52,927 nucleotides of DNA from an uncultured Phascolarctobacterium sp. (GTDB lineage Bacteria; Bacillota; Negativicutes; Acidaminococcales; Acidaminococcaceae), in NCBI GenBank assembly GCA_949285135.1, contig CASDXO010000003.1:1-52927 (forward strand). The letters are read 5' to 3'. This document shows positions 1 through 52,927 of the stretch, piece after piece; within the stretch, counting starts at the first letter, position 1, and each line of letters opens with the position of its first letter. A program made the translations under genes and the position numbers. The notes below the pieces were generated by a model that did not search any database, was not told the DNA's origin, and worked only from the letters and a program-made list of their open reading frames with translations.

Positions 1-190
1 CCGTACCACCGACGTAACCGGTGTAACCCAACTGCCGGAAGGCGTAGAAATGGTAATGCCTGGCGATAACGTAACCATGGAAGTAGAACTGATCACCCCG
101 ATCGCAATCGAAAAAGGTCTGCGTTTCGCAATCCGTGAAGGCGGCCGTACCGTTGGCGCTGGCGTTGTTTCCGAAGTAGAAGAAGTTTAA
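1..190 (+). CDS. tuf: Elongation factor Tu, C-terminal fragment
   Basis: Only the last 62 codons are inside the window (reading frame starts at base 2). The translation contains [21 protein letters not shown] and [15 protein letters not shown], which are diagnostic of EF-Tu domain 3. EF-Tu is the GTPase that carries aminoacyl-tRNA to the ribosome. It is followed by a terminator and then rpsJ, the usual order after fusA. The gene is cut by the window edge, not truncated biologically. Confidence 0.97.
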
Positions 191-207
191 TTTTAGTTAG
201 TTCCCGT

Positions 208-245
208 AATATGTGAGGGGCCTAATAGCGCCCCTCATATTCTTA
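208..245 (+). terminator. Rho-independent terminator after tuf
   Basis: An 8-bp GC-rich stem (tgaggggc at 214-221 with gcccctca at 230-237), extended by an A/T stem with one bulge, is followed by a short T-rich stretch. It ends tuf transcription. I see no convincing sigma-A promoter between it and rpsJ, so the S10 operon may partly depend on read-through. Confidence 0.75.
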
Positions 246-361
246 TGTTTGTTGGTATGGCCTTGCGATGATGTGAAAGGTTGCTTGCCTGCACGACAGG
301 GAGATTTTCACGGAGTATGTCCGTTCTTAGAAACTGGGCGATTTTAGGAGGAAATTTTTTA

Positions 362-673
362 ATGGCTAAATCTCAAAAAATCAGAATACGCCTGAAAGCG
401 TATGATCATAAAGCACTTGATCAAAGTGCTGTAAAAATTGTTGAAACTGCAAAACGTACCGGTGCGCAAGTTTCTGGTCCGATCCCCCTTCCTACTGAAA
501 AAAATATTTATACGATTCTGCGTTCTCCTCATGTTAACAAAGACTCTCGTGAACAATTTGAAATGCGTACTCACAAAAGACTTGTTGATATTCTGGAACC
601 CACTGCGAAAACCGTTGATGCTCTGATGCGTCTTGATCTTCCTGCTGGCGTAGATATCGAAATTAAACTGTAA
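362..673 (+). CDS. rpsJ: 30S ribosomal protein S10
   Basis: The 103-aa product beginning [17 protein letters not shown] is S10, a 30S head protein that also binds NusB in antitermination. The start at 362 is chosen because aggagg lies at 346-351. A longer in-frame opening from 281 runs back through the leader and has no support. It is the first gene of the S10-spc-alpha superoperon. The 191-345 leader holds the tuf terminator and a small possible hairpin near 288-301, with no clear promoter. Confidence 0.98.
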
Positions 674-688
674 GGAGGAGGTGCAAGA

Positions 689-1330
689 ATGGCTAAAGGT
701 ATTTTAGGTAAAAAACTGGGCATGACCCAAATTTTTGAAGCTGACGGCAGACTGATTCCTGTAACTGTTGTAGAAGCAGGTCCCTGCGTTGTTCTTCAAA
801 ACAAAACCGAAGAAACAGACGGTTATAATGCTGTTCAGATCGGTTTCGGTGAAGTTAAGGAAAAACATACTACTAAACCGATGAAAGGCCATTTTGACAA
901 AGCTGGTGTGGCTCCGGTAAAATTTGTCAGAGAATTGCGCTTGTCTGCTCCTTCTGAATACACTGTTGGTCAGAAAATTGTCGCTGACATTTTCGCAGCT
1001 GGCGAACTGATCGACGTAACTGGTATTTCCCGCGGCAAAGGTTTCGCAGGCACAATTAAGCGTCATAATTTCGCTCGTGGTCCTATGAAACACGGTTCCA
1101 AATCTCATCGTGAACCTGGTTCTATGGGTCCTATGCATTCCGGTCCTGGCGGTCGCGTAATTAAAGGTAAAAAATTGCCTGGCCGTATGGGTGGTGCACA
1201 AGTTACCGTTCAACGTCTGACTATTGCAAGAGTAGACGCAGAACGCAATCTTATTCTGGTTAAAGGTGCCATTCCCGGCGCTACAGGTTCTTGCGTAATC
1301 GTAAAAGAAACTGTTAAACCTAACAAATAA
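689..1330 (+). CDS. rplC: 50S ribosomal protein L3
   Basis: The 213-aa product has the [16 protein letters not shown] start and the central KRHNFARGP...SHREPGSMG...PGRMGG loop that reaches toward the peptidyl-transferase centre in L3. A strong aaggaggagg precedes the ATG. It lies 15 nt after rpsJ in the same operon. Length is normal for the family. Confidence 0.98.
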
Positions 1331-1361
1331 GATTTAAGCGAAAGAAAGGAGGATGCTTCTA

Positions 1362-1988
1362 ATGCCGAAGTTATCAGTATATAACCTTGCCGGTCAAGTA
1401 ACCGGTGAAATAGAATTGAATGATCAAGTATTTGGCGTTGAATTTAACGAAGCTGTTGTTCATCAGGCTATCGTTATGCAGCTGGCTAACCAACGTCAAG
1501 GCACTTCTGCTACCAAAACCCGCGGTATGGTTCGCGGCGGCGGTCGCAAACCCTGGAAACAAAAAGGCACTGGCCGTGCTCGTTCTGGTTCTACCCGTTC
1601 TCCTATTTGGGTAGGCGGCGGTACCACCTTTGGTCCCCAACCTCGCAGCTATGCTAAAAAGATGCCTCGTAAAGCTCGCCGTCTGGCACTTTGCTGCGCT
1701 CTGTCCGCTAAAGTTGCTGCCGGTGAAATGGTAGTTGTTGAAGGTCTGGCCTTCGATGCTCCGAAAACCAAAAATGTAGTTGCAATGCTCGGTGCATTTG
1801 ATGCAGCTGACAAAAAAGCTCTCATCATCACCAACGGTGATAATGTAAACGTAGAACTTTCTGCACGTAACATGCCGAAAGTAACCGCAATTTCCAACAT
1901 GGGCCTGAACTGCTTTGATATTCTCAACAGCAACAAAGTGTTCCTGGATAAAGAAATTGTAGAACAAATTGAGGAGGTGCTCGCATAA
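1362..1988 (+). CDS. rplD: 50S ribosomal protein L4
   Basis: The L4 family protein starts [11 protein letters not shown] and carries the long basic loop ([25 protein letters not shown]) that lines the exit tunnel. The ATG at 1362 is preferred over one at 1353 because aaaggagg at 1345-1352 is spaced about 9 nt from 1362 and abuts 1353. Its stop overlaps the rplW start by one base, indicating translational coupling. Confidence 0.97.
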
Positions 1989-2278
1989 TGGCTGCTAATC
2001 CTCGCGATATTTTGATTCGTCCTATCATTACTGAAAAAACTTCCGTAATGATGCAGGAAAACAAATACACTTTCCAGGTTCCCCTGGAAGCAAACAAAGT
2101 TGAAATCCGCCAGGCTGTTGAAGCTATTTTCGGCGTAAAAGTATTGAGTGTGAACACTATCCGCGTATTTGGCAAAACCAAACGCATGGGTAAATATGTT
2201 GGCAAACGTTCCGATTATAAGAAAGCTATCGTGAAGCTTGCTGAAGGCAATACGATTCCCCTTTTCGAAGGAATGTAA
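1988..2278 (+). CDS. rplW: 50S ribosomal protein L23
   Basis: The 96-aa product contains [13 protein letters not shown] and [21 protein letters not shown], typical of L23, which sits at the tunnel exit and docks trigger factor and SRP. The start codon shares its A with the rplD stop codon (taatg), and the upstream gaggaggtg inside rplD is the ribosome-binding site. Confidence 0.98.
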
Positions 2279-2306
2279 TTAACGTATTATAAGGAGGTTA
2301 AATTAA

Positions 2307-3137
2307 ATGGCTATTAAAAGCTTTAATCCGTATTCTCCTTCCAGACGCTTTATTACTGTGTCTGCCTTCGAAGAGATTACGACTGATAAGCCCTACCGTC
2401 CGCTCGTTGAAAAACTCAACAAACATGCGGGCCGTAATAATACAGGCAAAATGACTGTACGCCATCAGGGCGGCGGTCATAAAAGACAATATCGTATCAT
2501 TGACTTTAAACGCAACAAAGACGGTATCCCGGCTCGCGTTGCTACCATTGAATACGATCCTAACCGTAACGCACGTATCGCTCTGCTGAACTATGCAGAC
2601 GGTGAAAAACGTTACATTATCGCTCCGCTTGATCTTAAAGTTGGCGATATGGTTGTAAGCGGTCCGGAAGCCGACATTAAAGTTGGTAACTGCCTGCCGC
2701 TGAAAAACATCCCTCTTGGTACCATGGTACACAATGTTGAAATGAAAATCGGTAAAGGCGGCCAAATGGCACGCAGCGCCGGTGCTTCTGCACAGCTGAT
2801 GGCTAAAGAAGGCGACTATGCACTTCTTCGTCTCCCTTCCGGTGAAATTCGCAAAGTACATATTAACTGCCGTGCTACTATCGGCCAGGTTGGCAACCTT
2901 GATGCTGAAAACATCTGCATCGGTAAAGCTGGTCGCAGCCGTTGGCTGGGCATCCGTCCTGCTAACCGCGGCGTAGTTATGAATCCTAACGACCATCCGC
3001 ATGGCGGTGGCGAAGGCCATTCTCCTGTTGGTCGTAAACGTCCTGTTACTCCTTGGGGCAAATGTGCTTTCGGTACTCGTACCCGTAAAGAGAAAAAAGC
3101 TTCCAGCAAGCTGATTTTAAAACGTAGAACCAAATAA
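2307..3137 (+). CDS. rplB: 50S ribosomal protein L2
   Basis: The 276-aa product has the [12 protein letters not shown] segment and the C-terminal [18 protein letters not shown] motif, whose histidine is conserved near the peptidyl-transferase centre. L2 is needed for subunit association. A strong aaggagg site lies upstream, and length is normal. Confidence 0.98.
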
Positions 3138-3169
3138 TTATAACAGGATAAGGAAAGGAGGCTAACCTA

Positions 3170-3445
3170 GTGTCCAGATCAGTTAAAAAAGGACCTTTTG
3201 TCCATGCAAGTCTTTTGAAAAAAATTGATGCGCTTAATGCCGCTAATGATAAAAAAGTTGTAAAGACCTGGTCTCGCAGCTCTACTATTATTCCGTCTTT
3301 CGTTGGTCACACCATTGCGGTTCATGACGGACGCAAACATGTTCCGGTATTCATTACCGAGGATATGGTAGGCCACAAATTGGGAGAATTCGCTCCCACT
3401 CGTACTTACAAAGGTCATGCCGATAAGACCACTGGTTTAAAATAA
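3170..3445 (+). CDS. rpsS: 30S ribosomal protein S19
   Basis: The 91-aa product ([40 protein letters not shown]) is S19, a 30S head protein. The start codon is GTG at 3170, placed by aaaggagg just upstream and by the conserved N-terminus. Confidence 0.98.
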
Positions 3446-3467
3446 GGGGAAAGGGGGCACAAATAAC

Positions 3468-3800
3468 ATGGAAGCAAAAGCAATTGCAAAATATGTTCGC
3501 ATTGCGCCGCGCAAACTGCGCATCGTAATCAATCTCATCCGCGGTAAATCCGTTGGTGAAGCATTCGCGATCCTCAAATACACCCCGAAGGTTGGTTCTG
3601 AGGTAATCGAAAAAGTTCTGCGCAGTGCAGTAGCAAACGCAGAGCATAACTTTGACATGAACGTGGATAACCTGATCGTATCTACCTGCTTTGTAGATCA
3701 AGGTCCTACCATGAAACGTATTCATCCTCGTTCCCGTGGACAGGCTTTCAAAATTTTGAAACGTTCCAGCCACGTAACTGTTGCAGTTAAAGAAAAATAA
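3468..3800 (+). CDS. rplV: 50S ribosomal protein L22
   Basis: The 110-aa product shows the [18 protein letters not shown] and [19 protein letters not shown] segments of L22; the latter is near the beta-hairpin of the exit tunnel, a known macrolide-resistance site. The ribosome-binding site is G-rich (aagggggc). Confidence 0.98.
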
Positions 3801-3824
3801 TCCCGTCAGAAGGAGGAAAAGATA

Positions 3825-4493
3825 GTGGGTCAAAAAGTTAATCCGCATGGTCTCCGCGTTGGTGTTATCAAAGGATGGGATTCCAAATGGTATGCTGACA
3901 AAGACTATGAGAAATTTTTGTTAGAAGATATTAAAATCCGTGAATTTATTAAAGAAAAACTGTTCTTGTCCGGTATTTCTAAAGTTGAAATCGAACGTGC
4001 TTCCAATAAAGCCCGCATTTCCATCCATACTGCAAAACCCGGTATGGTAATCGGTCGTCAGGGCAGCAACATCGAACTGCTGAAATCTGACCTGAAGAAA
4101 ATGACTGACAGCGTAATCGACATCAACATTGTTGAAGTAAAAACCCCGGATATGGACGCAACTTTGGTTGCAGAGAACATCGCAGCTCAGCTGGAACGCC
4201 GTATTGCTTTCCGTCGTGCTATGAAACAGTGCGTTGGCCGTACCATGCGTATGGGTGCCAAAGGCATCAAAGTACAGGTTGGCGGTCGTCTTGGCGGTGC
4301 TGAAATTGCCCGCAGCGAAAGCTATCGTGAAGGCAGCATTCCTCTGCACACTCTGCGTGCTGATATTGACTACGGTACTGCAGAAGCACATACCACTTAT
4401 GGCCGCATTGGCGTAAAAGTATGGATCTACAAAGGTGAAGTCCTTCCTGAAAGCAAAGAAGCAGTTAAAGCTGCTCCGGCAAAGGAGGCATAA
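3825..4493 (+). CDS. rpsC: 30S ribosomal protein S3
   Basis: The 222-aa product starts with GTG ([15 protein letters not shown]). It has an N-terminal KH domain with the GxxG loop ([10 protein letters not shown], residues about 76-85) and the S3 C-terminal domain ([12 protein letters not shown]). S3 lines the mRNA entry channel. The last 15 residues form an Ala/Lys/Glu-rich tail. Confidence 0.98.
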
Positions 4494-4499
4494 TCAGAC

Positions 4500-4952
4500 A
4501 TGTTATTACCGAAGAGAGTTAAACATCGTAAACAACATAGAGGTCGTATGACCGGTCGTGCTATGCGCGGTAATAAAATCGCTCATGGTGACTTCGGTCT
4601 GGTAGCACTGGAACCTGCATGGGTAACCAACCGTCAAATCGAAGCAGCACGTATTGCTATGACCCGTTACATCAAACGTGGCGGTCAAGTTTGGATTCAA
4701 ATTTTCCCGGATAAACCGATCACTGCAAAACCGGCTGAAACCCGTATGGGTTCTGGTAAAGGTTCTCCGGAATATTGGGTAGCAGTAGTAAAACCCGGCC
4801 GTGTACTGTTTGAAATGAACGGCGTTAGCGAAGAAGTAGCTAAGGAAGCTATGCGTCTTGCTAGTCACAAGCTGCCGATCAAATGCAAATTTGTGACCCG
4901 TGCTCAACAGGAAGCCGAAGCTGCCGCACAAGAAAAGGGTGGTGAAGCTTAA
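4500..4952 (+). CDS. rplP: 50S ribosomal protein L16
   Basis: The 150-aa product starts [17 protein letters not shown] and has [20 protein letters not shown], conserved in L16 of the tRNA-binding face of 50S. It is a few residues longer than many orthologues because of an Ala/Glu/Gln-rich C-terminal tail. The stop overlaps the rpmC start (taatg). Confidence 0.98.
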
Positions 4953-5146
4953 TGAAAACAACAGAAATTCGTGAAATGTCTGCTGCTGAGTTAGACACCA
5001 AATTGGCAGGTTTGAAAGAAGAACTTTTCAATCTGCGTTTTCAAATGGCAACCGGTCAATGTGAAAACCCGATGAAAATTCGTGAAGTGAAAAAATCCAT
5101 TGCCCGTATCAAAACCATTCAGCGTGAACGTGAACTGAACGCTTAA
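4952..5146 (+). CDS. rpmC: 50S ribosomal protein L29
   Basis: The 64-aa protein with the [27 protein letters not shown] pattern is L29, which sits at the polypeptide exit site beside L23. It is translationally coupled to rplP by a one-base overlap. Confidence 0.97.
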
Positions 5147-5179
5147 TTGTTTTGAAGTATGAACAAGGAGGAAACAGTC

Positions 5180-5440
5180 GTGACCGAAGAAAGAAACGCA
5201 CGTGTTACCCGTATTGGTAAAGTTGTCAGCGATAAAATGCAGAAAACTGTAGTTGTTGCAGTAGAACGTTTCGTTCAGCATCCGCTGTACAAAAAAGGCG
5301 TACAACATACTATCAAATTTAAAGCTCATGACGAAAATAACGAAGCACATATCGGCGACGTAGTACAAATTATGCAAACTCGTCCGCTGTCCAAAGATAA
5401 ATGCTGGCGCGTTATTGAGATTTTAGAGCGTGCAAAATAA
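5180..5440 (+). CDS. rpsQ: 30S ribosomal protein S17
   Basis: S17 family: [30 protein letters not shown] place the start at GTG 5180 because aaggagg at 5165-5171 is 8 nt upstream. An in-frame ATG at 5159 lies ahead of that site and has none of its own. The product is then 86 aa, normal for this primary 16S rRNA-binding protein. Confidence 0.95.
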
Positions 5441-5477
5441 TTATTGCCAATAAGAGATTGGCAAGGGAGGGAAATCC

Positions 5478-5846
5478 ATGATACAACAACAAACTATCCT
5501 TAATGTTGGTGATAACACCGGCGCTAAGAAAGTTATGTGTATTCGTGTATTAGGCGGTTCTTACCGTAAATATGCTAATATCGGTGACGTTATCGTGTGT
5601 GCTGTTAAAGATGCATCACCCGGTGGCGTTGTAAAAAAAGGTGACGTAGTTAAAGCAGTTGTTGTTCGTTCCGTTAAAGGTGTTCGTCGTCCCGACGGTT
5701 CCTACATCCGTTTCGATGAAAACGCTGCTGTTGTAATAAAAGACGATAAGAGTCCTCGCGGTACCCGTATTTTCGGGCCTGTAGCTCGCGAACTTCGTGA
5801 TAAGGACTTCATGAAAATTATTTCTCTGGCACCGGAAGTGCTGTAA
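5478..5846 (+). CDS. rplN: 50S ribosomal protein L14
   Basis: The 122-aa product matches L14 throughout ([43 protein letters not shown]). L14 forms intersubunit bridges and is the target of the silencing factor RsfS. Length is exactly the family norm. Confidence 0.98.
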
Positions 5847-5884
5847 GAAATCAAATAACGCACTAATAAGGAGGTGTTCTTGAC

Positions 5885-6214
5885 ATGGCAAATGCTGTAA
5901 AGCTGCATGTTAAAAAAGGCGATACCGTTCTTGTTTTATCCGGTAAGGACAAAGGCAAGCAAGGTAAAATCGTTGAAGCTCTGCCTAAGAAAGCCAAAGT
6001 TGTGGTTGAAGGCGTAAATAAAGTAAAACGTCATACCAAACCGTCTCAAGCAAATCCTCAAGGCGGTATTATTACTAAAGAAGCTCCGATTTCTTCTTCT
6101 AAAGTAATGCTGGTATGCCCGGCTTGCAAAAAAGCTACCCGTATTAAAAAGACCGCTGTTGCTGGTGCATTCGTAAGAACCTGCAAAAAATGCGGTGAAG
6201 TTATAGATAAATAA
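5885..6214 (+). CDS. rplX: 50S ribosomal protein L24
   Basis: The 109-aa product has the N-terminal KOW motif ([27 protein letters not shown]) of L24, an assembly-initiator protein. The C-terminal extension carries two CxxC pairs (CPAC and CKKC) that could bind zinc. Confidence 0.98.
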
Positions 6215-6240
6215 ATTCCGGGAAAGGAGGAACTAATTGA

Positions 6241-6786
6241 ATGGCAAAGACCAGATTACAAGAAAAATATTTGTCTGAAGCCGTTAAAGGCCTGATGGAC
6301 AAATTCCAGTATAAAAATGTTATGGAAATTCCTAAAATTGAAAAAGTTGTCATCAACATGGGTGTTGGCGAAGCAGTTGGCAACAGCAAGGCTCTGGAAT
6401 CTGCAGTTGCTGATATGACCGTTATCGCAGGTCAGAAACCTGTTATCACTAAAGCTAAAAAATCCATTGCAGCTTTCAAAGTACGTCAAGGTATGCCGTT
6501 AGGTGCAAAAGTTACCCTGCGTGGTGACCGTATGTACTATTTCCTTGATAAGCTGATGAATCTCGCTCTTCCGCGTGTACGTGACTTCCGCGGTGTAAGT
6601 GCTACATCTTTTGATGGACGCGGCAACTACGCTTTAGGACTTAAAGAACAATTGATTTTCCCGGAAATTGAATACGACAAGATTGATAAAGTACGCGGAA
6701 TGGATATTATCATTGTTACTACTGCTAAGACTGACGAGGAAGCCAGAGAACTGCTCAGACTCCTCGGAATGCCGTTCAGCGCATAA
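6241..6786 (+). CDS. rplE: 50S ribosomal protein L5
   Basis: The 181-aa product shows [29 protein letters not shown] and the RVRDFRGVS segment of L5, the 5S rRNA-binding protein that contacts P-site tRNA. It lies between rplX and rpsN as in other Firmicutes. Confidence 0.98.
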
Positions 6787-6803
6787 GGTGAGGAGGGAAT
6801 ACT

Positions 6804-6989
6804 TTGGCTAAGAAAGCCCTGATTGAAAAATGGAAAAGCGAACCTAAATACGAAGTTCGCCGTTATAATCGCTGCAAAATTTGCGGCAGACCTCATGGCT
6901 ATATGCGTAAATTTGGCCTCTGCCGTATCTGCTTCCGTGAATACAGCTACAAAGGTGCTATTCCGGGCGTAACCAAAGCAAGCTGGTAA
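6804..6989 (+). CDS. rpsN: 30S ribosomal protein S14, zinc-binding (type Z)
   Basis: The 61-aa product starts with TTG, placed by gaggagg upstream. It contains C-x2-C-x12-C-x2-C (CKIC...CRIC), the zinc-binding form of S14. Zinc-free C- paralogues are longer and lack these cysteines, so zinc is likely required for this copy. Confidence 0.97.
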
Positions 6990-7020
6990 TACCGACAACA
7001 AGGAAGGAGGGTATATAAGT

Positions 7021-7419
7021 ATGGTAATGACTGACCCGATCGCTGATATGCTTACCCGTATCCGTAATGCAAATTCAGTTCATCACGATAAAGTTGAAAT
7101 CCCCGGCAGCAAGATTAAAGTTGCTATTGCTGAAATCCTGAAAGCCGAAGGTTTCATTAAAGATTTTGAAGTAATTGCTGATAACAAACAGAACGTTATT
7201 CGTGTTAGCCTGAAATACGGTGCTAATAAGGAAAAAGTTATTTCCGGTATTAAACGTATTTCCAAACCCGGTCTGAGAGTTTACTCTCAAAAAGACCAAC
7301 TGCCTAGAGTCCTTGGTGGTCTCGGTATCGCAGTAATTTCTACTTCCCAAGGTCTTATGACCGATAAAGCAGCTCGTAAAGCTGGTTTAGGTGGCGAAGT
7401 ACTCGCATACGTATGGTAA
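7021..7419 (+). CDS. rpsH: 30S ribosomal protein S8
   Basis: The 132-aa product is S8 ([15 protein letters not shown]-terminal [26 protein letters not shown]). The ATG at 7021 fits aaggagg at 7004-7010. The ATG at 7027 is possible but spaced too far. S8 binds helix 21 of 16S rRNA, and in E. coli it also autoregulates the spc operon. Confidence 0.98.
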
Positions 7420-7446
7420 TACTAAAAAGATAGGAGGTGCTCGTAC

Positions 7447-7995
7447 GTGTCTAGAATTGGTAAGATGCCAATTACTGTTCCCGCTGGTGTAACAGTTACT
7501 ATTGAAAACAATTTCGTGACCGTTAAAGGTCCTAAAGGCGAACTTTCCCGCCAGATCAATAAAAACATGAAACTGACCCTGGACAACGGTGTTCTGACCG
7601 TAGAACGTCCCAGCGATGAAAAAGAAGATCGCGCTATGCACGGTCTGTCCCGTACCCTGATCAACAACATGATCATCGGCGTAACTCAAGGTTTCAGCAA
7701 AACTCTGGAGATTAATGGTGTTGGTTACCGTGCTGCTAAACAAGGTCAAAACATTAACTTCACTCTCGGATTCTCTCATCCGGTAGTTAAAGAGCCGCCT
7801 GCTGGTATTACCTTTGAAGTACCTGCTCCGAACAAGATCGTTGTAAGCGGTGCTGATAAAGAAGTTGTAGGCGCAGTTGCTGCCGAAATCCGTACCCTGC
7901 GTCCGCCAGAACCTTACAAAGGCAAAGGTATTCGTTATGAAGGCGAATATGTACGTCGTAAGATTGGTAAAGCCGGCGCTAAAGGCAAGAAATAA
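7447..7995 (+). CDS. rplF: 50S ribosomal protein L6
   Basis: The 182-aa product starts with GTG ([15 protein letters not shown]). It has two L6 repeats and the conserved C-terminal [23 protein letters not shown]6 lies near the factor-binding centre of 50S. A gaggtg ribosome-binding site is present. Confidence 0.98.
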
Positions 7996-8020
7996 TTTCT
8001 AAAAGAAGGGAGTGAAACTC

Positions 8021-8383
8021 TTGCTTAACAGAGTTGATAAAAACGAGAAACGTCAAAAACGTCATCTCCGTTCTCGTAGATATATTTACGGTACTGCAGA
8101 AAGACCCCGTCTCAACGTATATCGTTCCTTGTCCAACATTTATGCACAAGTGATTAACGATGAAACCGGTGAAACCATTGCTGCTGCAAGCACCGTAGAA
8201 AAAGAATTGAAAGCTACCTATGGCGGCAACATTGAAGCTGCTAAAGTTGTAGGCAAAGCTATTGCTGAAAAAGCACTGGCTAAAGGTGTTAAAGAAGTAG
8301 TATTCGACCGCGGCGGTTACCTGTATCACGGCCGTATCGCTGCACTGGCTGAAGCCGCTCGTGAAGCTGGCTTAGTATTCTAA
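8021..8383 (+). CDS. rplR: 50S ribosomal protein L18
   Basis: L18 ([45 protein letters not shown]) binds 5S rRNA with L5. I choose TTG at 8021, giving 120 aa beginning [15 protein letters not shown]. The gggag ribosome-binding site at 8008-8012 is about 8 nt away, whereas the in-frame GTG at 8012 overlaps that site. Confidence 0.95.
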
Positions 8384-8400
8384 GAGAAGGAGGAAACATA

Positions 8401-8901
8401 ATGGCGAATTTCGAAAATAAAGAAAACGAATTAAAAGAGAAAGTCGTTTTCATCAACCGTGTTGCTAAGGTTGTTAAAGGCGGACGTCGTTTCTCCTTCG
8501 CTGCACTTGTTGTTGTAGGTGACGAAAATGGTCATGTAGGCATGGGCTTGGGTAAAGCTGCAGAAGTTCCTGAAGCTATCCGCAAAGGCGTTGAAGATGC
8601 TAAGAAAAATCTGGTATCTGTTGCTCTTGTTGGTACCACCATTCCTCATGAAGTAATCGGTGTATTTGGAGCTGGCCGCGTATTCCTGAAACCGGCTGCA
8701 GAAGGTACCGGCGTTATTGCCGGCGGCCCTGTTCGTGCGGTATTGGAACTGGCTGGTGTTCGTGATATTCTTACTAAATCTCAGGGTTCTTCCAACCCCA
8801 ACAATGTTGTTCGCGCAACCATTGAAGGTTTGAAAGCTCTGAAGAGTGCTGAAGCTGTTGCTGCTCTGCGTGGTAAAACCGTAGAAGAATTGTTGGGCTA
8901 A
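8401..8901 (+). CDS. rpsE: 30S ribosomal protein S5
   Basis: The 166-aa product has the S5 double-stranded RNA-binding segment ([22 protein letters not shown]) and the C-terminal [20 protein letters not shown]5 acts in decoding fidelity and mRNA unwinding. Aaggagg lies immediately upstream. Confidence 0.98.
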
Positions 8902-8914
8902 GGAGGACTTTGTG

Positions 8915-9094
8915 ATGGCACAAATTAAAATCACCCTGACCCGCAGCCTGATCGGTTACCCGAAAGATCAACGCGCAACCGTTAAAGCTCTGGGTTTAGG
9001 CAAAATCAATACTAGTGTTGTAAAAGAAGACACTCCGACTATTCGCGGCATGGTTCATAAAGTAGAACATCTCGTGAAAGTTGAAGAAGCGTAA
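8915..9094 (+). CDS. rpmD: 50S ribosomal protein L30
   Basis: The 59-aa product ([20 protein letters not shown]...GLGKINTSV) is L30. The ATG at 8915 is favoured over the GTG at 8912 because aggagg at 8901-8906 is then 8 nt away. It lies between rpsE and rplO as in the canonical spc operon. Confidence 0.96.
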
Positions 9095-9114
9095 GACAAG
9101 GAGGTGTAGTGAAT

Positions 9115-9555
9115 ATGAATTTACATGAATTGTCTCCCGCTCCGGGATCTAAACGTGTTCATGTTCGTGTAGGCCGTGGTTTAGGTTCCGGTCTTGGCAA
9201 AACTTCCGGTAAAGGCCAGAAAGGTCAGAAATCCCGTTCCGGCGGTGTAAAACGCCCTGGTTTTGAAGGTGGTCAAAGACCTCTGTACCTGCGCCTTCCG
9301 AAACGTGGTTTCTATAACAGATTCGGCAAGGATTATGTTGAAATCAATGTAAGCGTACTGAACCGCTTCGAAGATGGCACCGTTGTTGAACCGGTAATGC
9401 TGATTGAAGAAGGCATTGTTAAAAACGTTCGTGACGGTATCAGAATCCTTGGCAATGGCGAACTGACCAAAAAACTTACTGTTCAGGCTATGGGCTTCAG
9501 CAAATCTGCTGAGGAAAAAATCATTGCAGCTGGCGGTAAAGTTGAGGTGATCTAA
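9115..9555 (+). CDS. rplO: 50S ribosomal protein L15
   Basis: The product starts [14 protein letters not shown] and has the glycine/lysine-rich [23 protein letters not shown] stretch of L15. Aaggagg at 9098-9104 is 10 nt from the ATG at 9115 and only 4 nt from the in-frame GTG at 9109, so 9115 (146 aa) is chosen. secY follows after 1 nt. Confidence 0.97.
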
Positions 9556-9556
9556 A

Positions 9557-10813
9557 GTGTTAGCAGCCCTTGCGAACATATTTAGAATTACGGAACTCAG
9601 GCAAAAAGTTGTTTTTACTCTCGCCATGTTCATCGTATTCCGGGCTGGAACACATATACCTGTTCCTGGCGTAAATGCCACTGTTATTGAACAGTTATTC
9701 CAAAGCGGTAATCTCTTTGGACTGCTGGATATGTTCAGCGGCGGCGCCTTGAGCAAATTCTCAATTTTTGCTATGAGTATTACCCCATATATTAATGCTT
9801 CAATTATTTTGCAGTTACTGAAGGTAGTCGTACCGACCTTGGAACAATGGTCCAAGGAAGGTGAGGAAGGATATAAGAAGAATGTTAAGCTCACTCGTAT
9901 GCTGACGGTGGTGCTTGCATTCATCCAGGCTTGCGGCATGGCTTATGGCCTGAAGATGGCAATCAATAACCCCGGAATCATCTCGATTCTGATGATTGCT
10001 GTTACCCTTACTGCCGGCACCGTCTTTTTGATGTGGATCGGCGAGCAGATTACTGCAAGGGGCGTCGGCAATGGTATTTCACTGATTATCTTTGCCGGTA
10101 TCGTTTCCAGACTTCCTGACGGACTCAAAATTATTTTCCAATATTTACAGGCTGGCACTGTTAACCTGCTGAACGTTATTTTGTTCGCGGTGATTGCTCT
10201 GGCGATGATAGTTTTTGTAATTATGATCTCTCAGGGTATTCGCAAAATACCTGTTCAATACGCAAAACGTGTAGTCGGTAAAAAAATGTATGGCGGCCAT
10301 ACCAGTTATATTCCTTTAAAGGTTAATCAGGCGGGTGTTATCCCGATCATCTTTGCGTCTTCCGTATTGATGTTCCCGGTTACGATAGCACAGTTTGTAG
10401 ACGTACCCTGGGTTAAGACAATGGGTCAGCTGTTTGAGTGGGGCAGCCCGCTGCAGACCACCCTGTATGTTCTGATGATTCTGTTCTTTACTTACTTTTA
10501 TACAGCAGTAAGTCTGAACATCGGCGATATGTCCGACAATATCAAGAAGAACGGCGGCTTTATTCCCGGACTGCGTCCTGGTAAGCCAACAACCGATTAT
10601 CTGGACAAAGTAATGTCCAGAATCACTCTGGCAGGGGCAATCTTCTTATCCCTGATTGCGCTTATGCCTCATGTAGTAGGCTGGATTACCAGCATCGAAG
10701 GCATCTACTTCGGCGGTACAGCACTTTTAATCGTAGTCGGTGTAGCATTGGATACTATGAAGCAAATAGAGTCCCTGGTACTGATGCGTCACTATCATGG
10801 CTTTATGAAATAG
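9557..10813 (+). CDS. secY: Protein translocase subunit SecY
   Basis: The 418-aa, ten-helix membrane protein is the channel of the Sec translocon. Visible family segments include FRAGTHIPVPGVN in the first loop, ITPYINASIILQLL, KYAKRVVG-type basic loops (VQYAKRVVGKKMYGGH) and TDYLDKVMSRIT. The start is GTG at 9557, one base after the rplO stop, so translation is coupled. It would export the lipoprotein, autotransporter and secreted peptide encoded further along. Confidence 0.98.
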   Translation: MLAALANIFRITELRQKVVFTLAMFIVFRAGTHIPVPGVNATVIEQLFQSGNLFGLLDMFSGGALSKFSIFAMSITPYINASIILQLLKVVVPTLEQWSKEGEEGYKKNVKLTRMLTVVLAFIQACGMAYGLKMAINNPGIISILMIAVTLTAGTVFLMWIGEQITARGVGNGISLIIFAGIVSRLPDGLKIIFQYLQAGTVNLLNVILFAVIALAMIVFVIMISQGIRKIPVQYAKRVVGKKMYGGHTSYIPLKVNQAGVIPIIFASSVLMFPVTIAQFVDVPWVKTMGQLFEWGSPLQTTLYVLMILFFTYFYTAVSLNIGDMSDNIKKNGGFIPGLRPGKPTTDYLDKVMSRITLAGAIFLSLIALMPHVVGWITSIEGIYFGGTALLIVVGVALDTMKQIESLVLMRHYHGFMK

Positions 10814-10825
10814 GAGGAATTCAGA

Positions 10826-11476
10826 ATGTATATTCTTTTAATGGGACCTCCGGGTGCTGGCAAAGGCACTCAAGCAGAAAAACTTATTAATGAATTCAAA
10901 ATCCCTCATATCTCTACTGGAGATATGTTCCGTGCAGCTGTAAAGCAAGGCACTGAACTTGGTAAAGAGGCCAAAAAATATATGGACGCCGGCGGACTTG
11001 TTCCCGACGTCGTAACCATTGGAATCGTACGTGAAGGCTTGGCAAAGCCCGAATGCGCAAACGGTTTCATTTTGGATGGTTTTCCGAGAACTGAGGAGCA
11101 GGCAGTTGCTCTTGACGGAATTCTGAAAGACCTGGGCATTAAATTGACCGGTGTGGTTAATATCGTTGTTCCCGATGCTGAACTGGTTGGCAGGGTAACA
11201 GGCAGACGCATCTGCAAAGCATGCGGCGCTACTTACCATGTAAGTTTTAACCCCAGCAAAGTGGAAGATGTGTGCGATAAATGCGGCGGTAACCTGTATC
11301 AGCGTGATGATGATAAAGAAGCTACCGTTAAAAATCGCCTGGAAGCATATCACTCCCAGACGGAACCGTTGATCGAGTACTACAAGAAACAGGGCGTATA
11401 TAAAGAAATCAATGGCCTGCAGGCTATTGACAAAGTATATGCTGATGTCAAAGATAGTCTCGCTGGCAATAATTAA
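10826..11476 (+). CDS. adk: Adenylate kinase, zinc-lid type
   Basis: The 216-aa product interconverts ATP + AMP and 2 ADP. The P-loop GPPGAGKGT is at residues 7-15, the AMP-site STGDMFRAA follows, and GFPRTEEQA is the next conserved block. The lid has four cysteines (CKAC...CDKC), the zinc-binding form common in Gram-positive lineages. Adenylate kinase is the usual gene after secY, but here it is followed directly by infA, with no map. Confidence 0.98.
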
Positions 11477-11488
11477 GGAGGTACTGCT

Positions 11489-11849
<361 letters not shown>

Positions 11850-11866
11850 GAAGGAGGTGTGCATGA

Positions 11867-12235
11867 ATGGCACGTATTTCTGGTGTCGATTTACCGAGAG
11901 ACAAACGTATTGAATACGCTCTGCCGTATATCTATGGTATCGGTCTTACTCTGTCTCGTGAAATCCTGGCTAAAACTGGTATCAATCCGGACACTCGCGT
12001 TCGCGACCTGACCGAAGAAGAAGTTGCTAAGATTCGTGAAACGATTGACAGCGACTATAAAGTAGAAGGTGACCTCCGTCGTGAGGAATCCCTGAACATT
12101 AAACGCCTGATCGAAATTGGCAGCTATCGTGGCAGAAGACATCGTATGGGTCTGCCTGTTCGTGGTCAGAATACTAAAAACAATGCCCGCACCCGTAAAG
12201 GTCCGAAACGTACTATTGCAGGCAAGAAGAAATAA
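11867..12235 (+). CDS. rpsM: 30S ribosomal protein S13
   Basis: The 122-aa product ([54 protein letters not shown]) is S13, which contacts P-site tRNA and forms intersubunit bridges. It opens the alpha-operon part of the cluster. Confidence 0.98.
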
Positions 12236-12257
12236 TTAGCGAGGGAGGGATAAACCA

Positions 12258-12650
12258 GTGGCTGGCAAGAAAGTTGTTCGCAACAAGAAAAAAGTTAGCA
12301 AAAATATCATCAACGGTGTAGCGCACATCCGCTCCACCTTCAATAATACAATCGTTACCATCGCTGATACCGAAGGTAATGTTCTGAGCTGGGCTTCCGC
12401 AGGTGGGCTCGGTTTCCGCGGCAGCCGTAAAAGCACTCCGTTTGCTGCTCAAATGGCTGCAGAAGAAGCAACCAAGGCTGCAATGGAACATGGCTTGAAA
12501 CAAGTTGAAGTTTACGTTAAAGGCCCTGGCGCTGGTCGTGAAGCTGCAATCCGTGCACTTCAGGCTGCAGGTCTCGAAGTTAACTCCATTAAAGACGTTA
12601 CTCCGATCCCGCATAACGGCTGCCGTCCGCCTAAACGCAGAAGAGTATAA
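12258..12650 (+). CDS. rpsK: 30S ribosomal protein S11
   Basis: The 130-aa product starts with GTG after gggaggga. It contains [20 protein letters not shown] and the C-terminal [17 protein letters not shown] of S11, a platform protein near the E-site mRNA. Confidence 0.98.
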
Positions 12651-12667
12651 TTGGAGGTGTAACTTAG

Positions 12668-13261
12668 ATGGCAATTGATAGAACGCCTGTCCTGAAAAGA
12701 TGCAGATCTTTAGGTATGTCTCCGGCTTTTCTGGGCATTAGCAAAGAATCTAACCGTCAGGTTAGACGTCAGAACAGAAAAAAGAGCGAGTATGGCATTC
12801 AGTTAACTGAAAAACAGAAAGCTAAATTTATCTATGGCGTACTGGAAAAACAATTCCGTGGCTACTATGATAAAGCTAAAAAAATGGAAGGCATTGCCGG
12901 TGAAAACCTGTTAATCCTTCTGGAAAGAAGAATTGACAATGTGGTATTCCGCCTTGGTCTGGCTAATACCCGCCGTCAGGCTCGTCAAATCGTTAGACAC
13001 GGTCATATTGCTGTAAACGGCAAACGTCTGGACATTCCTTCTGCTTTGGTTAAAGCAGGCGACGTTATCTCCGTTATGGAAAACAGCCGTGCTAAAGAAT
13101 ATTTCAAAGGTATGGAAGAAACTCTGGCAACTAAAGCTGTTCCGGCTTGGTTGGTACTTGACGCTCAAAACCTGGGCGGTAAAGTAGATCGTTTCCCGAC
13201 TCGTGAGGAAATTGATGTTCCTATTGAAGAACATCTCATCGTAGAATTGTACTCCAAATAA
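12668..13261 (+). CDS. rpsD: 30S ribosomal protein S4
   Basis: The 197-aa product has the S4 RNA-binding domain ([36 protein letters not shown]). It lacks the N-terminal zinc cysteines found in some S4 proteins. S4 is a primary 16S rRNA-binding assembly protein. In the 71-nt gap to rpoA there is a small cgtatt/aatacg hairpin (13295-13311). Confidence 0.98.
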
Positions 13262-13332
13262 TTAGTGAACATCTTATGCCACCCAACTATGAGGCGTATT
13301 GTGGTAATACGTGAAAGAAGGAGGCTTTCCGC

Positions 13333-14295
13333 ATGATTGAAATAGAAAAACCCAAAATGGTTACAGCTGATATCAGCGAAGATGGCCGTTATGGCAAATT
13401 CGTTTGGGAGCCGTTGGAAAGAGGCTATGGCATTACACTGGGCAACAGCCTGCGCCGTGTTCTGCTTTCCTCCTTACCGGGGGCAGCAGTTACCCATGTA
13501 AAGATTGATGGCGTACTGCATGAGTTTGCTACTATTCCTGGTGTCAGAGAAGATGTTGCTGACATCATTCTCAACATCAAGGCCCTGTGCCTGAAAATGG
13601 AATGCGAAGAGGAAAAAATCCTGCGTATTGAATGCTCTGGTGAGCAGGAAGTCACTGCTGCAAACATTATTGCAGACAGTGATGTAGAGATTTTGAACCC
13701 TGAGCTGCACATTGCGACTTTAGATAAAGATGCTGTGTTCAACATGGAAATCCATGTTAACAAAGGTCTTGGTTATGTACCGTCCGAAAAGAATAAGCTG
13801 GCAGATCAGCCGATCGGAGTAATCCCGGTTGACTCTATCTATTCTCCTATTACCAGAGTAAAATTCGGTGTAACCGATACCCGTGTTGGTAATGTTACCA
13901 ACTACGATAAGCTGACTCTGGAAGTATGGACTGACGGCAGCGTTATGCCGGATGAAGCTGTAAATATGGCTTCCAGCATCATGATTGATTATCTCAAGTT
14001 ATTCCAGACCGGCGATGTAACTAAACCGATGATTAGTGTTGCCGGTGGTTCCGATCCGGAAGGCGAAGAACCGAAAGTTGAAGGACCCGGAGCAATGTCT
14101 ATCGACGATCTTGATCTGTCCGTTCGCAGCAATAACTGCCTGAGACGTGCAGGTATCAACACCGTAGAAGAATTGACCCAGAAGTCCGAAGAAGATATGA
14201 TGAAAGTACGTAACTTAGGCCGTAAGTCCCTTGATGAAGTTAAGAAAAAATTAGCTGATTTAGGTTTGTCTTTACGCAAGAGTGACGAAGAATAA
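13333..14295 (+). CDS. rpoA: DNA-directed RNA polymerase alpha subunit
   Basis: The 320-aa product has the N-terminal dimerisation/assembly domain ([28 protein letters not shown]) to about residue 230. A linker is followed by the C-terminal UP-element/activator domain ([22 protein letters not shown]...[13 protein letters not shown]). Gaaggagg precedes the ATG. Length is close to the family usual. Confidence 0.98.
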
Positions 14296-14313
14296 TAAGG
14301 GGGTCGGAAACGA

Positions 14314-14652
14314 ATGGCATACAGAAAACTGGGCCGTAATTCCAGCAACCGTAAAGCTTTGTTTCGCAGCATTTTAACTTCCTTCTTCAAATATGGCAGA
14401 ATCGAAACCACCATTACCAAAGCTAAAGAAGTTGCAAGCAAATCTGCACAACTGATTACTTTGGCAAAACAAAACGACCTGCATGCACGTCGTCAGGTTT
14501 TGGCTATTCTGGTTGATGAAGATGTAACCAGAAAACTGTTTGAAGAAATTGCTCCGAAATATGAAGGCAGACAAGGCGGCTTTACTCGTATTTATAGAGT
14601 TGGTCCTCGTCGCGGTGATGCTGCTGAAATGGCAATCATTGAGCTCATCTAA
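14314..14652 (+). CDS. rplQ: 50S ribosomal protein L17
   Basis: The 112-aa product ([24 protein letters not shown]...; [25 protein letters not shown]) is L17, located at the base of 50S. It is the last gene of the superoperon and is followed by two terminators. Confidence 0.98.
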
Positions 14653-14664
14653 TCAGAGCTTTCA

Positions 14665-14692
14665 AAGCAGGAACTTTTGTTCCTGCTTTTTT
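14665..14692 (+). terminator. Terminator 1 after rplQ
   Basis: A 9-bp stem (aagcaggaa 14665-14673 with ttcctgctt 14680-14688) and T-run form a classic Rho-independent terminator for the ribosomal superoperon. Confidence 0.9.
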
Positions 14693-14716
14693 CATTATAT
14701 GAATAAGTCAATTTTA

Positions 14717-14742
14717 AAACCTGCCTTCAGGCAGGTTTTTTT
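14717..14742 (+). terminator. Terminator 2 after rplQ (tandem)
   Basis: A second hairpin, aaacctgcc (14717-14725), loop ttca, ggcaggttt (14730-14738), is followed by more T. Two terminators in a row make the superoperon end tight. Confidence 0.88.
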
Positions 14743-14769
14743 ACTTTTATGAGGAAGAATAAGTATAAT
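14740..14769 (+). promoter_or_regulatory. Weak candidate promoter for the MATE gene
   Basis: TATAAT at 14764-14769 has a poor -35 (tttact) 18 nt upstream that overlaps the terminator T-run. A second TATAAT lies at 14805-14810 without a -35. Either could drive the gene starting at 14848. Confidence 0.35.
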
Positions 14770-14847
14770 TTACTGGAAAGACACAATTTTTTACCTGAAA
14801 AGATTATAATTAAGTTAAATGATAGTTAATGAGCGGGAAGTGGTATT

Positions 14848-16218
14848 ATGGAGACAAACAGAAATCAGCTGGGCAGTGAGAAAATAAATGTGCTGCTGCG
14901 TCGTTTTGCTACGCCCAGTATAATCGCTATGATGGTGGGCGCTCTCTATAATATTATCGACCAGTTTTTTATTGGTAATTACATCGGTATGTATGGCAAT
15001 GCTGCCACTAATGTAGCGCTGCCCTTTACAACAATCTGCATGTCGTGGGCACTGATGAGCGGTCTTGGCGGTGCAGCAGGGTTTAATCTGAATCTTGGCG
15101 CCGGTAAGGCAGATGTTGCCGCAAGATATATGGGCACTTCTATTTGCATGCTGTTTGGCGGTGGTATTGCCTTATCAGTTATTGCCGTATTATTTCTGGA
15201 ACCGCTGCTGCTTTTCTGCGGGTCTACACCGGAGGTAATGCCGTATGCACTGAGCTTTACCAGTATCAGTACTTTAGGTTTTCCCTTCCTCGTGTTTTCT
15301 ACAGGGGCCTGTCATCTTATCAGGGCTGATGGCAGCCCGCGTTACGCCATGTTTACGGCTTTAAGCGGTGCGGTGCTAAACTGTTTTTTAAATCCGTTGT
15401 TTATTTCAGGGTTCAACATGGGTATAGCTGGTTCGGCGATGGCTACGGTAACGGGGCAGGCTGTTTCTTCACTGATTGCTATTTGGTATTTATGCAGACG
15501 CCTGCAGTCAGTAACGCTGGATAAAGGCTGCTTTATGATTACGCCTGGCAGGATGCTGCACGTTATGGCGCTGGGGTCGTCTAACTGTATTAATCAGCTG
15601 GGTATGATGGTAGTACAGATTACCCTTAACAATACACTGGCCTATTATGGAGCTCAGTCCGTTTACGGCAGCGATATACCGCTGGCGGTAGTTGGCATCA
15701 TTACCAAGGTTAATATGATTTTCTTCTCTGTTATTATTGGTATTTCCCAGGGAATGCAGCCTATTGCCAGCTATAACTATGGTGCCGGTAACTATAAACG
15801 AGTGGCCGCAGTTTTAAAACTGGCATTGCAAACGGGAGCCTGCATATCTGTATTTTCTTTTATCTGCTTTCAATGTTTTGCCAGAGAACTGGCAGGAATA
15901 TTTGGTACCGGTTCAGAAGTATATTTTCAGTTTGCTGAGGAATATTTTCATATTTATCTGTTTGGTACGCTGTATAATTTTCTGCAGCCAGTTATTTCCA
16001 ATTTCTTTTCTGCTATCGGCAAAGCGCAAAAGGGGGTATTATTATCTTTAACACGGCAGGTAATTTTTCTGCTGCCGCTGATAGTACTGCTGCCAAGATT
16101 TTTTGGCATCGACGGCGTTATGTATGCAGGGGTAGCTGCTGATACCTGCGCCGGTATATTGGCACTTGTCATGGCCGGCAGACAGGTGCGGCTGCTGCTT
16201 AATGACAGTTTGAAATAA
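14848..16218 (+). CDS. MATE family multidrug/toxin efflux transporter (first copy)
   Basis: The 456-aa polytopic protein has about 12 hydrophobic segments. The opening SIIAMMVGALYNIIDQFFIGNYIG and the later GISQGMQPIASYNYGAGNYKR repeat the two-bundle MATE pattern (MepA/DinF-like branch). Such proteins export drugs or metabolites using a Na+ or H+ gradient; the substrate cannot be read from sequence. The HD-domain gene starts about 20 nt after its stop, so the two are probably co-transcribed. A second 456-aa MATE protein lies at 33522-34892. Confidence 0.9.
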   Translation: METNRNQLGSEKINVLLRRFATPSIIAMMVGALYNIIDQFFIGNYIGMYGNAATNVALPFTTICMSWALMSGLGGAAGFNLNLGAGKADVAARYMGTSICMLFGGGIALSVIAVLFLEPLLLFCGSTPEVMPYALSFTSISTLGFPFLVFSTGACHLIRADGSPRYAMFTALSGAVLNCFLNPLFISGFNMGIAGSAMATVTGQAVSSLIAIWYLCRRLQSVTLDKGCFMITPGRMLHVMALGSSNCINQLGMMVVQITLNNTLAYYGAQSVYGSDIPLAVVGIITKVNMIFFSVIIGISQGMQPIASYNYGAGNYKRVAAVLKLALQTGACISVFSFICFQCFARELAGIFGTGSEVYFQFAEEYFHIYLFGTLYNFLQPVISNFFSAIGKAQKGVLLSLTRQVIFLLPLIVLLPRFFGIDGVMYAGVAADTCAGILALVMAGRQVRLLLNDSLK

Positions 16219-16238
16219 ACATGGAAGGAAGGTGCAAG

Positions 16239-17432
16239 ATGCTTACTAAGAACTTTATTGAATTTCTCTATGAGGCAGCGCATATCCAGCGCTGGAATGA
16301 CCATATCAGGCCAGGAGGTTTTACGGAGCTGGACAAGCAGGCCCATAAGATGATGATTTTGTATGTCCTGGCGCGTCATGAAGAAGATGACCACGGGGCA
16401 AAGCTGAACTGGCGCGTACTGATTGAAGGTGGTATTTTTGAATTTCTGCATCGTAACGTTCTGACGGATATCAAGCCGCCTGTGTTCCATGAGCTGATGC
16501 GTGTGCATGGCGATAAACTGAATAAATGGGTTTTTGATGAGCTCAAAAGGCGTATTCCTGATATAGATGCGGGCTTTATGCAGAAGATGGGGCAATATTT
16601 TGGTGATGTGTCTTATTATCCGCGGGAGAAAAAGCTGCTGCGCGCCGCTCATTATCTGGCTACCCAGTGGGAGTTTGAGAAAATCTATCATTTTAATCAG
16701 GGAATTTATGGTATTGAAGAAACTAAGCAGGCTATTGAAAGTGAAGTAGAAGATCATTTTGATCTGGCCGGGGTACAGAAACTGGCGCTCAAAGGAAAAA
16801 GCAGTAAGTTTATTGATCTGGTGGGGCAGCTGCGTTTTCAAAAGCGCTGGGCGCAGTCTCCCCGTGTACCGGAAACTTCGGTTATGGGCCATGTGCTGCT
16901 GGTAGCGATTATGGCTTATTTCTGTGCTGTGCAGCTTAAAGCATCCGATGAGCGTATTGTGGGCGACTTTTTATGCGGACTTTTCCACGATTTGCCGGAA
17001 GTGCTGACCAGAGATATAATCTCGCCGGTTAAACGCAGCGTGGAAGGGCTGGATGAACTTATCAAGAAAATAGAAGAGCGTCAGATAGCAGAAAAAATTC
17101 TGCCGCTTTTGCCGTACAGCTGGCATAAGGATATTATTTATTATACTCAGAATGAATTTGCCGATAAGGTGATTATCGACGGCCGCGAGGTAATTACGAC
17201 GGCGGAAAAAATCAATCAGGAGTATAATGAGGATGGCTGCGGCTATCATCCGATAGATGGCAGTATGCTCAAGGGCTGCGATAATCTGGCTGCTTTTGTG
17301 GAAGCCTGGCTGTCACGGCGTTATGGTATTACTTCCAAGCATTTAGAGGAAGCAGAGCAGGCTATCAGAGAACAGTATGCAGGCAGGATTGTGGGTGGAA
17401 TTGATTTTGGCAGTATTTATCAGGAGTTTTAA
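16239..17432 (+). CDS. HD-domain phosphohydrolase, YfbR/HD_3-like
   Basis: The 397-aa protein has a C-terminal half with an HD hydrolase pattern: GHV near residue 215 and FHDLPEVLTRDIISPVK near 249-264. The HD-x4-EVLT-x-D-x2-xPVK signature resembles YfbR-type 5'-deoxynucleotidases, so hydrolysis of a nucleotide or other phosphoester in the cytoplasm is likely. The N-terminal half has no motif I recognise. ATG 16239 is chosen over 16221 because aaggaagg at 16225-16232 lies between them. Substrate is unknown. Confidence 0.8.
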   Translation: MLTKNFIEFLYEAAHIQRWNDHIRPGGFTELDKQAHKMMILYVLARHEEDDHGAKLNWRVLIEGGIFEFLHRNVLTDIKPPVFHELMRVHGDKLNKWVFDELKRRIPDIDAGFMQKMGQYFGDVSYYPREKKLLRAAHYLATQWEFEKIYHFNQGIYGIEETKQAIESEVEDHFDLAGVQKLALKGKSSKFIDLVGQLRFQKRWAQSPRVPETSVMGHVLLVAIMAYFCAVQLKASDERIVGDFLCGLFHDLPEVLTRDIISPVKRSVEGLDELIKKIEERQIAEKILPLLPYSWHKDIIYYTQNEFADKVIIDGREVITTAEKINQEYNEDGCGYHPIDGSMLKGCDNLAAFVEAWLSRRYGITSKHLEEAEQAIREQYAGRIVGGIDFGSIYQEF

Positions 17433-17440
17433 TGACTAAT

Positions 17441-17458
17441 GTGTTAAAAAATTAACAA
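17441..17458 (+). promoter_or_regulatory. Candidate Rex operator upstream of gdhA
   Basis: The 18-mer matches the Firmicute Rex consensus TTGTTAA-N4-TTAACAA at all but the first fixed position (G for T). Its TTAACA (17452-17457) could also serve as a -35, with TAAAAT at 17476-17481 18 nt downstream, so a bound repressor would cover that promoter. Function is inferred from motif and context. Confidence 0.5.
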
Positions 17459-17503
17459 TGTTTTCCTGCTGATAATAAAATACTGTATGCATGAGTAGTT
17501 TTG

Positions 17504-17533
17504 TAGACAGAGCGGGCGCTGTATCAGTATAAT
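17504..17533 (+). promoter_or_regulatory. Candidate gdhA promoter
   Basis: TAGACA at 17504-17509, an 18-nt spacer and a perfect TATAAT at 17528-17533 lie 45 nt before the gdhA start. It may be the second of two promoters (see the Rex-like site upstream). Confidence 0.55.
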
Positions 17534-17577
17534 AAAAATGTATTGAGCAATTTACTGAAACAAGGAGGCTATTAATT

Positions 17578-18813
17578 ATGAATATTTTTGAAATGGCAAA
17601 AATTCCTCTGCAGAAAGCTATTGAAACCATAAATCTTGACCCGGGTGCGGCTGCTATTATTGCAGTGCCGGAGCGTACGCTGGAAGTATCCATCCCTGTG
17701 AAGATGGACGACGGCAGCACCAAAGTGTTTACCGGTTATCGCAGCCAGCACAGCAGCATTCTTGGTCCTGCCAAAGGCGGCGTACGTTATCATCAGAATG
17801 TATCTCTTGATGAAGTAAAGACTCTTGCTTTCTGGATGACCTGCAAATGTGCGGTAGCCGGACTTCCTTATGGCGGCGGTAAAGGCGGCATTATTGTCGA
17901 TCCTTCTACTTTGTCCAAACGTGAACTGGAAGCTTTGACCAGAGCATATATTGATAAGATTGCACCTATTATTGGCGAAAAACGTGATATTCCTGCACCG
18001 GATATGAACACCAATGCGCAGATTATGGGCTGGATGATGGATGAATACAGCAAGATTACCGGCCAGTTCGAGCCCGGTTTCATCACCGGTAAGGCAATCT
18101 GTGTGGGCGGTTCTCTGGGACGTACTGCAGCAACAGGCCGTGGTGTCGTTGTTGCCGCACTGGAAGCACTGAAACTGAAAAATATTGCTCCGGCAGATGC
18201 AACCTGTGCTGTACAGGGCTTCGGCAATGTTGGCAGCTGGACTGCAAAACTGTTCTATGATGCAGGGGTGAAGATTGTTGCCCTCAGCGATGTTAACGGT
18301 GCAGTTTATAATAAAGACGGTTTCAATCCGTATGAGGTTGATGAATTTGTGCAGAAAACCGGCAGCGTAGTTAACTATCCCGGCAGCGTAGCCATCAGCA
18401 ACGCTGATTTGCTGGCAATGGAAGTTACCGTACTTGCTCCCTGCGCTATGGAACTGCAGATTACCGGTGAAAATGCCGATGCTGTTAAAGCTCTTATCGT
18501 GGCTGAAGGTGCTAACGGCCCTACTACTCCGGATGCTGATGAAATTCTGGATAAAAAAGGCATCATGGTTATTCCTGATATCCTTGCCAACGGCGGCGGC
18601 GTAACCGTAAGCTATTTTGAATGGGTACAGAATCTGTATCGTTATTTCTGGTCTGAAGAAGAAGTTATCGAAAAACAGACCGTTATGATGCGTACTGCTT
18701 TCAAGAATGTTTATGAAGCAGCACAGAAATATAAAGTTGATATGCGTGTAGCAGCTTATATTGTTGCTTTAAGTACTCTTGCTGAAGCAATGAAGATCAG
18801 AGGAATGTATTAA
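17578..18813 (+). CDS. gdhA: Glutamate dehydrogenase, NAD-type (Glu/Leu/Phe/Val family)
   Basis: The 411-aa product reversibly deaminates glutamate to 2-oxoglutarate and ammonia. It has the substrate-site segment GPAKGGVRYHQNV, the catalytic-lysine motif LPYGGGKGGI and the Rossmann motif QGFGNVGSWTAKLF. The second strand ends in an acid (ALSDVNG), which favours NAD+ over NADP+. Length fits the short catabolic class (RocG/GudB-like). A leucine dehydrogenase activity is less likely at this length. Caaggagg is upstream, and a strong terminator follows, so it is probably monocistronic. Glutamate oxidation would feed the NADH pool, fitting the Rex-like site. Confidence 0.92.
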   Translation: MNIFEMAKIPLQKAIETINLDPGAAAIIAVPERTLEVSIPVKMDDGSTKVFTGYRSQHSSILGPAKGGVRYHQNVSLDEVKTLAFWMTCKCAVAGLPYGGGKGGIIVDPSTLSKRELEALTRAYIDKIAPIIGEKRDIPAPDMNTNAQIMGWMMDEYSKITGQFEPGFITGKAICVGGSLGRTAATGRGVVVAALEALKLKNIAPADATCAVQGFGNVGSWTAKLFYDAGVKIVALSDVNGAVYNKDGFNPYEVDEFVQKTGSVVNYPGSVAISNADLLAMEVTVLAPCAMELQITGENADAVKALIVAEGANGPTTPDADEILDKKGIMVIPDILANGGGVTVSYFEWVQNLYRYFWSEEEVIEKQTVMMRTAFKNVYEAAQKYKVDMRVAAYIVALSTLAEAMKIRGMY

Positions 18814-18848
18814 GCAGCTGGTATAAAATGAATATACTGCAATGAATT

Positions 18849-18882
18849 AAAAAGCAGCCTGCCTGTGCAGGCTGCTTTTTAA
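18849..18882 (+). terminator. Terminator after gdhA
   Basis: A 14-bp perfect stem (aaaaagcagcctgc 18849-18862, loop ctgt, gcaggctgcttttt 18867-18880) carries its T-run in the 3' arm. The A-run on the other arm would also work on the opposite strand. Confidence 0.92.
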
Positions 18883-18936
18883 CTTTAGTAAGCATAATGG
18901 TAAGTTATAAATTTTGCTTCAAGAAAATTATGTCAG

Positions 18937-18954
18937 TTGTAAAGTATTTTACAA
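18937..18954 (+). promoter_or_regulatory. Rex-like palindrome upstream of livK
   Basis: TTGTAAA-N4-TTTACAA is a perfect 7-bp-arm palindrome of the Rex operator form (TTGTNAA-N4-TTNACAA). It lies just after the gdhA terminator and about 220 nt before the livK -35, a distance that weakens the case for direct repression. Confidence 0.4.
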
Positions 18955-19173
18955 AATTAAGCAGCAAGAAAAAATTTTTTCAGAAAATAAAAAAAATAAT
19001 ATTTTTACTGTCTTTACCATAAAGACAAATGCTAAAAGTGTTTTGAAAAATGTGCTTTGCAAAAATACAAAATATGGGAATAACAGGAAATGTCTACAAG
19101 TGATTGTTGCATTATCAGAAATATTATAAAAATATAACAGAAAAAATGTTAAGTTTTTTGTGAATTTTGTGTG

Positions 19174-19202
19174 TTGTCAAAAAAATCAGGTAATGCTATA
19201 AT
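19174..19202 (+). promoter_or_regulatory. Promoter of the liv operon
   Basis: TTGTCA (19174-19179), a 17-nt spacer and TATAAT (19197-19202) preceded by TGC (extended -10) make a very strong sigma-A promoter about 57 nt before livK. Confidence 0.85.
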
Positions 19203-19258
19203 CTGCTTAAACTTACAGCTGCAAAGTTAGGCAGCAGAAGGAAGAGAGGTTATGTAAT

Positions 19259-20419
19259 ATGAAGATGAAAAAGGTGTTATCTATTCTGCTGGCATCTGCA
19301 GTTATGGTAAGTGCCCTTACAGGCTGCGGCAGCGATAAGAAAGAAAGTGCTGCTGACAGCAATACCATTAAACTGGGTGTATTTCTGCCTTTGACCGGTG
19401 ATAATGCAGCCGGTGGCGAACTGGAGCTGCGCGGCATTAAACTGGCCAACAAGCTGCATCCTGAAGTATTGGGCAAGAAAGTTGAACTGGTTGTTGCTGA
19501 TAACAAATCTGATAAGGCAGAGGCTGCTTCCGTTGCAGCACGTCTGATTGAAAAAGATAAAGTAGTTACCCTGCTGGGCAGCTATGGTTCATCTCTGGCC
19601 ATGGCAGCAGGCAATATTGTTAAGGAAAGCAAGGTTCCGGCTATCGGCACCAGCTGCACCAATCCTCAGGTTACTGCCAACAATGATTATTATTTCCGTG
19701 CCTGCTTCATCGACCCCTTCCAGGGTACTGTAATGGCTAACTACGCATATAATAAAGGCGCCCGTAAGGTTGCCATCGTACAGGAAGTTTCCAACGACTA
19801 TTCTGTTGGTCTGGCAAAATTCTTCAAAGAAGCCTTCGTTAAACTGACCGGCGATAAGGATGCCATCATTGACATTGCCAACTATCAGACCGGCGATAAA
19901 GACTTTACCGCAGTACTGACCAATCTGAAAGCTAAAAATCCTGATGCAGTATTTGCACCTGGTAACTTTACTGAATCTGCTCTGTTAATTAAACAGGCGC
20001 GTCAGCTGGGTATCGAAGCTCCCTTCATGGGCGGCGACACCTGGGAAACTCAGGAATTTATTGACGTAGGCGGCGAAGAAGTAGAAGGCGCAGTAATGTC
20101 TACCGCATTTGACCGTGAAAAAGCTTCTACTGAAGAAGCTCAGAAATTCCTGAAAGCTTATACTGATGAATATAAGAGTGAACCTTCCGCTCTTACTGCC
20201 ATGGCTTATGATTCTTATCTCATTGCTATCGACGCTATTAAACGCGCTAACAGCACTGATCCGCAGAAGATTCGTGACGCTATTGCCAAGACGAAGGATC
20301 TGGAAGCCGTTACCGGTAAGACCACTTTGGATGAAAATGGCGACGCTATCAAAGCTGCTGTTATCAAAGAAGTTAAGAACGGCAAATTCAAATATCTGGA
20401 TTTTGTTGACGTAAAATAA
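19259..20419 (+). CDS. livK: Branched-chain amino acid ABC transporter, substrate-binding lipoprotein
   Basis: The 386-aa product has a lipoprotein signal peptide ending in the lipobox LTGC (Cys 23). It then shows the type 1 periplasmic-binding fold of the Leu/Ile/Val family (KLGVFLPLTGDNAAGGELELRGIKLA; LLGSYGSSLAMAAG). In a diderm it would be anchored in an envelope membrane and deliver amino acids to LivHM. It is the first gene of livKHMGF. A hairpin after the stop probably lowers expression of the downstream genes. Exact ligand is unknown; short-chain amides or urea are alternatives in this family. Confidence 0.9.
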   Translation: MKMKKVLSILLASAVMVSALTGCGSDKKESAADSNTIKLGVFLPLTGDNAAGGELELRGIKLANKLHPEVLGKKVELVVADNKSDKAEAASVAARLIEKDKVVTLLGSYGSSLAMAAGNIVKESKVPAIGTSCTNPQVTANNDYYFRACFIDPFQGTVMANYAYNKGARKVAIVQEVSNDYSVGLAKFFKEAFVKLTGDKDAIIDIANYQTGDKDFTAVLTNLKAKNPDAVFAPGNFTESALLIKQARQLGIEAPFMGGDTWETQEFIDVGGEEVEGAVMSTAFDREKASTEEAQKFLKAYTDEYKSEPSALTAMAYDSYLIAIDAIKRANSTDPQKIRDAIAKTKDLEAVTGKTTLDENGDAIKAAVIKEVKNGKFKYLDFVDVK

Positions 20420-20432
20420 TATCTGGAACCTG

Positions 20433-20474
20433 ATATGCTCCTTCTTCCGGCGGAGGCGGGAGCATATTTTGTTT
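20433..20474 (+). terminator. Hairpin/attenuator between livK and livH
   Basis: Perfect 9-bp arms (atatgctcc 20433-20441, ggagcatat 20459-20467) enclose a smaller GC-rich inner hairpin, followed by an interrupted T-stretch. It looks like a partial terminator that keeps the binding protein in excess over the membrane subunits. Confidence 0.6.
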
Positions 20475-20496
20475 GACAGTGTATGGTGGTGACAAA

Positions 20497-21429
20497 ATGG
20501 ATTTTTTCAGTGAATTTTTTCAGGCTATTACCAATATGTCTGCAACCAGCCTGGCGCAGCACGTAGTCAACGGTGTTTCACTGGGCAGCCTGTATGCGCT
20601 GATAGCAATAGGTTATACCATGGTATACGGCATTTTGCTGATGATTAACTTTGCTCATGGCGATATAGTTATGATGGCCTGCTATTTTGCCTTCTTTGGC
20701 ATTACGGTCTTTCATATTCCCTGGTATTTTACTTTTATCGGCGTTATTATCGCTACGGCATTGCTGGGTGCAGTAATTGAGAGGACTGCTTATCGCCCGC
20801 TGCGCGATGCGCCAAAAAATTCTGTCCTTATTTCCGCAATCGGCGCTTCTTTCCTGCTGGAGAATCTGGCAAACTATCTGTTCAGCGGCCGTCCGCTCCG
20901 TTTTCCGGATATTCCGCTGCTCAGTGATAATATCGAGGTTGGAGGCGTGCAGATTCAGGCAATCTGTATCGTTATTCCGATTATGACCTTTTTAAGTCTG
21001 TGGGTATTGCTGCATATAGTAAACCATACCAAGATTGGTATGGCCATGCGTGCGGTTTCCAAAGACTATGAAATTGCCCGGGTAATGGGTGTTAATATCG
21101 ACAGAGTTATTTCCATTACCTTCATTATCGGCAGTGCGCTTGCTGCAATCGGTGCCTTTATGTGGGGTGTACGTTATCCGGGTATTACGCCCATGCTGGG
21201 TGTTATGCCGGGTCTGAAATGCTTTATCGCTGCAGTTATCGGCGGTATCGGCAATATCAAAGGTGCGGTTATCGGCGGCTTTATCCTGGGTTTGGGCGAA
21301 GTGTTTATCGTCGCTTTCTTCCCGCAGCTTTCAGGCTACCGCGATGCTTTTGCTTTTATTGTACTCATTATTATCTTATTTTATAAACCTACGGGACTTT
21401 TGGGTGAAAAAACTACGGAGAAGGTGTAA
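20497..21429 (+). CDS. livH: Branched-chain amino acid ABC transporter permease LivH
   Basis: The roughly 310-aa membrane protein has the LivH signature (NGVSLGSLYALIAIGYTMVYGILLMINFAHGD) and the EAA-like loop segment (GMAMRAVSKDYEIARVMGVNIDRVI) that contacts the ATPases. ATG 20497 follows a weak ggtggtg site. An in-frame TTG at 20473 has nothing upstream. It pairs with LivM to form the transport channel. Confidence 0.93.
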   Translation: MDFFSEFFQAITNMSATSLAQHVVNGVSLGSLYALIAIGYTMVYGILLMINFAHGDIVMMACYFAFFGITVFHIPWYFTFIGVIIATALLGAVIERTAYRPLRDAPKNSVLISAIGASFLLENLANYLFSGRPLRFPDIPLLSDNIEVGGVQIQAICIVIPIMTFLSLWVLLHIVNHTKIGMAMRAVSKDYEIARVMGVNIDRVISITFIIGSALAAIGAFMWGVRYPGITPMLGVMPGLKCFIAAVIGGIGNIKGAVIGGFILGLGEVFIVAFFPQLSGYRDAFAFIVLIIILFYKPTGLLGEKTTEKV

Positions 21430-21431
21430 GC

Positions 21432-22496
21432 ATGGACAAGAAAAGAAATATTTTGCTGACGGCAGTCTGCGTTATTGTCCTTTTTGGTGCTGCCTGCTTC
21501 GCTCAGTTTGAACTTGATTCTTATATCCGCAGGATTATTAACCTGTGTCTGATTTATGCCATTATCGGCCTTTCCATGAATCTGACCAACGGCTTTGCCG
21601 GGCAGTTCAGTCTGGGACAGGCGGGCTTTATGGCTGTTGGCGCCTATGTGGTAGGCGTCTTTACGGTACCGGTAGAGCTGAGGGAGAACGTATTTTACGC
21701 TGTACCTATGAACCCGCTGATTGCTGATATCGAAATGCCCTTATGGCTGGCTTTAATTGTCGGCGGCCTTTTATCTGCGCTGATAGCCTTTTTGATTGGT
21801 ACGCCTGTACTGCGGCTGCGCGGCGACTATCTGGCGATTGCTACCCTTGGTTTTTCGGAAATTATCCGTATCATTATTACCAATGCGCAGAGCTTTACTA
21901 ACGGTGCTTTGGGTATCAAGGATATTCCTGCCTTAAATGATGTACGTTATATCTATGTGGCAACAGCGGTAACCTTCCTTTTTATTACGGCGCTGATTAA
22001 CTCTTCTTACGGCCGTGCTTTTAAGGCTATCCGCGAAGATGAGATTGCCGCAGAAGCCATGGGTGTTAATCTGTTCCGTCATAAATGTCTGGCTTTTATG
22101 CTCAGCGCATTTTTTGCCGGTATAGGCGGCGGACTGTACGGCGCGCTGCTGGGTACGGTAGACCCGAAAAACTTTCTCTTTACTTTAACCTATAATTTCC
22201 TGCTGATTATCGTTTTAGGCGGTATGGGCAGCATCACCGGCAGTATGCTGGGTGCAGTTATTGTAACGGCAGGACTGGAATTTTTGCGTGTATTTGATGA
22301 GCCGCTGGTTATGTTCGGTATGGATATTCCGCTGTTCCGTCCGGGCTTCCGTATGGTAATTTTCTCCCTCCTGCTGATGATATGCGTGCTGTTCTGGCGC
22401 AAGGGCATTATGGGCACCAGCGAGTTTACCTGGGATAAATTTATTGCGTTTTGCAAAAACCCCGTAAAATACTGCCTGCAGAAAGGAGCTAAATGA
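21432..22496 (+). CDS. livM: Branched-chain amino acid ABC transporter permease LivM
   Basis: The 354-aa permease has the LivM signature (GLSMNLTNGFAGQFSLGQAGFMAVGAYVVG) and coupling segment (FKAIREDEIAAEAMGVN). It starts 2 nt after livH and its stop overlaps the livG start region, so the genes are translationally coupled. Confidence 0.94.
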   Translation: MDKKRNILLTAVCVIVLFGAACFAQFELDSYIRRIINLCLIYAIIGLSMNLTNGFAGQFSLGQAGFMAVGAYVVGVFTVPVELRENVFYAVPMNPLIADIEMPLWLALIVGGLLSALIAFLIGTPVLRLRGDYLAIATLGFSEIIRIIITNAQSFTNGALGIKDIPALNDVRYIYVATAVTFLFITALINSSYGRAFKAIREDEIAAEAMGVNLFRHKCLAFMLSAFFAGIGGGLYGALLGTVDPKNFLFTLTYNFLLIIVLGGMGSITGSMLGAVIVTAGLEFLRVFDEPLVMFGMDIPLFRPGFRMVIFSLLLMICVLFWRKGIMGTSEFTWDKFIAFCKNPVKYCLQKGAK

Positions 22497-23284
22497 TGAG
22501 CACCGTTCTGAAAACTGACAGAATCACCATGCGTTTTGGTGGTGTTACCGCTGTCAATGAGCTAAAACTTGATATCCGCGAACATCAGATAGTGGCGCTG
22601 ATTGGGCCTAACGGCGCCGGCAAGACGACGGCGTTTAACATGATTACCGGCGTATATACACCAACAAGCGGTGATGTTATGTATACGCTGCCCTCAGGTG
22701 AGGCTGTAAAGATTACCGGTAAGCGTCCCAGCGATATAGCCAAAATGGGTATTGCCCGTACTTTCCAAAATATCCGTCTGTTTAAGGATTTATCCGTCTA
22801 TGAAAATGTTATGATAGCCAAACATCTGCATTTACAGTCCGGCTTTATGTCGGCAGCACTGCATTTGCCCTGGTATAATAAAGAGCAAAAGGCCATGGAG
22901 CAGGACGTTAAGGAGCTGCTGCAGAAAGTAGGGCTGTGGGAACTGCGGGAGGAAAAGGCTTCCAGCCTGCCTTACGGACAGCAGCGCCGGCTGGAGATTG
23001 TGCGTGCGCTGGCAACCGGCCCGCGGGTACTGCTGCTGGACGAACCTGCAGCAGGCATGAATCCCAAGGAAACAGAAGAACTGACGGAATTTATCCGCCG
23101 CATCCGTGACGAATATAATTTGACTATCTTTATGATTGAACATCATATGGATCTGGTTATGGAAATATCCGACTGGATTTATGTGCTTGACTTCGGCATG
23201 GAGATTGCTCAGGGTACGCCTGAGGAGATTCAGAATAACAGCCGCGTTATCGAGGCTTATCTGGGGGTTGAGGAAGATGCTTAA
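22496..23284 (+). CDS. livG: Branched-chain amino acid ABC transporter ATP-binding protein LivG
   Basis: The 262-aa ATPase has Walker A GPNGAGKTT, the LivG insert (SDIAKMGIARTFQNIRLFKDLSV), a signature region SLPYGQQRRLEIVRAL and Walker B LLLDEPAAGMNP. ATG 22496 is 7 nt from aaggag; an ATG at 22493 is equally in frame. Its end overlaps livF by 8 nt. Confidence 0.94.
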   Translation: MSTVLKTDRITMRFGGVTAVNELKLDIREHQIVALIGPNGAGKTTAFNMITGVYTPTSGDVMYTLPSGEAVKITGKRPSDIAKMGIARTFQNIRLFKDLSVYENVMIAKHLHLQSGFMSAALHLPWYNKEQKAMEQDVKELLQKVGLWELREEKASSLPYGQQRRLEIVRALATGPRVLLLDEPAAGMNPKETEELTEFIRRIRDEYNLTIFMIEHHMDLVMEISDWIYVLDFGMEIAQGTPEEIQNNSRVIEAYLGVEEDA

Positions 23285-23990
23285 AGTAGAAGATCTGGTA
23301 GTTGCCTACGGCGGCATCGAAGCTTTAAAAGGCGTATCGCTGGAAGTGCCTGAAGGCAAGATTGTAACACTTATCGGCGCTAATGGTGCAGGCAAGAGTA
23401 CCCTGCTGCGCAGTATTATGGGGCTGGTAAAACCTAAAAGCGGCAAAATAGAGTATGACGGTAAAGAACTGATCGGACTCAATTCGCAGAAGATCGTGCA
23501 GAACGGTATTACTCTTGTTCCTGAAGGCCGCCGTGTTTTCGTCAATTTGACGGTATTGGAAAATCTCAAGATTGGTGCCTATATGCGCCAGGATACGGAA
23601 GGTATTGAACGTGATATCAAACGTATTTATGAAATGTTTCCCCGCCTTGAGGAACGCAGCTGGCAGATGGCAGGCACTCTTTCCGGCGGTGAGCAGCAGA
23701 TGCTGGCAGTAGGCAGAGCGCTGATGTGCCGTCCTAAGCTGCTGATGATGGACGAACCGTCACTGGGACTTGCACCGCTTGTTATTAAAGATATCTTCAA
23801 TATCATTCAGGAGATTAACCATCAGGGGATGACCGTCCTGCTTATTGAGCAGAATGCCAATATGGCGCTCAAGATCGCCGATAAAGCCTATGTGCTGGAA
23901 ACCGGCAAGCTGACCATGCAGGGTACGGGGCAGGAACTGCTGGAAAATCCTGATATTAAAGCGGCCTATCTGGGTAAAAAGAAAAAATAA
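23277..23990 (+). CDS. livF: Branched-chain amino acid ABC transporter ATP-binding protein LivF
   Basis: The 237-aa ATPase has Walker A GANGAGKST, the NLTVLENLKIGA segment, the signature LSGGEQQMLAVGRALM and Walker B LLMMDEPSLGLAP. The start is ATG 23277 inside the end of livG; the frame is open further upstream but only through livG sequence. It is the last gene of the liv operon. Confidence 0.94.
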   Translation: MLKVEDLVVAYGGIEALKGVSLEVPEGKIVTLIGANGAGKSTLLRSIMGLVKPKSGKIEYDGKELIGLNSQKIVQNGITLVPEGRRVFVNLTVLENLKIGAYMRQDTEGIERDIKRIYEMFPRLEERSWQMAGTLSGGEQQMLAVGRALMCRPKLLMMDEPSLGLAPLVIKDIFNIIQEINHQGMTVLLIEQNANMALKIADKAYVLETGKLTMQGTGQELLENPDIKAAYLGKKKK

Positions 23991-24001
23991 AGGTTTAGAA
24001 C

Positions 24002-24041
24002 AGTCAACCGGTGCTTTGCCACTGGTTGACTATTTTTTTTT
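24002..24041 (+). terminator. Terminator after livF
   Basis: A 12-bp stem with one mismatch (agtcaaccggtg 24002-24013, cactggttgact 24020-24031) is followed by nine T. Confidence 0.9.
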
Positions 24042-24054
24042 ACAATTATATAAT
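24026..24054 (+). promoter_or_regulatory. ecfA1 promoter embedded in the livF terminator
   Basis: TTGACT (24026-24031) is the last part of the terminator's 3' arm. A 17-nt spacer made largely of the T-run leads to TATAAT (24049-24054). Transcription would begin near 24061, giving a short leader before ecfA1. Confidence 0.7.
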
Positions 24055-24087
24055 AAGGGCAATGATTAAAATGTGGGGGCAGATGCT

Positions 24088-24912
24088 GTGATCTCTGTAA
24101 AAGAGCTTAAACATATATATACAGATGCTGACGGTAATGAAGTCAGCGCTTTGAACGGAATCAATCTTGATATTCCGGAAGGTGAGTTTATTGCCATTAT
24201 CGGTGCTAACGGCAGTGGTAAATCTACGCTGGCGCGGCATTTAAACGCTTTGCTGCTGCCAACTGCCGGCAAGTGCATCGTAGATGGGATGGATACGACC
24301 GAAGAAAAAAATCTGTGGCATATCCGCCAGCATGTAGGAATGGTTTTTCAAAATCCCGATAATCAGATTGTTGCCGCCATAGTAGCAGAGGATGTTGCTT
24401 TTGGACCGGAAAATGTCGGCGTTCCGGGCAGTGAAATCAAAGGCAGGGTTGACAGAGCTCTGGCAGCTGTCGGGATGACGGAATATGCCGGACACGCGCC
24501 TCATCTTTTGAGCGGTGGACAGAAGCAGCGTGTCGCTATTGCCGGCGTACTGGCACTGGAGCCGAGGGTCATCGTACTGGACGAACCTACGGCAATGCTT
24601 GATCCGCAGGGCAGGCGGGAGATAGTACGAACGGTTAAGCAGCTGAACAGGGAAAAAGGCATTACCATCGTTTATATTACTCATTATATGACAGAAGCGC
24701 TGGAGGCCGACCGGGTAGTGGTGATGGAAAAGGGCAATATACGTTTTTCCGGAACTCCCCATGAAGTGTTCAGCAGGGTGGACGAGCTGGAAAAAGCCGG
24801 ACTGGAAGCGCCGCTGGCGGCAAAAATAGCTAATGAATTGCGTAAAGGCGGCGTAAAAATACCTGAGGAAATTATTACCGATGAGGAGCTGGCAGAGGTA
24901 TTATGTCGATAG
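24088..24912 (+). CDS. ecfA1: ECF transporter ATPase EcfA1
   Basis: The 274-aa ATPase of an energy-coupling-factor vitamin transporter has Walker A GANGSGKST, Q-loop VFQNPDNQIV, the ECF-specific EDVAFGPENVG, signature LLSGGQKQRVAIAG and Walker B VIVLDEPTAMLDP. GTG 24088 is preferred over in-frame GTG 24073, because the G-rich ribosome-binding site occupies 24073-24079. Together with ecfA2 and ecfT it forms the shared module used by several S components; no S component is encoded here. Confidence 0.93.
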   Translation: MISVKELKHIYTDADGNEVSALNGINLDIPEGEFIAIIGANGSGKSTLARHLNALLLPTAGKCIVDGMDTTEEKNLWHIRQHVGMVFQNPDNQIVAAIVAEDVAFGPENVGVPGSEIKGRVDRALAAVGMTEYAGHAPHLLSGGQKQRVAIAGVLALEPRVIVLDEPTAMLDPQGRREIVRTVKQLNREKGITIVYITHYMTEALEADRVVVMEKGNIRFSGTPHEVFSRVDELEKAGLEAPLAAKIANELRKGGVKIPEEIITDEELAEVLCR

Positions 24913-25760
24913 ATATAAAAAATATTTTCTATACATATATGCGCGGTACACCGTTTGAGAAAAAGGCGCTGGATGATGTGTCTGTAAGTATCGAAAAAGG
25001 CGAAATTATTGCTGTCATCGGACATACAGGCAGCGGTAAATCTACCCTGGTGCAGCATCTTAACGGCTTACTGAAACCGGATGACGGGCAGGTTGCCGTT
25101 GATGGTGTAAACCTTGCGGGTAAGGAGGCAGCTGCCAGAAAGGCACGGCAGCTGGTTGGTATGGTGTTCCAGTATCCTGAACATCAGATTTTTGCCGAAA
25201 CTGTTTATGAGGACATTGCTTTTGGTCCCCGTAATCGTGGTTTCAGTGAAGCAGAAGTGGATAAACAGGTGCGTGAGGCTATGGCCTTTGTCGGACTGGA
25301 TTTTGAAACATTTGCCCGTCGTTCTCCTTTTCAGATGAGCGGCGGCCAGATGCGCCGGGTAGCGATTGCCGGTGTGGTGGCCATGAATCCTGACTACCTT
25401 GTCCTGGACGAACCGTCTGCAGGGCTGGACCCGCGCAGTCGCAATGCTGTGTTTAAGGAAATCATGGCACTGCATCAAAGCCGCGGTATTGCCATCGTGC
25501 TGGTTACCCACAGTATGGAAGAGGCAGTTAAATATGCCAGACGTATGCTGGTAATAAATAAAGGTAAAATATTATTTGACGGAAATCCTGCCGATATTTT
25601 TAAAAACCATCAGCACAAGCTGGTGGAAGTCGGTATGGACGAGCCGCAGGTATTTAAACTGGCTGCATTACTGCGGCAAAAGGGTTTAGAACTGCCGCAG
25701 GGCATTACTGATGATGTTACGCTGCTGCAAATGATTAAAAAAGCAAAGGGGTGGAGATAA
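24903..25760 (+). CDS. ecfA2: ECF transporter ATPase EcfA2
   Basis: The 285-aa second ATPase has Walker A GHTGSGKST, Q-loop VFQYPEHQIF, EDIAFGPRNRG, signature MSGGQMRRVAIAG and Walker B YLVLDEPSAGLDP. The GHTGSGKS P-loop is typical of EcfA2. It overlaps ecfA1 by 10 nt and ecfT by 1 nt. Confidence 0.94.
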   Translation: MSIDIKNIFYTYMRGTPFEKKALDDVSVSIEKGEIIAVIGHTGSGKSTLVQHLNGLLKPDDGQVAVDGVNLAGKEAAARKARQLVGMVFQYPEHQIFAETVYEDIAFGPRNRGFSEAEVDKQVREAMAFVGLDFETFARRSPFQMSGGQMRRVAIAGVVAMNPDYLVLDEPSAGLDPRSRNAVFKEIMALHQSRGIAIVLVTHSMEEAVKYARRMLVINKGKILFDGNPADIFKNHQHKLVEVGMDEPQVFKLAALLRQKGLELPQGITDDVTLLQMIKKAKGWR

Positions 25761-26578
25761 TGCTGAGTGATATTACCCTGGGACAATATTTTCCGGGAAA
25801 TTCTTTTATTCACCGGCTTGACCCCAGAACCAAGATTTTAGCGACACTTATTTATATTATTGCTATCTTTTTTGCCGACAGTTTCCTGTCTTATGCCATT
25901 TTGACAGGTTTTGCCTTCGCGGTAATTTTATTTTCCCGTCTGCCGGTGCTGATGGTGTTAAAATCACTGAAGCCCATTATGATTATCGTACTGCTGACAT
26001 TGGGCATCCATATGTTTACTGCGCCTGGCGAGCATGTAATCTTTACCTGGAAGTTTTTGTCCGTAACGCAGGAAGGTTTGGAACTTGGTATTAAGATGTC
26101 TTTGCGTCTTATGCTGCTGCTGCTTTTTTCTTCAGTGCTGACCTTTACTACGTCGCCGATTATCCTCACTGACGGTATTGAAAGTTTGCTGCGCCCCTTT
26201 AAAAAGGTTGGCGTACCGGCTCACGAATTGGCCATGATGATGACCATTGCCCTGCGCTTTATTCCTACGTTGCTGGAAGAAACCGACCGTATTATGAAGG
26301 CACAGACAGCAAGAGGTGCAGATTTCAGCAGCGGCAATCTGCTGCAGCGCGCTAAAAATATGCTGCCGCTTCTGGTGCCGCTGTTTATCAGCGCCTTCCG
26401 CAGAGCCGACGAACTGGCTGTGGCTATGGAGTCTCGCTGCTATCGCGGCGGCGAGGGGCGTACGCGAATGCATGAACTGATGTATAAAGGCATTGACTAC
26501 GCTGCTTTCGGTACAGTTTTTGTCCTGACGGCGCTGCTGGCCTTTTTGCGCTGGGGTACTGCTTTATGCGCACTGTAA
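25760..26578 (+). CDS. ecfT: ECF transporter transmembrane subunit EcfT
   Basis: The 272-aa membrane protein starts MLSDITLGQYFPGNSFIHRLDPRTK. It carries the second coupling motif AMESRCYRGGEGRTRM; the first Ala-Arg-Gly type motif is seen as QTARGADF. It links the two ATPases to vitamin-binding S components. ATG 25760 overlaps the ecfA2 stop. It overlaps truA by 13 nt. Confidence 0.93.
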   Translation: MLSDITLGQYFPGNSFIHRLDPRTKILATLIYIIAIFFADSFLSYAILTGFAFAVILFSRLPVLMVLKSLKPIMIIVLLTLGIHMFTAPGEHVIFTWKFLSVTQEGLELGIKMSLRLMLLLLFSSVLTFTTSPIILTDGIESLLRPFKKVGVPAHELAMMMTIALRFIPTLLEETDRIMKAQTARGADFSSGNLLQRAKNMLPLLVPLFISAFRRADELAVAMESRCYRGGEGRTRMHELMYKGIDYAAFGTVFVLTALLAFLRWGTALCAL

Positions 26579-27339
26579 AGCTTGTTATTGCCTATGACGG
26601 CAGCGGTTATCGCGGCTTTCAGAAACAGAAAAATGTGGTAGCGGTGCAGAATGTGCTGGAAGAAGTATTAAGCAAACTGTGCGGAGAAAAGATTACTACG
26701 ACAGGCAGCGGGCGTACCGATACCGGCGTACATGCTTTGGCGCAGACAGTAAGTTTTACTACAAATGGGCGCATTCCCTGTGCCAATATTGTGCGGGCAG
26801 CGGAAAAGATGCTGCCGCCTGACATCGTCATTATCAGTGCCGAAGAAGTTGCAGCAGGCTTTCATGCACGCATCAGCGCCTGCTGGAAACGGTACTTATA
26901 TAAGATTTTGGAAAACGAGCATAACGACCCCTGTCAGGTACGCTATGCCTGGCAGCTGCGGCAAAAGCTTGACCTCGATGCGATGAACGAGGCAGCTGCC
27001 ATGCTGCTGGGAACCCATGATTTTTCTGCTTTTCGCAGCAGCGGCAGTGTAGATACATCTCCTGTTAAGACCATGTATGAGGCAAAATGGCAGCGCAGCG
27101 GTAACGAGGTACGTTTTACCATCGCTGGGGACGGCTTTTTGTATCATATGGTGCGCAATCTGGTCTGGTCCATGGTGCAGATTGGTCTTGGCTTACGCAC
27201 GCCCCAGGACTTTGCCAGAGAACTTGCGTCCAGCCGCTGTGAATTTCTCAACGAGCCGGCACCGGCGCAGGGATTATACCTGCAGGAGGTTTTTTATGAG
27301 CCCTATGCAGCGCTGCAGACAGATTGCAAAAAACTGTAA
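26566..27339 (+). CDS. truA: tRNA pseudouridine(38-40) synthase TruA
   Basis: The 257-aa product has LVIAYDGSGYRGFQKQ and the catalytic-aspartate motif GSGRTDTGVHA (Asp 52). Later blocks such as HDFSAFRSSGS and DGFLYHMVRNLV are also typical. It modifies the anticodon stem of tRNAs. The start lies inside ecfT, the usual Firmicute arrangement ecfA-ecfA-ecfT-truA. Confidence 0.95.
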   Translation: MRTVKLVIAYDGSGYRGFQKQKNVVAVQNVLEEVLSKLCGEKITTTGSGRTDTGVHALAQTVSFTTNGRIPCANIVRAAEKMLPPDIVIISAEEVAAGFHARISACWKRYLYKILENEHNDPCQVRYAWQLRQKLDLDAMNEAAAMLLGTHDFSAFRSSGSVDTSPVKTMYEAKWQRSGNEVRFTIAGDGFLYHMVRNLVWSMVQIGLGLRTPQDFARELASSRCEFLNEPAPAQGLYLQEVFYEPYAALQTDCKKL

Positions 27340-27356
27340 TTTTTTTACATTTTTTC

Positions 27357-27385
27357 TTGACTTACATGGAGCAGATAGCTATAAT
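27357..27385 (+). promoter_or_regulatory. Promoter of rplM-rpsI
   Basis: TTGACT (27357-27362), 17-nt spacer, TATAAT (27380-27385). This is a near-consensus sigma-A promoter, giving a leader of about 85 nt before rplM. Confidence 0.85.
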
Positions 27386-27391
27386 AAATAT

Positions 27392-27470
27392 ACGTGATTT
27401 TCCGCTAGATTTCACTAGCCCCGAAAGAAAGTGAGAAGATCGCAACGAACTGTATATTTCTTAGGAGGGA
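27392..27470 (+). promoter_or_regulatory. rplM mRNA leader (possible L13-type leader)
   Basis: The leader contains a small hairpin (gctag 27404-27408 with ctagc 27415-27419) and ends in the strong ribosome-binding site aggaggg (27463-27469). Firmicute rplM genes often carry an autoregulatory leader. I cannot fit the consensus by eye, so this is only a candidate. Confidence 0.35.
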
Positions 27471-27477
27471 CATAAGG

Positions 27478-27915
27478 ATGAAATCTTTTATGGCTAATCC
27501 GTCCAACATCGAACGTAAATGGTTCGTTGTTGACGCAGCTGATAAAACTCTCGGCCGCATGGCTGCTGAAGTTGCAAAAATCCTGCGCGGTAAACATAAA
27601 CCGACTTTTACCCCGCATATGGACACCGGTGATCACGTAATCGTTATCAATGCAGACAAAGTTGTTCTGACCGGTAAAAAACTTACTCACAAAATCTATT
27701 TCCGTCATTCCGGTTATCTCGGCGGCGACAGCTACACCAAAGCTGGCGACATGCTGAAGAAAAACCCGGTAAGAATGGTAGAACTTGCTGTTAAAGGCAT
27801 GATTCCTAAAAACCGTCTTGGCAGCCAAATCTTCACTAAACTTCATGTATATGCTGGCAGCGAACATCCGCATGCAGCTCAAAAACCTGAAGTATTGGAA
27901 ATTAACGTAAGATAA
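27478..27915 (+). CDS. rplM: 50S ribosomal protein L13
   Basis: The 145-aa product ([52 protein letters not shown]) is L13, an early 50S assembly protein. It forms the usual pair with rpsI, 23 nt downstream. Confidence 0.98.
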
Positions 27916-27938
27916 TAACATCCGGGAGGGAACAATAA

Positions 27939-28331
27939 ATGGCAGTAGTTACTTATAATGCGACCGGTCGTCGTAAATCTTCCGTTGCTCGCGTTCGCCT
28001 GGTTCCGGGTGAAGGCAACATCGTTATCAACGACCGTGAATTAGACAAATATTTCGGTTTAAAAACCTTAGAACTCATCGTTAACCAACCGCTGGAAATC
28101 ACTGAAACCAAAGGCAAATATGATGTTTTGGTAAATGTTAACGGCGGCGGCATTTCCGGCCAGGCTGGCGCTATCCGTCACGGTATCGCTCGTGCTCTGC
28201 TGAAAGTTGACGAAGAATTCCGTCCGGCTCTGAAAAAAGCTGGTCTCTTAACCCGCGACCCGCGTGAAAAAGAACGTCGTAAATACGGCTTGAAGAAAGC
28301 TCGTAAAGCTTCTCAGTTCTCCAAACGTTAA
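27939..28331 (+). CDS. rpsI: 30S ribosomal protein S9
   Basis: The 130-aa product ([38 protein letters not shown]) ends in the basic tail [12 protein letters not shown] that reaches the P-site tRNA. Confidence 0.98.
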
Positions 28332-28359
28332 TCGCAGCGTACGTGTACAGCGTATTTAC

Positions 28360-28392
28360 AACCCCGAAAGCATATGCTTTCGGGGTTTTTTG
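28360..28392 (+). terminator. Terminator after rpsI
   Basis: A perfect 28-nt palindrome (aaccccgaaagc at 28360-28371 with its mirror ending at 28387) is followed by T. Confidence 0.92.
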
Positions 28393-28640
28393 CTGTTCGT
28401 TTTTTCTGTTGTCTGCAGCGGGAAAAATATTGAGTAAAAGTATATCTTGCGGCAAAAAGCCTGCTTCTGCCATTACATGGATTACTGACAGACTTTGCCT
28501 GAAATTTTATTTCAGTGTCTGAATAATTAATTTTTACTTATAAGTTAAAATGCACTTTTTTGTATTTTAATAAATTGTTATTGTTTTAAAATTATTGGAA
28601 AACTACTGCTGTACAACAATCAGTTATTATAAAAGATATA

Positions 28641-28715
28641 TTAAAATACTTTTTACAAAAAGATAATTTGCATAAAAATAAATAATAAAATAAAAGACAC
28701 AAAAAAGTATTTTAA
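28641..28715 (+). repeat. 14-bp perfect inverted repeat
   Basis: TTAAAATACTTTTT (28641-28654) is exactly mirrored by AAAAAGTATTTTAA (28702-28715), 47 nt apart. The role is unknown; it could be a regulatory site pair or an RNA stem. Confidence 0.6.
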
Positions 28716-28752
28716 AATTCACACAAAAGACATGTAAATGAAATAAAAGATA

Positions 28753-28781
28753 TTGCTGTTTAAGACAATAAATGTTATGCT
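28753..28781 (+). promoter_or_regulatory. Candidate promoter of the autotransporter gene
   Basis: TTGCTG (28753-28758), 17-nt spacer, TATGCT (28776-28781), ending 34 nt before the start codon. Both boxes have two mismatches to consensus. Confidence 0.45.
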
Positions 28782-28815
28782 TGGATTGCAATAAAATTAA
28801 GTCGAGGTATAACAA

Positions 28816-31389
28816 ATGAAAAAAATTACCGCAGGCCTGCAAGGGCTGATTGTAAGTTATTTGCTGACCTGCTGGTGTTACGGCAGTGTTCAGGCTCAGG
28901 ATATGACTGTAACTGATGTAAGTCAGTACAAGTCTACTGGTATCAATGCCAGCTTATATGATGATAAGCTGGTAGATAACACTGTTGTAGTTGATTTGCA
29001 AAACGGGCAGGCAATTAACAGATTTATCTGCTACGGCGCACGCAGCGATCAAAATGATAATAATTACGATCTGCATGGCAACAGTATTCAGATCATAAAC
29101 GGCAATTTTACCAACGTCAGCGTCTTTGGCGGCTACAGTGATTATCGTTTTGTCGATAATAATAAGATTCAGATAGATGAAGGCTCTTTTAAAAACAATT
29201 ACTATGGCATTAACGGCGGCTATTCCATTAAAGGCACTGTTTATAATAACAGTGTGCTGATTAACAACGGCAGCTTTGATAATGTAGACATTTCCGGCGG
29301 TTACAGTGAATATGGCAGTATCAGCAAAAATCATGTCATTATTAATGATGGCAGCTATACTGGTTATTTGGATGTTTACGGCGGCAACAGCAAGAACATA
29401 GGCATAGTTACTGACAACTGCGTTACTGTCAATAAAGCAGGAGAAAATTACTTTGGCGGCATTTATGGCGGCTTCAGTTCTGCCGGACTGGTGGCAAGAA
29501 ACAGTGTGACTGTAAATGACGATATTACTGCTTTTGATGTTGTGGGCGGCTATGGTGACCACAACAGTCTGGCAGCTGTTTACGGTAATAAAGTCAATAT
29601 GAATAACAGTAATTCTACTGTATATACTCTGGCCGGAGGTAAAAATTATAATGGCAGCGTATTCAGTAACAGTGTTGATATTGAGAAAAGCAATATTACC
29701 GGTGAAGTATACGGCGGCGTGACAACGCAGGGTAATGCTTATGCCAATACAGTAAAAATAAATAACAGCAATATTAACGGCACTGTGACAGGCGGTTCTC
29801 AAAAAAATCAGCAGCAGGAAGGCTCCGTATACAATAATACTGTTATTGCCGCTCACAGCAATATTACTGGTGATATTATCGGCGGTTACAGTGACGGACT
29901 GGCTGCAAGCAGCAATAATACGGTAGAAATTATCGATACTCAGGTAAAGGGCAGCATTATCGGCGGCTACAGTGCCAGCGGAGCTGCCAATGATAATACC
30001 ATCGTTCTGAAGGGCACAGGAACAGATTTTTATAATATGGATGAAACTGGCATTACAGGCGGTTACAGTGGCAGCGGTAACAGCAGCAATAATCATCTGG
30101 TTATTGATTCCTGGCAGGGAACGGTAAAAAATATTGATGGGTTCAGCGATATCATTTTCGGTGACTTAAACTGGAATAATGCCGGTACAGTAATAAAAGT
30201 TACCGGCGGTAAAGCGACAGATTTATCAGGTACATCGATTAACGGGCGCTGGATAAACTTTAATCTTGCTGACCCCCGTAAGCACATTGGTGAGAGCATG
30301 CAGCTGATTCAAAATGATGCCGGCATTAATTTTAATAAGATGTACGATGAAAAAGTAAAGGTAGAATTTCTGGACGGACTGGCATATGAAGTTTATGGTG
30401 ATGTCTATAATAATACTGCAGCCAACAGCGTAGATTTTACGATTGATGGCAGGAAACAGGACGAACAGCTGAAACTGATGACCTATAACAGAAATATTGG
30501 TATGGCACTTGTCAACCAGGGCAGCGATTTACTGGCTGATGCTTTTCCGGATAAAGAAAATTTGACAGGCAGCACTACTTTTGCGGCTGTTCAGGGAAAT
30601 TCCAGCAGCTACGATGTGGGCGGCAATGCGAAGCTGAACGGCTGGAGCGGCATCGTCGGCATTGCCGATACACGCGAGTTTAAAACCGGCAGTCTGCGTT
30701 ACGGTATTTTTTATGAAAATGGCTTGGGCAATTATCGGGATTATAACACTTTTGACGATAATTATTTCCGTTTTGACGGAACAGCAGTATATAATGGCGG
30801 TGGTGCCGTGGCAAGATATGATTTCCGTAACGGTTTTTACACCCAGGCTGCACTGCGTGCCGGAACTGTAAAAAATGAACTGAAAAACGGACTGGCCGAT
30901 GCATTTGGCAACAGCTACGGATATACGGCAAACACCAGCTATTATGGAACCGACCTGTCCATGGGTAAAATTTTCCGTCTGGATGACAGAACAAGGCTTG
31001 ATGTCTATGGCAGCTTCTGCTATACACATTTTGGCACAAGCGATTTTACTATTTCCGGCAGTAATTTCAGTAATGACTTTCATTTCGGTACTGCAGATTC
31101 TGAAAGATTGCGTGCAGGGGGCAGAATTGTACGCGATGTTGATGAAAACCTTAAATTATATTACGGTGCTGCCTACGAATATGAATTTGGCGGCCGCAGT
31201 AATATCAGTACGCAGGGAGAATATATTGATGATGATGGCGGCCTGCGCGGAGGAACTGCTATCGGTGAGCTGGGTATAAGCTATGGCAATCTGAAAAAAT
31301 CTCCATGGGTAATTGATGTGAGCCTGCATGGTTACGGCGGTAACAGAGATGGCTTCAGTGCCAATATACAGGCAAACTACTATTTTTAA
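28816..31389 (+). CDS. Type V autotransporter with GGYS-repeat passenger
   Basis: The 857-aa protein has a signal peptide (hydrophobic 8-24, cleavage after a VQAQ-like site near 28). The passenger is a run of about ten imperfect repeats of 25-35 residues. Each has Asn-rich strands (NN-x-V-x-I) and a GGYS/GGYG turn, suggesting a beta-helix. Roughly the last 250 residues form an autotransporter beta-barrel with alternating aromatic strands and a terminal phenylalanine (QANYYF). It should insert in the outer membrane and display the passenger, probably for adhesion. It is the clearest evidence that the organism is diderm. It is flanked by its own promoter and terminator. The passenger matches no named adhesin that I recognise. 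Confidence 0.88.
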   Translation: MKKITAGLQGLIVSYLLTCWCYGSVQAQDMTVTDVSQYKSTGINASLYDDKLVDNTVVVDLQNGQAINRFICYGARSDQNDNNYDLHGNSIQIINGNFTNVSVFGGYSDYRFVDNNKIQIDEGSFKNNYYGINGGYSIKGTVYNNSVLINNGSFDNVDISGGYSEYGSISKNHVIINDGSYTGYLDVYGGNSKNIGIVTDNCVTVNKAGENYFGGIYGGFSSAGLVARNSVTVNDDITAFDVVGGYGDHNSLAAVYGNKVNMNNSNSTVYTLAGGKNYNGSVFSNSVDIEKSNITGEVYGGVTTQGNAYANTVKINNSNINGTVTGGSQKNQQQEGSVYNNTVIAAHSNITGDIIGGYSDGLAASSNNTVEIIDTQVKGSIIGGYSASGAANDNTIVLKGTGTDFYNMDETGITGGYSGSGNSSNNHLVIDSWQGTVKNIDGFSDIIFGDLNWNNAGTVIKVTGGKATDLSGTSINGRWINFNLADPRKHIGESMQLIQNDAGINFNKMYDEKVKVEFLDGLAYEVYGDVYNNTAANSVDFTIDGRKQDEQLKLMTYNRNIGMALVNQGSDLLADAFPDKENLTGSTTFAAVQGNSSSYDVGGNAKLNGWSGIVGIADTREFKTGSLRYGIFYENGLGNYRDYNTFDDNYFRFDGTAVYNGGGAVARYDFRNGFYTQAALRAGTVKNELKNGLADAFGNSYGYTANTSYYGTDLSMGKIFRLDDRTRLDVYGSFCYTHFGTSDFTISGSNFSNDFHFGTADSERLRAGGRIVRDVDENLKLYYGAAYEYEFGGRSNISTQGEYIDDDGGLRGGTAIGELGISYGNLKKSPWVIDVSLHGYGGNRDGFSANIQANYYF

Positions 31390-31407
31390 ATAAGACAAAT
31401 AATAAAA

Positions 31408-31455
31408 CAGAAAACGCTGTTTCCGCTCGCGGTTGCGGAAACAGCGTTTTCTGCT
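31408..31455 (+). terminator. Long hairpin terminator after the autotransporter gene
   Basis: A 19-bp perfect stem (31408-31426 with 31435-31453) has loop tcgcggtt. T-rich sequence is inside the 3' arm rather than after it, so it may also protect the mRNA end. Confidence 0.75.
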
Positions 31456-31570
31456 TAGAATTACGAAATCATACAGTTTAAGATATCTTTAAAAGAGGGT
31501 GTAAGATTGATATCCTTGTCTAAATTGTAGCAGTAAAAGTGTACAGAAACAAATTAAATCTTTGTAAATT

Positions 31571-31642
31571 ATGTAAAGAATATGTGATTTTACATTAGAA
31601 GGCTAAAATCAGCGGCATATCTTTTTATCTTTATGCTATAAT
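31571..31642 (+). promoter_or_regulatory. Promoter region of the 91-aa gene
   Basis: An extended -10 (TGC then TATAAT, 31637-31642) lacks a good -35. An inverted repeat ATGTAAA-N11-TTTACAT (31571-31595) lies about 42 nt upstream and may be an activator or repressor site. Confidence 0.5.
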
Positions 31643-31682
31643 ATGAATACACTTTATCAGGATAGAAATTGAGGCTGACCAA

Positions 31683-31958
31683 ATGGAATCAATAAAGATT
31701 AACGGGCATGAACTGACGGGCGCAAGTCTTGAAGCTATTGCAGAGAAAATTTTAAACGGAAAGACAAGTTATGAAAATCTGCCTTGGATGCAGGAACTGC
31801 AAAAAGACCTGCAGCAGGCTGCCACAGATGGCACTGCTGCGGGCGGCGCATTGCTCAGACTGCTGGGCGAGGAAGGGCATCCTTACCACTTCGGGTTTCT
31901 GTCTTCCAAAGAGTACGATGCATCGGAGCTGGAACGGCTGCAGCAGCTGGTAAAATAA
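31683..31958 (+). CDS. Small protein of unknown function (91 aa)
   Basis: I do not recognise this family. The protein is soluble and mostly helical in appearance, with no signal peptide, membrane segment or cysteine. It starts MESIKINGHELTGASLEAIAEKI and ends in a Leu/Glu-rich helix. It has its own promoter, and a bidirectional terminator follows. Normal codon use matching the flanking genes supports it as real. Confidence 0.65.
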   Translation: MESIKINGHELTGASLEAIAEKILNGKTSYENLPWMQELQKDLQQAATDGTAAGGALLRLLGEEGHPYHFGFLSSKEYDASELERLQQLVK

Positions 31959-31962
31959 TAAA

Positions 31963-31995
31963 AAGCAAAGCCATGCCTTACGGCAGGCTTTGCTT
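31963..31995. terminator. Bidirectional terminator between convergent genes
   Basis: The stem aagcaaagcc (31963-31972) with ggctttgctt (31986-31995) has an inner tgcc/ggca extension. T-rich sequence lies on the + side, and on the minus strand the complement of the A-rich 31955-31964 supplies a T-run. It serves both the 91-aa gene and the minus-strand peptide gene. Confidence 0.8.
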
Positions 31996-32018
31996 CTTTG
32001 TTTTTGTGTGTCGCTTGC

Positions 32019-32219
32019 TTACCAGCGGCAATAACCATTATCGTCGCAGTGGCGGCGTTGGTGATGACCATAGCTGCCATAATATTCATCAGCGGCATTA
32101 TAGTTCTGGTAGCAGCCGTGATGACGACTGTTATGGCAATGGTAATACTGTATATTTTCGGCAAAAGCGCTGGTAGAAAAGGCGAGCACTAACAGTGAGA
32201 GTATAACAAAAATTTTCAT
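32019..32219 (-). CDS. Small secreted His/Tyr/Cys-rich protein (66 aa)
   Basis: Reading the minus strand, ATG at 32219-32217 follows an aaaggagcc ribosome-binding site. The 66-aa product has a clean Sec signal peptide (MKIFVILSLLVLAFSTSAFA, cleavage after Ala 20). The mature part of 46 residues has 7 His, 8 Tyr and 4 Cys (HCHNSRHHGC...GHHQRRHC...GYC). That composition suggests metal binding or disulfide crosslinking in the envelope, but I know no matching family. The longer open frame to 32330 is not needed, because a promoter lies inside it. Confidence 0.75.
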   Translation of the reverse strand: MKIFVILSLLVLAFSTSAFAENIQYYHCHNSRHHGCYQNYNAADEYYGSYGHHQRRHCDDNGYCRW

Positions 32220-32243
32220 AAGCAGGCTCCTTTCTTTAATATA

Positions 32244-32272
32244 ATTGTAAATTTTCCTTATTTTTCTGTCAA
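32244..32272 (-). promoter_or_regulatory. Promoter of the His/Tyr/Cys-rich peptide gene
   Basis: On the minus strand, a perfect TTGACA (32272-32267) is separated by 17 nt from TACAAT (32249-32244). It leaves a leader of about 20 nt before the start codon. Confidence 0.85.
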
Positions 32273-32373
32273 TGGCTGTGAAAAATATTGTAATACGGTG
32301 TACAATAGAAACAGCTTTTTTTAATAACAAAATTCATCAAAAATATAAAAATACAGGTAATGGGAGTAAATAC

Positions 32374-32943
32374 ATGCAGAACAATATCGTGGTGGACAGA
32401 AATTTTTTCTGGCAGCTGTTTAAATCAACCTTTATTATCAGTGCCTTTACTATTGGCGGCGGCTTTGTCATCATACCGCTGCTGAAAGCAAAATTCGTAG
32501 ATGAATTTCACTGGCTGGAAGATAAAGACGCTCTGAACATGGTAGCCATTGCTCAGTCAGCACCGGGTGTGGTGGCTGTTAATGCTGCTATCAGTATCGG
32601 TTATCGTCTGGCAGGCCTGCGGGGAACACTGGTGGCCATTCTGGCGACAGTACTGCCGCCGTTGATAACGCTGAGTGCCATCAGCTACTGCTATGACGCT
32701 GTGGCGGGCAATGAATATATCCAGCTGCTGCTGAAAGGTATGCAATGCGGCGCAACAGCTATTATTATCAATGTAGCCTATGGACTTTTAGTCAAGGAAT
32801 TTAGCAAGAAGCTGGTGCTGCCGCTGCTGATTATCATCGGCACTTTTACAGCCAATTACTTTTTTCACGTTAATCTGATGACCGCAGTTATTGCAGATGG
32901 CATTTTAGGATTGCTGCTGCTGCGGGATGCAAAGTACTGCTAA
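32374..32943 (+). CDS. Chromate transporter-type membrane protein, half 1
   Basis: The 189-aa protein belongs to the CHR family short form: FTIGGGFVIIPLLKAKFVDE near the N-terminus, AIAQSAPGVVAVNAA, and about five membrane segments. Short CHR proteins work as pairs encoded by adjacent genes. Family members export chromate or move other anions; the natural substrate here is unknown. The ATG at 32374 follows tgggag. The longer frame from 32272 overlaps the divergent promoter region and is rejected. Confidence 0.85.
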   Translation: MQNNIVVDRNFFWQLFKSTFIISAFTIGGGFVIIPLLKAKFVDEFHWLEDKDALNMVAIAQSAPGVVAVNAAISIGYRLAGLRGTLVAILATVLPPLITLSAISYCYDAVAGNEYIQLLLKGMQCGATAIIINVAYGLLVKEFSKKLVLPLLIIIGTFTANYFFHVNLMTAVIADGILGLLLLRDAKYC

Positions 32944-32953
32944 GGAGAAAATG

Positions 32954-33520
32954 ATGATTTACTGGGAACTTTTTTGGAGCTTTGTGCAGGTAGGCGCCTT
33001 CTGCGTCGGCGGCGGTTATGCTTCCATGCCGCTTATCCAGGCGCAGGTCATCGAACATCATGGCTGGCTGACGCTGCAGGAATTTATTGATATTTTTACG
33101 ATTTCACAGATGACCCCCGGCCCGATCGGTATTAATGCGGCCACCTTTGTCGGTACCAAGGTAGCAGGTATTCCGGGAGCCATAGCGGCAACAGCGGGTT
33201 TTGTCTTTCCTTCCGTGCTGATTGTACTGCTGTTGACCAAACTGTTTTTTAAATACGGCAACGTAGCTGCTGTGCGGGGCATTTTAAACGGTTTGCGTCC
33301 GGCTGTGGTGGCGCTTATCTGCTCCGCGGGGATGAGCTTTATCTTTCTGGCACTGTGGAATACGGAAACCATGCCGGCTGATTTTACCAGAGTGGACCTT
33401 ATCGGCTGCATTGTGCTGCCCGTATCTGTCATCGCTATTCACAGAAAAATGAGTGTCATCCGCGTGCTGTGTCTTTCCGGCTGCCTGGGGCTGGTACTGG
33501 GCATTTTGGGGATAAGATAA
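32954..33520 (+). CDS. Chromate transporter-type membrane protein, half 2
   Basis: The 188-aa partner of the preceding gene has the CHR signature FCVGGGYASMPLIQAQVIE and the conserved TISQMTPGPIGINAATFVG, with about five membrane segments. ATG 32954 is chosen over 32951 for its spacing to aaggag at 32942-32947. It is separated from the first half by 10 nt, so the two are co-translated. Confidence 0.87.
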   Translation: MIYWELFWSFVQVGAFCVGGGYASMPLIQAQVIEHHGWLTLQEFIDIFTISQMTPGPIGINAATFVGTKVAGIPGAIAATAGFVFPSVLIVLLLTKLFFKYGNVAAVRGILNGLRPAVVALICSAGMSFIFLALWNTETMPADFTRVDLIGCIVLPVSVIAIHRKMSVIRVLCLSGCLGLVLGILGIR

Positions 33521-33521
33521 C

Positions 33522-34892
33522 ATGAAGCTTATGCAGGATTTAACTAAAGGCAGCGTAACCGGTACGATGCTGCTTTTTTCTCTGCCGCTGATACTGGGCA
33601 ATCTGCTGCAGCAGTTTTATAATATTGCCGATACACTGATTGTCGGCAAATACCTGGGCGCAGCTGCACTGGCTGCCGTAGGTTCTTCCTATGCCCTGAT
33701 GGTCTTTTTAAACTCCATATTGCTGGGTATGTGCATGGGCTGCGGTGTGCTGTTTTCCATCTGCTGGGGACGCGGCGATATATCTGCTTTGAAGCAGAAG
33801 GTGTATCTTTCATTTCTCAGCATCGGTTTTTTCTCCGTCCTGATGACGGCAGCGGTCTTCTTCTGCATCGACGATATTCTGCGCTGGCTGCAGGTGCCTC
33901 AGGAGGTCTACCCGCTTATGCGCAGTTATCTCTGGTATATTTTTTACGGTATCATCTTTACTTTTATTTATAATTATGGAGCTTCGCTTCTGCGCGCAGT
34001 GGGGAATTCCGTCGTGCCGCTGTTTTTCCTGGGTGCGGCTGCCCTGCTTAATATCGCGCTGGATATAGTGCTGATTCTCTGTTTTAATATGGGCGTGACC
34101 GGTGCTGCACTGGCTACTGTAGCAGCTCAGCTGGCAGCGGCAGCAGGAATAATGGTCTATATCTTTCTGCGTTTTCCGCAGCTGCTGCCGGACAGGGCAA
34201 GCAGGTGCTTTTCCGGTCTTGCTCTGCGTGAAATTATGCGTTTTTCACTGCTTACCTGTATGCAGCAGTCTGTAATGAATTTCGGCATCCTCATGGTGCA
34301 GGGACTGGTCAACAGCTTTGGCACGGTGGTAATGGCTGCTTTTGCCGCTGCGGTCAAAATAGATTCCTTTGCCTATATGCCGGTGCAGGATTTTGGCAAT
34401 GCTTTTTCTACGTTTATTGCCCAGAATTTTGGTGCAGGCAAAATGGAACGCATCAAACAGGGGCTTCGCAGTGCTTTTATTACGGCTACAGGCTTTTCGC
34501 TGGCAGTTTCCGTACTGGTATGTGTTTTTGCCCGGCAGCTGATGGAAATCTTTGTCGACAGCAGTGAAACGGCCATTATTCAGGCAGGGGTGGAATATCT
34601 CCGGATAGAAGGCAGTTTTTACTGCGGCATTGGCTGCCTGTTTCTTTTTTACGGTTTGTACCGTGCCGTTAAAATGCCGGAAATTTCCATCGTGCTTACA
34701 GTTATTTCTTTAGGTACAAGAGTTGCACTGGCCTATATTCTCTCTGCAGTGCCTGCTATCGGCGTAACCGGAATCTGGGCTGCCATCCCCATTGGCTGGT
34801 TTTTGGCAGATGCTGCAGGCTGGCTCTATTACAGAAAACGCAGGGGCGAGATTGCGCGTATGCTGCTGCCACAGCAAAGTAAACCGCTGTAA
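33522..34892 (+). CDS. MATE family efflux transporter (second copy)
   Basis: The 456-aa protein with about 12 membrane segments starts MKLMQDLTKGSVTGTMLLFSLPLILGNLLQQFYNIADTLIVGKYLG, typical of the NorM/DinF-type MATE branch. It begins 1 nt after the CHR pair and is probably in the same operon. It is not a recent duplicate of the 14848-16218 gene: length is identical but sequence differs clearly. Confidence 0.9.
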   Translation: MKLMQDLTKGSVTGTMLLFSLPLILGNLLQQFYNIADTLIVGKYLGAAALAAVGSSYALMVFLNSILLGMCMGCGVLFSICWGRGDISALKQKVYLSFLSIGFFSVLMTAAVFFCIDDILRWLQVPQEVYPLMRSYLWYIFYGIIFTFIYNYGASLLRAVGNSVVPLFFLGAAALLNIALDIVLILCFNMGVTGAALATVAAQLAAAAGIMVYIFLRFPQLLPDRASRCFSGLALREIMRFSLLTCMQQSVMNFGILMVQGLVNSFGTVVMAAFAAAVKIDSFAYMPVQDFGNAFSTFIAQNFGAGKMERIKQGLRSAFITATGFSLAVSVLVCVFARQLMEIFVDSSETAIIQAGVEYLRIEGSFYCGIGCLFLFYGLYRAVKMPEISIVLTVISLGTRVALAYILSAVPAIGVTGIWAAIPIGWFLADAAGWLYYRKRRGEIARMLLPQQSKPL

Positions 34893-34900
34893 AAAAATAG

Positions 34901-34929
34901 TTGACGATAATAGCGGGCAGCTATATAAT
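34901..34929 (+). promoter_or_regulatory. bioB promoter
   Basis: TTGACG (34901-34906), 17-nt spacer, perfect TATAAT (34924-34929), placed directly after the MATE gene. Confidence 0.88.
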
Positions 34930-34934
34930 ATGAG

Positions 34935-34967
34935 ATAGTTAACTATATACAGAATAAGGTTTACATA
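34935..34967 (+). promoter_or_regulatory. Candidate BirA operator
   Basis: Half-sites ATAGTTAAC (34935-34943) and GTTTACATA (34959-34967) are separated by exactly 15 nt. This matches the known BirA layout GTTAAC-N15-GTTAAC with one mismatch in the second core. It covers the transcription start of the bioB promoter, so the biotin-protein ligase/repressor would block transcription when biotin is plentiful. Confidence 0.6.
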
Positions 34968-34978
34968 GGAGTGGTAAT

Positions 34979-35968
34979 ATGCAGAAGATTATTGCATTGG
35001 CTGATAAAGTTTTGGCAGGAGAGGATATTTCCAGACAGGAAGCAGAGTATCTGATTAACGTAAGCGACGAAGATACCATGCTGCTTCTGGCCATGGCAGA
35101 TAAAATCAGACAGAAATTTGCCGGTAACGATGTAGATTGCTGCGCTATCTTAAACGGTCGCAGCGGTAAATGCAGCGAAAACTGCAAATTCTGCGCTCAG
35201 TCAGCGCACTATAACACTGGTGTTAAAGAATATCCGCTGCTGGCGGAAGAAGAAATATTTGCCGCAGCGCAAAAGGCCAAAGCTGCAGGCGCAGTACGTT
35301 TTTCCGTGGTTACCAGCGGCAGAGGGCAGAGCAAGGCAGATGATTTTGCCAATATCTGTCATGTGCTGAAACGTATAAAAAAAGAACTGGGCATCGAGGT
35401 CTGCGCTTCTTTGGGTATTCTTACTTTGGAACAGGCCAAAGCCCTGAAGGAAGCAGGCGTAACTCGCTATCATTCCAATCTGGAAACAGCAGGCAGTTAT
35501 TTCCCGGATATCTGCACAACCCACACCTACGAGGATAAATTCGTTACCATCAAAAATGCTCAGGCAGCCGGACTGCGTGTCTGCAGCGGTGGTATCATGG
35601 GTCTTGGCGAAACGCCGGAGCAGCGCGTGGAAATGGCCTTTACGCTGAAAGAGCTGGGCATTGACTCCGTGCCGCTCAACCTGCTGACACCTATCGCCGG
35701 CACACCCTTTGCAGGCAATAAGGCGCTGGCTCCGCTGGAAATACTGCGTACTTTTGCAGTCTTCCGTTTTATCCTGCCCCATGCGCAAATCAGAACGGCA
35801 GGCGGGCGTGAAGTAAACCTGCGCGACCTGCAGGCACTGGCTTTAAACGGCGGTGCCAGCGGCATTATGATTGGCGGCTATCTGACTACGGCTGGCCGTG
35901 GTACGGACAAAGACCTGCAAATGCTCCGCGATCTTGGTCGTGGACGTTCACTGCCGCAGTTAAATTGA
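34979..35968 (+). CDS. bioB: Biotin synthase
   Basis: The 329-aa radical SAM enzyme inserts sulfur into dethiobiotin. Its 4Fe-4S motif is C65-x3-C69-x2-C72 (CSENCKFCAQSAHYNT). Other BioB blocks follow: YHSNLETAGSYF, CSGGIMGLGET and the 2Fe-2S-site arginine region (FRFILPHAQIRTAGGRE). No other bio gene is adjacent, so it is an orphan locus or precursors come from elsewhere. It has its own promoter, candidate operator and terminator. Confidence 0.95.
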   Translation: MQKIIALADKVLAGEDISRQEAEYLINVSDEDTMLLLAMADKIRQKFAGNDVDCCAILNGRSGKCSENCKFCAQSAHYNTGVKEYPLLAEEEIFAAAQKAKAAGAVRFSVVTSGRGQSKADDFANICHVLKRIKKELGIEVCASLGILTLEQAKALKEAGVTRYHSNLETAGSYFPDICTTHTYEDKFVTIKNAQAAGLRVCSGGIMGLGETPEQRVEMAFTLKELGIDSVPLNLLTPIAGTPFAGNKALAPLEILRTFAVFRFILPHAQIRTAGGREVNLRDLQALALNGGASGIMIGGYLTTAGRGTDKDLQMLRDLGRGRSLPQLN

Positions 35969-35989
35969 CAAGTATAAACTATCAGACAG

Positions 35990-36018
35990 CGCGGCTGCTT
36001 TTCGGCAGCCGCGTTTTT
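35990..36018 (+). terminator. Terminator after bioB
   Basis: The 9-bp GC stem cgcggctgc (35990-35998) with gcagccgcg (36005-36013) is followed by five T. Confidence 0.92.
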
Positions 36019-36083
36019 GCATCTCTGTATCAGGCAACTTTTTTGTAATATCTTGCGATAATAATAGCAGCTGCTTTAATTTA

Positions 36084-36092
36084 TGGTATAAT
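36084..36092 (+). promoter_or_regulatory. Extended -10 promoter of rapZ
   Basis: TGG directly precedes TATAAT (36087-36092). No good -35 is seen at the correct spacing. It lies 33 nt before the rapZ start. Confidence 0.6.
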
Positions 36093-36125
36093 AAAAGGTA
36101 CTAACTTCTCAAAGAGGTGATAGTT

Positions 36126-36983
36126 ATGCAGGCTCACTTTCTTATAATCACCGGTATGTCAGGTGCCGGTAAGACACAGGTAATACGTACGCTGGAAGAT
36201 TTAAATTTCTTCTGTATTGATAATCTGCCGGCAACTCTCATTCCCAAATTTGCCGAGCTGTGCCGCCAGACTTCCGAGCAGAACGTGGCTCTGGTAGTCG
36301 ATATCCGCGGCGGTCGCTTTTTTGATAAACTGCTGAAAGTTTTAAATGAAATGGAAGCAGGCGGACAAAAATATGAACTTATTTTCCTCGATGCTTCTGA
36401 CAGTACCCTGGTAAGGCGCTACAAGGAAACGCGCCGCCGTCATCCGCTGGGAGCAGGTACGGAACTGCTCAAATGCATCAGCAACGAGCGTGAACTGCTC
36501 AAGCCGCTGCGTGAAAGGGCAACCCGCCTGATTGATACTACCAATCTGGCTACCAGCCAGCTGAAAAATCTTATTTTTGATTTATTCAGTGAAAGCACTG
36601 AAAAAGAAAGACTGAATATCATCGTTCGTTCCTTTGGCTTCAAACACGGACTGCCCATGGACAGCGATATGGTACTGGATGTGCGTTTTCTGCCCAATCC
36701 GTTCTATGTGGAGGAACTGCGCGCACTGACCGGCAACGATAAACCTGTAGCTGATTTTATCTGCCGCTATCCGCAGACCTTCCAGTATCTGAAGCTGGAA
36801 GAACAGCTGCTGGATTTTCTGGTACCTCAGTATGTCAGCGAGGGTAAAAGTCAGCTGGTCATCAGCGTTGGCTGCACCGGCGGACAGCATCGCAGTGTAT
36901 TCATTGCCAATAAACTGTATGATTATCTGCGTACCCAGGGGTATAATGTGGAGATTACCCATCGTGACGTACCTGCAAAATAA
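36126..36983 (+). CDS. rapZ: RNase adapter/nucleotide-binding protein RapZ (YvcJ)
   Basis: The 285-aa product has Walker A GMSGAGKT (residues 10-17) and the conserved FFCIDNLPATLIP. The C-terminal half contains VRSFGFKHGLP and SVGCTGGQHRSVF. In E. coli the family controls GlmS through an sRNA, and in Gram-positives YvcJ binds nucleotides and affects competence. ATG 36126 follows aaagaggtga. The GTG at 36117 is inside that site. First gene of rapZ-yvcK-whiA. Confidence 0.94.
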   Translation: MQAHFLIITGMSGAGKTQVIRTLEDLNFFCIDNLPATLIPKFAELCRQTSEQNVALVVDIRGGRFFDKLLKVLNEMEAGGQKYELIFLDASDSTLVRRYKETRRRHPLGAGTELLKCISNERELLKPLRERATRLIDTTNLATSQLKNLIFDLFSESTEKERLNIIVRSFGFKHGLPMDSDMVLDVRFLPNPFYVEELRALTGNDKPVADFICRYPQTFQYLKLEEQLLDFLVPQYVSEGKSQLVISVGCTGGQHRSVFIANKLYDYLRTQGYNVEITHRDVPAK

Positions 36984-36995
36984 CGGAGGCTGATT

Positions 36996-38357
36996 ATGGG
37001 CTGGATTACCTGGCTGTGTCCGGGCATCAATATCAAACGCTGGCTGTTGCTGTTTGCAGTAGGCGTTTTGATGTGTGCGCTGGGACTGGCGTTTTTCTTT
37101 AATTATCAGATTATGGGAACGGCAGAGGAACTGCTGTTCCAGATGACTTATATTACCACTGGCCGTTATTCTAACGGCATGATTATGCTGGCAGGCGGCA
37201 TTTTGCTGCTGCTGGGTTTCGGGGTGATGATATATGGCACCAGACGGATGATTTTTTCCGTTGTTGGTGCAGTCATCCCCGATAAAAACGGCTCGCTGAT
37301 GGAAACTATCTTCATCCAGCGCAAGCTGACCAGAGGGCCTGCCATTACCGTGGTAGGCGGCGGCACGGGACTTTCCACGCTGCTGCGCGGCATGAAATAC
37401 ATTACCAATAACTGTACGGCAGTAGTAACATCTGCCGATGACGGCGGTTCTTCCGGACGCCTGCGTAAAGAGCTGGGCATTATCCCGCCCGGCGACCTGC
37501 GCAACTGCCTGACGGCGCTGGCTGACCGTGAGCCGCTTATGGAAAGGCTGATGCAGTACCGTTTTCAGGGCGATTCGCCGCTGGCAGGACATTGCTTCGG
37601 CAATCTCTTTATCGCTGCCATGGCGCAGGCTGAAGGCGGTATGGAAGAAGGGCTGGATGCTACCAGCCAGATTCTTAAAGTGCGCGGTAAGGTTGTGCCT
37701 TCCACGCTGGAAAATATCCAGCTGCAGGCAGAAATGAACGACGGCACACTGGTGCTGGGCGAATCAGAAATTCCCAAGGCACACAAACGTATCCGTCGCA
37801 TGATGATGTTGCCGGAGGACGCGCCTGCTGCCAAGGCTGCCATCAAGGCTATCGAGGAAGCCGATGTGCTGATTTTTGGGCCGGGCAGTCTGTATACCAG
37901 CGTTATTCCCAATCTGCTGGTTAAAGGCATCCGTGATGCTGTGGTTAAATCCAATGCAGTAAAAATCTATATCTGCAATGTAATGACGCAGCCCGGCGAG
38001 ACCGACTTTTTCGGTGCGTATGAGCATGTACGCGCGCTGATTGACCATGTGGGCGTGCAGTTTTTGGATTTTGTCATTGTCAATGATCAGGAGATAACCG
38101 GTGAACAGCTGCTGCAGTATAATGCGGAAGGCTCTACGCCGGTAACGCCGGATGTGGAAAAAATCCGCAATCTGGGAATTACTGTAGTGCCGGCGCGGCT
38201 GATAAGCAAAAACGATCTGGTGCGCCACGATCCGCGCAAGCTTTCACGCGTGCTGATTGCGCTTATTTACCGTCTGCGTCTGTTTGGCAAGGGCGTACAG
38301 TTTTTTGACTACTTCTTTATGCGTCAGGGCATGAGAACCCTGCATAAAGGTGAATAA
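36996..38357 (+). CDS. yvcK: Gluconeogenesis factor YvcK/CofD-like family, membrane-anchored
   Basis: The 453-aa protein has two N-terminal membrane helices (about 15-38 and 60-85). They are followed by the YvcK domain from about residue 108 (ITVVGGGTGLSTLLRGMK, SADDGGSSGRLRKELGIIPPGDLRNCL, FGPGSLYTSVIPNLLV). YvcK binds UDP-sugars and links carbon metabolism to cell-wall synthesis. The membrane anchor makes it longer than the soluble B. subtilis protein. Confidence 0.94.
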   Translation: MGWITWLCPGINIKRWLLLFAVGVLMCALGLAFFFNYQIMGTAEELLFQMTYITTGRYSNGMIMLAGGILLLLGFGVMIYGTRRMIFSVVGAVIPDKNGSLMETIFIQRKLTRGPAITVVGGGTGLSTLLRGMKYITNNCTAVVTSADDGGSSGRLRKELGIIPPGDLRNCLTALADREPLMERLMQYRFQGDSPLAGHCFGNLFIAAMAQAEGGMEEGLDATSQILKVRGKVVPSTLENIQLQAEMNDGTLVLGESEIPKAHKRIRRMMMLPEDAPAAKAAIKAIEEADVLIFGPGSLYTSVIPNLLVKGIRDAVVKSNAVKIYICNVMTQPGETDFFGAYEHVRALIDHVGVQFLDFVIVNDQEITGEQLLQYNAEGSTPVTPDVEKIRNLGITVVPARLISKNDLVRHDPRKLSRVLIALIYRLRLFGKGVQFFDYFFMRQGMRTLHKGE

Positions 38358-38393
38358 ACCAAAACGGAAGATTATAAGAAAGGGGGACGCCGG

Positions 38394-39326
38394 ATGTCTT
38401 TTTCCAATGATGTAAAGAACGAATTATCGCGTATCGAAACCAATGATGCCTGCTGTGACAAGGCAGAGCTGTTGGGACTGCTGCGCATGAGCGGTGCCAT
38501 TATTATCAGGGGCAGCAATGTCGGCATCCACTTTTCTACAGAAAATGCGGCACTGGCAAGGCGTGTGCTGCAGCTTTTGAAAAGCAATTATCAGGTGCAG
38601 ACGGAAGTGGTTATTACCCGTTCACGTCGTTTGAAGAAAAATAACCGTTATCAGGTGCGCGTTATTCCTGCACCGCAGGTAAGCAAAGCGCTGACGGAGC
38701 TGCAGCTTTTGTCAGTAGAAAGCGACTTGAAAAATCCGCTGCTGAACAATCACTGCTGCAAACGTACCTTCCTGCGCGGTGCCTTTTTGGGCGGCGGCAG
38801 CATCAGCCGTCCTTCCAGTGACTACCATCTGGAAATGGTTACCGGCAACGAAGATTTTGCCCACAGCATTATCAAGGTCATGCACAGCTTTTCGCTGAAA
38901 GCCAAGCTGACCGACCGTAAGAACGATTTTATCGTTTATTTGAAAGACGGCGAAAGTATTACGAAATTTTTGAGCGTTATCGGTGCGCATAATTCCATGA
39001 TGGATTTTGAAAACGTGCGCATCGTCAAGGAAATGCGCAACAACGTCAACCGCGTGGTAAACTGCGAGACCGCCAATCTGAACAAGGTTGTCAGGGCAGC
39101 GGTGCGACAGATTAACTGCATTAAATATATCGACCAGCATATGGGGCTTAATCAGCTGCCGCAGGCTCTGCAGGACACGGCCCGTCTGCGTCTGGAATAT
39201 CCTGACGCTTCTTTAAACGAGCTGGTGGAATATTCCGGCGGCATCGGCAAGTCCGGCATTAATCACCGCCTGAAAAAGCTGCAGGAAATGGCTGTCGGAC
39301 TGGGTATGGAAATGGAGAAAGACTGA
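38394..39326 (+). CDS. whiA: Sporulation/cell-division regulator WhiA
   Basis: The 310-aa product has an N-terminal LAGLIDADG-like fold (SFSNDVKNELSRIE; CCKRTFLRGAFLGGGSISRP). A C-terminal helix-turn-helix (DTARLRLEYPDASLNELVEYSGGIGKSGINHRLKKL) completes it. WhiA is a DNA-binding protein involved in division, conserved next to yvcK in Firmicutes and actinobacteria. Ribosome-binding site is gaaaggggg. Confidence 0.95.
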   Translation: MSFSNDVKNELSRIETNDACCDKAELLGLLRMSGAIIIRGSNVGIHFSTENAALARRVLQLLKSNYQVQTEVVITRSRRLKKNNRYQVRVIPAPQVSKALTELQLLSVESDLKNPLLNNHCCKRTFLRGAFLGGGSISRPSSDYHLEMVTGNEDFAHSIIKVMHSFSLKAKLTDRKNDFIVYLKDGESITKFLSVIGAHNSMMDFENVRIVKEMRNNVNRVVNCETANLNKVVRAAVRQINCIKYIDQHMGLNQLPQALQDTARLRLEYPDASLNELVEYSGGIGKSGINHRLKKLQEMAVGLGMEMEKD

Positions 39327-39327
39327 G

Positions 39328-40194
39328 ATGCTGAAAAAAGTACTGAAACTATCTGCCGTATGCCTGGTAATACTGGCAGCGGCGGCTGCAGTTTACTGGC
39401 AGCTGAACGGCGACAGGCTGCGGGCAGAATATGCAGCCTTTAAAAAGACCAGCGCGCCCGTACTCATGTATCATGCCGTAGGCCCGGAAGTTGGCATAGA
39501 CTGGCCCAAGACCCTGATTATGCCGGAAGCACTGTTTGAATCGCATTTAAAATATTTAAAAGACAGCGGCTATACCATCGTCAGCGTGGAACAGCTGGCA
39601 GCAAGGCTGGAACAGGGAGAGAGCGTCGATAAATATATCGCCCTCAGCTTTGACGACGGCTATAAAAATAACCACAGCGTAGTCCTGCCGCTGCTGCAGA
39701 AATACGATGCCAAAGCTTCTTTCTTCGTCATCAATAAGGACATCGGCGATGCCATCCACATGAACGAAGCAGAAATAAAAGATATGATTGCTCATGGTAT
39801 GGAGCTTGGCTCACACACAACAAGTCATGCGCCGCTGGCAAAGATTGACGAAAAATATCTTGCCTGGGAGCTGGCAACCTCCCGCTACTATCTGAAAAAG
39901 AATTTTGACGGCTATATTGTCCGTACGCTGGCTTATCCTAACGGTAACTACAACGAAACCGTTATCCGCGAGGCACAGCGTTACGGCTTTTATCGGGCAC
40001 TGACCGGCAAAGTGGGTGTCAACACCACGGCAAGCTACAAAAATGCACCCATGGAGATGTACCGCGTAACCGTGGCCGATGACGGCAGCGGCGTGCAGGG
40101 ACTGGCAGACCGCATTGAAAAAGCGTATCTGTGGGGCTTTTTGCAGACCAAAGGCATAGATTTAAACATCATCCGCAATATCTTTGTGTGGTAA
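39328..40194 (+). CDS. Membrane-anchored polysaccharide deacetylase (NodB fold)
   Basis: The 288-aa protein has one N-terminal membrane helix (residues 6-24). An extracytoplasmic NodB domain follows: VLMYHAVG, the metal-site SFDDGY, SHTTSHAPL (His-x4-His) and LAYPNG. These are the standard residues for metal-dependent de-N-acetylation of peptidoglycan or exopolysaccharide. It starts 1 nt after whiA, so it is probably the last member of that operon. The exact glycan is unknown. Confidence 0.88.
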   Translation: MLKKVLKLSAVCLVILAAAAAVYWQLNGDRLRAEYAAFKKTSAPVLMYHAVGPEVGIDWPKTLIMPEALFESHLKYLKDSGYTIVSVEQLAARLEQGESVDKYIALSFDDGYKNNHSVVLPLLQKYDAKASFFVINKDIGDAIHMNEAEIKDMIAHGMELGSHTTSHAPLAKIDEKYLAWELATSRYYLKKNFDGYIVRTLAYPNGNYNETVIREAQRYGFYRALTGKVGVNTTASYKNAPMEMYRVTVADDGSGVQGLADRIEKAYLWGFLQTKGIDLNIIRNIFVW

Positions 40195-40204
40195 AGGTGA
40201 TTAG

Positions 40205-40867
40205 ATGCTGAGTTATAATATTGAAATTGTTAAGCTCACTTTGGCAAAATATAAGAAAATATTGGCAGCTTATAAGCTTATGAGGGCAGTACTGCAAAGC
40301 TGTCCTCATACTGTTTTGTGCCAGGATAAGGCAGTTTTGGCAAAAGCGACCGCCAAAGCGGAACAGGGCTGCCAGCAGGCAGAGCAGAATATCAGCCTGT
40401 GCCATCAGCTTATGGCAGGATATGACAGGCAGCAGACTGTAGATAAAGACGGCTACAGGCAGGCGCTGGTTAACATTTCCAAAAATCTGGCTGACCTTTA
40501 TAAGCTGAACCTGCTCTTATTTAACGATTTGCTGATTGGCACTGATTTAGTGCAGCAAAGCTACCTGCAGGATAATCCGACTGCAGATACAGATTTAAGC
40601 GAGTTTTACGGCAGGAATGAAACCGATTTACTTGCTTTACCGCTGCAGGAGCGCATGGAAAAACTGCAGTGCTCCGATTATACGCAGTTTTGCCGTAATT
40701 ATCCGCAGCTTGTCAGTGCGGCAGAATTTGCGGATTTGGTAAAATCAGGACTGATTACAAGTGCTGATGATATCATATTGCATAATAACAGGATATATGA
40801 AAATGAATTCAGTGAGCAGTGGGAAGAATACGAGTACGAATATGACAAATACAGAAAGAAAAAATAA
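40205..40867 (+). CDS. Protein of unknown function (220 aa)
   Basis: I do not recognise this family. The protein is predicted soluble and helical. It has six cysteines in the first 160 residues and an acidic, Tyr-rich C-terminus (EEYEYEYDKYRKKK). It begins 10 nt after the deacetylase gene and ends at a terminator, so it is the last gene of the operon. Codon use is like that of its neighbours. Confidence 0.7.
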   Translation: MLSYNIEIVKLTLAKYKKILAAYKLMRAVLQSCPHTVLCQDKAVLAKATAKAEQGCQQAEQNISLCHQLMAGYDRQQTVDKDGYRQALVNISKNLADLYKLNLLLFNDLLIGTDLVQQSYLQDNPTADTDLSEFYGRNETDLLALPLQERMEKLQCSDYTQFCRNYPQLVSAAEFADLVKSGLITSADDIILHNNRIYENEFSEQWEEYEYEYDKYRKKK

Positions 40868-40871
40868 AAAC

Positions 40872-40902
40872 TTAGTTCAGTGCAAGCTGGACTAATTTTT
40901 TT
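40872..40902 (+). terminator. Terminator of the rapZ-whiA operon
   Basis: The stem ttagttcag (40872-40880) with ctggactaa (40887-40895, one G-T pair) is followed by seven T. Confidence 0.85.
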
Positions 40903-40941
40903 AGCATAAATGTTTTAATGCTTGCGTATCTCAAGATTATT

Positions 40942-40976
40942 TTGAAATAAGAAAAGATATGCTATAATGAGCATAT
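40942..40976 (+). promoter_or_regulatory. Promoter with overlapping palindromic operator for the restriction operon
   Basis: TGC plus TATAAT (40963-40968) is an extended -10, with TTGAAA at 40942-40947 at a short spacing. The -10 is the centre of a perfect 7-bp inverted repeat, ATATGCT (40957-40963), 6 nt, AGCATAT (40970-40976). The adjacent XRE regulator is the obvious candidate to bind it, which would give autorepression. Confidence 0.6.
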
Positions 40977-41011
40977 ATATTACGTTTGCTTTGTGAAGGG
41001 AGAAACGAAAG

Positions 41012-41221
41012 ATGGCTGTCAGTTATAACAGACTGTGGAAGCTTTTAATAGATAAAAAAATAAATAAGACTCAGCTGTGCCGTCAGGCAAAAATTTCTAC
41101 CAATGCTATGGCAAAACTGGGTAAGAATGAAGATGTCCGTGTAGAAGTACTGGTAAAAATATGTACGGCTTTAAATTGCCGTATTGAAGATATTATGGAA
41201 ATCGTTCCCGGGAAAATCTGA
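41012..41221 (+). CDS. Small XRE-family regulator of the restriction operon
   Basis: The 69-aa protein is a single Cro/C1-type helix-turn-helix (LIDKKINKTQLCRQAKISTNAMAKLGKN, then VLVKICTALNCRIEDIMEIV). It lies 19 nt upstream of hsdR in the same direction. Size and placement resemble controller proteins that delay or limit restriction gene expression. The palindrome over the -10 supports this, but binding is inferred. Confidence 0.88.
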   Translation: MAVSYNRLWKLLIDKKINKTQLCRQAKISTNAMAKLGKNEDVRVEVLVKICTALNCRIEDIMEIVPGKI

Positions 41222-41240
41222 TTGTGAGGGAGATGGAAGC

Positions 41241-43592
41241 ATGGATGCGGTACTGTCTAAAAAACAAATGAGCGAGGAAGATATCAAGCTTCGTTATATA
41301 ACGCCTGCCATAACCGCTAAATGGCATACTGATAAAATCACTATGGAGACGCCTATTACCGATGGCAGAATAAATTTAAAGGGTAATGTAGCTGTTACGG
41401 AAAAGCCCAAAAGGGCAGATTACATTCTGTATCTTAACGCCAATAATCCTGTTGCTGTAATAGAAGCCAAAGACAATAAACACAGCGTTTCCTATGGTTT
41501 GCAGCAGGCCATGACTTATGCGCAGATGCTGGATGTTCCCTTTGCGTACAGCTCTAACGGCGACGGTTTTGCCGAGCATGATTTTCTGACCGGACAGGAA
41601 AGAGTACTTGCCTTGCACGAATTTCCCGGCGAAGAAGAGCTGATTGCCCGCTATAAACAGGAAGTAAATGGCGGCAAGGGTCTCAGTAAGCAGCAGGAAA
41701 AAATTCTGAATCAGCCTTATTACAGCAGTCAGACAACCTTTGCACCCCGCTATTATCAGCGTATTGCTATTAATCGCACTCTGGATGCCATCGCCCGCGG
41801 ACAAAACCGCATCCTGCTGGTTATGGCAACCGGCACCGGCAAAACATATACTGCTTTTCAGATAGTGTACCGTCTGCTCAAAAGCGGGATGAAACGCAAA
41901 ATTTTATATCTGGCTGACAGAAATATTCTGATTGACCAGTCCATGAAACAGGATTTTGCTCCCTTATCCAAAATAATGTGCCAGATAAATATGGCAAAGG
42001 TCAATAAAAGTACCATTACAGCCCATGAAGTATATTTTTCCCTGTATCAGCAGCTGGTAGGCGATAACGGCGAAGAACGCTTCCGTGATTTATTTCGACC
42101 GAACTTTTTCGATTTAGTCATTGTAGACGAATGTCATCGCGGTTCTGCCAAGGAAGAAAGCCGCTGGCGCAAAATTTTGGAATATTTTTCCGGTGCTACG
42201 CAGATAGGTATGACGGCTACGCCTAAAGAGACAAAATATATTTCCAACCTGAGTTATTTTGGTGAGCCTGTTTATACATACAGTCTGAAAAACGGTATCG
42301 AAGACGGTTTCCTTGCGCCGTTTAAAGTAATAAATATTACTACAGATATAGGTGAAGGCTGGCGGCCGCTCAAAGGTCAGCGCGACAAGCTGGGCAACGA
42401 GATACCCGACCGCGTATATACTAACAGCGATTTTGACTATAACATTGTCCTTGAAGACCGTACCCAGCAGGTAGCGCAGGAAATTACCCGTTACTTAAAA
42501 AGTACGGACAGGATGGCAAAGACCATTGTTTTCTGTCCTACGGAAGAAGCTGCAGAAAGAATGCGCGTAGCTTTAAATAACGCTAATGCCGATATGGTGC
42601 AGAAAAATCCTGATTATGTGGTGCGCATTACCGGCAGCGACGAGTACGGCAAAGGCAAGCTGGGATATTTTATCTCCGTAACGGCAAAATATCCCGTTAT
42701 TGCCACTACTTCCAAAATGCTTTCTACCGGCGTAGACTGCAAAATGGTCAAGCTGATTGTTTTAGACCAGATGATTGGCTCCATGACGGAATTTAAACAG
42801 ATTATCGGCAGAGGTACAAGGCTGCGTAAAAAAGAAGGCAAAAGCAGCTTTGTGGTTATGGATTTCCGCAATGTTACCCGTCTGTTTTCCGACCCGGACT
42901 GGGACGGCCCTATTGATATTGATGAAGGCTTTATGCCTAAGACACCGGGCGATATGCCGGATGACCCTGGTATACCGGATGGTATTGACCCGGGAACCAA
43001 GCCGCCGCGCGAGCCTAAACCTATAGTTGGCAAAGACGGCTGCACGGTAAAAATTATTAACAAAGTTGTTTCTGTTTACGATACTGACGGCAAGCTTTTA
43101 CGTCAGGAAAGCATAGTAGATTATACCAAGTCCAATATTTTGGGCGAATACGCTTCGCTGGATAACTTTATCCGGCAGTGGTCTGCGGAAAAGAAAAAGG
43201 CCAAAATCAGAGAACTGCTGCTGGAAAAAGGTATCGACCTGGAACTTTTGAAAGCAGAACAGGAGATGGGCGACGTAGATGATTTTGATTTTATCTGCCA
43301 CGTTGCCTTTGATAAAAAGCCTTTAACCCGCAGAGAACGCGCTAATAACGTGAAAAAGAAAGACTTTTTCAGCAAATACAGCGGCGCTGCTAAAGAAGTA
43401 CTGGAAAAATTACTGGACAGCTACATGGATTTGGGTATTTATGATATTGAAACAACTGATATTTTAAAAATGGACGACTTCAAAAAATTTGGCAAACCTG
43501 CAAGGATTGCCAGCTATTTTGGCGGCAAAGATCAGTATCTGCAGGCAGTAAAAGCCTTGGAAGAAGCACTATATGAAAATGAGGTAGGTTAA
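41241..43592 (+). CDS. hsdR: Type I restriction enzyme R subunit
   Basis: The 783-aa product has an N-terminal PD-(D/E)xK nuclease (RADYILYL near 59, then VIEAKD with Glu 75/Lys 77). An SF2 DNA-translocase motor follows, with ATGTGKT near 196-202, DECHRG near 296-301, MTATPKE and the late motif QIIGRGTRLR near 520. The C-terminal part is of the EcoEI_R_C type and binds the M/S complex. ATG 41241 is preferred to an upstream frame opening at 41184 that overlaps the XRE gene. It cuts unmodified DNA after translocation. All motor and nuclease motifs appear intact. Confidence 0.93.
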   Translation: MDAVLSKKQMSEEDIKLRYITPAITAKWHTDKITMETPITDGRINLKGNVAVTEKPKRADYILYLNANNPVAVIEAKDNKHSVSYGLQQAMTYAQMLDVPFAYSSNGDGFAEHDFLTGQERVLALHEFPGEEELIARYKQEVNGGKGLSKQQEKILNQPYYSSQTTFAPRYYQRIAINRTLDAIARGQNRILLVMATGTGKTYTAFQIVYRLLKSGMKRKILYLADRNILIDQSMKQDFAPLSKIMCQINMAKVNKSTITAHEVYFSLYQQLVGDNGEERFRDLFRPNFFDLVIVDECHRGSAKEESRWRKILEYFSGATQIGMTATPKETKYISNLSYFGEPVYTYSLKNGIEDGFLAPFKVINITTDIGEGWRPLKGQRDKLGNEIPDRVYTNSDFDYNIVLEDRTQQVAQEITRYLKSTDRMAKTIVFCPTEEAAERMRVALNNANADMVQKNPDYVVRITGSDEYGKGKLGYFISVTAKYPVIATTSKMLSTGVDCKMVKLIVLDQMIGSMTEFKQIIGRGTRLRKKEGKSSFVVMDFRNVTRLFSDPDWDGPIDIDEGFMPKTPGDMPDDPGIPDGIDPGTKPPREPKPIVGKDGCTVKIINKVVSVYDTDGKLLRQESIVDYTKSNILGEYASLDNFIRQWSAEKKKAKIRELLLEKGIDLELLKAEQEMGDVDDFDFICHVAFDKKPLTRRERANNVKKKDFFSKYSGAAKEVLEKLLDSYMDLGIYDIETTDILKMDDFKKFGKPARIASYFGGKDQYLQAVKALEEALYENEVG

Positions 43593-43595
43593 TAA

Positions 43596-45071
43596 ATGAG
43601 CAATCTGACAGGTTTTGTCAAAAGAATAAGAGATATTATGCGCAATGATGCCGGTGTCAACGGCGATGCGCAACGTATTGAGCAGATTACCTGGATGTTA
43701 TTTTTAAAAGTATACGACAGCAAGGAACGTGACTGGGAAATGGACGACGACGAGTATATTTCCATCCTCCCGGAAAACTGCCGCTGGGAAAACTGGGCTA
43801 AGGACGATAAAAGCGGTACAGCCATGACCGGCGACACGCTGCTGAACTTTGTCAACAACACTTTGTTTCCAACTCTTAAAACCTTGCCCGTAGACAGTGC
43901 TACACCCATAAAAAAGGCTATCGTGCAGACCACCTTTGCCGATGCCAACAACTATATGAAGGACGGCGTGCTGCTGCGGCAGGTAATCAATATTATTGAT
44001 GAACTGGATTTATCCAGCTATGAGGAAAGCCACGCCTTTGGCGAAATTTACGAATCCATCTTAAAAGAGCTGCAAAGCGCAGGCTCCTCCGGCGAATTTT
44101 ATACGCCCCGTGCCGTAACGGACTTTATGGCGAAGATGATTAAACCGCAGATTGGCGAAAAAATGGCAGACTTTGCCTGTGGTACCGGCGGCTTTCTGAC
44201 CAGCTGGCTCAAAGAGCTGCAGCCACAGATTAAAAATGCTGACGACGTGCAAAAATATGGTCAGTCCATTTACGGTATCGAGAAAAAGCAGTTTCCCTAT
44301 ATGCTGTGCATTACCAATATGCTGTTGCATGATATTGAGCTGCCCCAGATTTACCATGCCAATACCCTGTTAAATGATGTACTCAACTATACGGAAGAGG
44401 ATAAATTTGACGTAGTACTGATGAATCCGCCTTATGGCGGCAACGAGAAAAATGACGTAAAAAGCCATTTTCCTGCTGACCTTGCCAGCAGCGAAACGGC
44501 AGACCTGTTTATGTCCGTTATCATGTACCGTTTAAAGACTGACGGCAGAGCGGCAGTAATCCTGCCTGACGGCTTCTTATTCGGTACGGATAATGCCAAA
44601 GTAAATATCAAGAAAAAACTGCTCAGTGAATTTAACCTGCATACCGTTATCCGTATGCCGAGCAGTGTTTTTGCGCCCTATACCTCTATCACTACCAATA
44701 TACTTTTCTTTAACAACGACGGGGCTACTAAAGAAACCTGGTTTTATCGCCTTGATATGCCCGAAGGCTACAAGCATTTTTCCAAAACCAAGCCTATGAA
44801 GCTGGAACATTTTGACCCCGTTATCCAATGGTGGAATAACAGGCAGGAAATTACCGTTGACGGCTTTGATAAGGCAAAAAAATATACGGCAGCAGAACTG
44901 GCGCAGGATAAAGGCTATAACCTTGATTTATGCGGCTACCCCCATGAAGAAGAAGAAATACTTGAGCCTATGGATTTAATCCAGCGCTACGAAGAGCAGC
45001 GCGCATCCTTAAATGCGGAAATTGACAGAGTGCTGGCAGATATTACCGCTATCCTGGGAGGTAACAAATAA
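43596..45071 (+). CDS. hsdM: Type I restriction-modification M subunit (N6-adenine methyltransferase)
   Basis: The 491-aa product has an N-terminal HsdM helical domain. The SAM-binding motif FACGTGGF is near residue 193, and the catalytic NPPYGG is near 277-282, the gamma-class order for N6-adenine methylation. It starts 3 nt after hsdR and overlaps hsdS by one base (taatg). It methylates the site read by HsdS and, as M2S, protects host DNA. Confidence 0.95.
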   Translation: MSNLTGFVKRIRDIMRNDAGVNGDAQRIEQITWMLFLKVYDSKERDWEMDDDEYISILPENCRWENWAKDDKSGTAMTGDTLLNFVNNTLFPTLKTLPVDSATPIKKAIVQTTFADANNYMKDGVLLRQVINIIDELDLSSYEESHAFGEIYESILKELQSAGSSGEFYTPRAVTDFMAKMIKPQIGEKMADFACGTGGFLTSWLKELQPQIKNADDVQKYGQSIYGIEKKQFPYMLCITNMLLHDIELPQIYHANTLLNDVLNYTEEDKFDVVLMNPPYGGNEKNDVKSHFPADLASSETADLFMSVIMYRLKTDGRAAVILPDGFLFGTDNAKVNIKKKLLSEFNLHTVIRMPSSVFAPYTSITTNILFFNNDGATKETWFYRLDMPEGYKHFSKTKPMKLEHFDPVIQWWNNRQEITVDGFDKAKKYTAAELAQDKGYNLDLCGYPHEEEEILEPMDLIQRYEEQRASLNAEIDRVLADITAILGGNK

Positions 45072-46537
45072 TGACGCCGCAGGAATTAAAAAACAGCATC
45101 CTGCAGCTGGCAGTACAGGGTAAGCTGGTAGAGCAGCGGGCAGAAGAAGGCACAGCAGAAGAGCTGTATAAAAAAATACAGGCAGAAAAGCAGAAGCTGA
45201 TAGCAGAAAAGAAAATAAAAAAAGAAAAGCCCCTGCCGGAAATAACGGCAGAGGAAATCCCCTTTGAAATTCCAGAGAGTTGGAAATGGGTACGGTTGGG
45301 GGATATTACTTCTATTTTAGGAGATGGAATTCACGGAACACCTTGTTTTGATGATAATGGTCAATATTATTTTATAAATGGAAATAATTTGGTTAAAGGT
45401 AAAATTGTAATAAAATCTGATACTAAAAAAGTTTCTTTTGAAGAATTCATAAAATATAAAAAACATTTGGATTATAATACAATTTTAATATCAATTAATG
45501 GTACAATAGGAAATTATGCTTTTTATAACGGGGAGCCAATTGTACTTGGAAAAAGTGCATGCTATTTTTCTATTCTGGGTAATAATGATAAAAATTATAT
45601 TTGTTATTTATTAAATACAAAGCATTTTTTTGATTATGCTGTAAAAAAAGCAACACAAACAACTATAAAAAATATTTCTTTAAAAGCGATGAGAATGTTG
45701 CCTGTTGCATTACCACCTTTGGCTGAACAAAAACGTATTGTAACTAAAATTGAAGAACTGTTGCCGCAAATTGACTGTTACGAACAGGTTTACAGCAAAC
45801 TGAAAGAGTTTAACAAGCGCTTTCCGGAGGATATGCAAAAATCCATCCTGCAATATGCAGTGCAGGGTAAACTGGTAGAGCAGCGAGCAGAAGAAGGCAC
45901 GGCAGAAGAACTGTATAAAAAAATACAGGCAGAAAAACAAAAGCTGACAGCAGAAAAGAAAATTAAAAAAGAAAAACCCCTGCCGGAAATAACAGCGGAG
46001 GAAATTCCCTTTGATATTCCAGAAAGCTGGAAATGGGTAAGGTTAAAAGATATTGTTTACAATAGGGGTCAGATGAAACCTGTTGAACCATTTTCATATA
46101 TTGATATTGGATCTATTGATAATAAAAGACAATTATTAAATAGCGAAGAAAATATAATTCAGCCTGACAAAGCACCATCAAGGGCAAGAAAAATAGTTGC
46201 TTATGGAGATATTCTTTACTCTACTGTTAGACCGTATTTACATAATATGTGTATAATAAATAAAACATTTTCATATATGCCCATAGCCAGTACTGGTTTT
46301 GCAGTTTTAACCTGTTGTAAAGGTATATTAAATAAGTTTCTATTTTATTATCTTTTATCTCCCAATTTTGATAGTTATGCAAATTCCAATGATAACTCTA
46401 AAGGTGTAGCGTACCCTGCCATTAATGATGATAAACTATACAAAGGATTAGTACCTCTCCCACCATTGGAAGAACAAAAGCGTATTGTTGCTAAAATTAA
46501 AGAATTATTGCCGTTGTGTGAGAAGTTGAAAAAGTAA
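45071..46537 (+). CDS. hsdS: Type I restriction-modification specificity subunit
   Basis: The 488-aa product has two target-recognition domains (about residues 75-220 and 325-475). Each ends in the PLPPLAEQKRI or PLPPLEEQKRI helix that starts a conserved spacer. A 210-bp segment (45098-45307) recurs at 45845-46054 with no gaps. It encodes QGKLVEQRAEEGTAEELYKK and the EIPF(E/D)IPESWKWVRL entry into each domain. The recognition domains are far more AT-rich than these spacers, which suggests domain shuffling. The two half-sites of the target cannot be predicted from sequence. Confidence 0.93.
   Translation: MTPQELKNSILQLAVQGKLVEQRAEEGTAEELYKKIQAEKQKLIAEKKIKKEKPLPEITAEEIPFEIPESWKWVRLGDITSILGDGIHGTPCFDDNGQYYFINGNNLVKGKIVIKSDTKKVSFEEFIKYKKHLDYNTILISINGTIGNYAFYNGEPIVLGKSACYFSILGNNDKNYICYLLNTKHFFDYAVKKATQTTIKNISLKAMRMLPVALPPLAEQKRIVTKIEELLPQIDCYEQVYSKLKEFNKRFPEDMQKSILQYAVQGKLVEQRAEEGTAEELYKKIQAEKQKLTAEKKIKKEKPLPEITAEEIPFDIPESWKWVRLKDIVYNRGQMKPVEPFSYIDIGSIDNKRQLLNSEENIIQPDKAPSRARKIVAYGDILYSTVRPYLHNMCIINKTFSYMPIASTGFAVLTCCKGILNKFLFYYLLSPNFDSYANSNDNSKGVAYPAINDDKLYKGLVPLPPLEEQKRIVAKIKELLPLCEKLKK
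45098..46054 (+). repeat. 210-bp direct repeat inside hsdS
   Basis: 45098-45307 and 45845-46054 align without gaps at an offset of 747 bp (249 codons) and are nearly identical, with scattered mostly synonymous changes. Recombination between them would delete exactly one recognition domain in frame. Confidence 0.85.
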
Positions 46538-46604
46538 TAGCATTATAATTATTAATTTGTTATTGCCTATATTGAGATAGTTAGCTTTTTAGGAGTTGTA
46601 AATA

Positions 46605-48674
46605 ATGAAGATAAAAAAGATTACTATACAAAATTATAGAAAAATACATGATGCATTAATTGATATGGAAGATAATATAACAATAATTGCTGGTGCTAAT
46701 AATAGTGGTAAAACTTCTTTAGTTGAATTGTTTAATGCAATATTCGGTGAGAAAAAAGGAAAATTACGTGGTAACGATATTCCAGTAATAGAATATAAAA
46801 AGTGGGAAGACAAAGTATATCCTATTTTCTATCAAGGGTTTCTTGATAAAATGCCTAAAAATCAATTTTTAGAATATATTGACTCAAATATTCTTGCATC
46901 TGAAAATGAGAAATTAATACCTCCGCTTACAGTTAAAATACAGGTTGACTATGACAAAGATAAAGATGATATAAGATATTTTGCTGACTATATTATGGAA
47001 TTAGATCCTGATAATACTAGCTTTTATTTTGTTTATAAATATGAATTAAACAAATCATCTTTTAGGGAATCATTGGATACTCATTATGAAAAATTACTTT
47101 CTAGATTACAAAAAATAACTGGTGACGAAAAAAAGGATATAGACATAATTCGTTCTATTAAAGAAATACTTACTACATCATATTCTAATGCATGCGAAGA
47201 GAAAGTTTATTTTTGTGATAAAGATTATAGCAATGTCGTTCAATTAGAAATAACGGAATTTAAAAGGCTTTTTAATTATCGTCATATTATGGCGGGAAGA
47301 ACGTTAGATGATGAAAATTCTGATAGAAGTCATATACTTAGTAAAAATATGATTGACATAGCTAGTAGTGAAGAGGATTGGAAAGATTTTATTGGTAACC
47401 TTCCTGAACAAATTCTTTTGCCTATTCAAGATGCAAAAATTAAAGAAAAAGTACGCAAGGCATCTATAGAATCATTAAGTGATGCTATAGATGCCATAGC
47501 AAAAACTAATGGAGGGCAAACTGGTAATATTGTTATTGATATGGATATTACCGATGAATCAATTCAATCTTTTTTTAAGTCGATTACATGTGCAAAATAT
47601 CAGACAGATGACTGTTATTTAAGCGAATCTTCTCAAGGGCTGGGATATAGTAATCTTATCTATATTCATCTTCAGTTAGAAAAATTTAGAAAAACTATTA
47701 ATAAATATATTGTAAATTTTTTTATCATAGAAGAGCCAGAAGCACATATGCATCCTCAAATGCAAAATGTTTTTACAAAGTATCTGCTAAAGTATTATAA
47801 AAATATAGGGAATATTCAAGGTATCCTTACTACACATTCACATGAAGTGGTTAGAAATGCAAATATTTCACAACTTAGAGTATTAAGACAGCTCTCAGCT
47901 TTTGAATGTAAGATATATGATTTGAAGAAGTTTTGTAAAAATATAGAAGGTAATAAAAGCCAACTTGAATTTTATGATTTACTTTATACTATTAATTTTC
48001 CTGATATTATATTCGCTGATAAAATTATCTTGTATGAAGGTGACACTGAAAGAATGTTAATAAAGGATGTGTTGAAAAAAGATAAAGAGTACGAAGATTT
48101 AAGCAATCAATATCTTTCTTTTGTTCAAGTAGGTGGAGCATATGCTTACAATTATAGAGATATTATTGATTTTCTAAAAATTAAAGCTGTATTAATTACA
48201 GATATAGATTATAACAAAGCAGCTAAGACCAAAGAAACAATTTTGTCTTCAACTACGACTAATGAGACAATAAAAAAATTTGCAATAGAAATGGTGAGTA
48301 TTGAACAAGTAACAGTTGAGGATTTGTATAAATGGAAAGATGATTCTTCATCAATAGTCATTAATACTATTTATCTTGCTTTTCAGGGTAAAAATGATGG
48401 TATGGCACGAACGTTGGAAGAAGCAATGTTGGCTAAATATTATAACGTTTCTGTAATAGAACAAAAACAAAAAGAAGACTGGAAAGAGTTACGGAAAAAT
48501 GACAAATTAAAATATACAATACCAAAGGATGGAGACGAATGTAACATCAGAGATATTGTCGCTCATACTTCGGATAAAAAAACTGATTTCATGTATTCTG
48601 TAATTTTAAATCGTTTATCTGAACAAATGCTACCTAGTTATATAGCGGAGGCTTTAAAATGGCTGGCAAAATAA
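46605..48674 (+). CDS. OLD-family ATPase-nuclease, GajA-like
   Basis: The 689-aa protein has an N-terminal ABC-type ATPase: Walker A GANNSGKTS (residues 30-38), a signature-like SESSQGLGYSN near 341-351 and Walker B FFIIEEPEAHMHPQ near 372-385. A C-terminal TOPRIM domain follows, with LYEGDTE near 475-481 and ITDID near 531-535. That order is the OLD nuclease architecture. With the overlapping UvrD-like gene it matches Gabija (GajA-GajB). It is longer than the roughly 580 residues I recall for the characterised GajA, so it may be a divergent class-2 OLD protein. The gene is strongly AT-rich compared with hsdR and hsdM. Confidence 0.82.
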   Translation: MKIKKITIQNYRKIHDALIDMEDNITIIAGANNSGKTSLVELFNAIFGEKKGKLRGNDIPVIEYKKWEDKVYPIFYQGFLDKMPKNQFLEYIDSNILASENEKLIPPLTVKIQVDYDKDKDDIRYFADYIMELDPDNTSFYFVYKYELNKSSFRESLDTHYEKLLSRLQKITGDEKKDIDIIRSIKEILTTSYSNACEEKVYFCDKDYSNVVQLEITEFKRLFNYRHIMAGRTLDDENSDRSHILSKNMIDIASSEEDWKDFIGNLPEQILLPIQDAKIKEKVRKASIESLSDAIDAIAKTNGGQTGNIVIDMDITDESIQSFFKSITCAKYQTDDCYLSESSQGLGYSNLIYIHLQLEKFRKTINKYIVNFFIIEEPEAHMHPQMQNVFTKYLLKYYKNIGNIQGILTTHSHEVVRNANISQLRVLRQLSAFECKIYDLKKFCKNIEGNKSQLEFYDLLYTINFPDIIFADKIILYEGDTERMLIKDVLKKDKEYEDLSNQYLSFVQVGGAYAYNYRDIIDFLKIKAVLITDIDYNKAAKTKETILSSTTTNETIKKFAIEMVSIEQVTVEDLYKWKDDSSSIVINTIYLAFQGKNDGMARTLEEAMLAKYYNVSVIEQKQKEDWKELRKNDKLKYTIPKDGDECNIRDIVAHTSDKKTDFMYSVILNRLSEQMLPSYIAEALKWLAK

Positions 48675-50605
48675 AAAATTGTTTTTTAGTGAATGCGGCT
48701 GCTGGCAGTGGGAAGACTACAAAAATAAAATCTATGATAAAAAGTTTTCTTGAGGAAGATAAGAAAAATAATATTTTGTGTATTACCTATACGAATAGGG
48801 CAGCAGATGAGTTGGCAGAAGGATTTGATATCAATAGATTATACGTGGGAACAATACATTCATTTCTCCATAGTTTCATGAAAAATTATTTTAAACATAA
48901 AGATATATTAAAATTATATTTTGATTTTTTTGGCAAAAGTATATTGGAGAGAATTACAAATGTGGAGAATAAAAAAAATATAGAAGAAAGTAATCAAAAG
49001 TATATAGAAAAATATGGGCAATTAAATCTTGATATTATCAAAGAAAATATTAAATGTATTTCGTATAATGAGTCTCAATTTAGTACATTATATTATGGTG
49101 GATTGTCACATGATGACTTAATTGCTTTTTCAAAATATGTTTTTGATAACTATCCGATTATGCTTAAAAGATTATCCTCTAAGTATCAATATATTTTTAT
49201 TGATGAATATCAAGATACTATGGCGGAAGTTTTAAAAATTTTTTTTGAGAGTGTTAAAGAATCTTCAAGTGAATTATATTTATTTGGAGATCGCATGCAG
49301 CAGATTTATAAAAATTACGATGGTTCATTTGAAGAACAGTTTAATCTTTTTGATGACACTCAATTATTATCTACTAATTATCGTTCGGTGGAAGAAATTG
49401 TAAGTATTTTGAATAAAATATATAATGACAAATGTTTTATTCAAAAAGTTTCAGAGTCAATGAAAGAGGTAATACCAGATTTTTTGCCTAGAGTGGTAAT
49501 AAGTAATAACGTTGAGTCATATATTAGAAATATAAAATTAGAGAATCCTAATACATTGGTTTTATATATTCTCAATAAAGAACGGTTTAAAGATATTGGA
49601 GTATCTAACCTTTACCAAGCGTTTTTCAATATGAGAAAATATTCATTTGGGAAAAATTATTCACCTGCAGATGTTTTAACTACATCATACAATGATAATC
49701 CTGACTCATTTTTAAAATTATTATATTGTGTAACAGAAATGGAAGAGCATTTTAGAAAACAACAATATGGAGTTATAGTAAAAATTTTAAAATCAAACAA
49801 ATCAATGTTTTCAAAAGAAGCTTGTTGCATACAAAAACATTCAGATAAAGAGAGATTATTTGATAATCTAAAAAAATTTTTCTGTGTTTTTGAAGATACA
49901 AATAAAACTATATCTGATTTAATTGATATATTAAAAAGTACTTCCTTTTTGGAAGAGTCTTATATAAATGAAATTTTATCTGATGAAGATAACGCACAAG
50001 TTCTTGATGTTCCTGCTATTGAGTTAAAGCGAATTGTCGAATATTTAGATAGTCCAAAAGTGTCTACTCAACATGGCGTAAAAGGAGAAAGCCATGATAG
50101 CGTGTTATTTGTTGCAGATGATAGTATGAATAATCCTTTGGTTCATATGTATAGTTTCTTTGAGATGTGGGGAAGATTACAAGTATCTTTAAAGTCATTT
50201 AATGAATTTTATTATGCTTATTGTAAAGAAATTATTGATTTACAAAATAAAATTGGGATGAAGCCAAATGAGTTAAAAAAGGAATCTTATTTGGTTAATA
50301 AAAGCTGTATTGAAAATAAACTTAAAGAAATCCAATCTGAATTTTATGGTAATCCATATTTTTCCTTTTTGTATGAAGAACTCTATGGCAAGTATTTTAA
50401 CAAACCAGGAGTAACTGCAGCCAAAGATTGTTTAAAGGATAGTACAATGTTTGGAGTTTTAAGTGCATATAAACTTTTTTATGTTGGTTGTTCTCGAGCA
50501 AGAAGAAATTTAACTATATTATTAGATAGGTCAAAAATAAAAGGTGATTTATCTATATTAAAAGCAAAGCTTATTGAAATTGGTTTCAAAGTAGAAGAAG
50601 TATAA
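48659..50605 (+). CDS. UvrD/PcrA-like superfamily 1 helicase, GajB-like
   Basis: The 648-aa protein contains the SF1A motif set: Walker A AAAGSGKTT (about 13-21), TYTNRAADEL, IDEYQDT (about 181-187), LFGDRMQQIY, NYRS (about 240-243), STQHGVKGE (about 468-476) and LFYVGCSRARRNL (about 605-617). The segment between motifs IV and V is long and unfamiliar. It overlaps the OLD-nuclease gene by 16 nt, so the products are co-translated. In Gabija the helicase partner forms a large complex with the nuclease. It is larger than the roughly 490-residue GajB I recall. Very AT-rich, consistent with transfer. Confidence 0.82.
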   Translation: MAGKIKNCFLVNAAAGSGKTTKIKSMIKSFLEEDKKNNILCITYTNRAADELAEGFDINRLYVGTIHSFLHSFMKNYFKHKDILKLYFDFFGKSILERITNVENKKNIEESNQKYIEKYGQLNLDIIKENIKCISYNESQFSTLYYGGLSHDDLIAFSKYVFDNYPIMLKRLSSKYQYIFIDEYQDTMAEVLKIFFESVKESSSELYLFGDRMQQIYKNYDGSFEEQFNLFDDTQLLSTNYRSVEEIVSILNKIYNDKCFIQKVSESMKEVIPDFLPRVVISNNVESYIRNIKLENPNTLVLYILNKERFKDIGVSNLYQAFFNMRKYSFGKNYSPADVLTTSYNDNPDSFLKLLYCVTEMEEHFRKQQYGVIVKILKSNKSMFSKEACCIQKHSDKERLFDNLKKFFCVFEDTNKTISDLIDILKSTSFLEESYINEILSDEDNAQVLDVPAIELKRIVEYLDSPKVSTQHGVKGESHDSVLFVADDSMNNPLVHMYSFFEMWGRLQVSLKSFNEFYYAYCKEIIDLQNKIGMKPNELKKESYLVNKSCIENKLKEIQSEFYGNPYFSFLYEELYGKYFNKPGVTAAKDCLKDSTMFGVLSAYKLFYVGCSRARRNLTILLDRSKIKGDLSILKAKLIEIGFKVEEV

Positions 50606-50769
50606 ATTAATATTGAAATTTAACTGTTTGACTGATACATATAATTAATATTTCTTTTATTCAAATCAGTGTAGTAAATAAATCGTTAAATTTTTGAATA
50701 AATTAGTTGTCTGTTTTGATATAGTAAAGGATTATTTGCCTTGCTTGATAAAGGTTATCTAAAAATCCC

Positions 50770-50798
50770 TTGCAATAACGGCTAAAAAACGGTAAAAT
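50770..50798 (+). promoter_or_regulatory. Promoter of the SCIFF locus
   Basis: TTGCAA (50770-50775), 17-nt spacer, TAAAAT (50793-50798), 35 nt before the peptide start. The preceding 50606-50769 is AT-rich, and I see no gene or clear terminator in it. Confidence 0.6.
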
Positions 50799-50833
50799 AA
50801 TTTAAAGAATAATAAATTTTGGAGGTATTCATG

Positions 50834-50980
50834 ATGAGAAAACATATTAAAACTGTTAATAAAGCTATGCTGAACAAAACTCTCCGCACCGGCGGCTGCG
50901 GCGAATGCCCGGCTTCCTGCCAATCCGCTTGCAAAACTTCCTGCACCGTTGGCAACCAGGTTTGCGAACACAGCAAATAA
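50834..50980 (+). CDS. SCIFF six-cysteine ranthipeptide precursor
   Basis: This 48-aa precursor begins MRKHIKTVNKAMLNKTLRTG and continues into a core with six cysteines: CGECPASCQSACKTSC, then TVGNQVCEHSK. Spacing C-x2-C-x3-C-x3-C-x3-C-x6-C is that of the SCIFF family (six cysteines in forty-five residues). The family is a thioether-bridged peptide made by the neighbouring radical SAM enzyme. ATG 50834 is 8 nt from ggagg; ATG 50831 is also in frame. GC content returns to the chromosomal level here, so the locus is probably not part of the defence island. Confidence 0.92.
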   Translation: MRKHIKTVNKAMLNKTLRTGGCGECPASCQSACKTSCTVGNQVCEHSK

Positions 50981-50994
50981 TTTGTAATAATTGC

Positions 50995-51024
50995 AGCTCC
51001 CTGTATGTTGCAGGGAGCTTTTTA
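50995..51024 (+). terminator. Attenuator between SCIFF peptide and maturase
   Basis: The stem agctccctg (50995-51003) with cagggagct (51011-51019) is followed by four T. Partial termination here would give more precursor than enzyme, the usual need in such loci. Confidence 0.85.
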
Positions 51025-51050
51025 CTGTTTAGGGCGAAAGGTGGAAACTT

Positions 51051-52448
51051 ATGCTTATACATAAAATGCGTTTAGATGATAATATGGCGGTGCTGGACGT
51101 TAACAGCGGCGCAGTGCATCTTGTGGACGAGGTTATCTACGATTTGCTTGATTATTATGATGGCAGCAACGATGAAGCAGCAGTTGCCGCTTTAAAAGAC
51201 CGTTATAGTGAAGAAGATCTGCGCGATGCGCTGCAGGAGCTGCACGGACTGCAGGAAGAAGGCCTGCTGTTCAGTCCTGCTTTTGATGTGCCGCCCACTT
51301 TTTCTGAAACGCCGATTTTAAAATCTCTGTGCCTGCACGTTGCCCATGACTGCAACTTGCGCTGCGGCTACTGCTTTGCCGGTACCGGAGATTTTGGCGG
51401 CTGCCGTGAGCTGATGAGCAAGGAAACCGCGGAAAAGGCAGTGGAATTTGCCATTAAAGGCAGCCGTCAGCGCCATAATCTGGAGCTTGACCTTTTTGGC
51501 GGCGAACCGCTGATGAATTATGATGTTGTGCAGCATATCGTCAACTATGTGCGTAAAAGGGAAAAGGAAACAGGCAAAAATATTAAACTGACCCTTACTA
51601 CCAACGGCACTTTGCTGAATGATGAAAATATCAAATTCCTCAATGATAACCGTGTTATGCTGGTGCTGAGCCTGGACGGTAAAAAGGAAACCCATGACGC
51701 CATGCGTCCGTTCCCCAATAAGACAGGCAGCTATGATGCGGCTGTGCGCGGCTTTAAGAAGGTTATCGACAGCCGCAAAGGCAAAAACTACTATCTGCGC
51801 GGCACTTATACCCATTTCAGCCGTCATTTTGCCGACGAGGTACTGGACATGCTTAAAGTAGGCCGCGAAATTTCCGTCGAGCCGGTAGTGGGCATTGACG
51901 AACCTTATGTACTTACCGAAGAAGATTTACCCGTATTATTTGAAGAATATGACAAGCTGGCGCGCGCTTATCTGGAAAAACGCCGCAATGGTGAGCCGTT
52001 TGACTTCTTCCATTTCAATGTGGCGCTGGACAATGGCCCCTGCGTGGCTAAACGTCTGGCAGGCTGCGGTGCGGGGCACGAATATTTTGCCATCACTCCC
52101 GAGGGAGATATCTATCCCTGCCATCAGTTTGTCGGTCGTGAGCAGTACAAGCTGGGCACCCTTGACACCGGCGTGGTAAAAAATGACTTGGTGCAGAAAT
52201 TCCGTCATACCCATGTTATGACGAAGCCCGAATGCAGCAAATGCTGGGCGCGTTTCTTCTGCAGCGGCGGCTGCCATGCCAATGCTGACCTGATTAACGG
52301 CGACATCAGCAAGCCTTATGAATACGGCTGCAAGCTCCAGAAAAAACGTCTGGAATGCGCAATCATTATTCAGGCACTTTTGGCTGCCGAAGCACAGGAA
52401 GGCAAGGATCTGCGTCCGCATATCAACAATTTTACCTACGAAAAATAA
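51051..52448 (+). CDS. SCIFF peptide radical SAM maturase (thioether-forming)
   Basis: The 465-aa enzyme has an N-terminal peptide-binding region (about 1-90, RiPP recognition-like). The radical SAM motif is C-x3-C-x2-C (HDCNLRCGYCFAGTG, about 99-113). Two Cys-rich blocks typical of SPASM/twitch auxiliary clusters follow: GPCVAKRLAGCGAGHEYF...PEGDIYPCHQF and PECSKCWARFFCSGGCHANAD. It should form Cys sulfur to alpha/beta/gamma-carbon crosslinks in the SCIFF peptide. It is adjacent to and downstream of the precursor, and its own terminator follows. Confidence 0.93.
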   Translation: MLIHKMRLDDNMAVLDVNSGAVHLVDEVIYDLLDYYDGSNDEAAVAALKDRYSEEDLRDALQELHGLQEEGLLFSPAFDVPPTFSETPILKSLCLHVAHDCNLRCGYCFAGTGDFGGCRELMSKETAEKAVEFAIKGSRQRHNLELDLFGGEPLMNYDVVQHIVNYVRKREKETGKNIKLTLTTNGTLLNDENIKFLNDNRVMLVLSLDGKKETHDAMRPFPNKTGSYDAAVRGFKKVIDSRKGKNYYLRGTYTHFSRHFADEVLDMLKVGREISVEPVVGIDEPYVLTEEDLPVLFEEYDKLARAYLEKRRNGEPFDFFHFNVALDNGPCVAKRLAGCGAGHEYFAITPEGDIYPCHQFVGREQYKLGTLDTGVVKNDLVQKFRHTHVMTKPECSKCWARFFCSGGCHANADLINGDISKPYEYGCKLQKKRLECAIIIQALLAAEAQEGKDLRPHINNFTYEK

Positions 52449-52470
52449 GCCTTTACGGCTGTTTTGACGT

Positions 52471-52501
52471 AACCGGCACGTTTTTACGTGCCGGTTTTTG
52501 C
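52471..52501 (+). terminator. Terminator after the SCIFF maturase
   Basis: The stem aaccggcacg (52471-52480) with cgtgccggtt (52487-52496) is followed by T. Confidence 0.9.
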
Positions 52502-52750
52502 TTTTTATATGGCAAGCAGCGATAAAAATAAAAAGCTTTTGCTGTATATTTTTTAAAAAGTTTTTTACTTTTTCAGGTATTTTTTTAGGAAAAAAACGGC
52601 TGAATGCAGCTTTTTTAGTAAAAAATATCATAAATTTTCAGGGAAATTACAGCGCTGCAAAGGCAGGTATAGCAGACATCTGTAAAACAACCATGCCGGG
52701 AGTGTCAGAAGAAAAAAGCAAAAAAGAATAAAAAAGTTGTAAAAAAGGTG
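52502..52750 (+). other. AT-rich spacer before the rRNA operon
   Basis: I see no supported gene here. The frame at 52498-52731 begins within the terminator T-run, has no ribosome-binding site and is compositionally biased. Confidence 0.6.
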
Positions 52751-52779
52751 TTGACAGAAGAGATGAGGGGTGGTATTAT
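52751..52779 (+). promoter_or_regulatory. rRNA operon promoter
   Basis: Perfect TTGACA (52751-52756), 17-nt spacer and TATTAT (52774-52779), preceded by an A/T-rich stretch (about 52700-52750) that could act as an UP element. Transcription would begin near 52786. Confidence 0.88.
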
Positions 52780-52785
52780 ATACAA

Positions 52786-52918
52786 GTCGCTGAGATACAG
52801 CGAGAACCTTGAAAACTGAACATCAACCTAAACAAAGCGAATGTGCGGGTCGAGCGCAAGCTTGACCAAGTCAATTAATTTCTTTAATAACAAGAGCCAA
52901 TCGGTTCTTCAATAAACT
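52786..52918 (+). promoter_or_regulatory. 16S rRNA leader
   Basis: The leader includes an antitermination-like segment (ccttgaaaactgaaca, 52807-52822) resembling Firmicute boxA/leader sequences. A GNRA-capped hairpin follows (ggtcgagc 52848-52855, gcaa, gcttgacc 52860-52867), and then tttctttaataaca near 52879-52892. These are typical rrn leader elements for antitermination and processing. Confidence 0.7.
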
Positions 52919-52927
52919 TTATTGGAG
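52919..52927 (+). rRNA. 16S rRNA, first nine bases
   Basis: The last nine bases, ttattggag, align with the mature 5' end of bacterial 16S rRNA just before AGTTTGATC. The rest lies beyond the window. The call rests on this match plus the promoter and leader. Confidence 0.6.

Follow-up and report, generated by a model that had tools for sequence, protein, structure and literature searches.

Two overlapping genes in a 52,927-nucleotide stretch of uncultured Phascolarctobacterium DNA (contig CASDXO010000003.1; hereafter the window) raise the question of whether they encode a Gabija defence system, a new version of it, or some other partnership between an OLD nuclease and a helicase. We assign them, at a probability of roughly four in five, to a deep Gabija subfamily whose predicted GajA-GajB complex would act on phage DNA.

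The gene pair, its motifs, and its neighbours

Open reading frames bore out the two overlapping genes proposed in a first-pass annotation from the letters, both on the + strand, as are all features below. The first, gajA (46605..48674), encodes a 689-aa class 2 OLD nuclease with an N-terminal ABC ATPase and a C-terminal Toprim domain, and the second, gajB (48659..50605), encodes a 648-aa UvrD-like SF1A helicase; they share 16 nt, and the motifs of both are intact. These assignments draw on the frames together with PADLOC and Pfam profiles, with AAA_15 and OLD-like_TOPRIM for GajA and UvrD-helicase for GajB all above their Pfam cut-offs, and the core ATPase, Toprim, and helicase motifs that the annotation had read were all located. 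In GajA, Walker A (GANNSGKTS, residues 30-38, 46692..46718) and Walker B (FFIIEEPE, residues 372-379, 47718..47741) retain K36 and E377, respectively, in 46/46 aligned subfamily rows, and the ABC signature region (SSQGLGYSN, residues 342-350) lies at 47628..47654. The class 2 OLD catalytic set is complete when paired, by motif order and not by superposition, with that of BpOLD (E400, E404, D455, D457, T506, E508, and K562; PMC6755086): E478 and E482 of the Toprim ExxxE motif (48036..48050; BpOLD E400/E404), D533 and D535 of DxD (48198..48209; D455/D457), and T603 and E605 of TxE (48408..48422; T506/E508) each occur in 46/46 rows, while K659 in KKTDFMY (48576..48596; BpOLD K562, BcGajA K541) occurs in 45/46, the missing row (L036) being a gap cut by its contig end. 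GajB fits the SF1A helicases, with 1A, 1B, 2A, and 2B domains, and carries Walker A (AGSGKT, residues 15-20, 48701..48718), motif II (DEYQDT, residues 182-187, 49202..49219), motif V (STQHGVKGESH, residues 469-479, 50063..50095; the model is of low confidence here, with pLDDT <50 at 469-476), and motif VI (YVGCSRAR, residues 608-615, 50480..50503). No Q motif was seen in the only 14 residues ahead of Walker A.

The type I restriction system that had been noted alongside is indeed directly upstream, as hsdR-hsdM-hsdS on the same strand with 67 bp between hsdS and gajA, while a SCIFF peptide gene and its maturase gene follow gajB. A compound defence, in which the two systems would share DNA ends or methylation cues, gains from this arrangement and from a report, limited to lactic acid bacteria, that Gabija often sits beside type I, II, or III restriction-modification systems (PMC13304284, in part). 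However, hsd matches were found in the flanks of only 2/45 subfamily loci (flank lengths were uneven, and the count detects only relatives of these hsd proteins), and one same-genus genome retains hsdR and the beginning of hsdM without gajAB. Such a joint system is very improbable, and the restriction neighbour looks local and incidental to the pair.

That same absence, together with a GC content of 26-28% in gajAB against 43.5% for the window, indicates that the pair was probably acquired recently. Both observations also speak against a housekeeping DNA repair nuclease-helicase pair, a reading that can call on the UvrD/PcrA-like helicase fold and on RecF/Rad50/SMC-like matches of the ATPase. 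Further, 60 relatives gave only partial or distant matches (identity <=45%), the genome has its own PcrA (TIGR01073, 1019.5 bits; cut-off 911.2), and NCBIfam repair models scored far below cut-off; this reading is scarcely credible. Within the window, gajAB is an ordinary acquired defence pair.

Kinship with Gabija and other OLD systems

The profile comparison suggested with the annotation gave end-to-end best matches to Gabija: GajA matched PADLOC PDLC00082 at 966.9 bits over residues 1-688 (profile of 694 positions), and GajB matched PDLC00109 at 824.8 bits over residues 2-647 (profile of 647 positions). Because these profiles are of equal length to the proteins and fit them throughout, the subfamily is already catalogued as Gabija; we found no difference between the profiles and this pair, and both profiles also match a related pair on an Enterococcus faecalis plasmid. 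The suggestion of a new Gabija subtype stands only narrowly, in that the proteins form their own clade and carry an insert described below, but PADLOC-DB of 2023 already holds GajA and GajB profiles that fit the subfamily, under the general name Gabija. The impression of oversized proteins likewise depends on the reference, as both exceed B. cereus GajA and GajB (578 and 494 aa, taken from domain limits in the relevant part of PMC10822852) but are of normal length against the PADLOC profiles.

Gabija of B. cereus VD045 has the same gene order, an ABC ATPase-Toprim nuclease with an SF1A helicase partner, and the Toprim residues ExxxE, DxD, E, and K in common with this GajA. The added GajA length is mainly within the ATPase half, which is ~95 residues longer as gauged on a canonical-type relative (L127): Walker A and the signature are 309 residues apart here vs 214 there. 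In the model, the enlarged half includes helices at residues 55-106 (46767..46922), the least conserved part of the protein (conservation 0.49), and two long helices at residues 149-196 (47049..47192). Helices are also predicted between DxD and the C-terminus and may correspond to the helical insert of the Toprim half by which class 2 enzymes differ from class 1.

Two trees recover the subfamily as a clade with strong support (100/100 and 100/99), and it is widespread, with loci in Bacillota, Actinomycetota, a Bartonella, a Heimdallarchaeota-binned contig, and Gastranaerophilales metagenome-assembled genomes, among others. Nearest to it in both trees is a sister clade of helicase-linked OLD proteins (L054-L086), whose members include a Sinorhizobium relative, placed there by tree, as well as Bacteroidota. 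This clade has the same gene order and Toprim residues, except that S replaces T at position 603, and a shorter GajB. A helicase gene lies downstream of the OLD gene in 77/78 related loci, and in the remaining locus the contig stops within gajA. Hence the Gabija-like composition and order were upheld by the PADLOC profiles, the class 2 residues, the fold match given below, and these loci.

Class 1 enzymes (P2 Old, TsOLD) are described as single genes without a helicase partner (PMC10568477, in part), whereas gajB is present here, and the TxE and K positions of P2 Old do not align with this GajA. Class 3 (retron) was looked for as an adjacent reverse transcriptase, and none was found, the neighbours being hsdS and the SCIFF peptide and maturase genes; nor are ATPase and Toprim split as in class 4 (PARIS), both lying on one 689-aa protein.

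Another possibility, also raised by the annotation, is a separate OLD-helicase system that gained its UvrD helicase independently of canonical Gabija and would have another assembly and trigger. In its favour, the solved B. cereus GajA was not among the profile matches of GajA at E up to 10, P2 Old, of class 1, separates this clade from canonical GajA in the best tree, the helicase resembles UvrD in fold more than it does B. cereus GajB, and class 2 is nested within class 1 in published work (part of PMC12796447). However, a topology uniting the whole sample of 34 helicase-linked OLD proteins in one clade was not rejected (p-AU 0.234, for a hypothesis chosen after the tree was seen), the same gene order recurs in other PADLOC GajA-GajB families (L128, L129, L140) and in L136 and L138, the class 2 residues are largely common, and solved GajA is the best match, over its full length, of the predicted GajA fold. 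Separateness was thus not shown, and we regard it as unlikely. Elsewhere in the literature, the 11 uncharacterised OLD clades in the consulted part of PMC12796447 could include this subfamily. An experimentally tested Gabija from S. thermophilus, considered as a possible member, probably lies outside it, since its locus is 3.36 kb (PMC11514479, in part) vs 4.0 kb here.

A helical block between helicase motifs V and VI

The annotation had placed a long unfamiliar region between motifs IV and V of the helicase, and this did not hold: residues 306-465 (49574..50053) form, by model and spacing, a helical 2B-like region of ordinary size. Between the same anchors (NYRS 240 and H472), the spacing is 232 residues here, 221-235 in the 33 subfamily rows measured (of 45), 204-234 in four GajB proteins of canonical type, and 276 in the PcrA of the same genome. 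The insert is actually in the next interval, where motifs V and VI are 136 residues apart. Spacing and model place a subfamily-specific helical insert of ~90 residues, lacking from B. cereus VD045 GajB, within residues 487-602 (50117..50464). The V-VI spacing is 131-139 in all 41 measurable subfamily rows (of 45; four are cut or broken), vs 46-52 in 32/32 measurable rows of the sister clade (33 in total), 38-45 in 4/4 canonical-type GajB, and 40 in the PcrA of the same genome. The segment is modelled as mostly helical (pLDDT 84-96 in 10-residue blocks), and a PDB search with it alone gave no match better than E 0.16, though we do not claim a new fold for it. A literature search over titles, abstract openings, and selected passages turned up neither a named Gabija subtype of this kind nor such an insert.

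Outside this segment, GajB has its motifs and overall fold in common with UvrD/PcrA/Rep helicases, from which it differs in being encoded with an OLD nuclease and in the V-VI spacing. UvrD, PcrA, RecB, and AddA ranked above GajB in the Foldseek and VIA lists, and of UvrD and B. cereus GajB it is the former that the modelled fold approaches more closely, which counts against a close GajB likeness without being decisive.

Two profile matches were judged too broad to be informative. RTasHel, a helicase profile from PADLOC for DRT systems, ranked second among the matches of GajB (260.6 bits) and hinted at a link to reverse-transcriptase defence. The profile matches 198/199 genomes of the phylum, and those listed are mostly at ~380-430 bits in long frames, the PcrA of this genome among them; the link was rejected, as the match reflects UvrD-likeness. 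PDLC00122, a GajB profile of near-canonical length, likewise matched 199/199 genomes; its best match pointed to L107/L127, a locus of canonical type at which the GajA and the solved B. cereus protein match at E 1e-17.

Proposed working of the pair and its meaning

By analogy with known Gabija, the pair likely protects the cell from phages. Judging from published studies of Gabija in B. cereus and P. aeruginosa, GajA would form a multimeric core restrained by nucleotide, and GajB would dock on the GajA ATPase face as a sensor of local nucleotide loss or of DNA ends. Cleavage at the Toprim site would follow, by two-metal catalysis; the complex would thereby cut invading phage DNA or block its joining. 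Because the V-VI block sits in the motor half of a helicase that is UvrD-like in other respects, it would probably alter the hold of GajB on DNA or on GajA and leave the function of the system as it is.

A further reading, possible though doubtful, is that GajB is a working DNA motor whose V-VI domain, an addition to a UvrD-like fold, holds on to DNA ends or links translocation to GajA. If so, GajB would pass invading DNA to the nuclease. In this it would differ from the B. cereus protein, for which the part of PMC10681800 drawn on here reports no detected unwinding or DNA binding, alone or GajA-bound, and no UvrD gating helix, GIG motif, or separation pin.

As the block is absent from the other measured Gabija helicases, the subfamily is structurally distinct within a known kind of defence, and not a defence of a new kind. 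With a GajB model that is closer to UvrD and an extra block in its motor half, it provides a second, well-separated test of the role of GajB.

Gene pair and catalytic residues

The pair comprises gajA (46605-48674, + strand, 689 aa) and gajB (48659-50605, + strand, 648 aa), which overlap by 16 nt, are each preceded at their start by a GGAG-type stretch, and lie downstream of hsdR, hsdM, and hsdS (41184-46537; 802, 491, and 488 aa). Above the Pfam cut-off, GajA matched AAA_15 and OLD-like_TOPRIM and GajB matched UvrD-helicase, and a review equates class 2 OLD, i.e., OLD beside a UvrD-like helicase, with GajA (PMC10568477). The first-pass annotation had seen the composition and order of Gabija in the pair, and an HMM search against GajA and GajB profiles agreed nearly end to end. 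The best PADLOC-DB profile for GajA, PDLC00082, is 694 positions long and scored 966.9 bits over residues 1-688; for GajB it was PDLC00109, 647 positions long, with 824.8 bits over residues 2-647. Because these best profiles are GajA and GajB of matching length, the subfamily, which unites the window pair with 45 related loci, is already catalogued as Gabija at these lengths.

Walker A, signature, Walker B, and H-loop were all located in GajA, together with the Toprim-side residues E478, E482, D533, D535, T603, E605, and K659. When the window was aligned with the 45 subfamily loci, the first six were present in 46/46 rows and K659 in 45/46. In this alignment, the catalytic-residue fit is looser outside the subfamily than within it: the T603 column holds S in 32/33 rows of the sister clade, the nearest helicase-linked OLD clade (the remaining row being a gap), and N in L127, one of four loci that we call canonical-type (L127, L133, and L134, with L135 further removed), while the K659 column is G in a further relative, L128, possibly through misalignment. 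GajB motifs I, Ia, Ib, II, III, IV, V, and VI were located; its Walker A stretch starts after just 14 residues, and no Q motif was seen. The two genes are real and intact, and they are probably a working defence pair.

Pairing and descent

The genome scan found 135 relatives, of which 78 distinct loci were kept; in these loci, all found via GajA, a same-strand helicase ORF followed gajA in 77/78, the contig ending inside gajA in L036. The helicase frame is split in L016 and L052 and cut by the contig in L009, L045, and L078, and the gajA frame is split in L082. A reverse scan of viral contigs via GajB yielded 4 distinct loci with a GajA-type frame directly upstream in 4/4, three of them in the subfamily, two of which (L164 and L165) resemble near copies of each other, and a distant fourth, L166.

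Trees of 36 GajA and 35 GajB rows, which took in 14/46 subfamily and 10/33 sister rows, agreed in their main groups. A branch supported at 100/100 (GajA) and 100/99 (GajB) separates the subfamily from the rest, and the sister group, within which L129, L136, and L138 are placed, lies next to it. The canonical-type four group at 65/33 in the GajA tree and 98/93 in the GajB tree, and their GajA lies further off, alongside L128 and L140. Between subfamily/sister and canonical-type GajA come P2 Old and L141, the latter helicase-linked, with weak support and long branches, and forcing all 34 helicase-linked OLD proteins together cost 1.37 log units (p-AU 0.234, in a test named after the tree was seen). 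Class 2 is nested within class 1 in published work too (PMC12796447). Gene order, residues, and fold thus place the pair in Gabija; it may also share a common descent with canonical GajA apart from class 1, a grouping that is not rejected although P2 Old lies between the clades in the best tree.

Among individual loci, an Enterococcus faecalis plasmid typed as mobilizable (LR962524, L137) carries a subfamily pair that, like that of the window, matches PDLC00082 and PDLC00109; its GajA shows 49% identity along the full length. A 4.4-kb Candidatus Heimdallarchaeota contig (L017) holds a full subfamily gajA-gajB pair, which on a short archaeon-binned contig could be a real transfer or a binning error. 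A 345-aa same-strand ORF follows the canonical-type pair of L127 (L127:3893-4927).

Insertion site and neighbouring genes

The GC content of gajA (0.28), gajB (0.264), and hsdS (0.333) lies below that of the window (0.435) and of whiA and the SCIFF maturase gene (0.49-0.50). The latter two were both found, at the thresholds used, in 10/12 relatives searched and on the same contig in 8, separated by 1.07-1.17 kb in six (G002, G003, G005, G006, G008, and G039), 2.1 kb in G038, 6.3 kb in the same-genus genome G001, and 11.7 kb in the window. G001 matches the window from 38001, the start of the stretch compared, to 43804 (91%), ending inside hsdM, and again from 50733 (93%); no gajAB lies in G001 between these matching stretches, and the AT-rich hsdS falls in the same missing segment. 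The hsdM-like ORF of G001 is 565 aa and diverges after its first part. Any GajA match at E up to 1e-3 occurred in 11/60 relatives, all partial or distant, the best being 31% over residues 1-540 in G056.

The hsd genes, a type I restriction system, share the insertion site of gajAB. Matches to any window hsd gene (E up to 1e-8 and a length of ≥100 aa) flank at least 2/45 subfamily loci (one hsdM, one hsdS, no hsdR), a lower bound because the flanks are unequal in length, and the restriction neighbour is therefore local; Gabija beside restriction-modification genes has been reported previously (PMC13304284).

Directly downstream of gajB are genes for a six-cysteine SCIFF ranthipeptide (50834-50977, + strand; TIGR03973, 86.7 bits) and for the radical SAM enzyme that matures it by forming thioethers (51051-52448, + strand; TIGR03974, 582.5 bits). 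The order whiA-deacetylase-maturase recurs in G002, G003, and G006, with no other same-strand ORF ≥150 aa between. A 220-aa ORF (40205-40867) is kept in G001; it had no NCBIfam match at E up to 1e-5, no Pfam match above the cut-off, and no counterpart ≥150 aa between whiA and the maturase gene in G003 and G006.

The extra length and its possible role

A long region between GajB motifs IV and V, flagged in the first-pass annotation, proved ordinary at 232 residues: this spacing is 221-235 in the subfamily (33/45 rows measured), 220-293 in the sister clade (21/33 rows), 204-234 in canonical-type GajB (n=4), and 276 in this genome's own PcrA, whose identity was confirmed by TIGR01073. The real length difference of GajB is between motifs V and VI, which are 136 residues apart in the window and 131-139 in 41/45 subfamily rows (L009, L016, L035, and L045 being cut or broken), against 46-52 in 32/33 sister rows (L078 is cut), 38-45 in 4/4 canonical-type GajB, 35-64 in 6/6 from other families, and 40 in PcrA. 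Among the rows measured, this V-VI block is restricted to the subfamily, and no such insert was found described in the portions of published Gabija work consulted. The segment is modelled as mostly helical with confidence (blocks of pLDDT 84-96), but the model is poor at motif V (pLDDT <50 at 469-476); conservation is 0.62 both here and in the 2B-like region, and the slight acidity of the segment (pI 5.9) is not in itself a sign of a DNA-binding surface. The extra length of GajA lies in the ATPase half, where Walker A to signature spans 309 residues in the window and 303-322 across four subfamily rows. This distance falls to 281 and 284 in two rows of the sister clade, to 277 in L128 and 279 in L129, and to 214 in the canonical-type L127, so that the enlargement of GajA is graded.

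In described systems, GajA tetramers and GajB dimers form a 4:4 complex required for defence (PMC10781630), cleavage is restrained by nucleotide, with DNA ends said to be sensed by GajB (PMC10822852), and Pseudomonas aeruginosa Gabija blocks circularisation of linear DNA unprocessed by RecBCD (PMC12407980, a preprint). With its active sites intact, the window pair likely follows the same outline. It belongs to a Gabija subfamily that is already catalogued and is set apart by a single insert, predicted to lie on domain 2A next to motifs V and VI. In helicases of this class these motifs connect ATP with DNA, so the block may serve to hold DNA, to bind GajA, or to restrain the motor.
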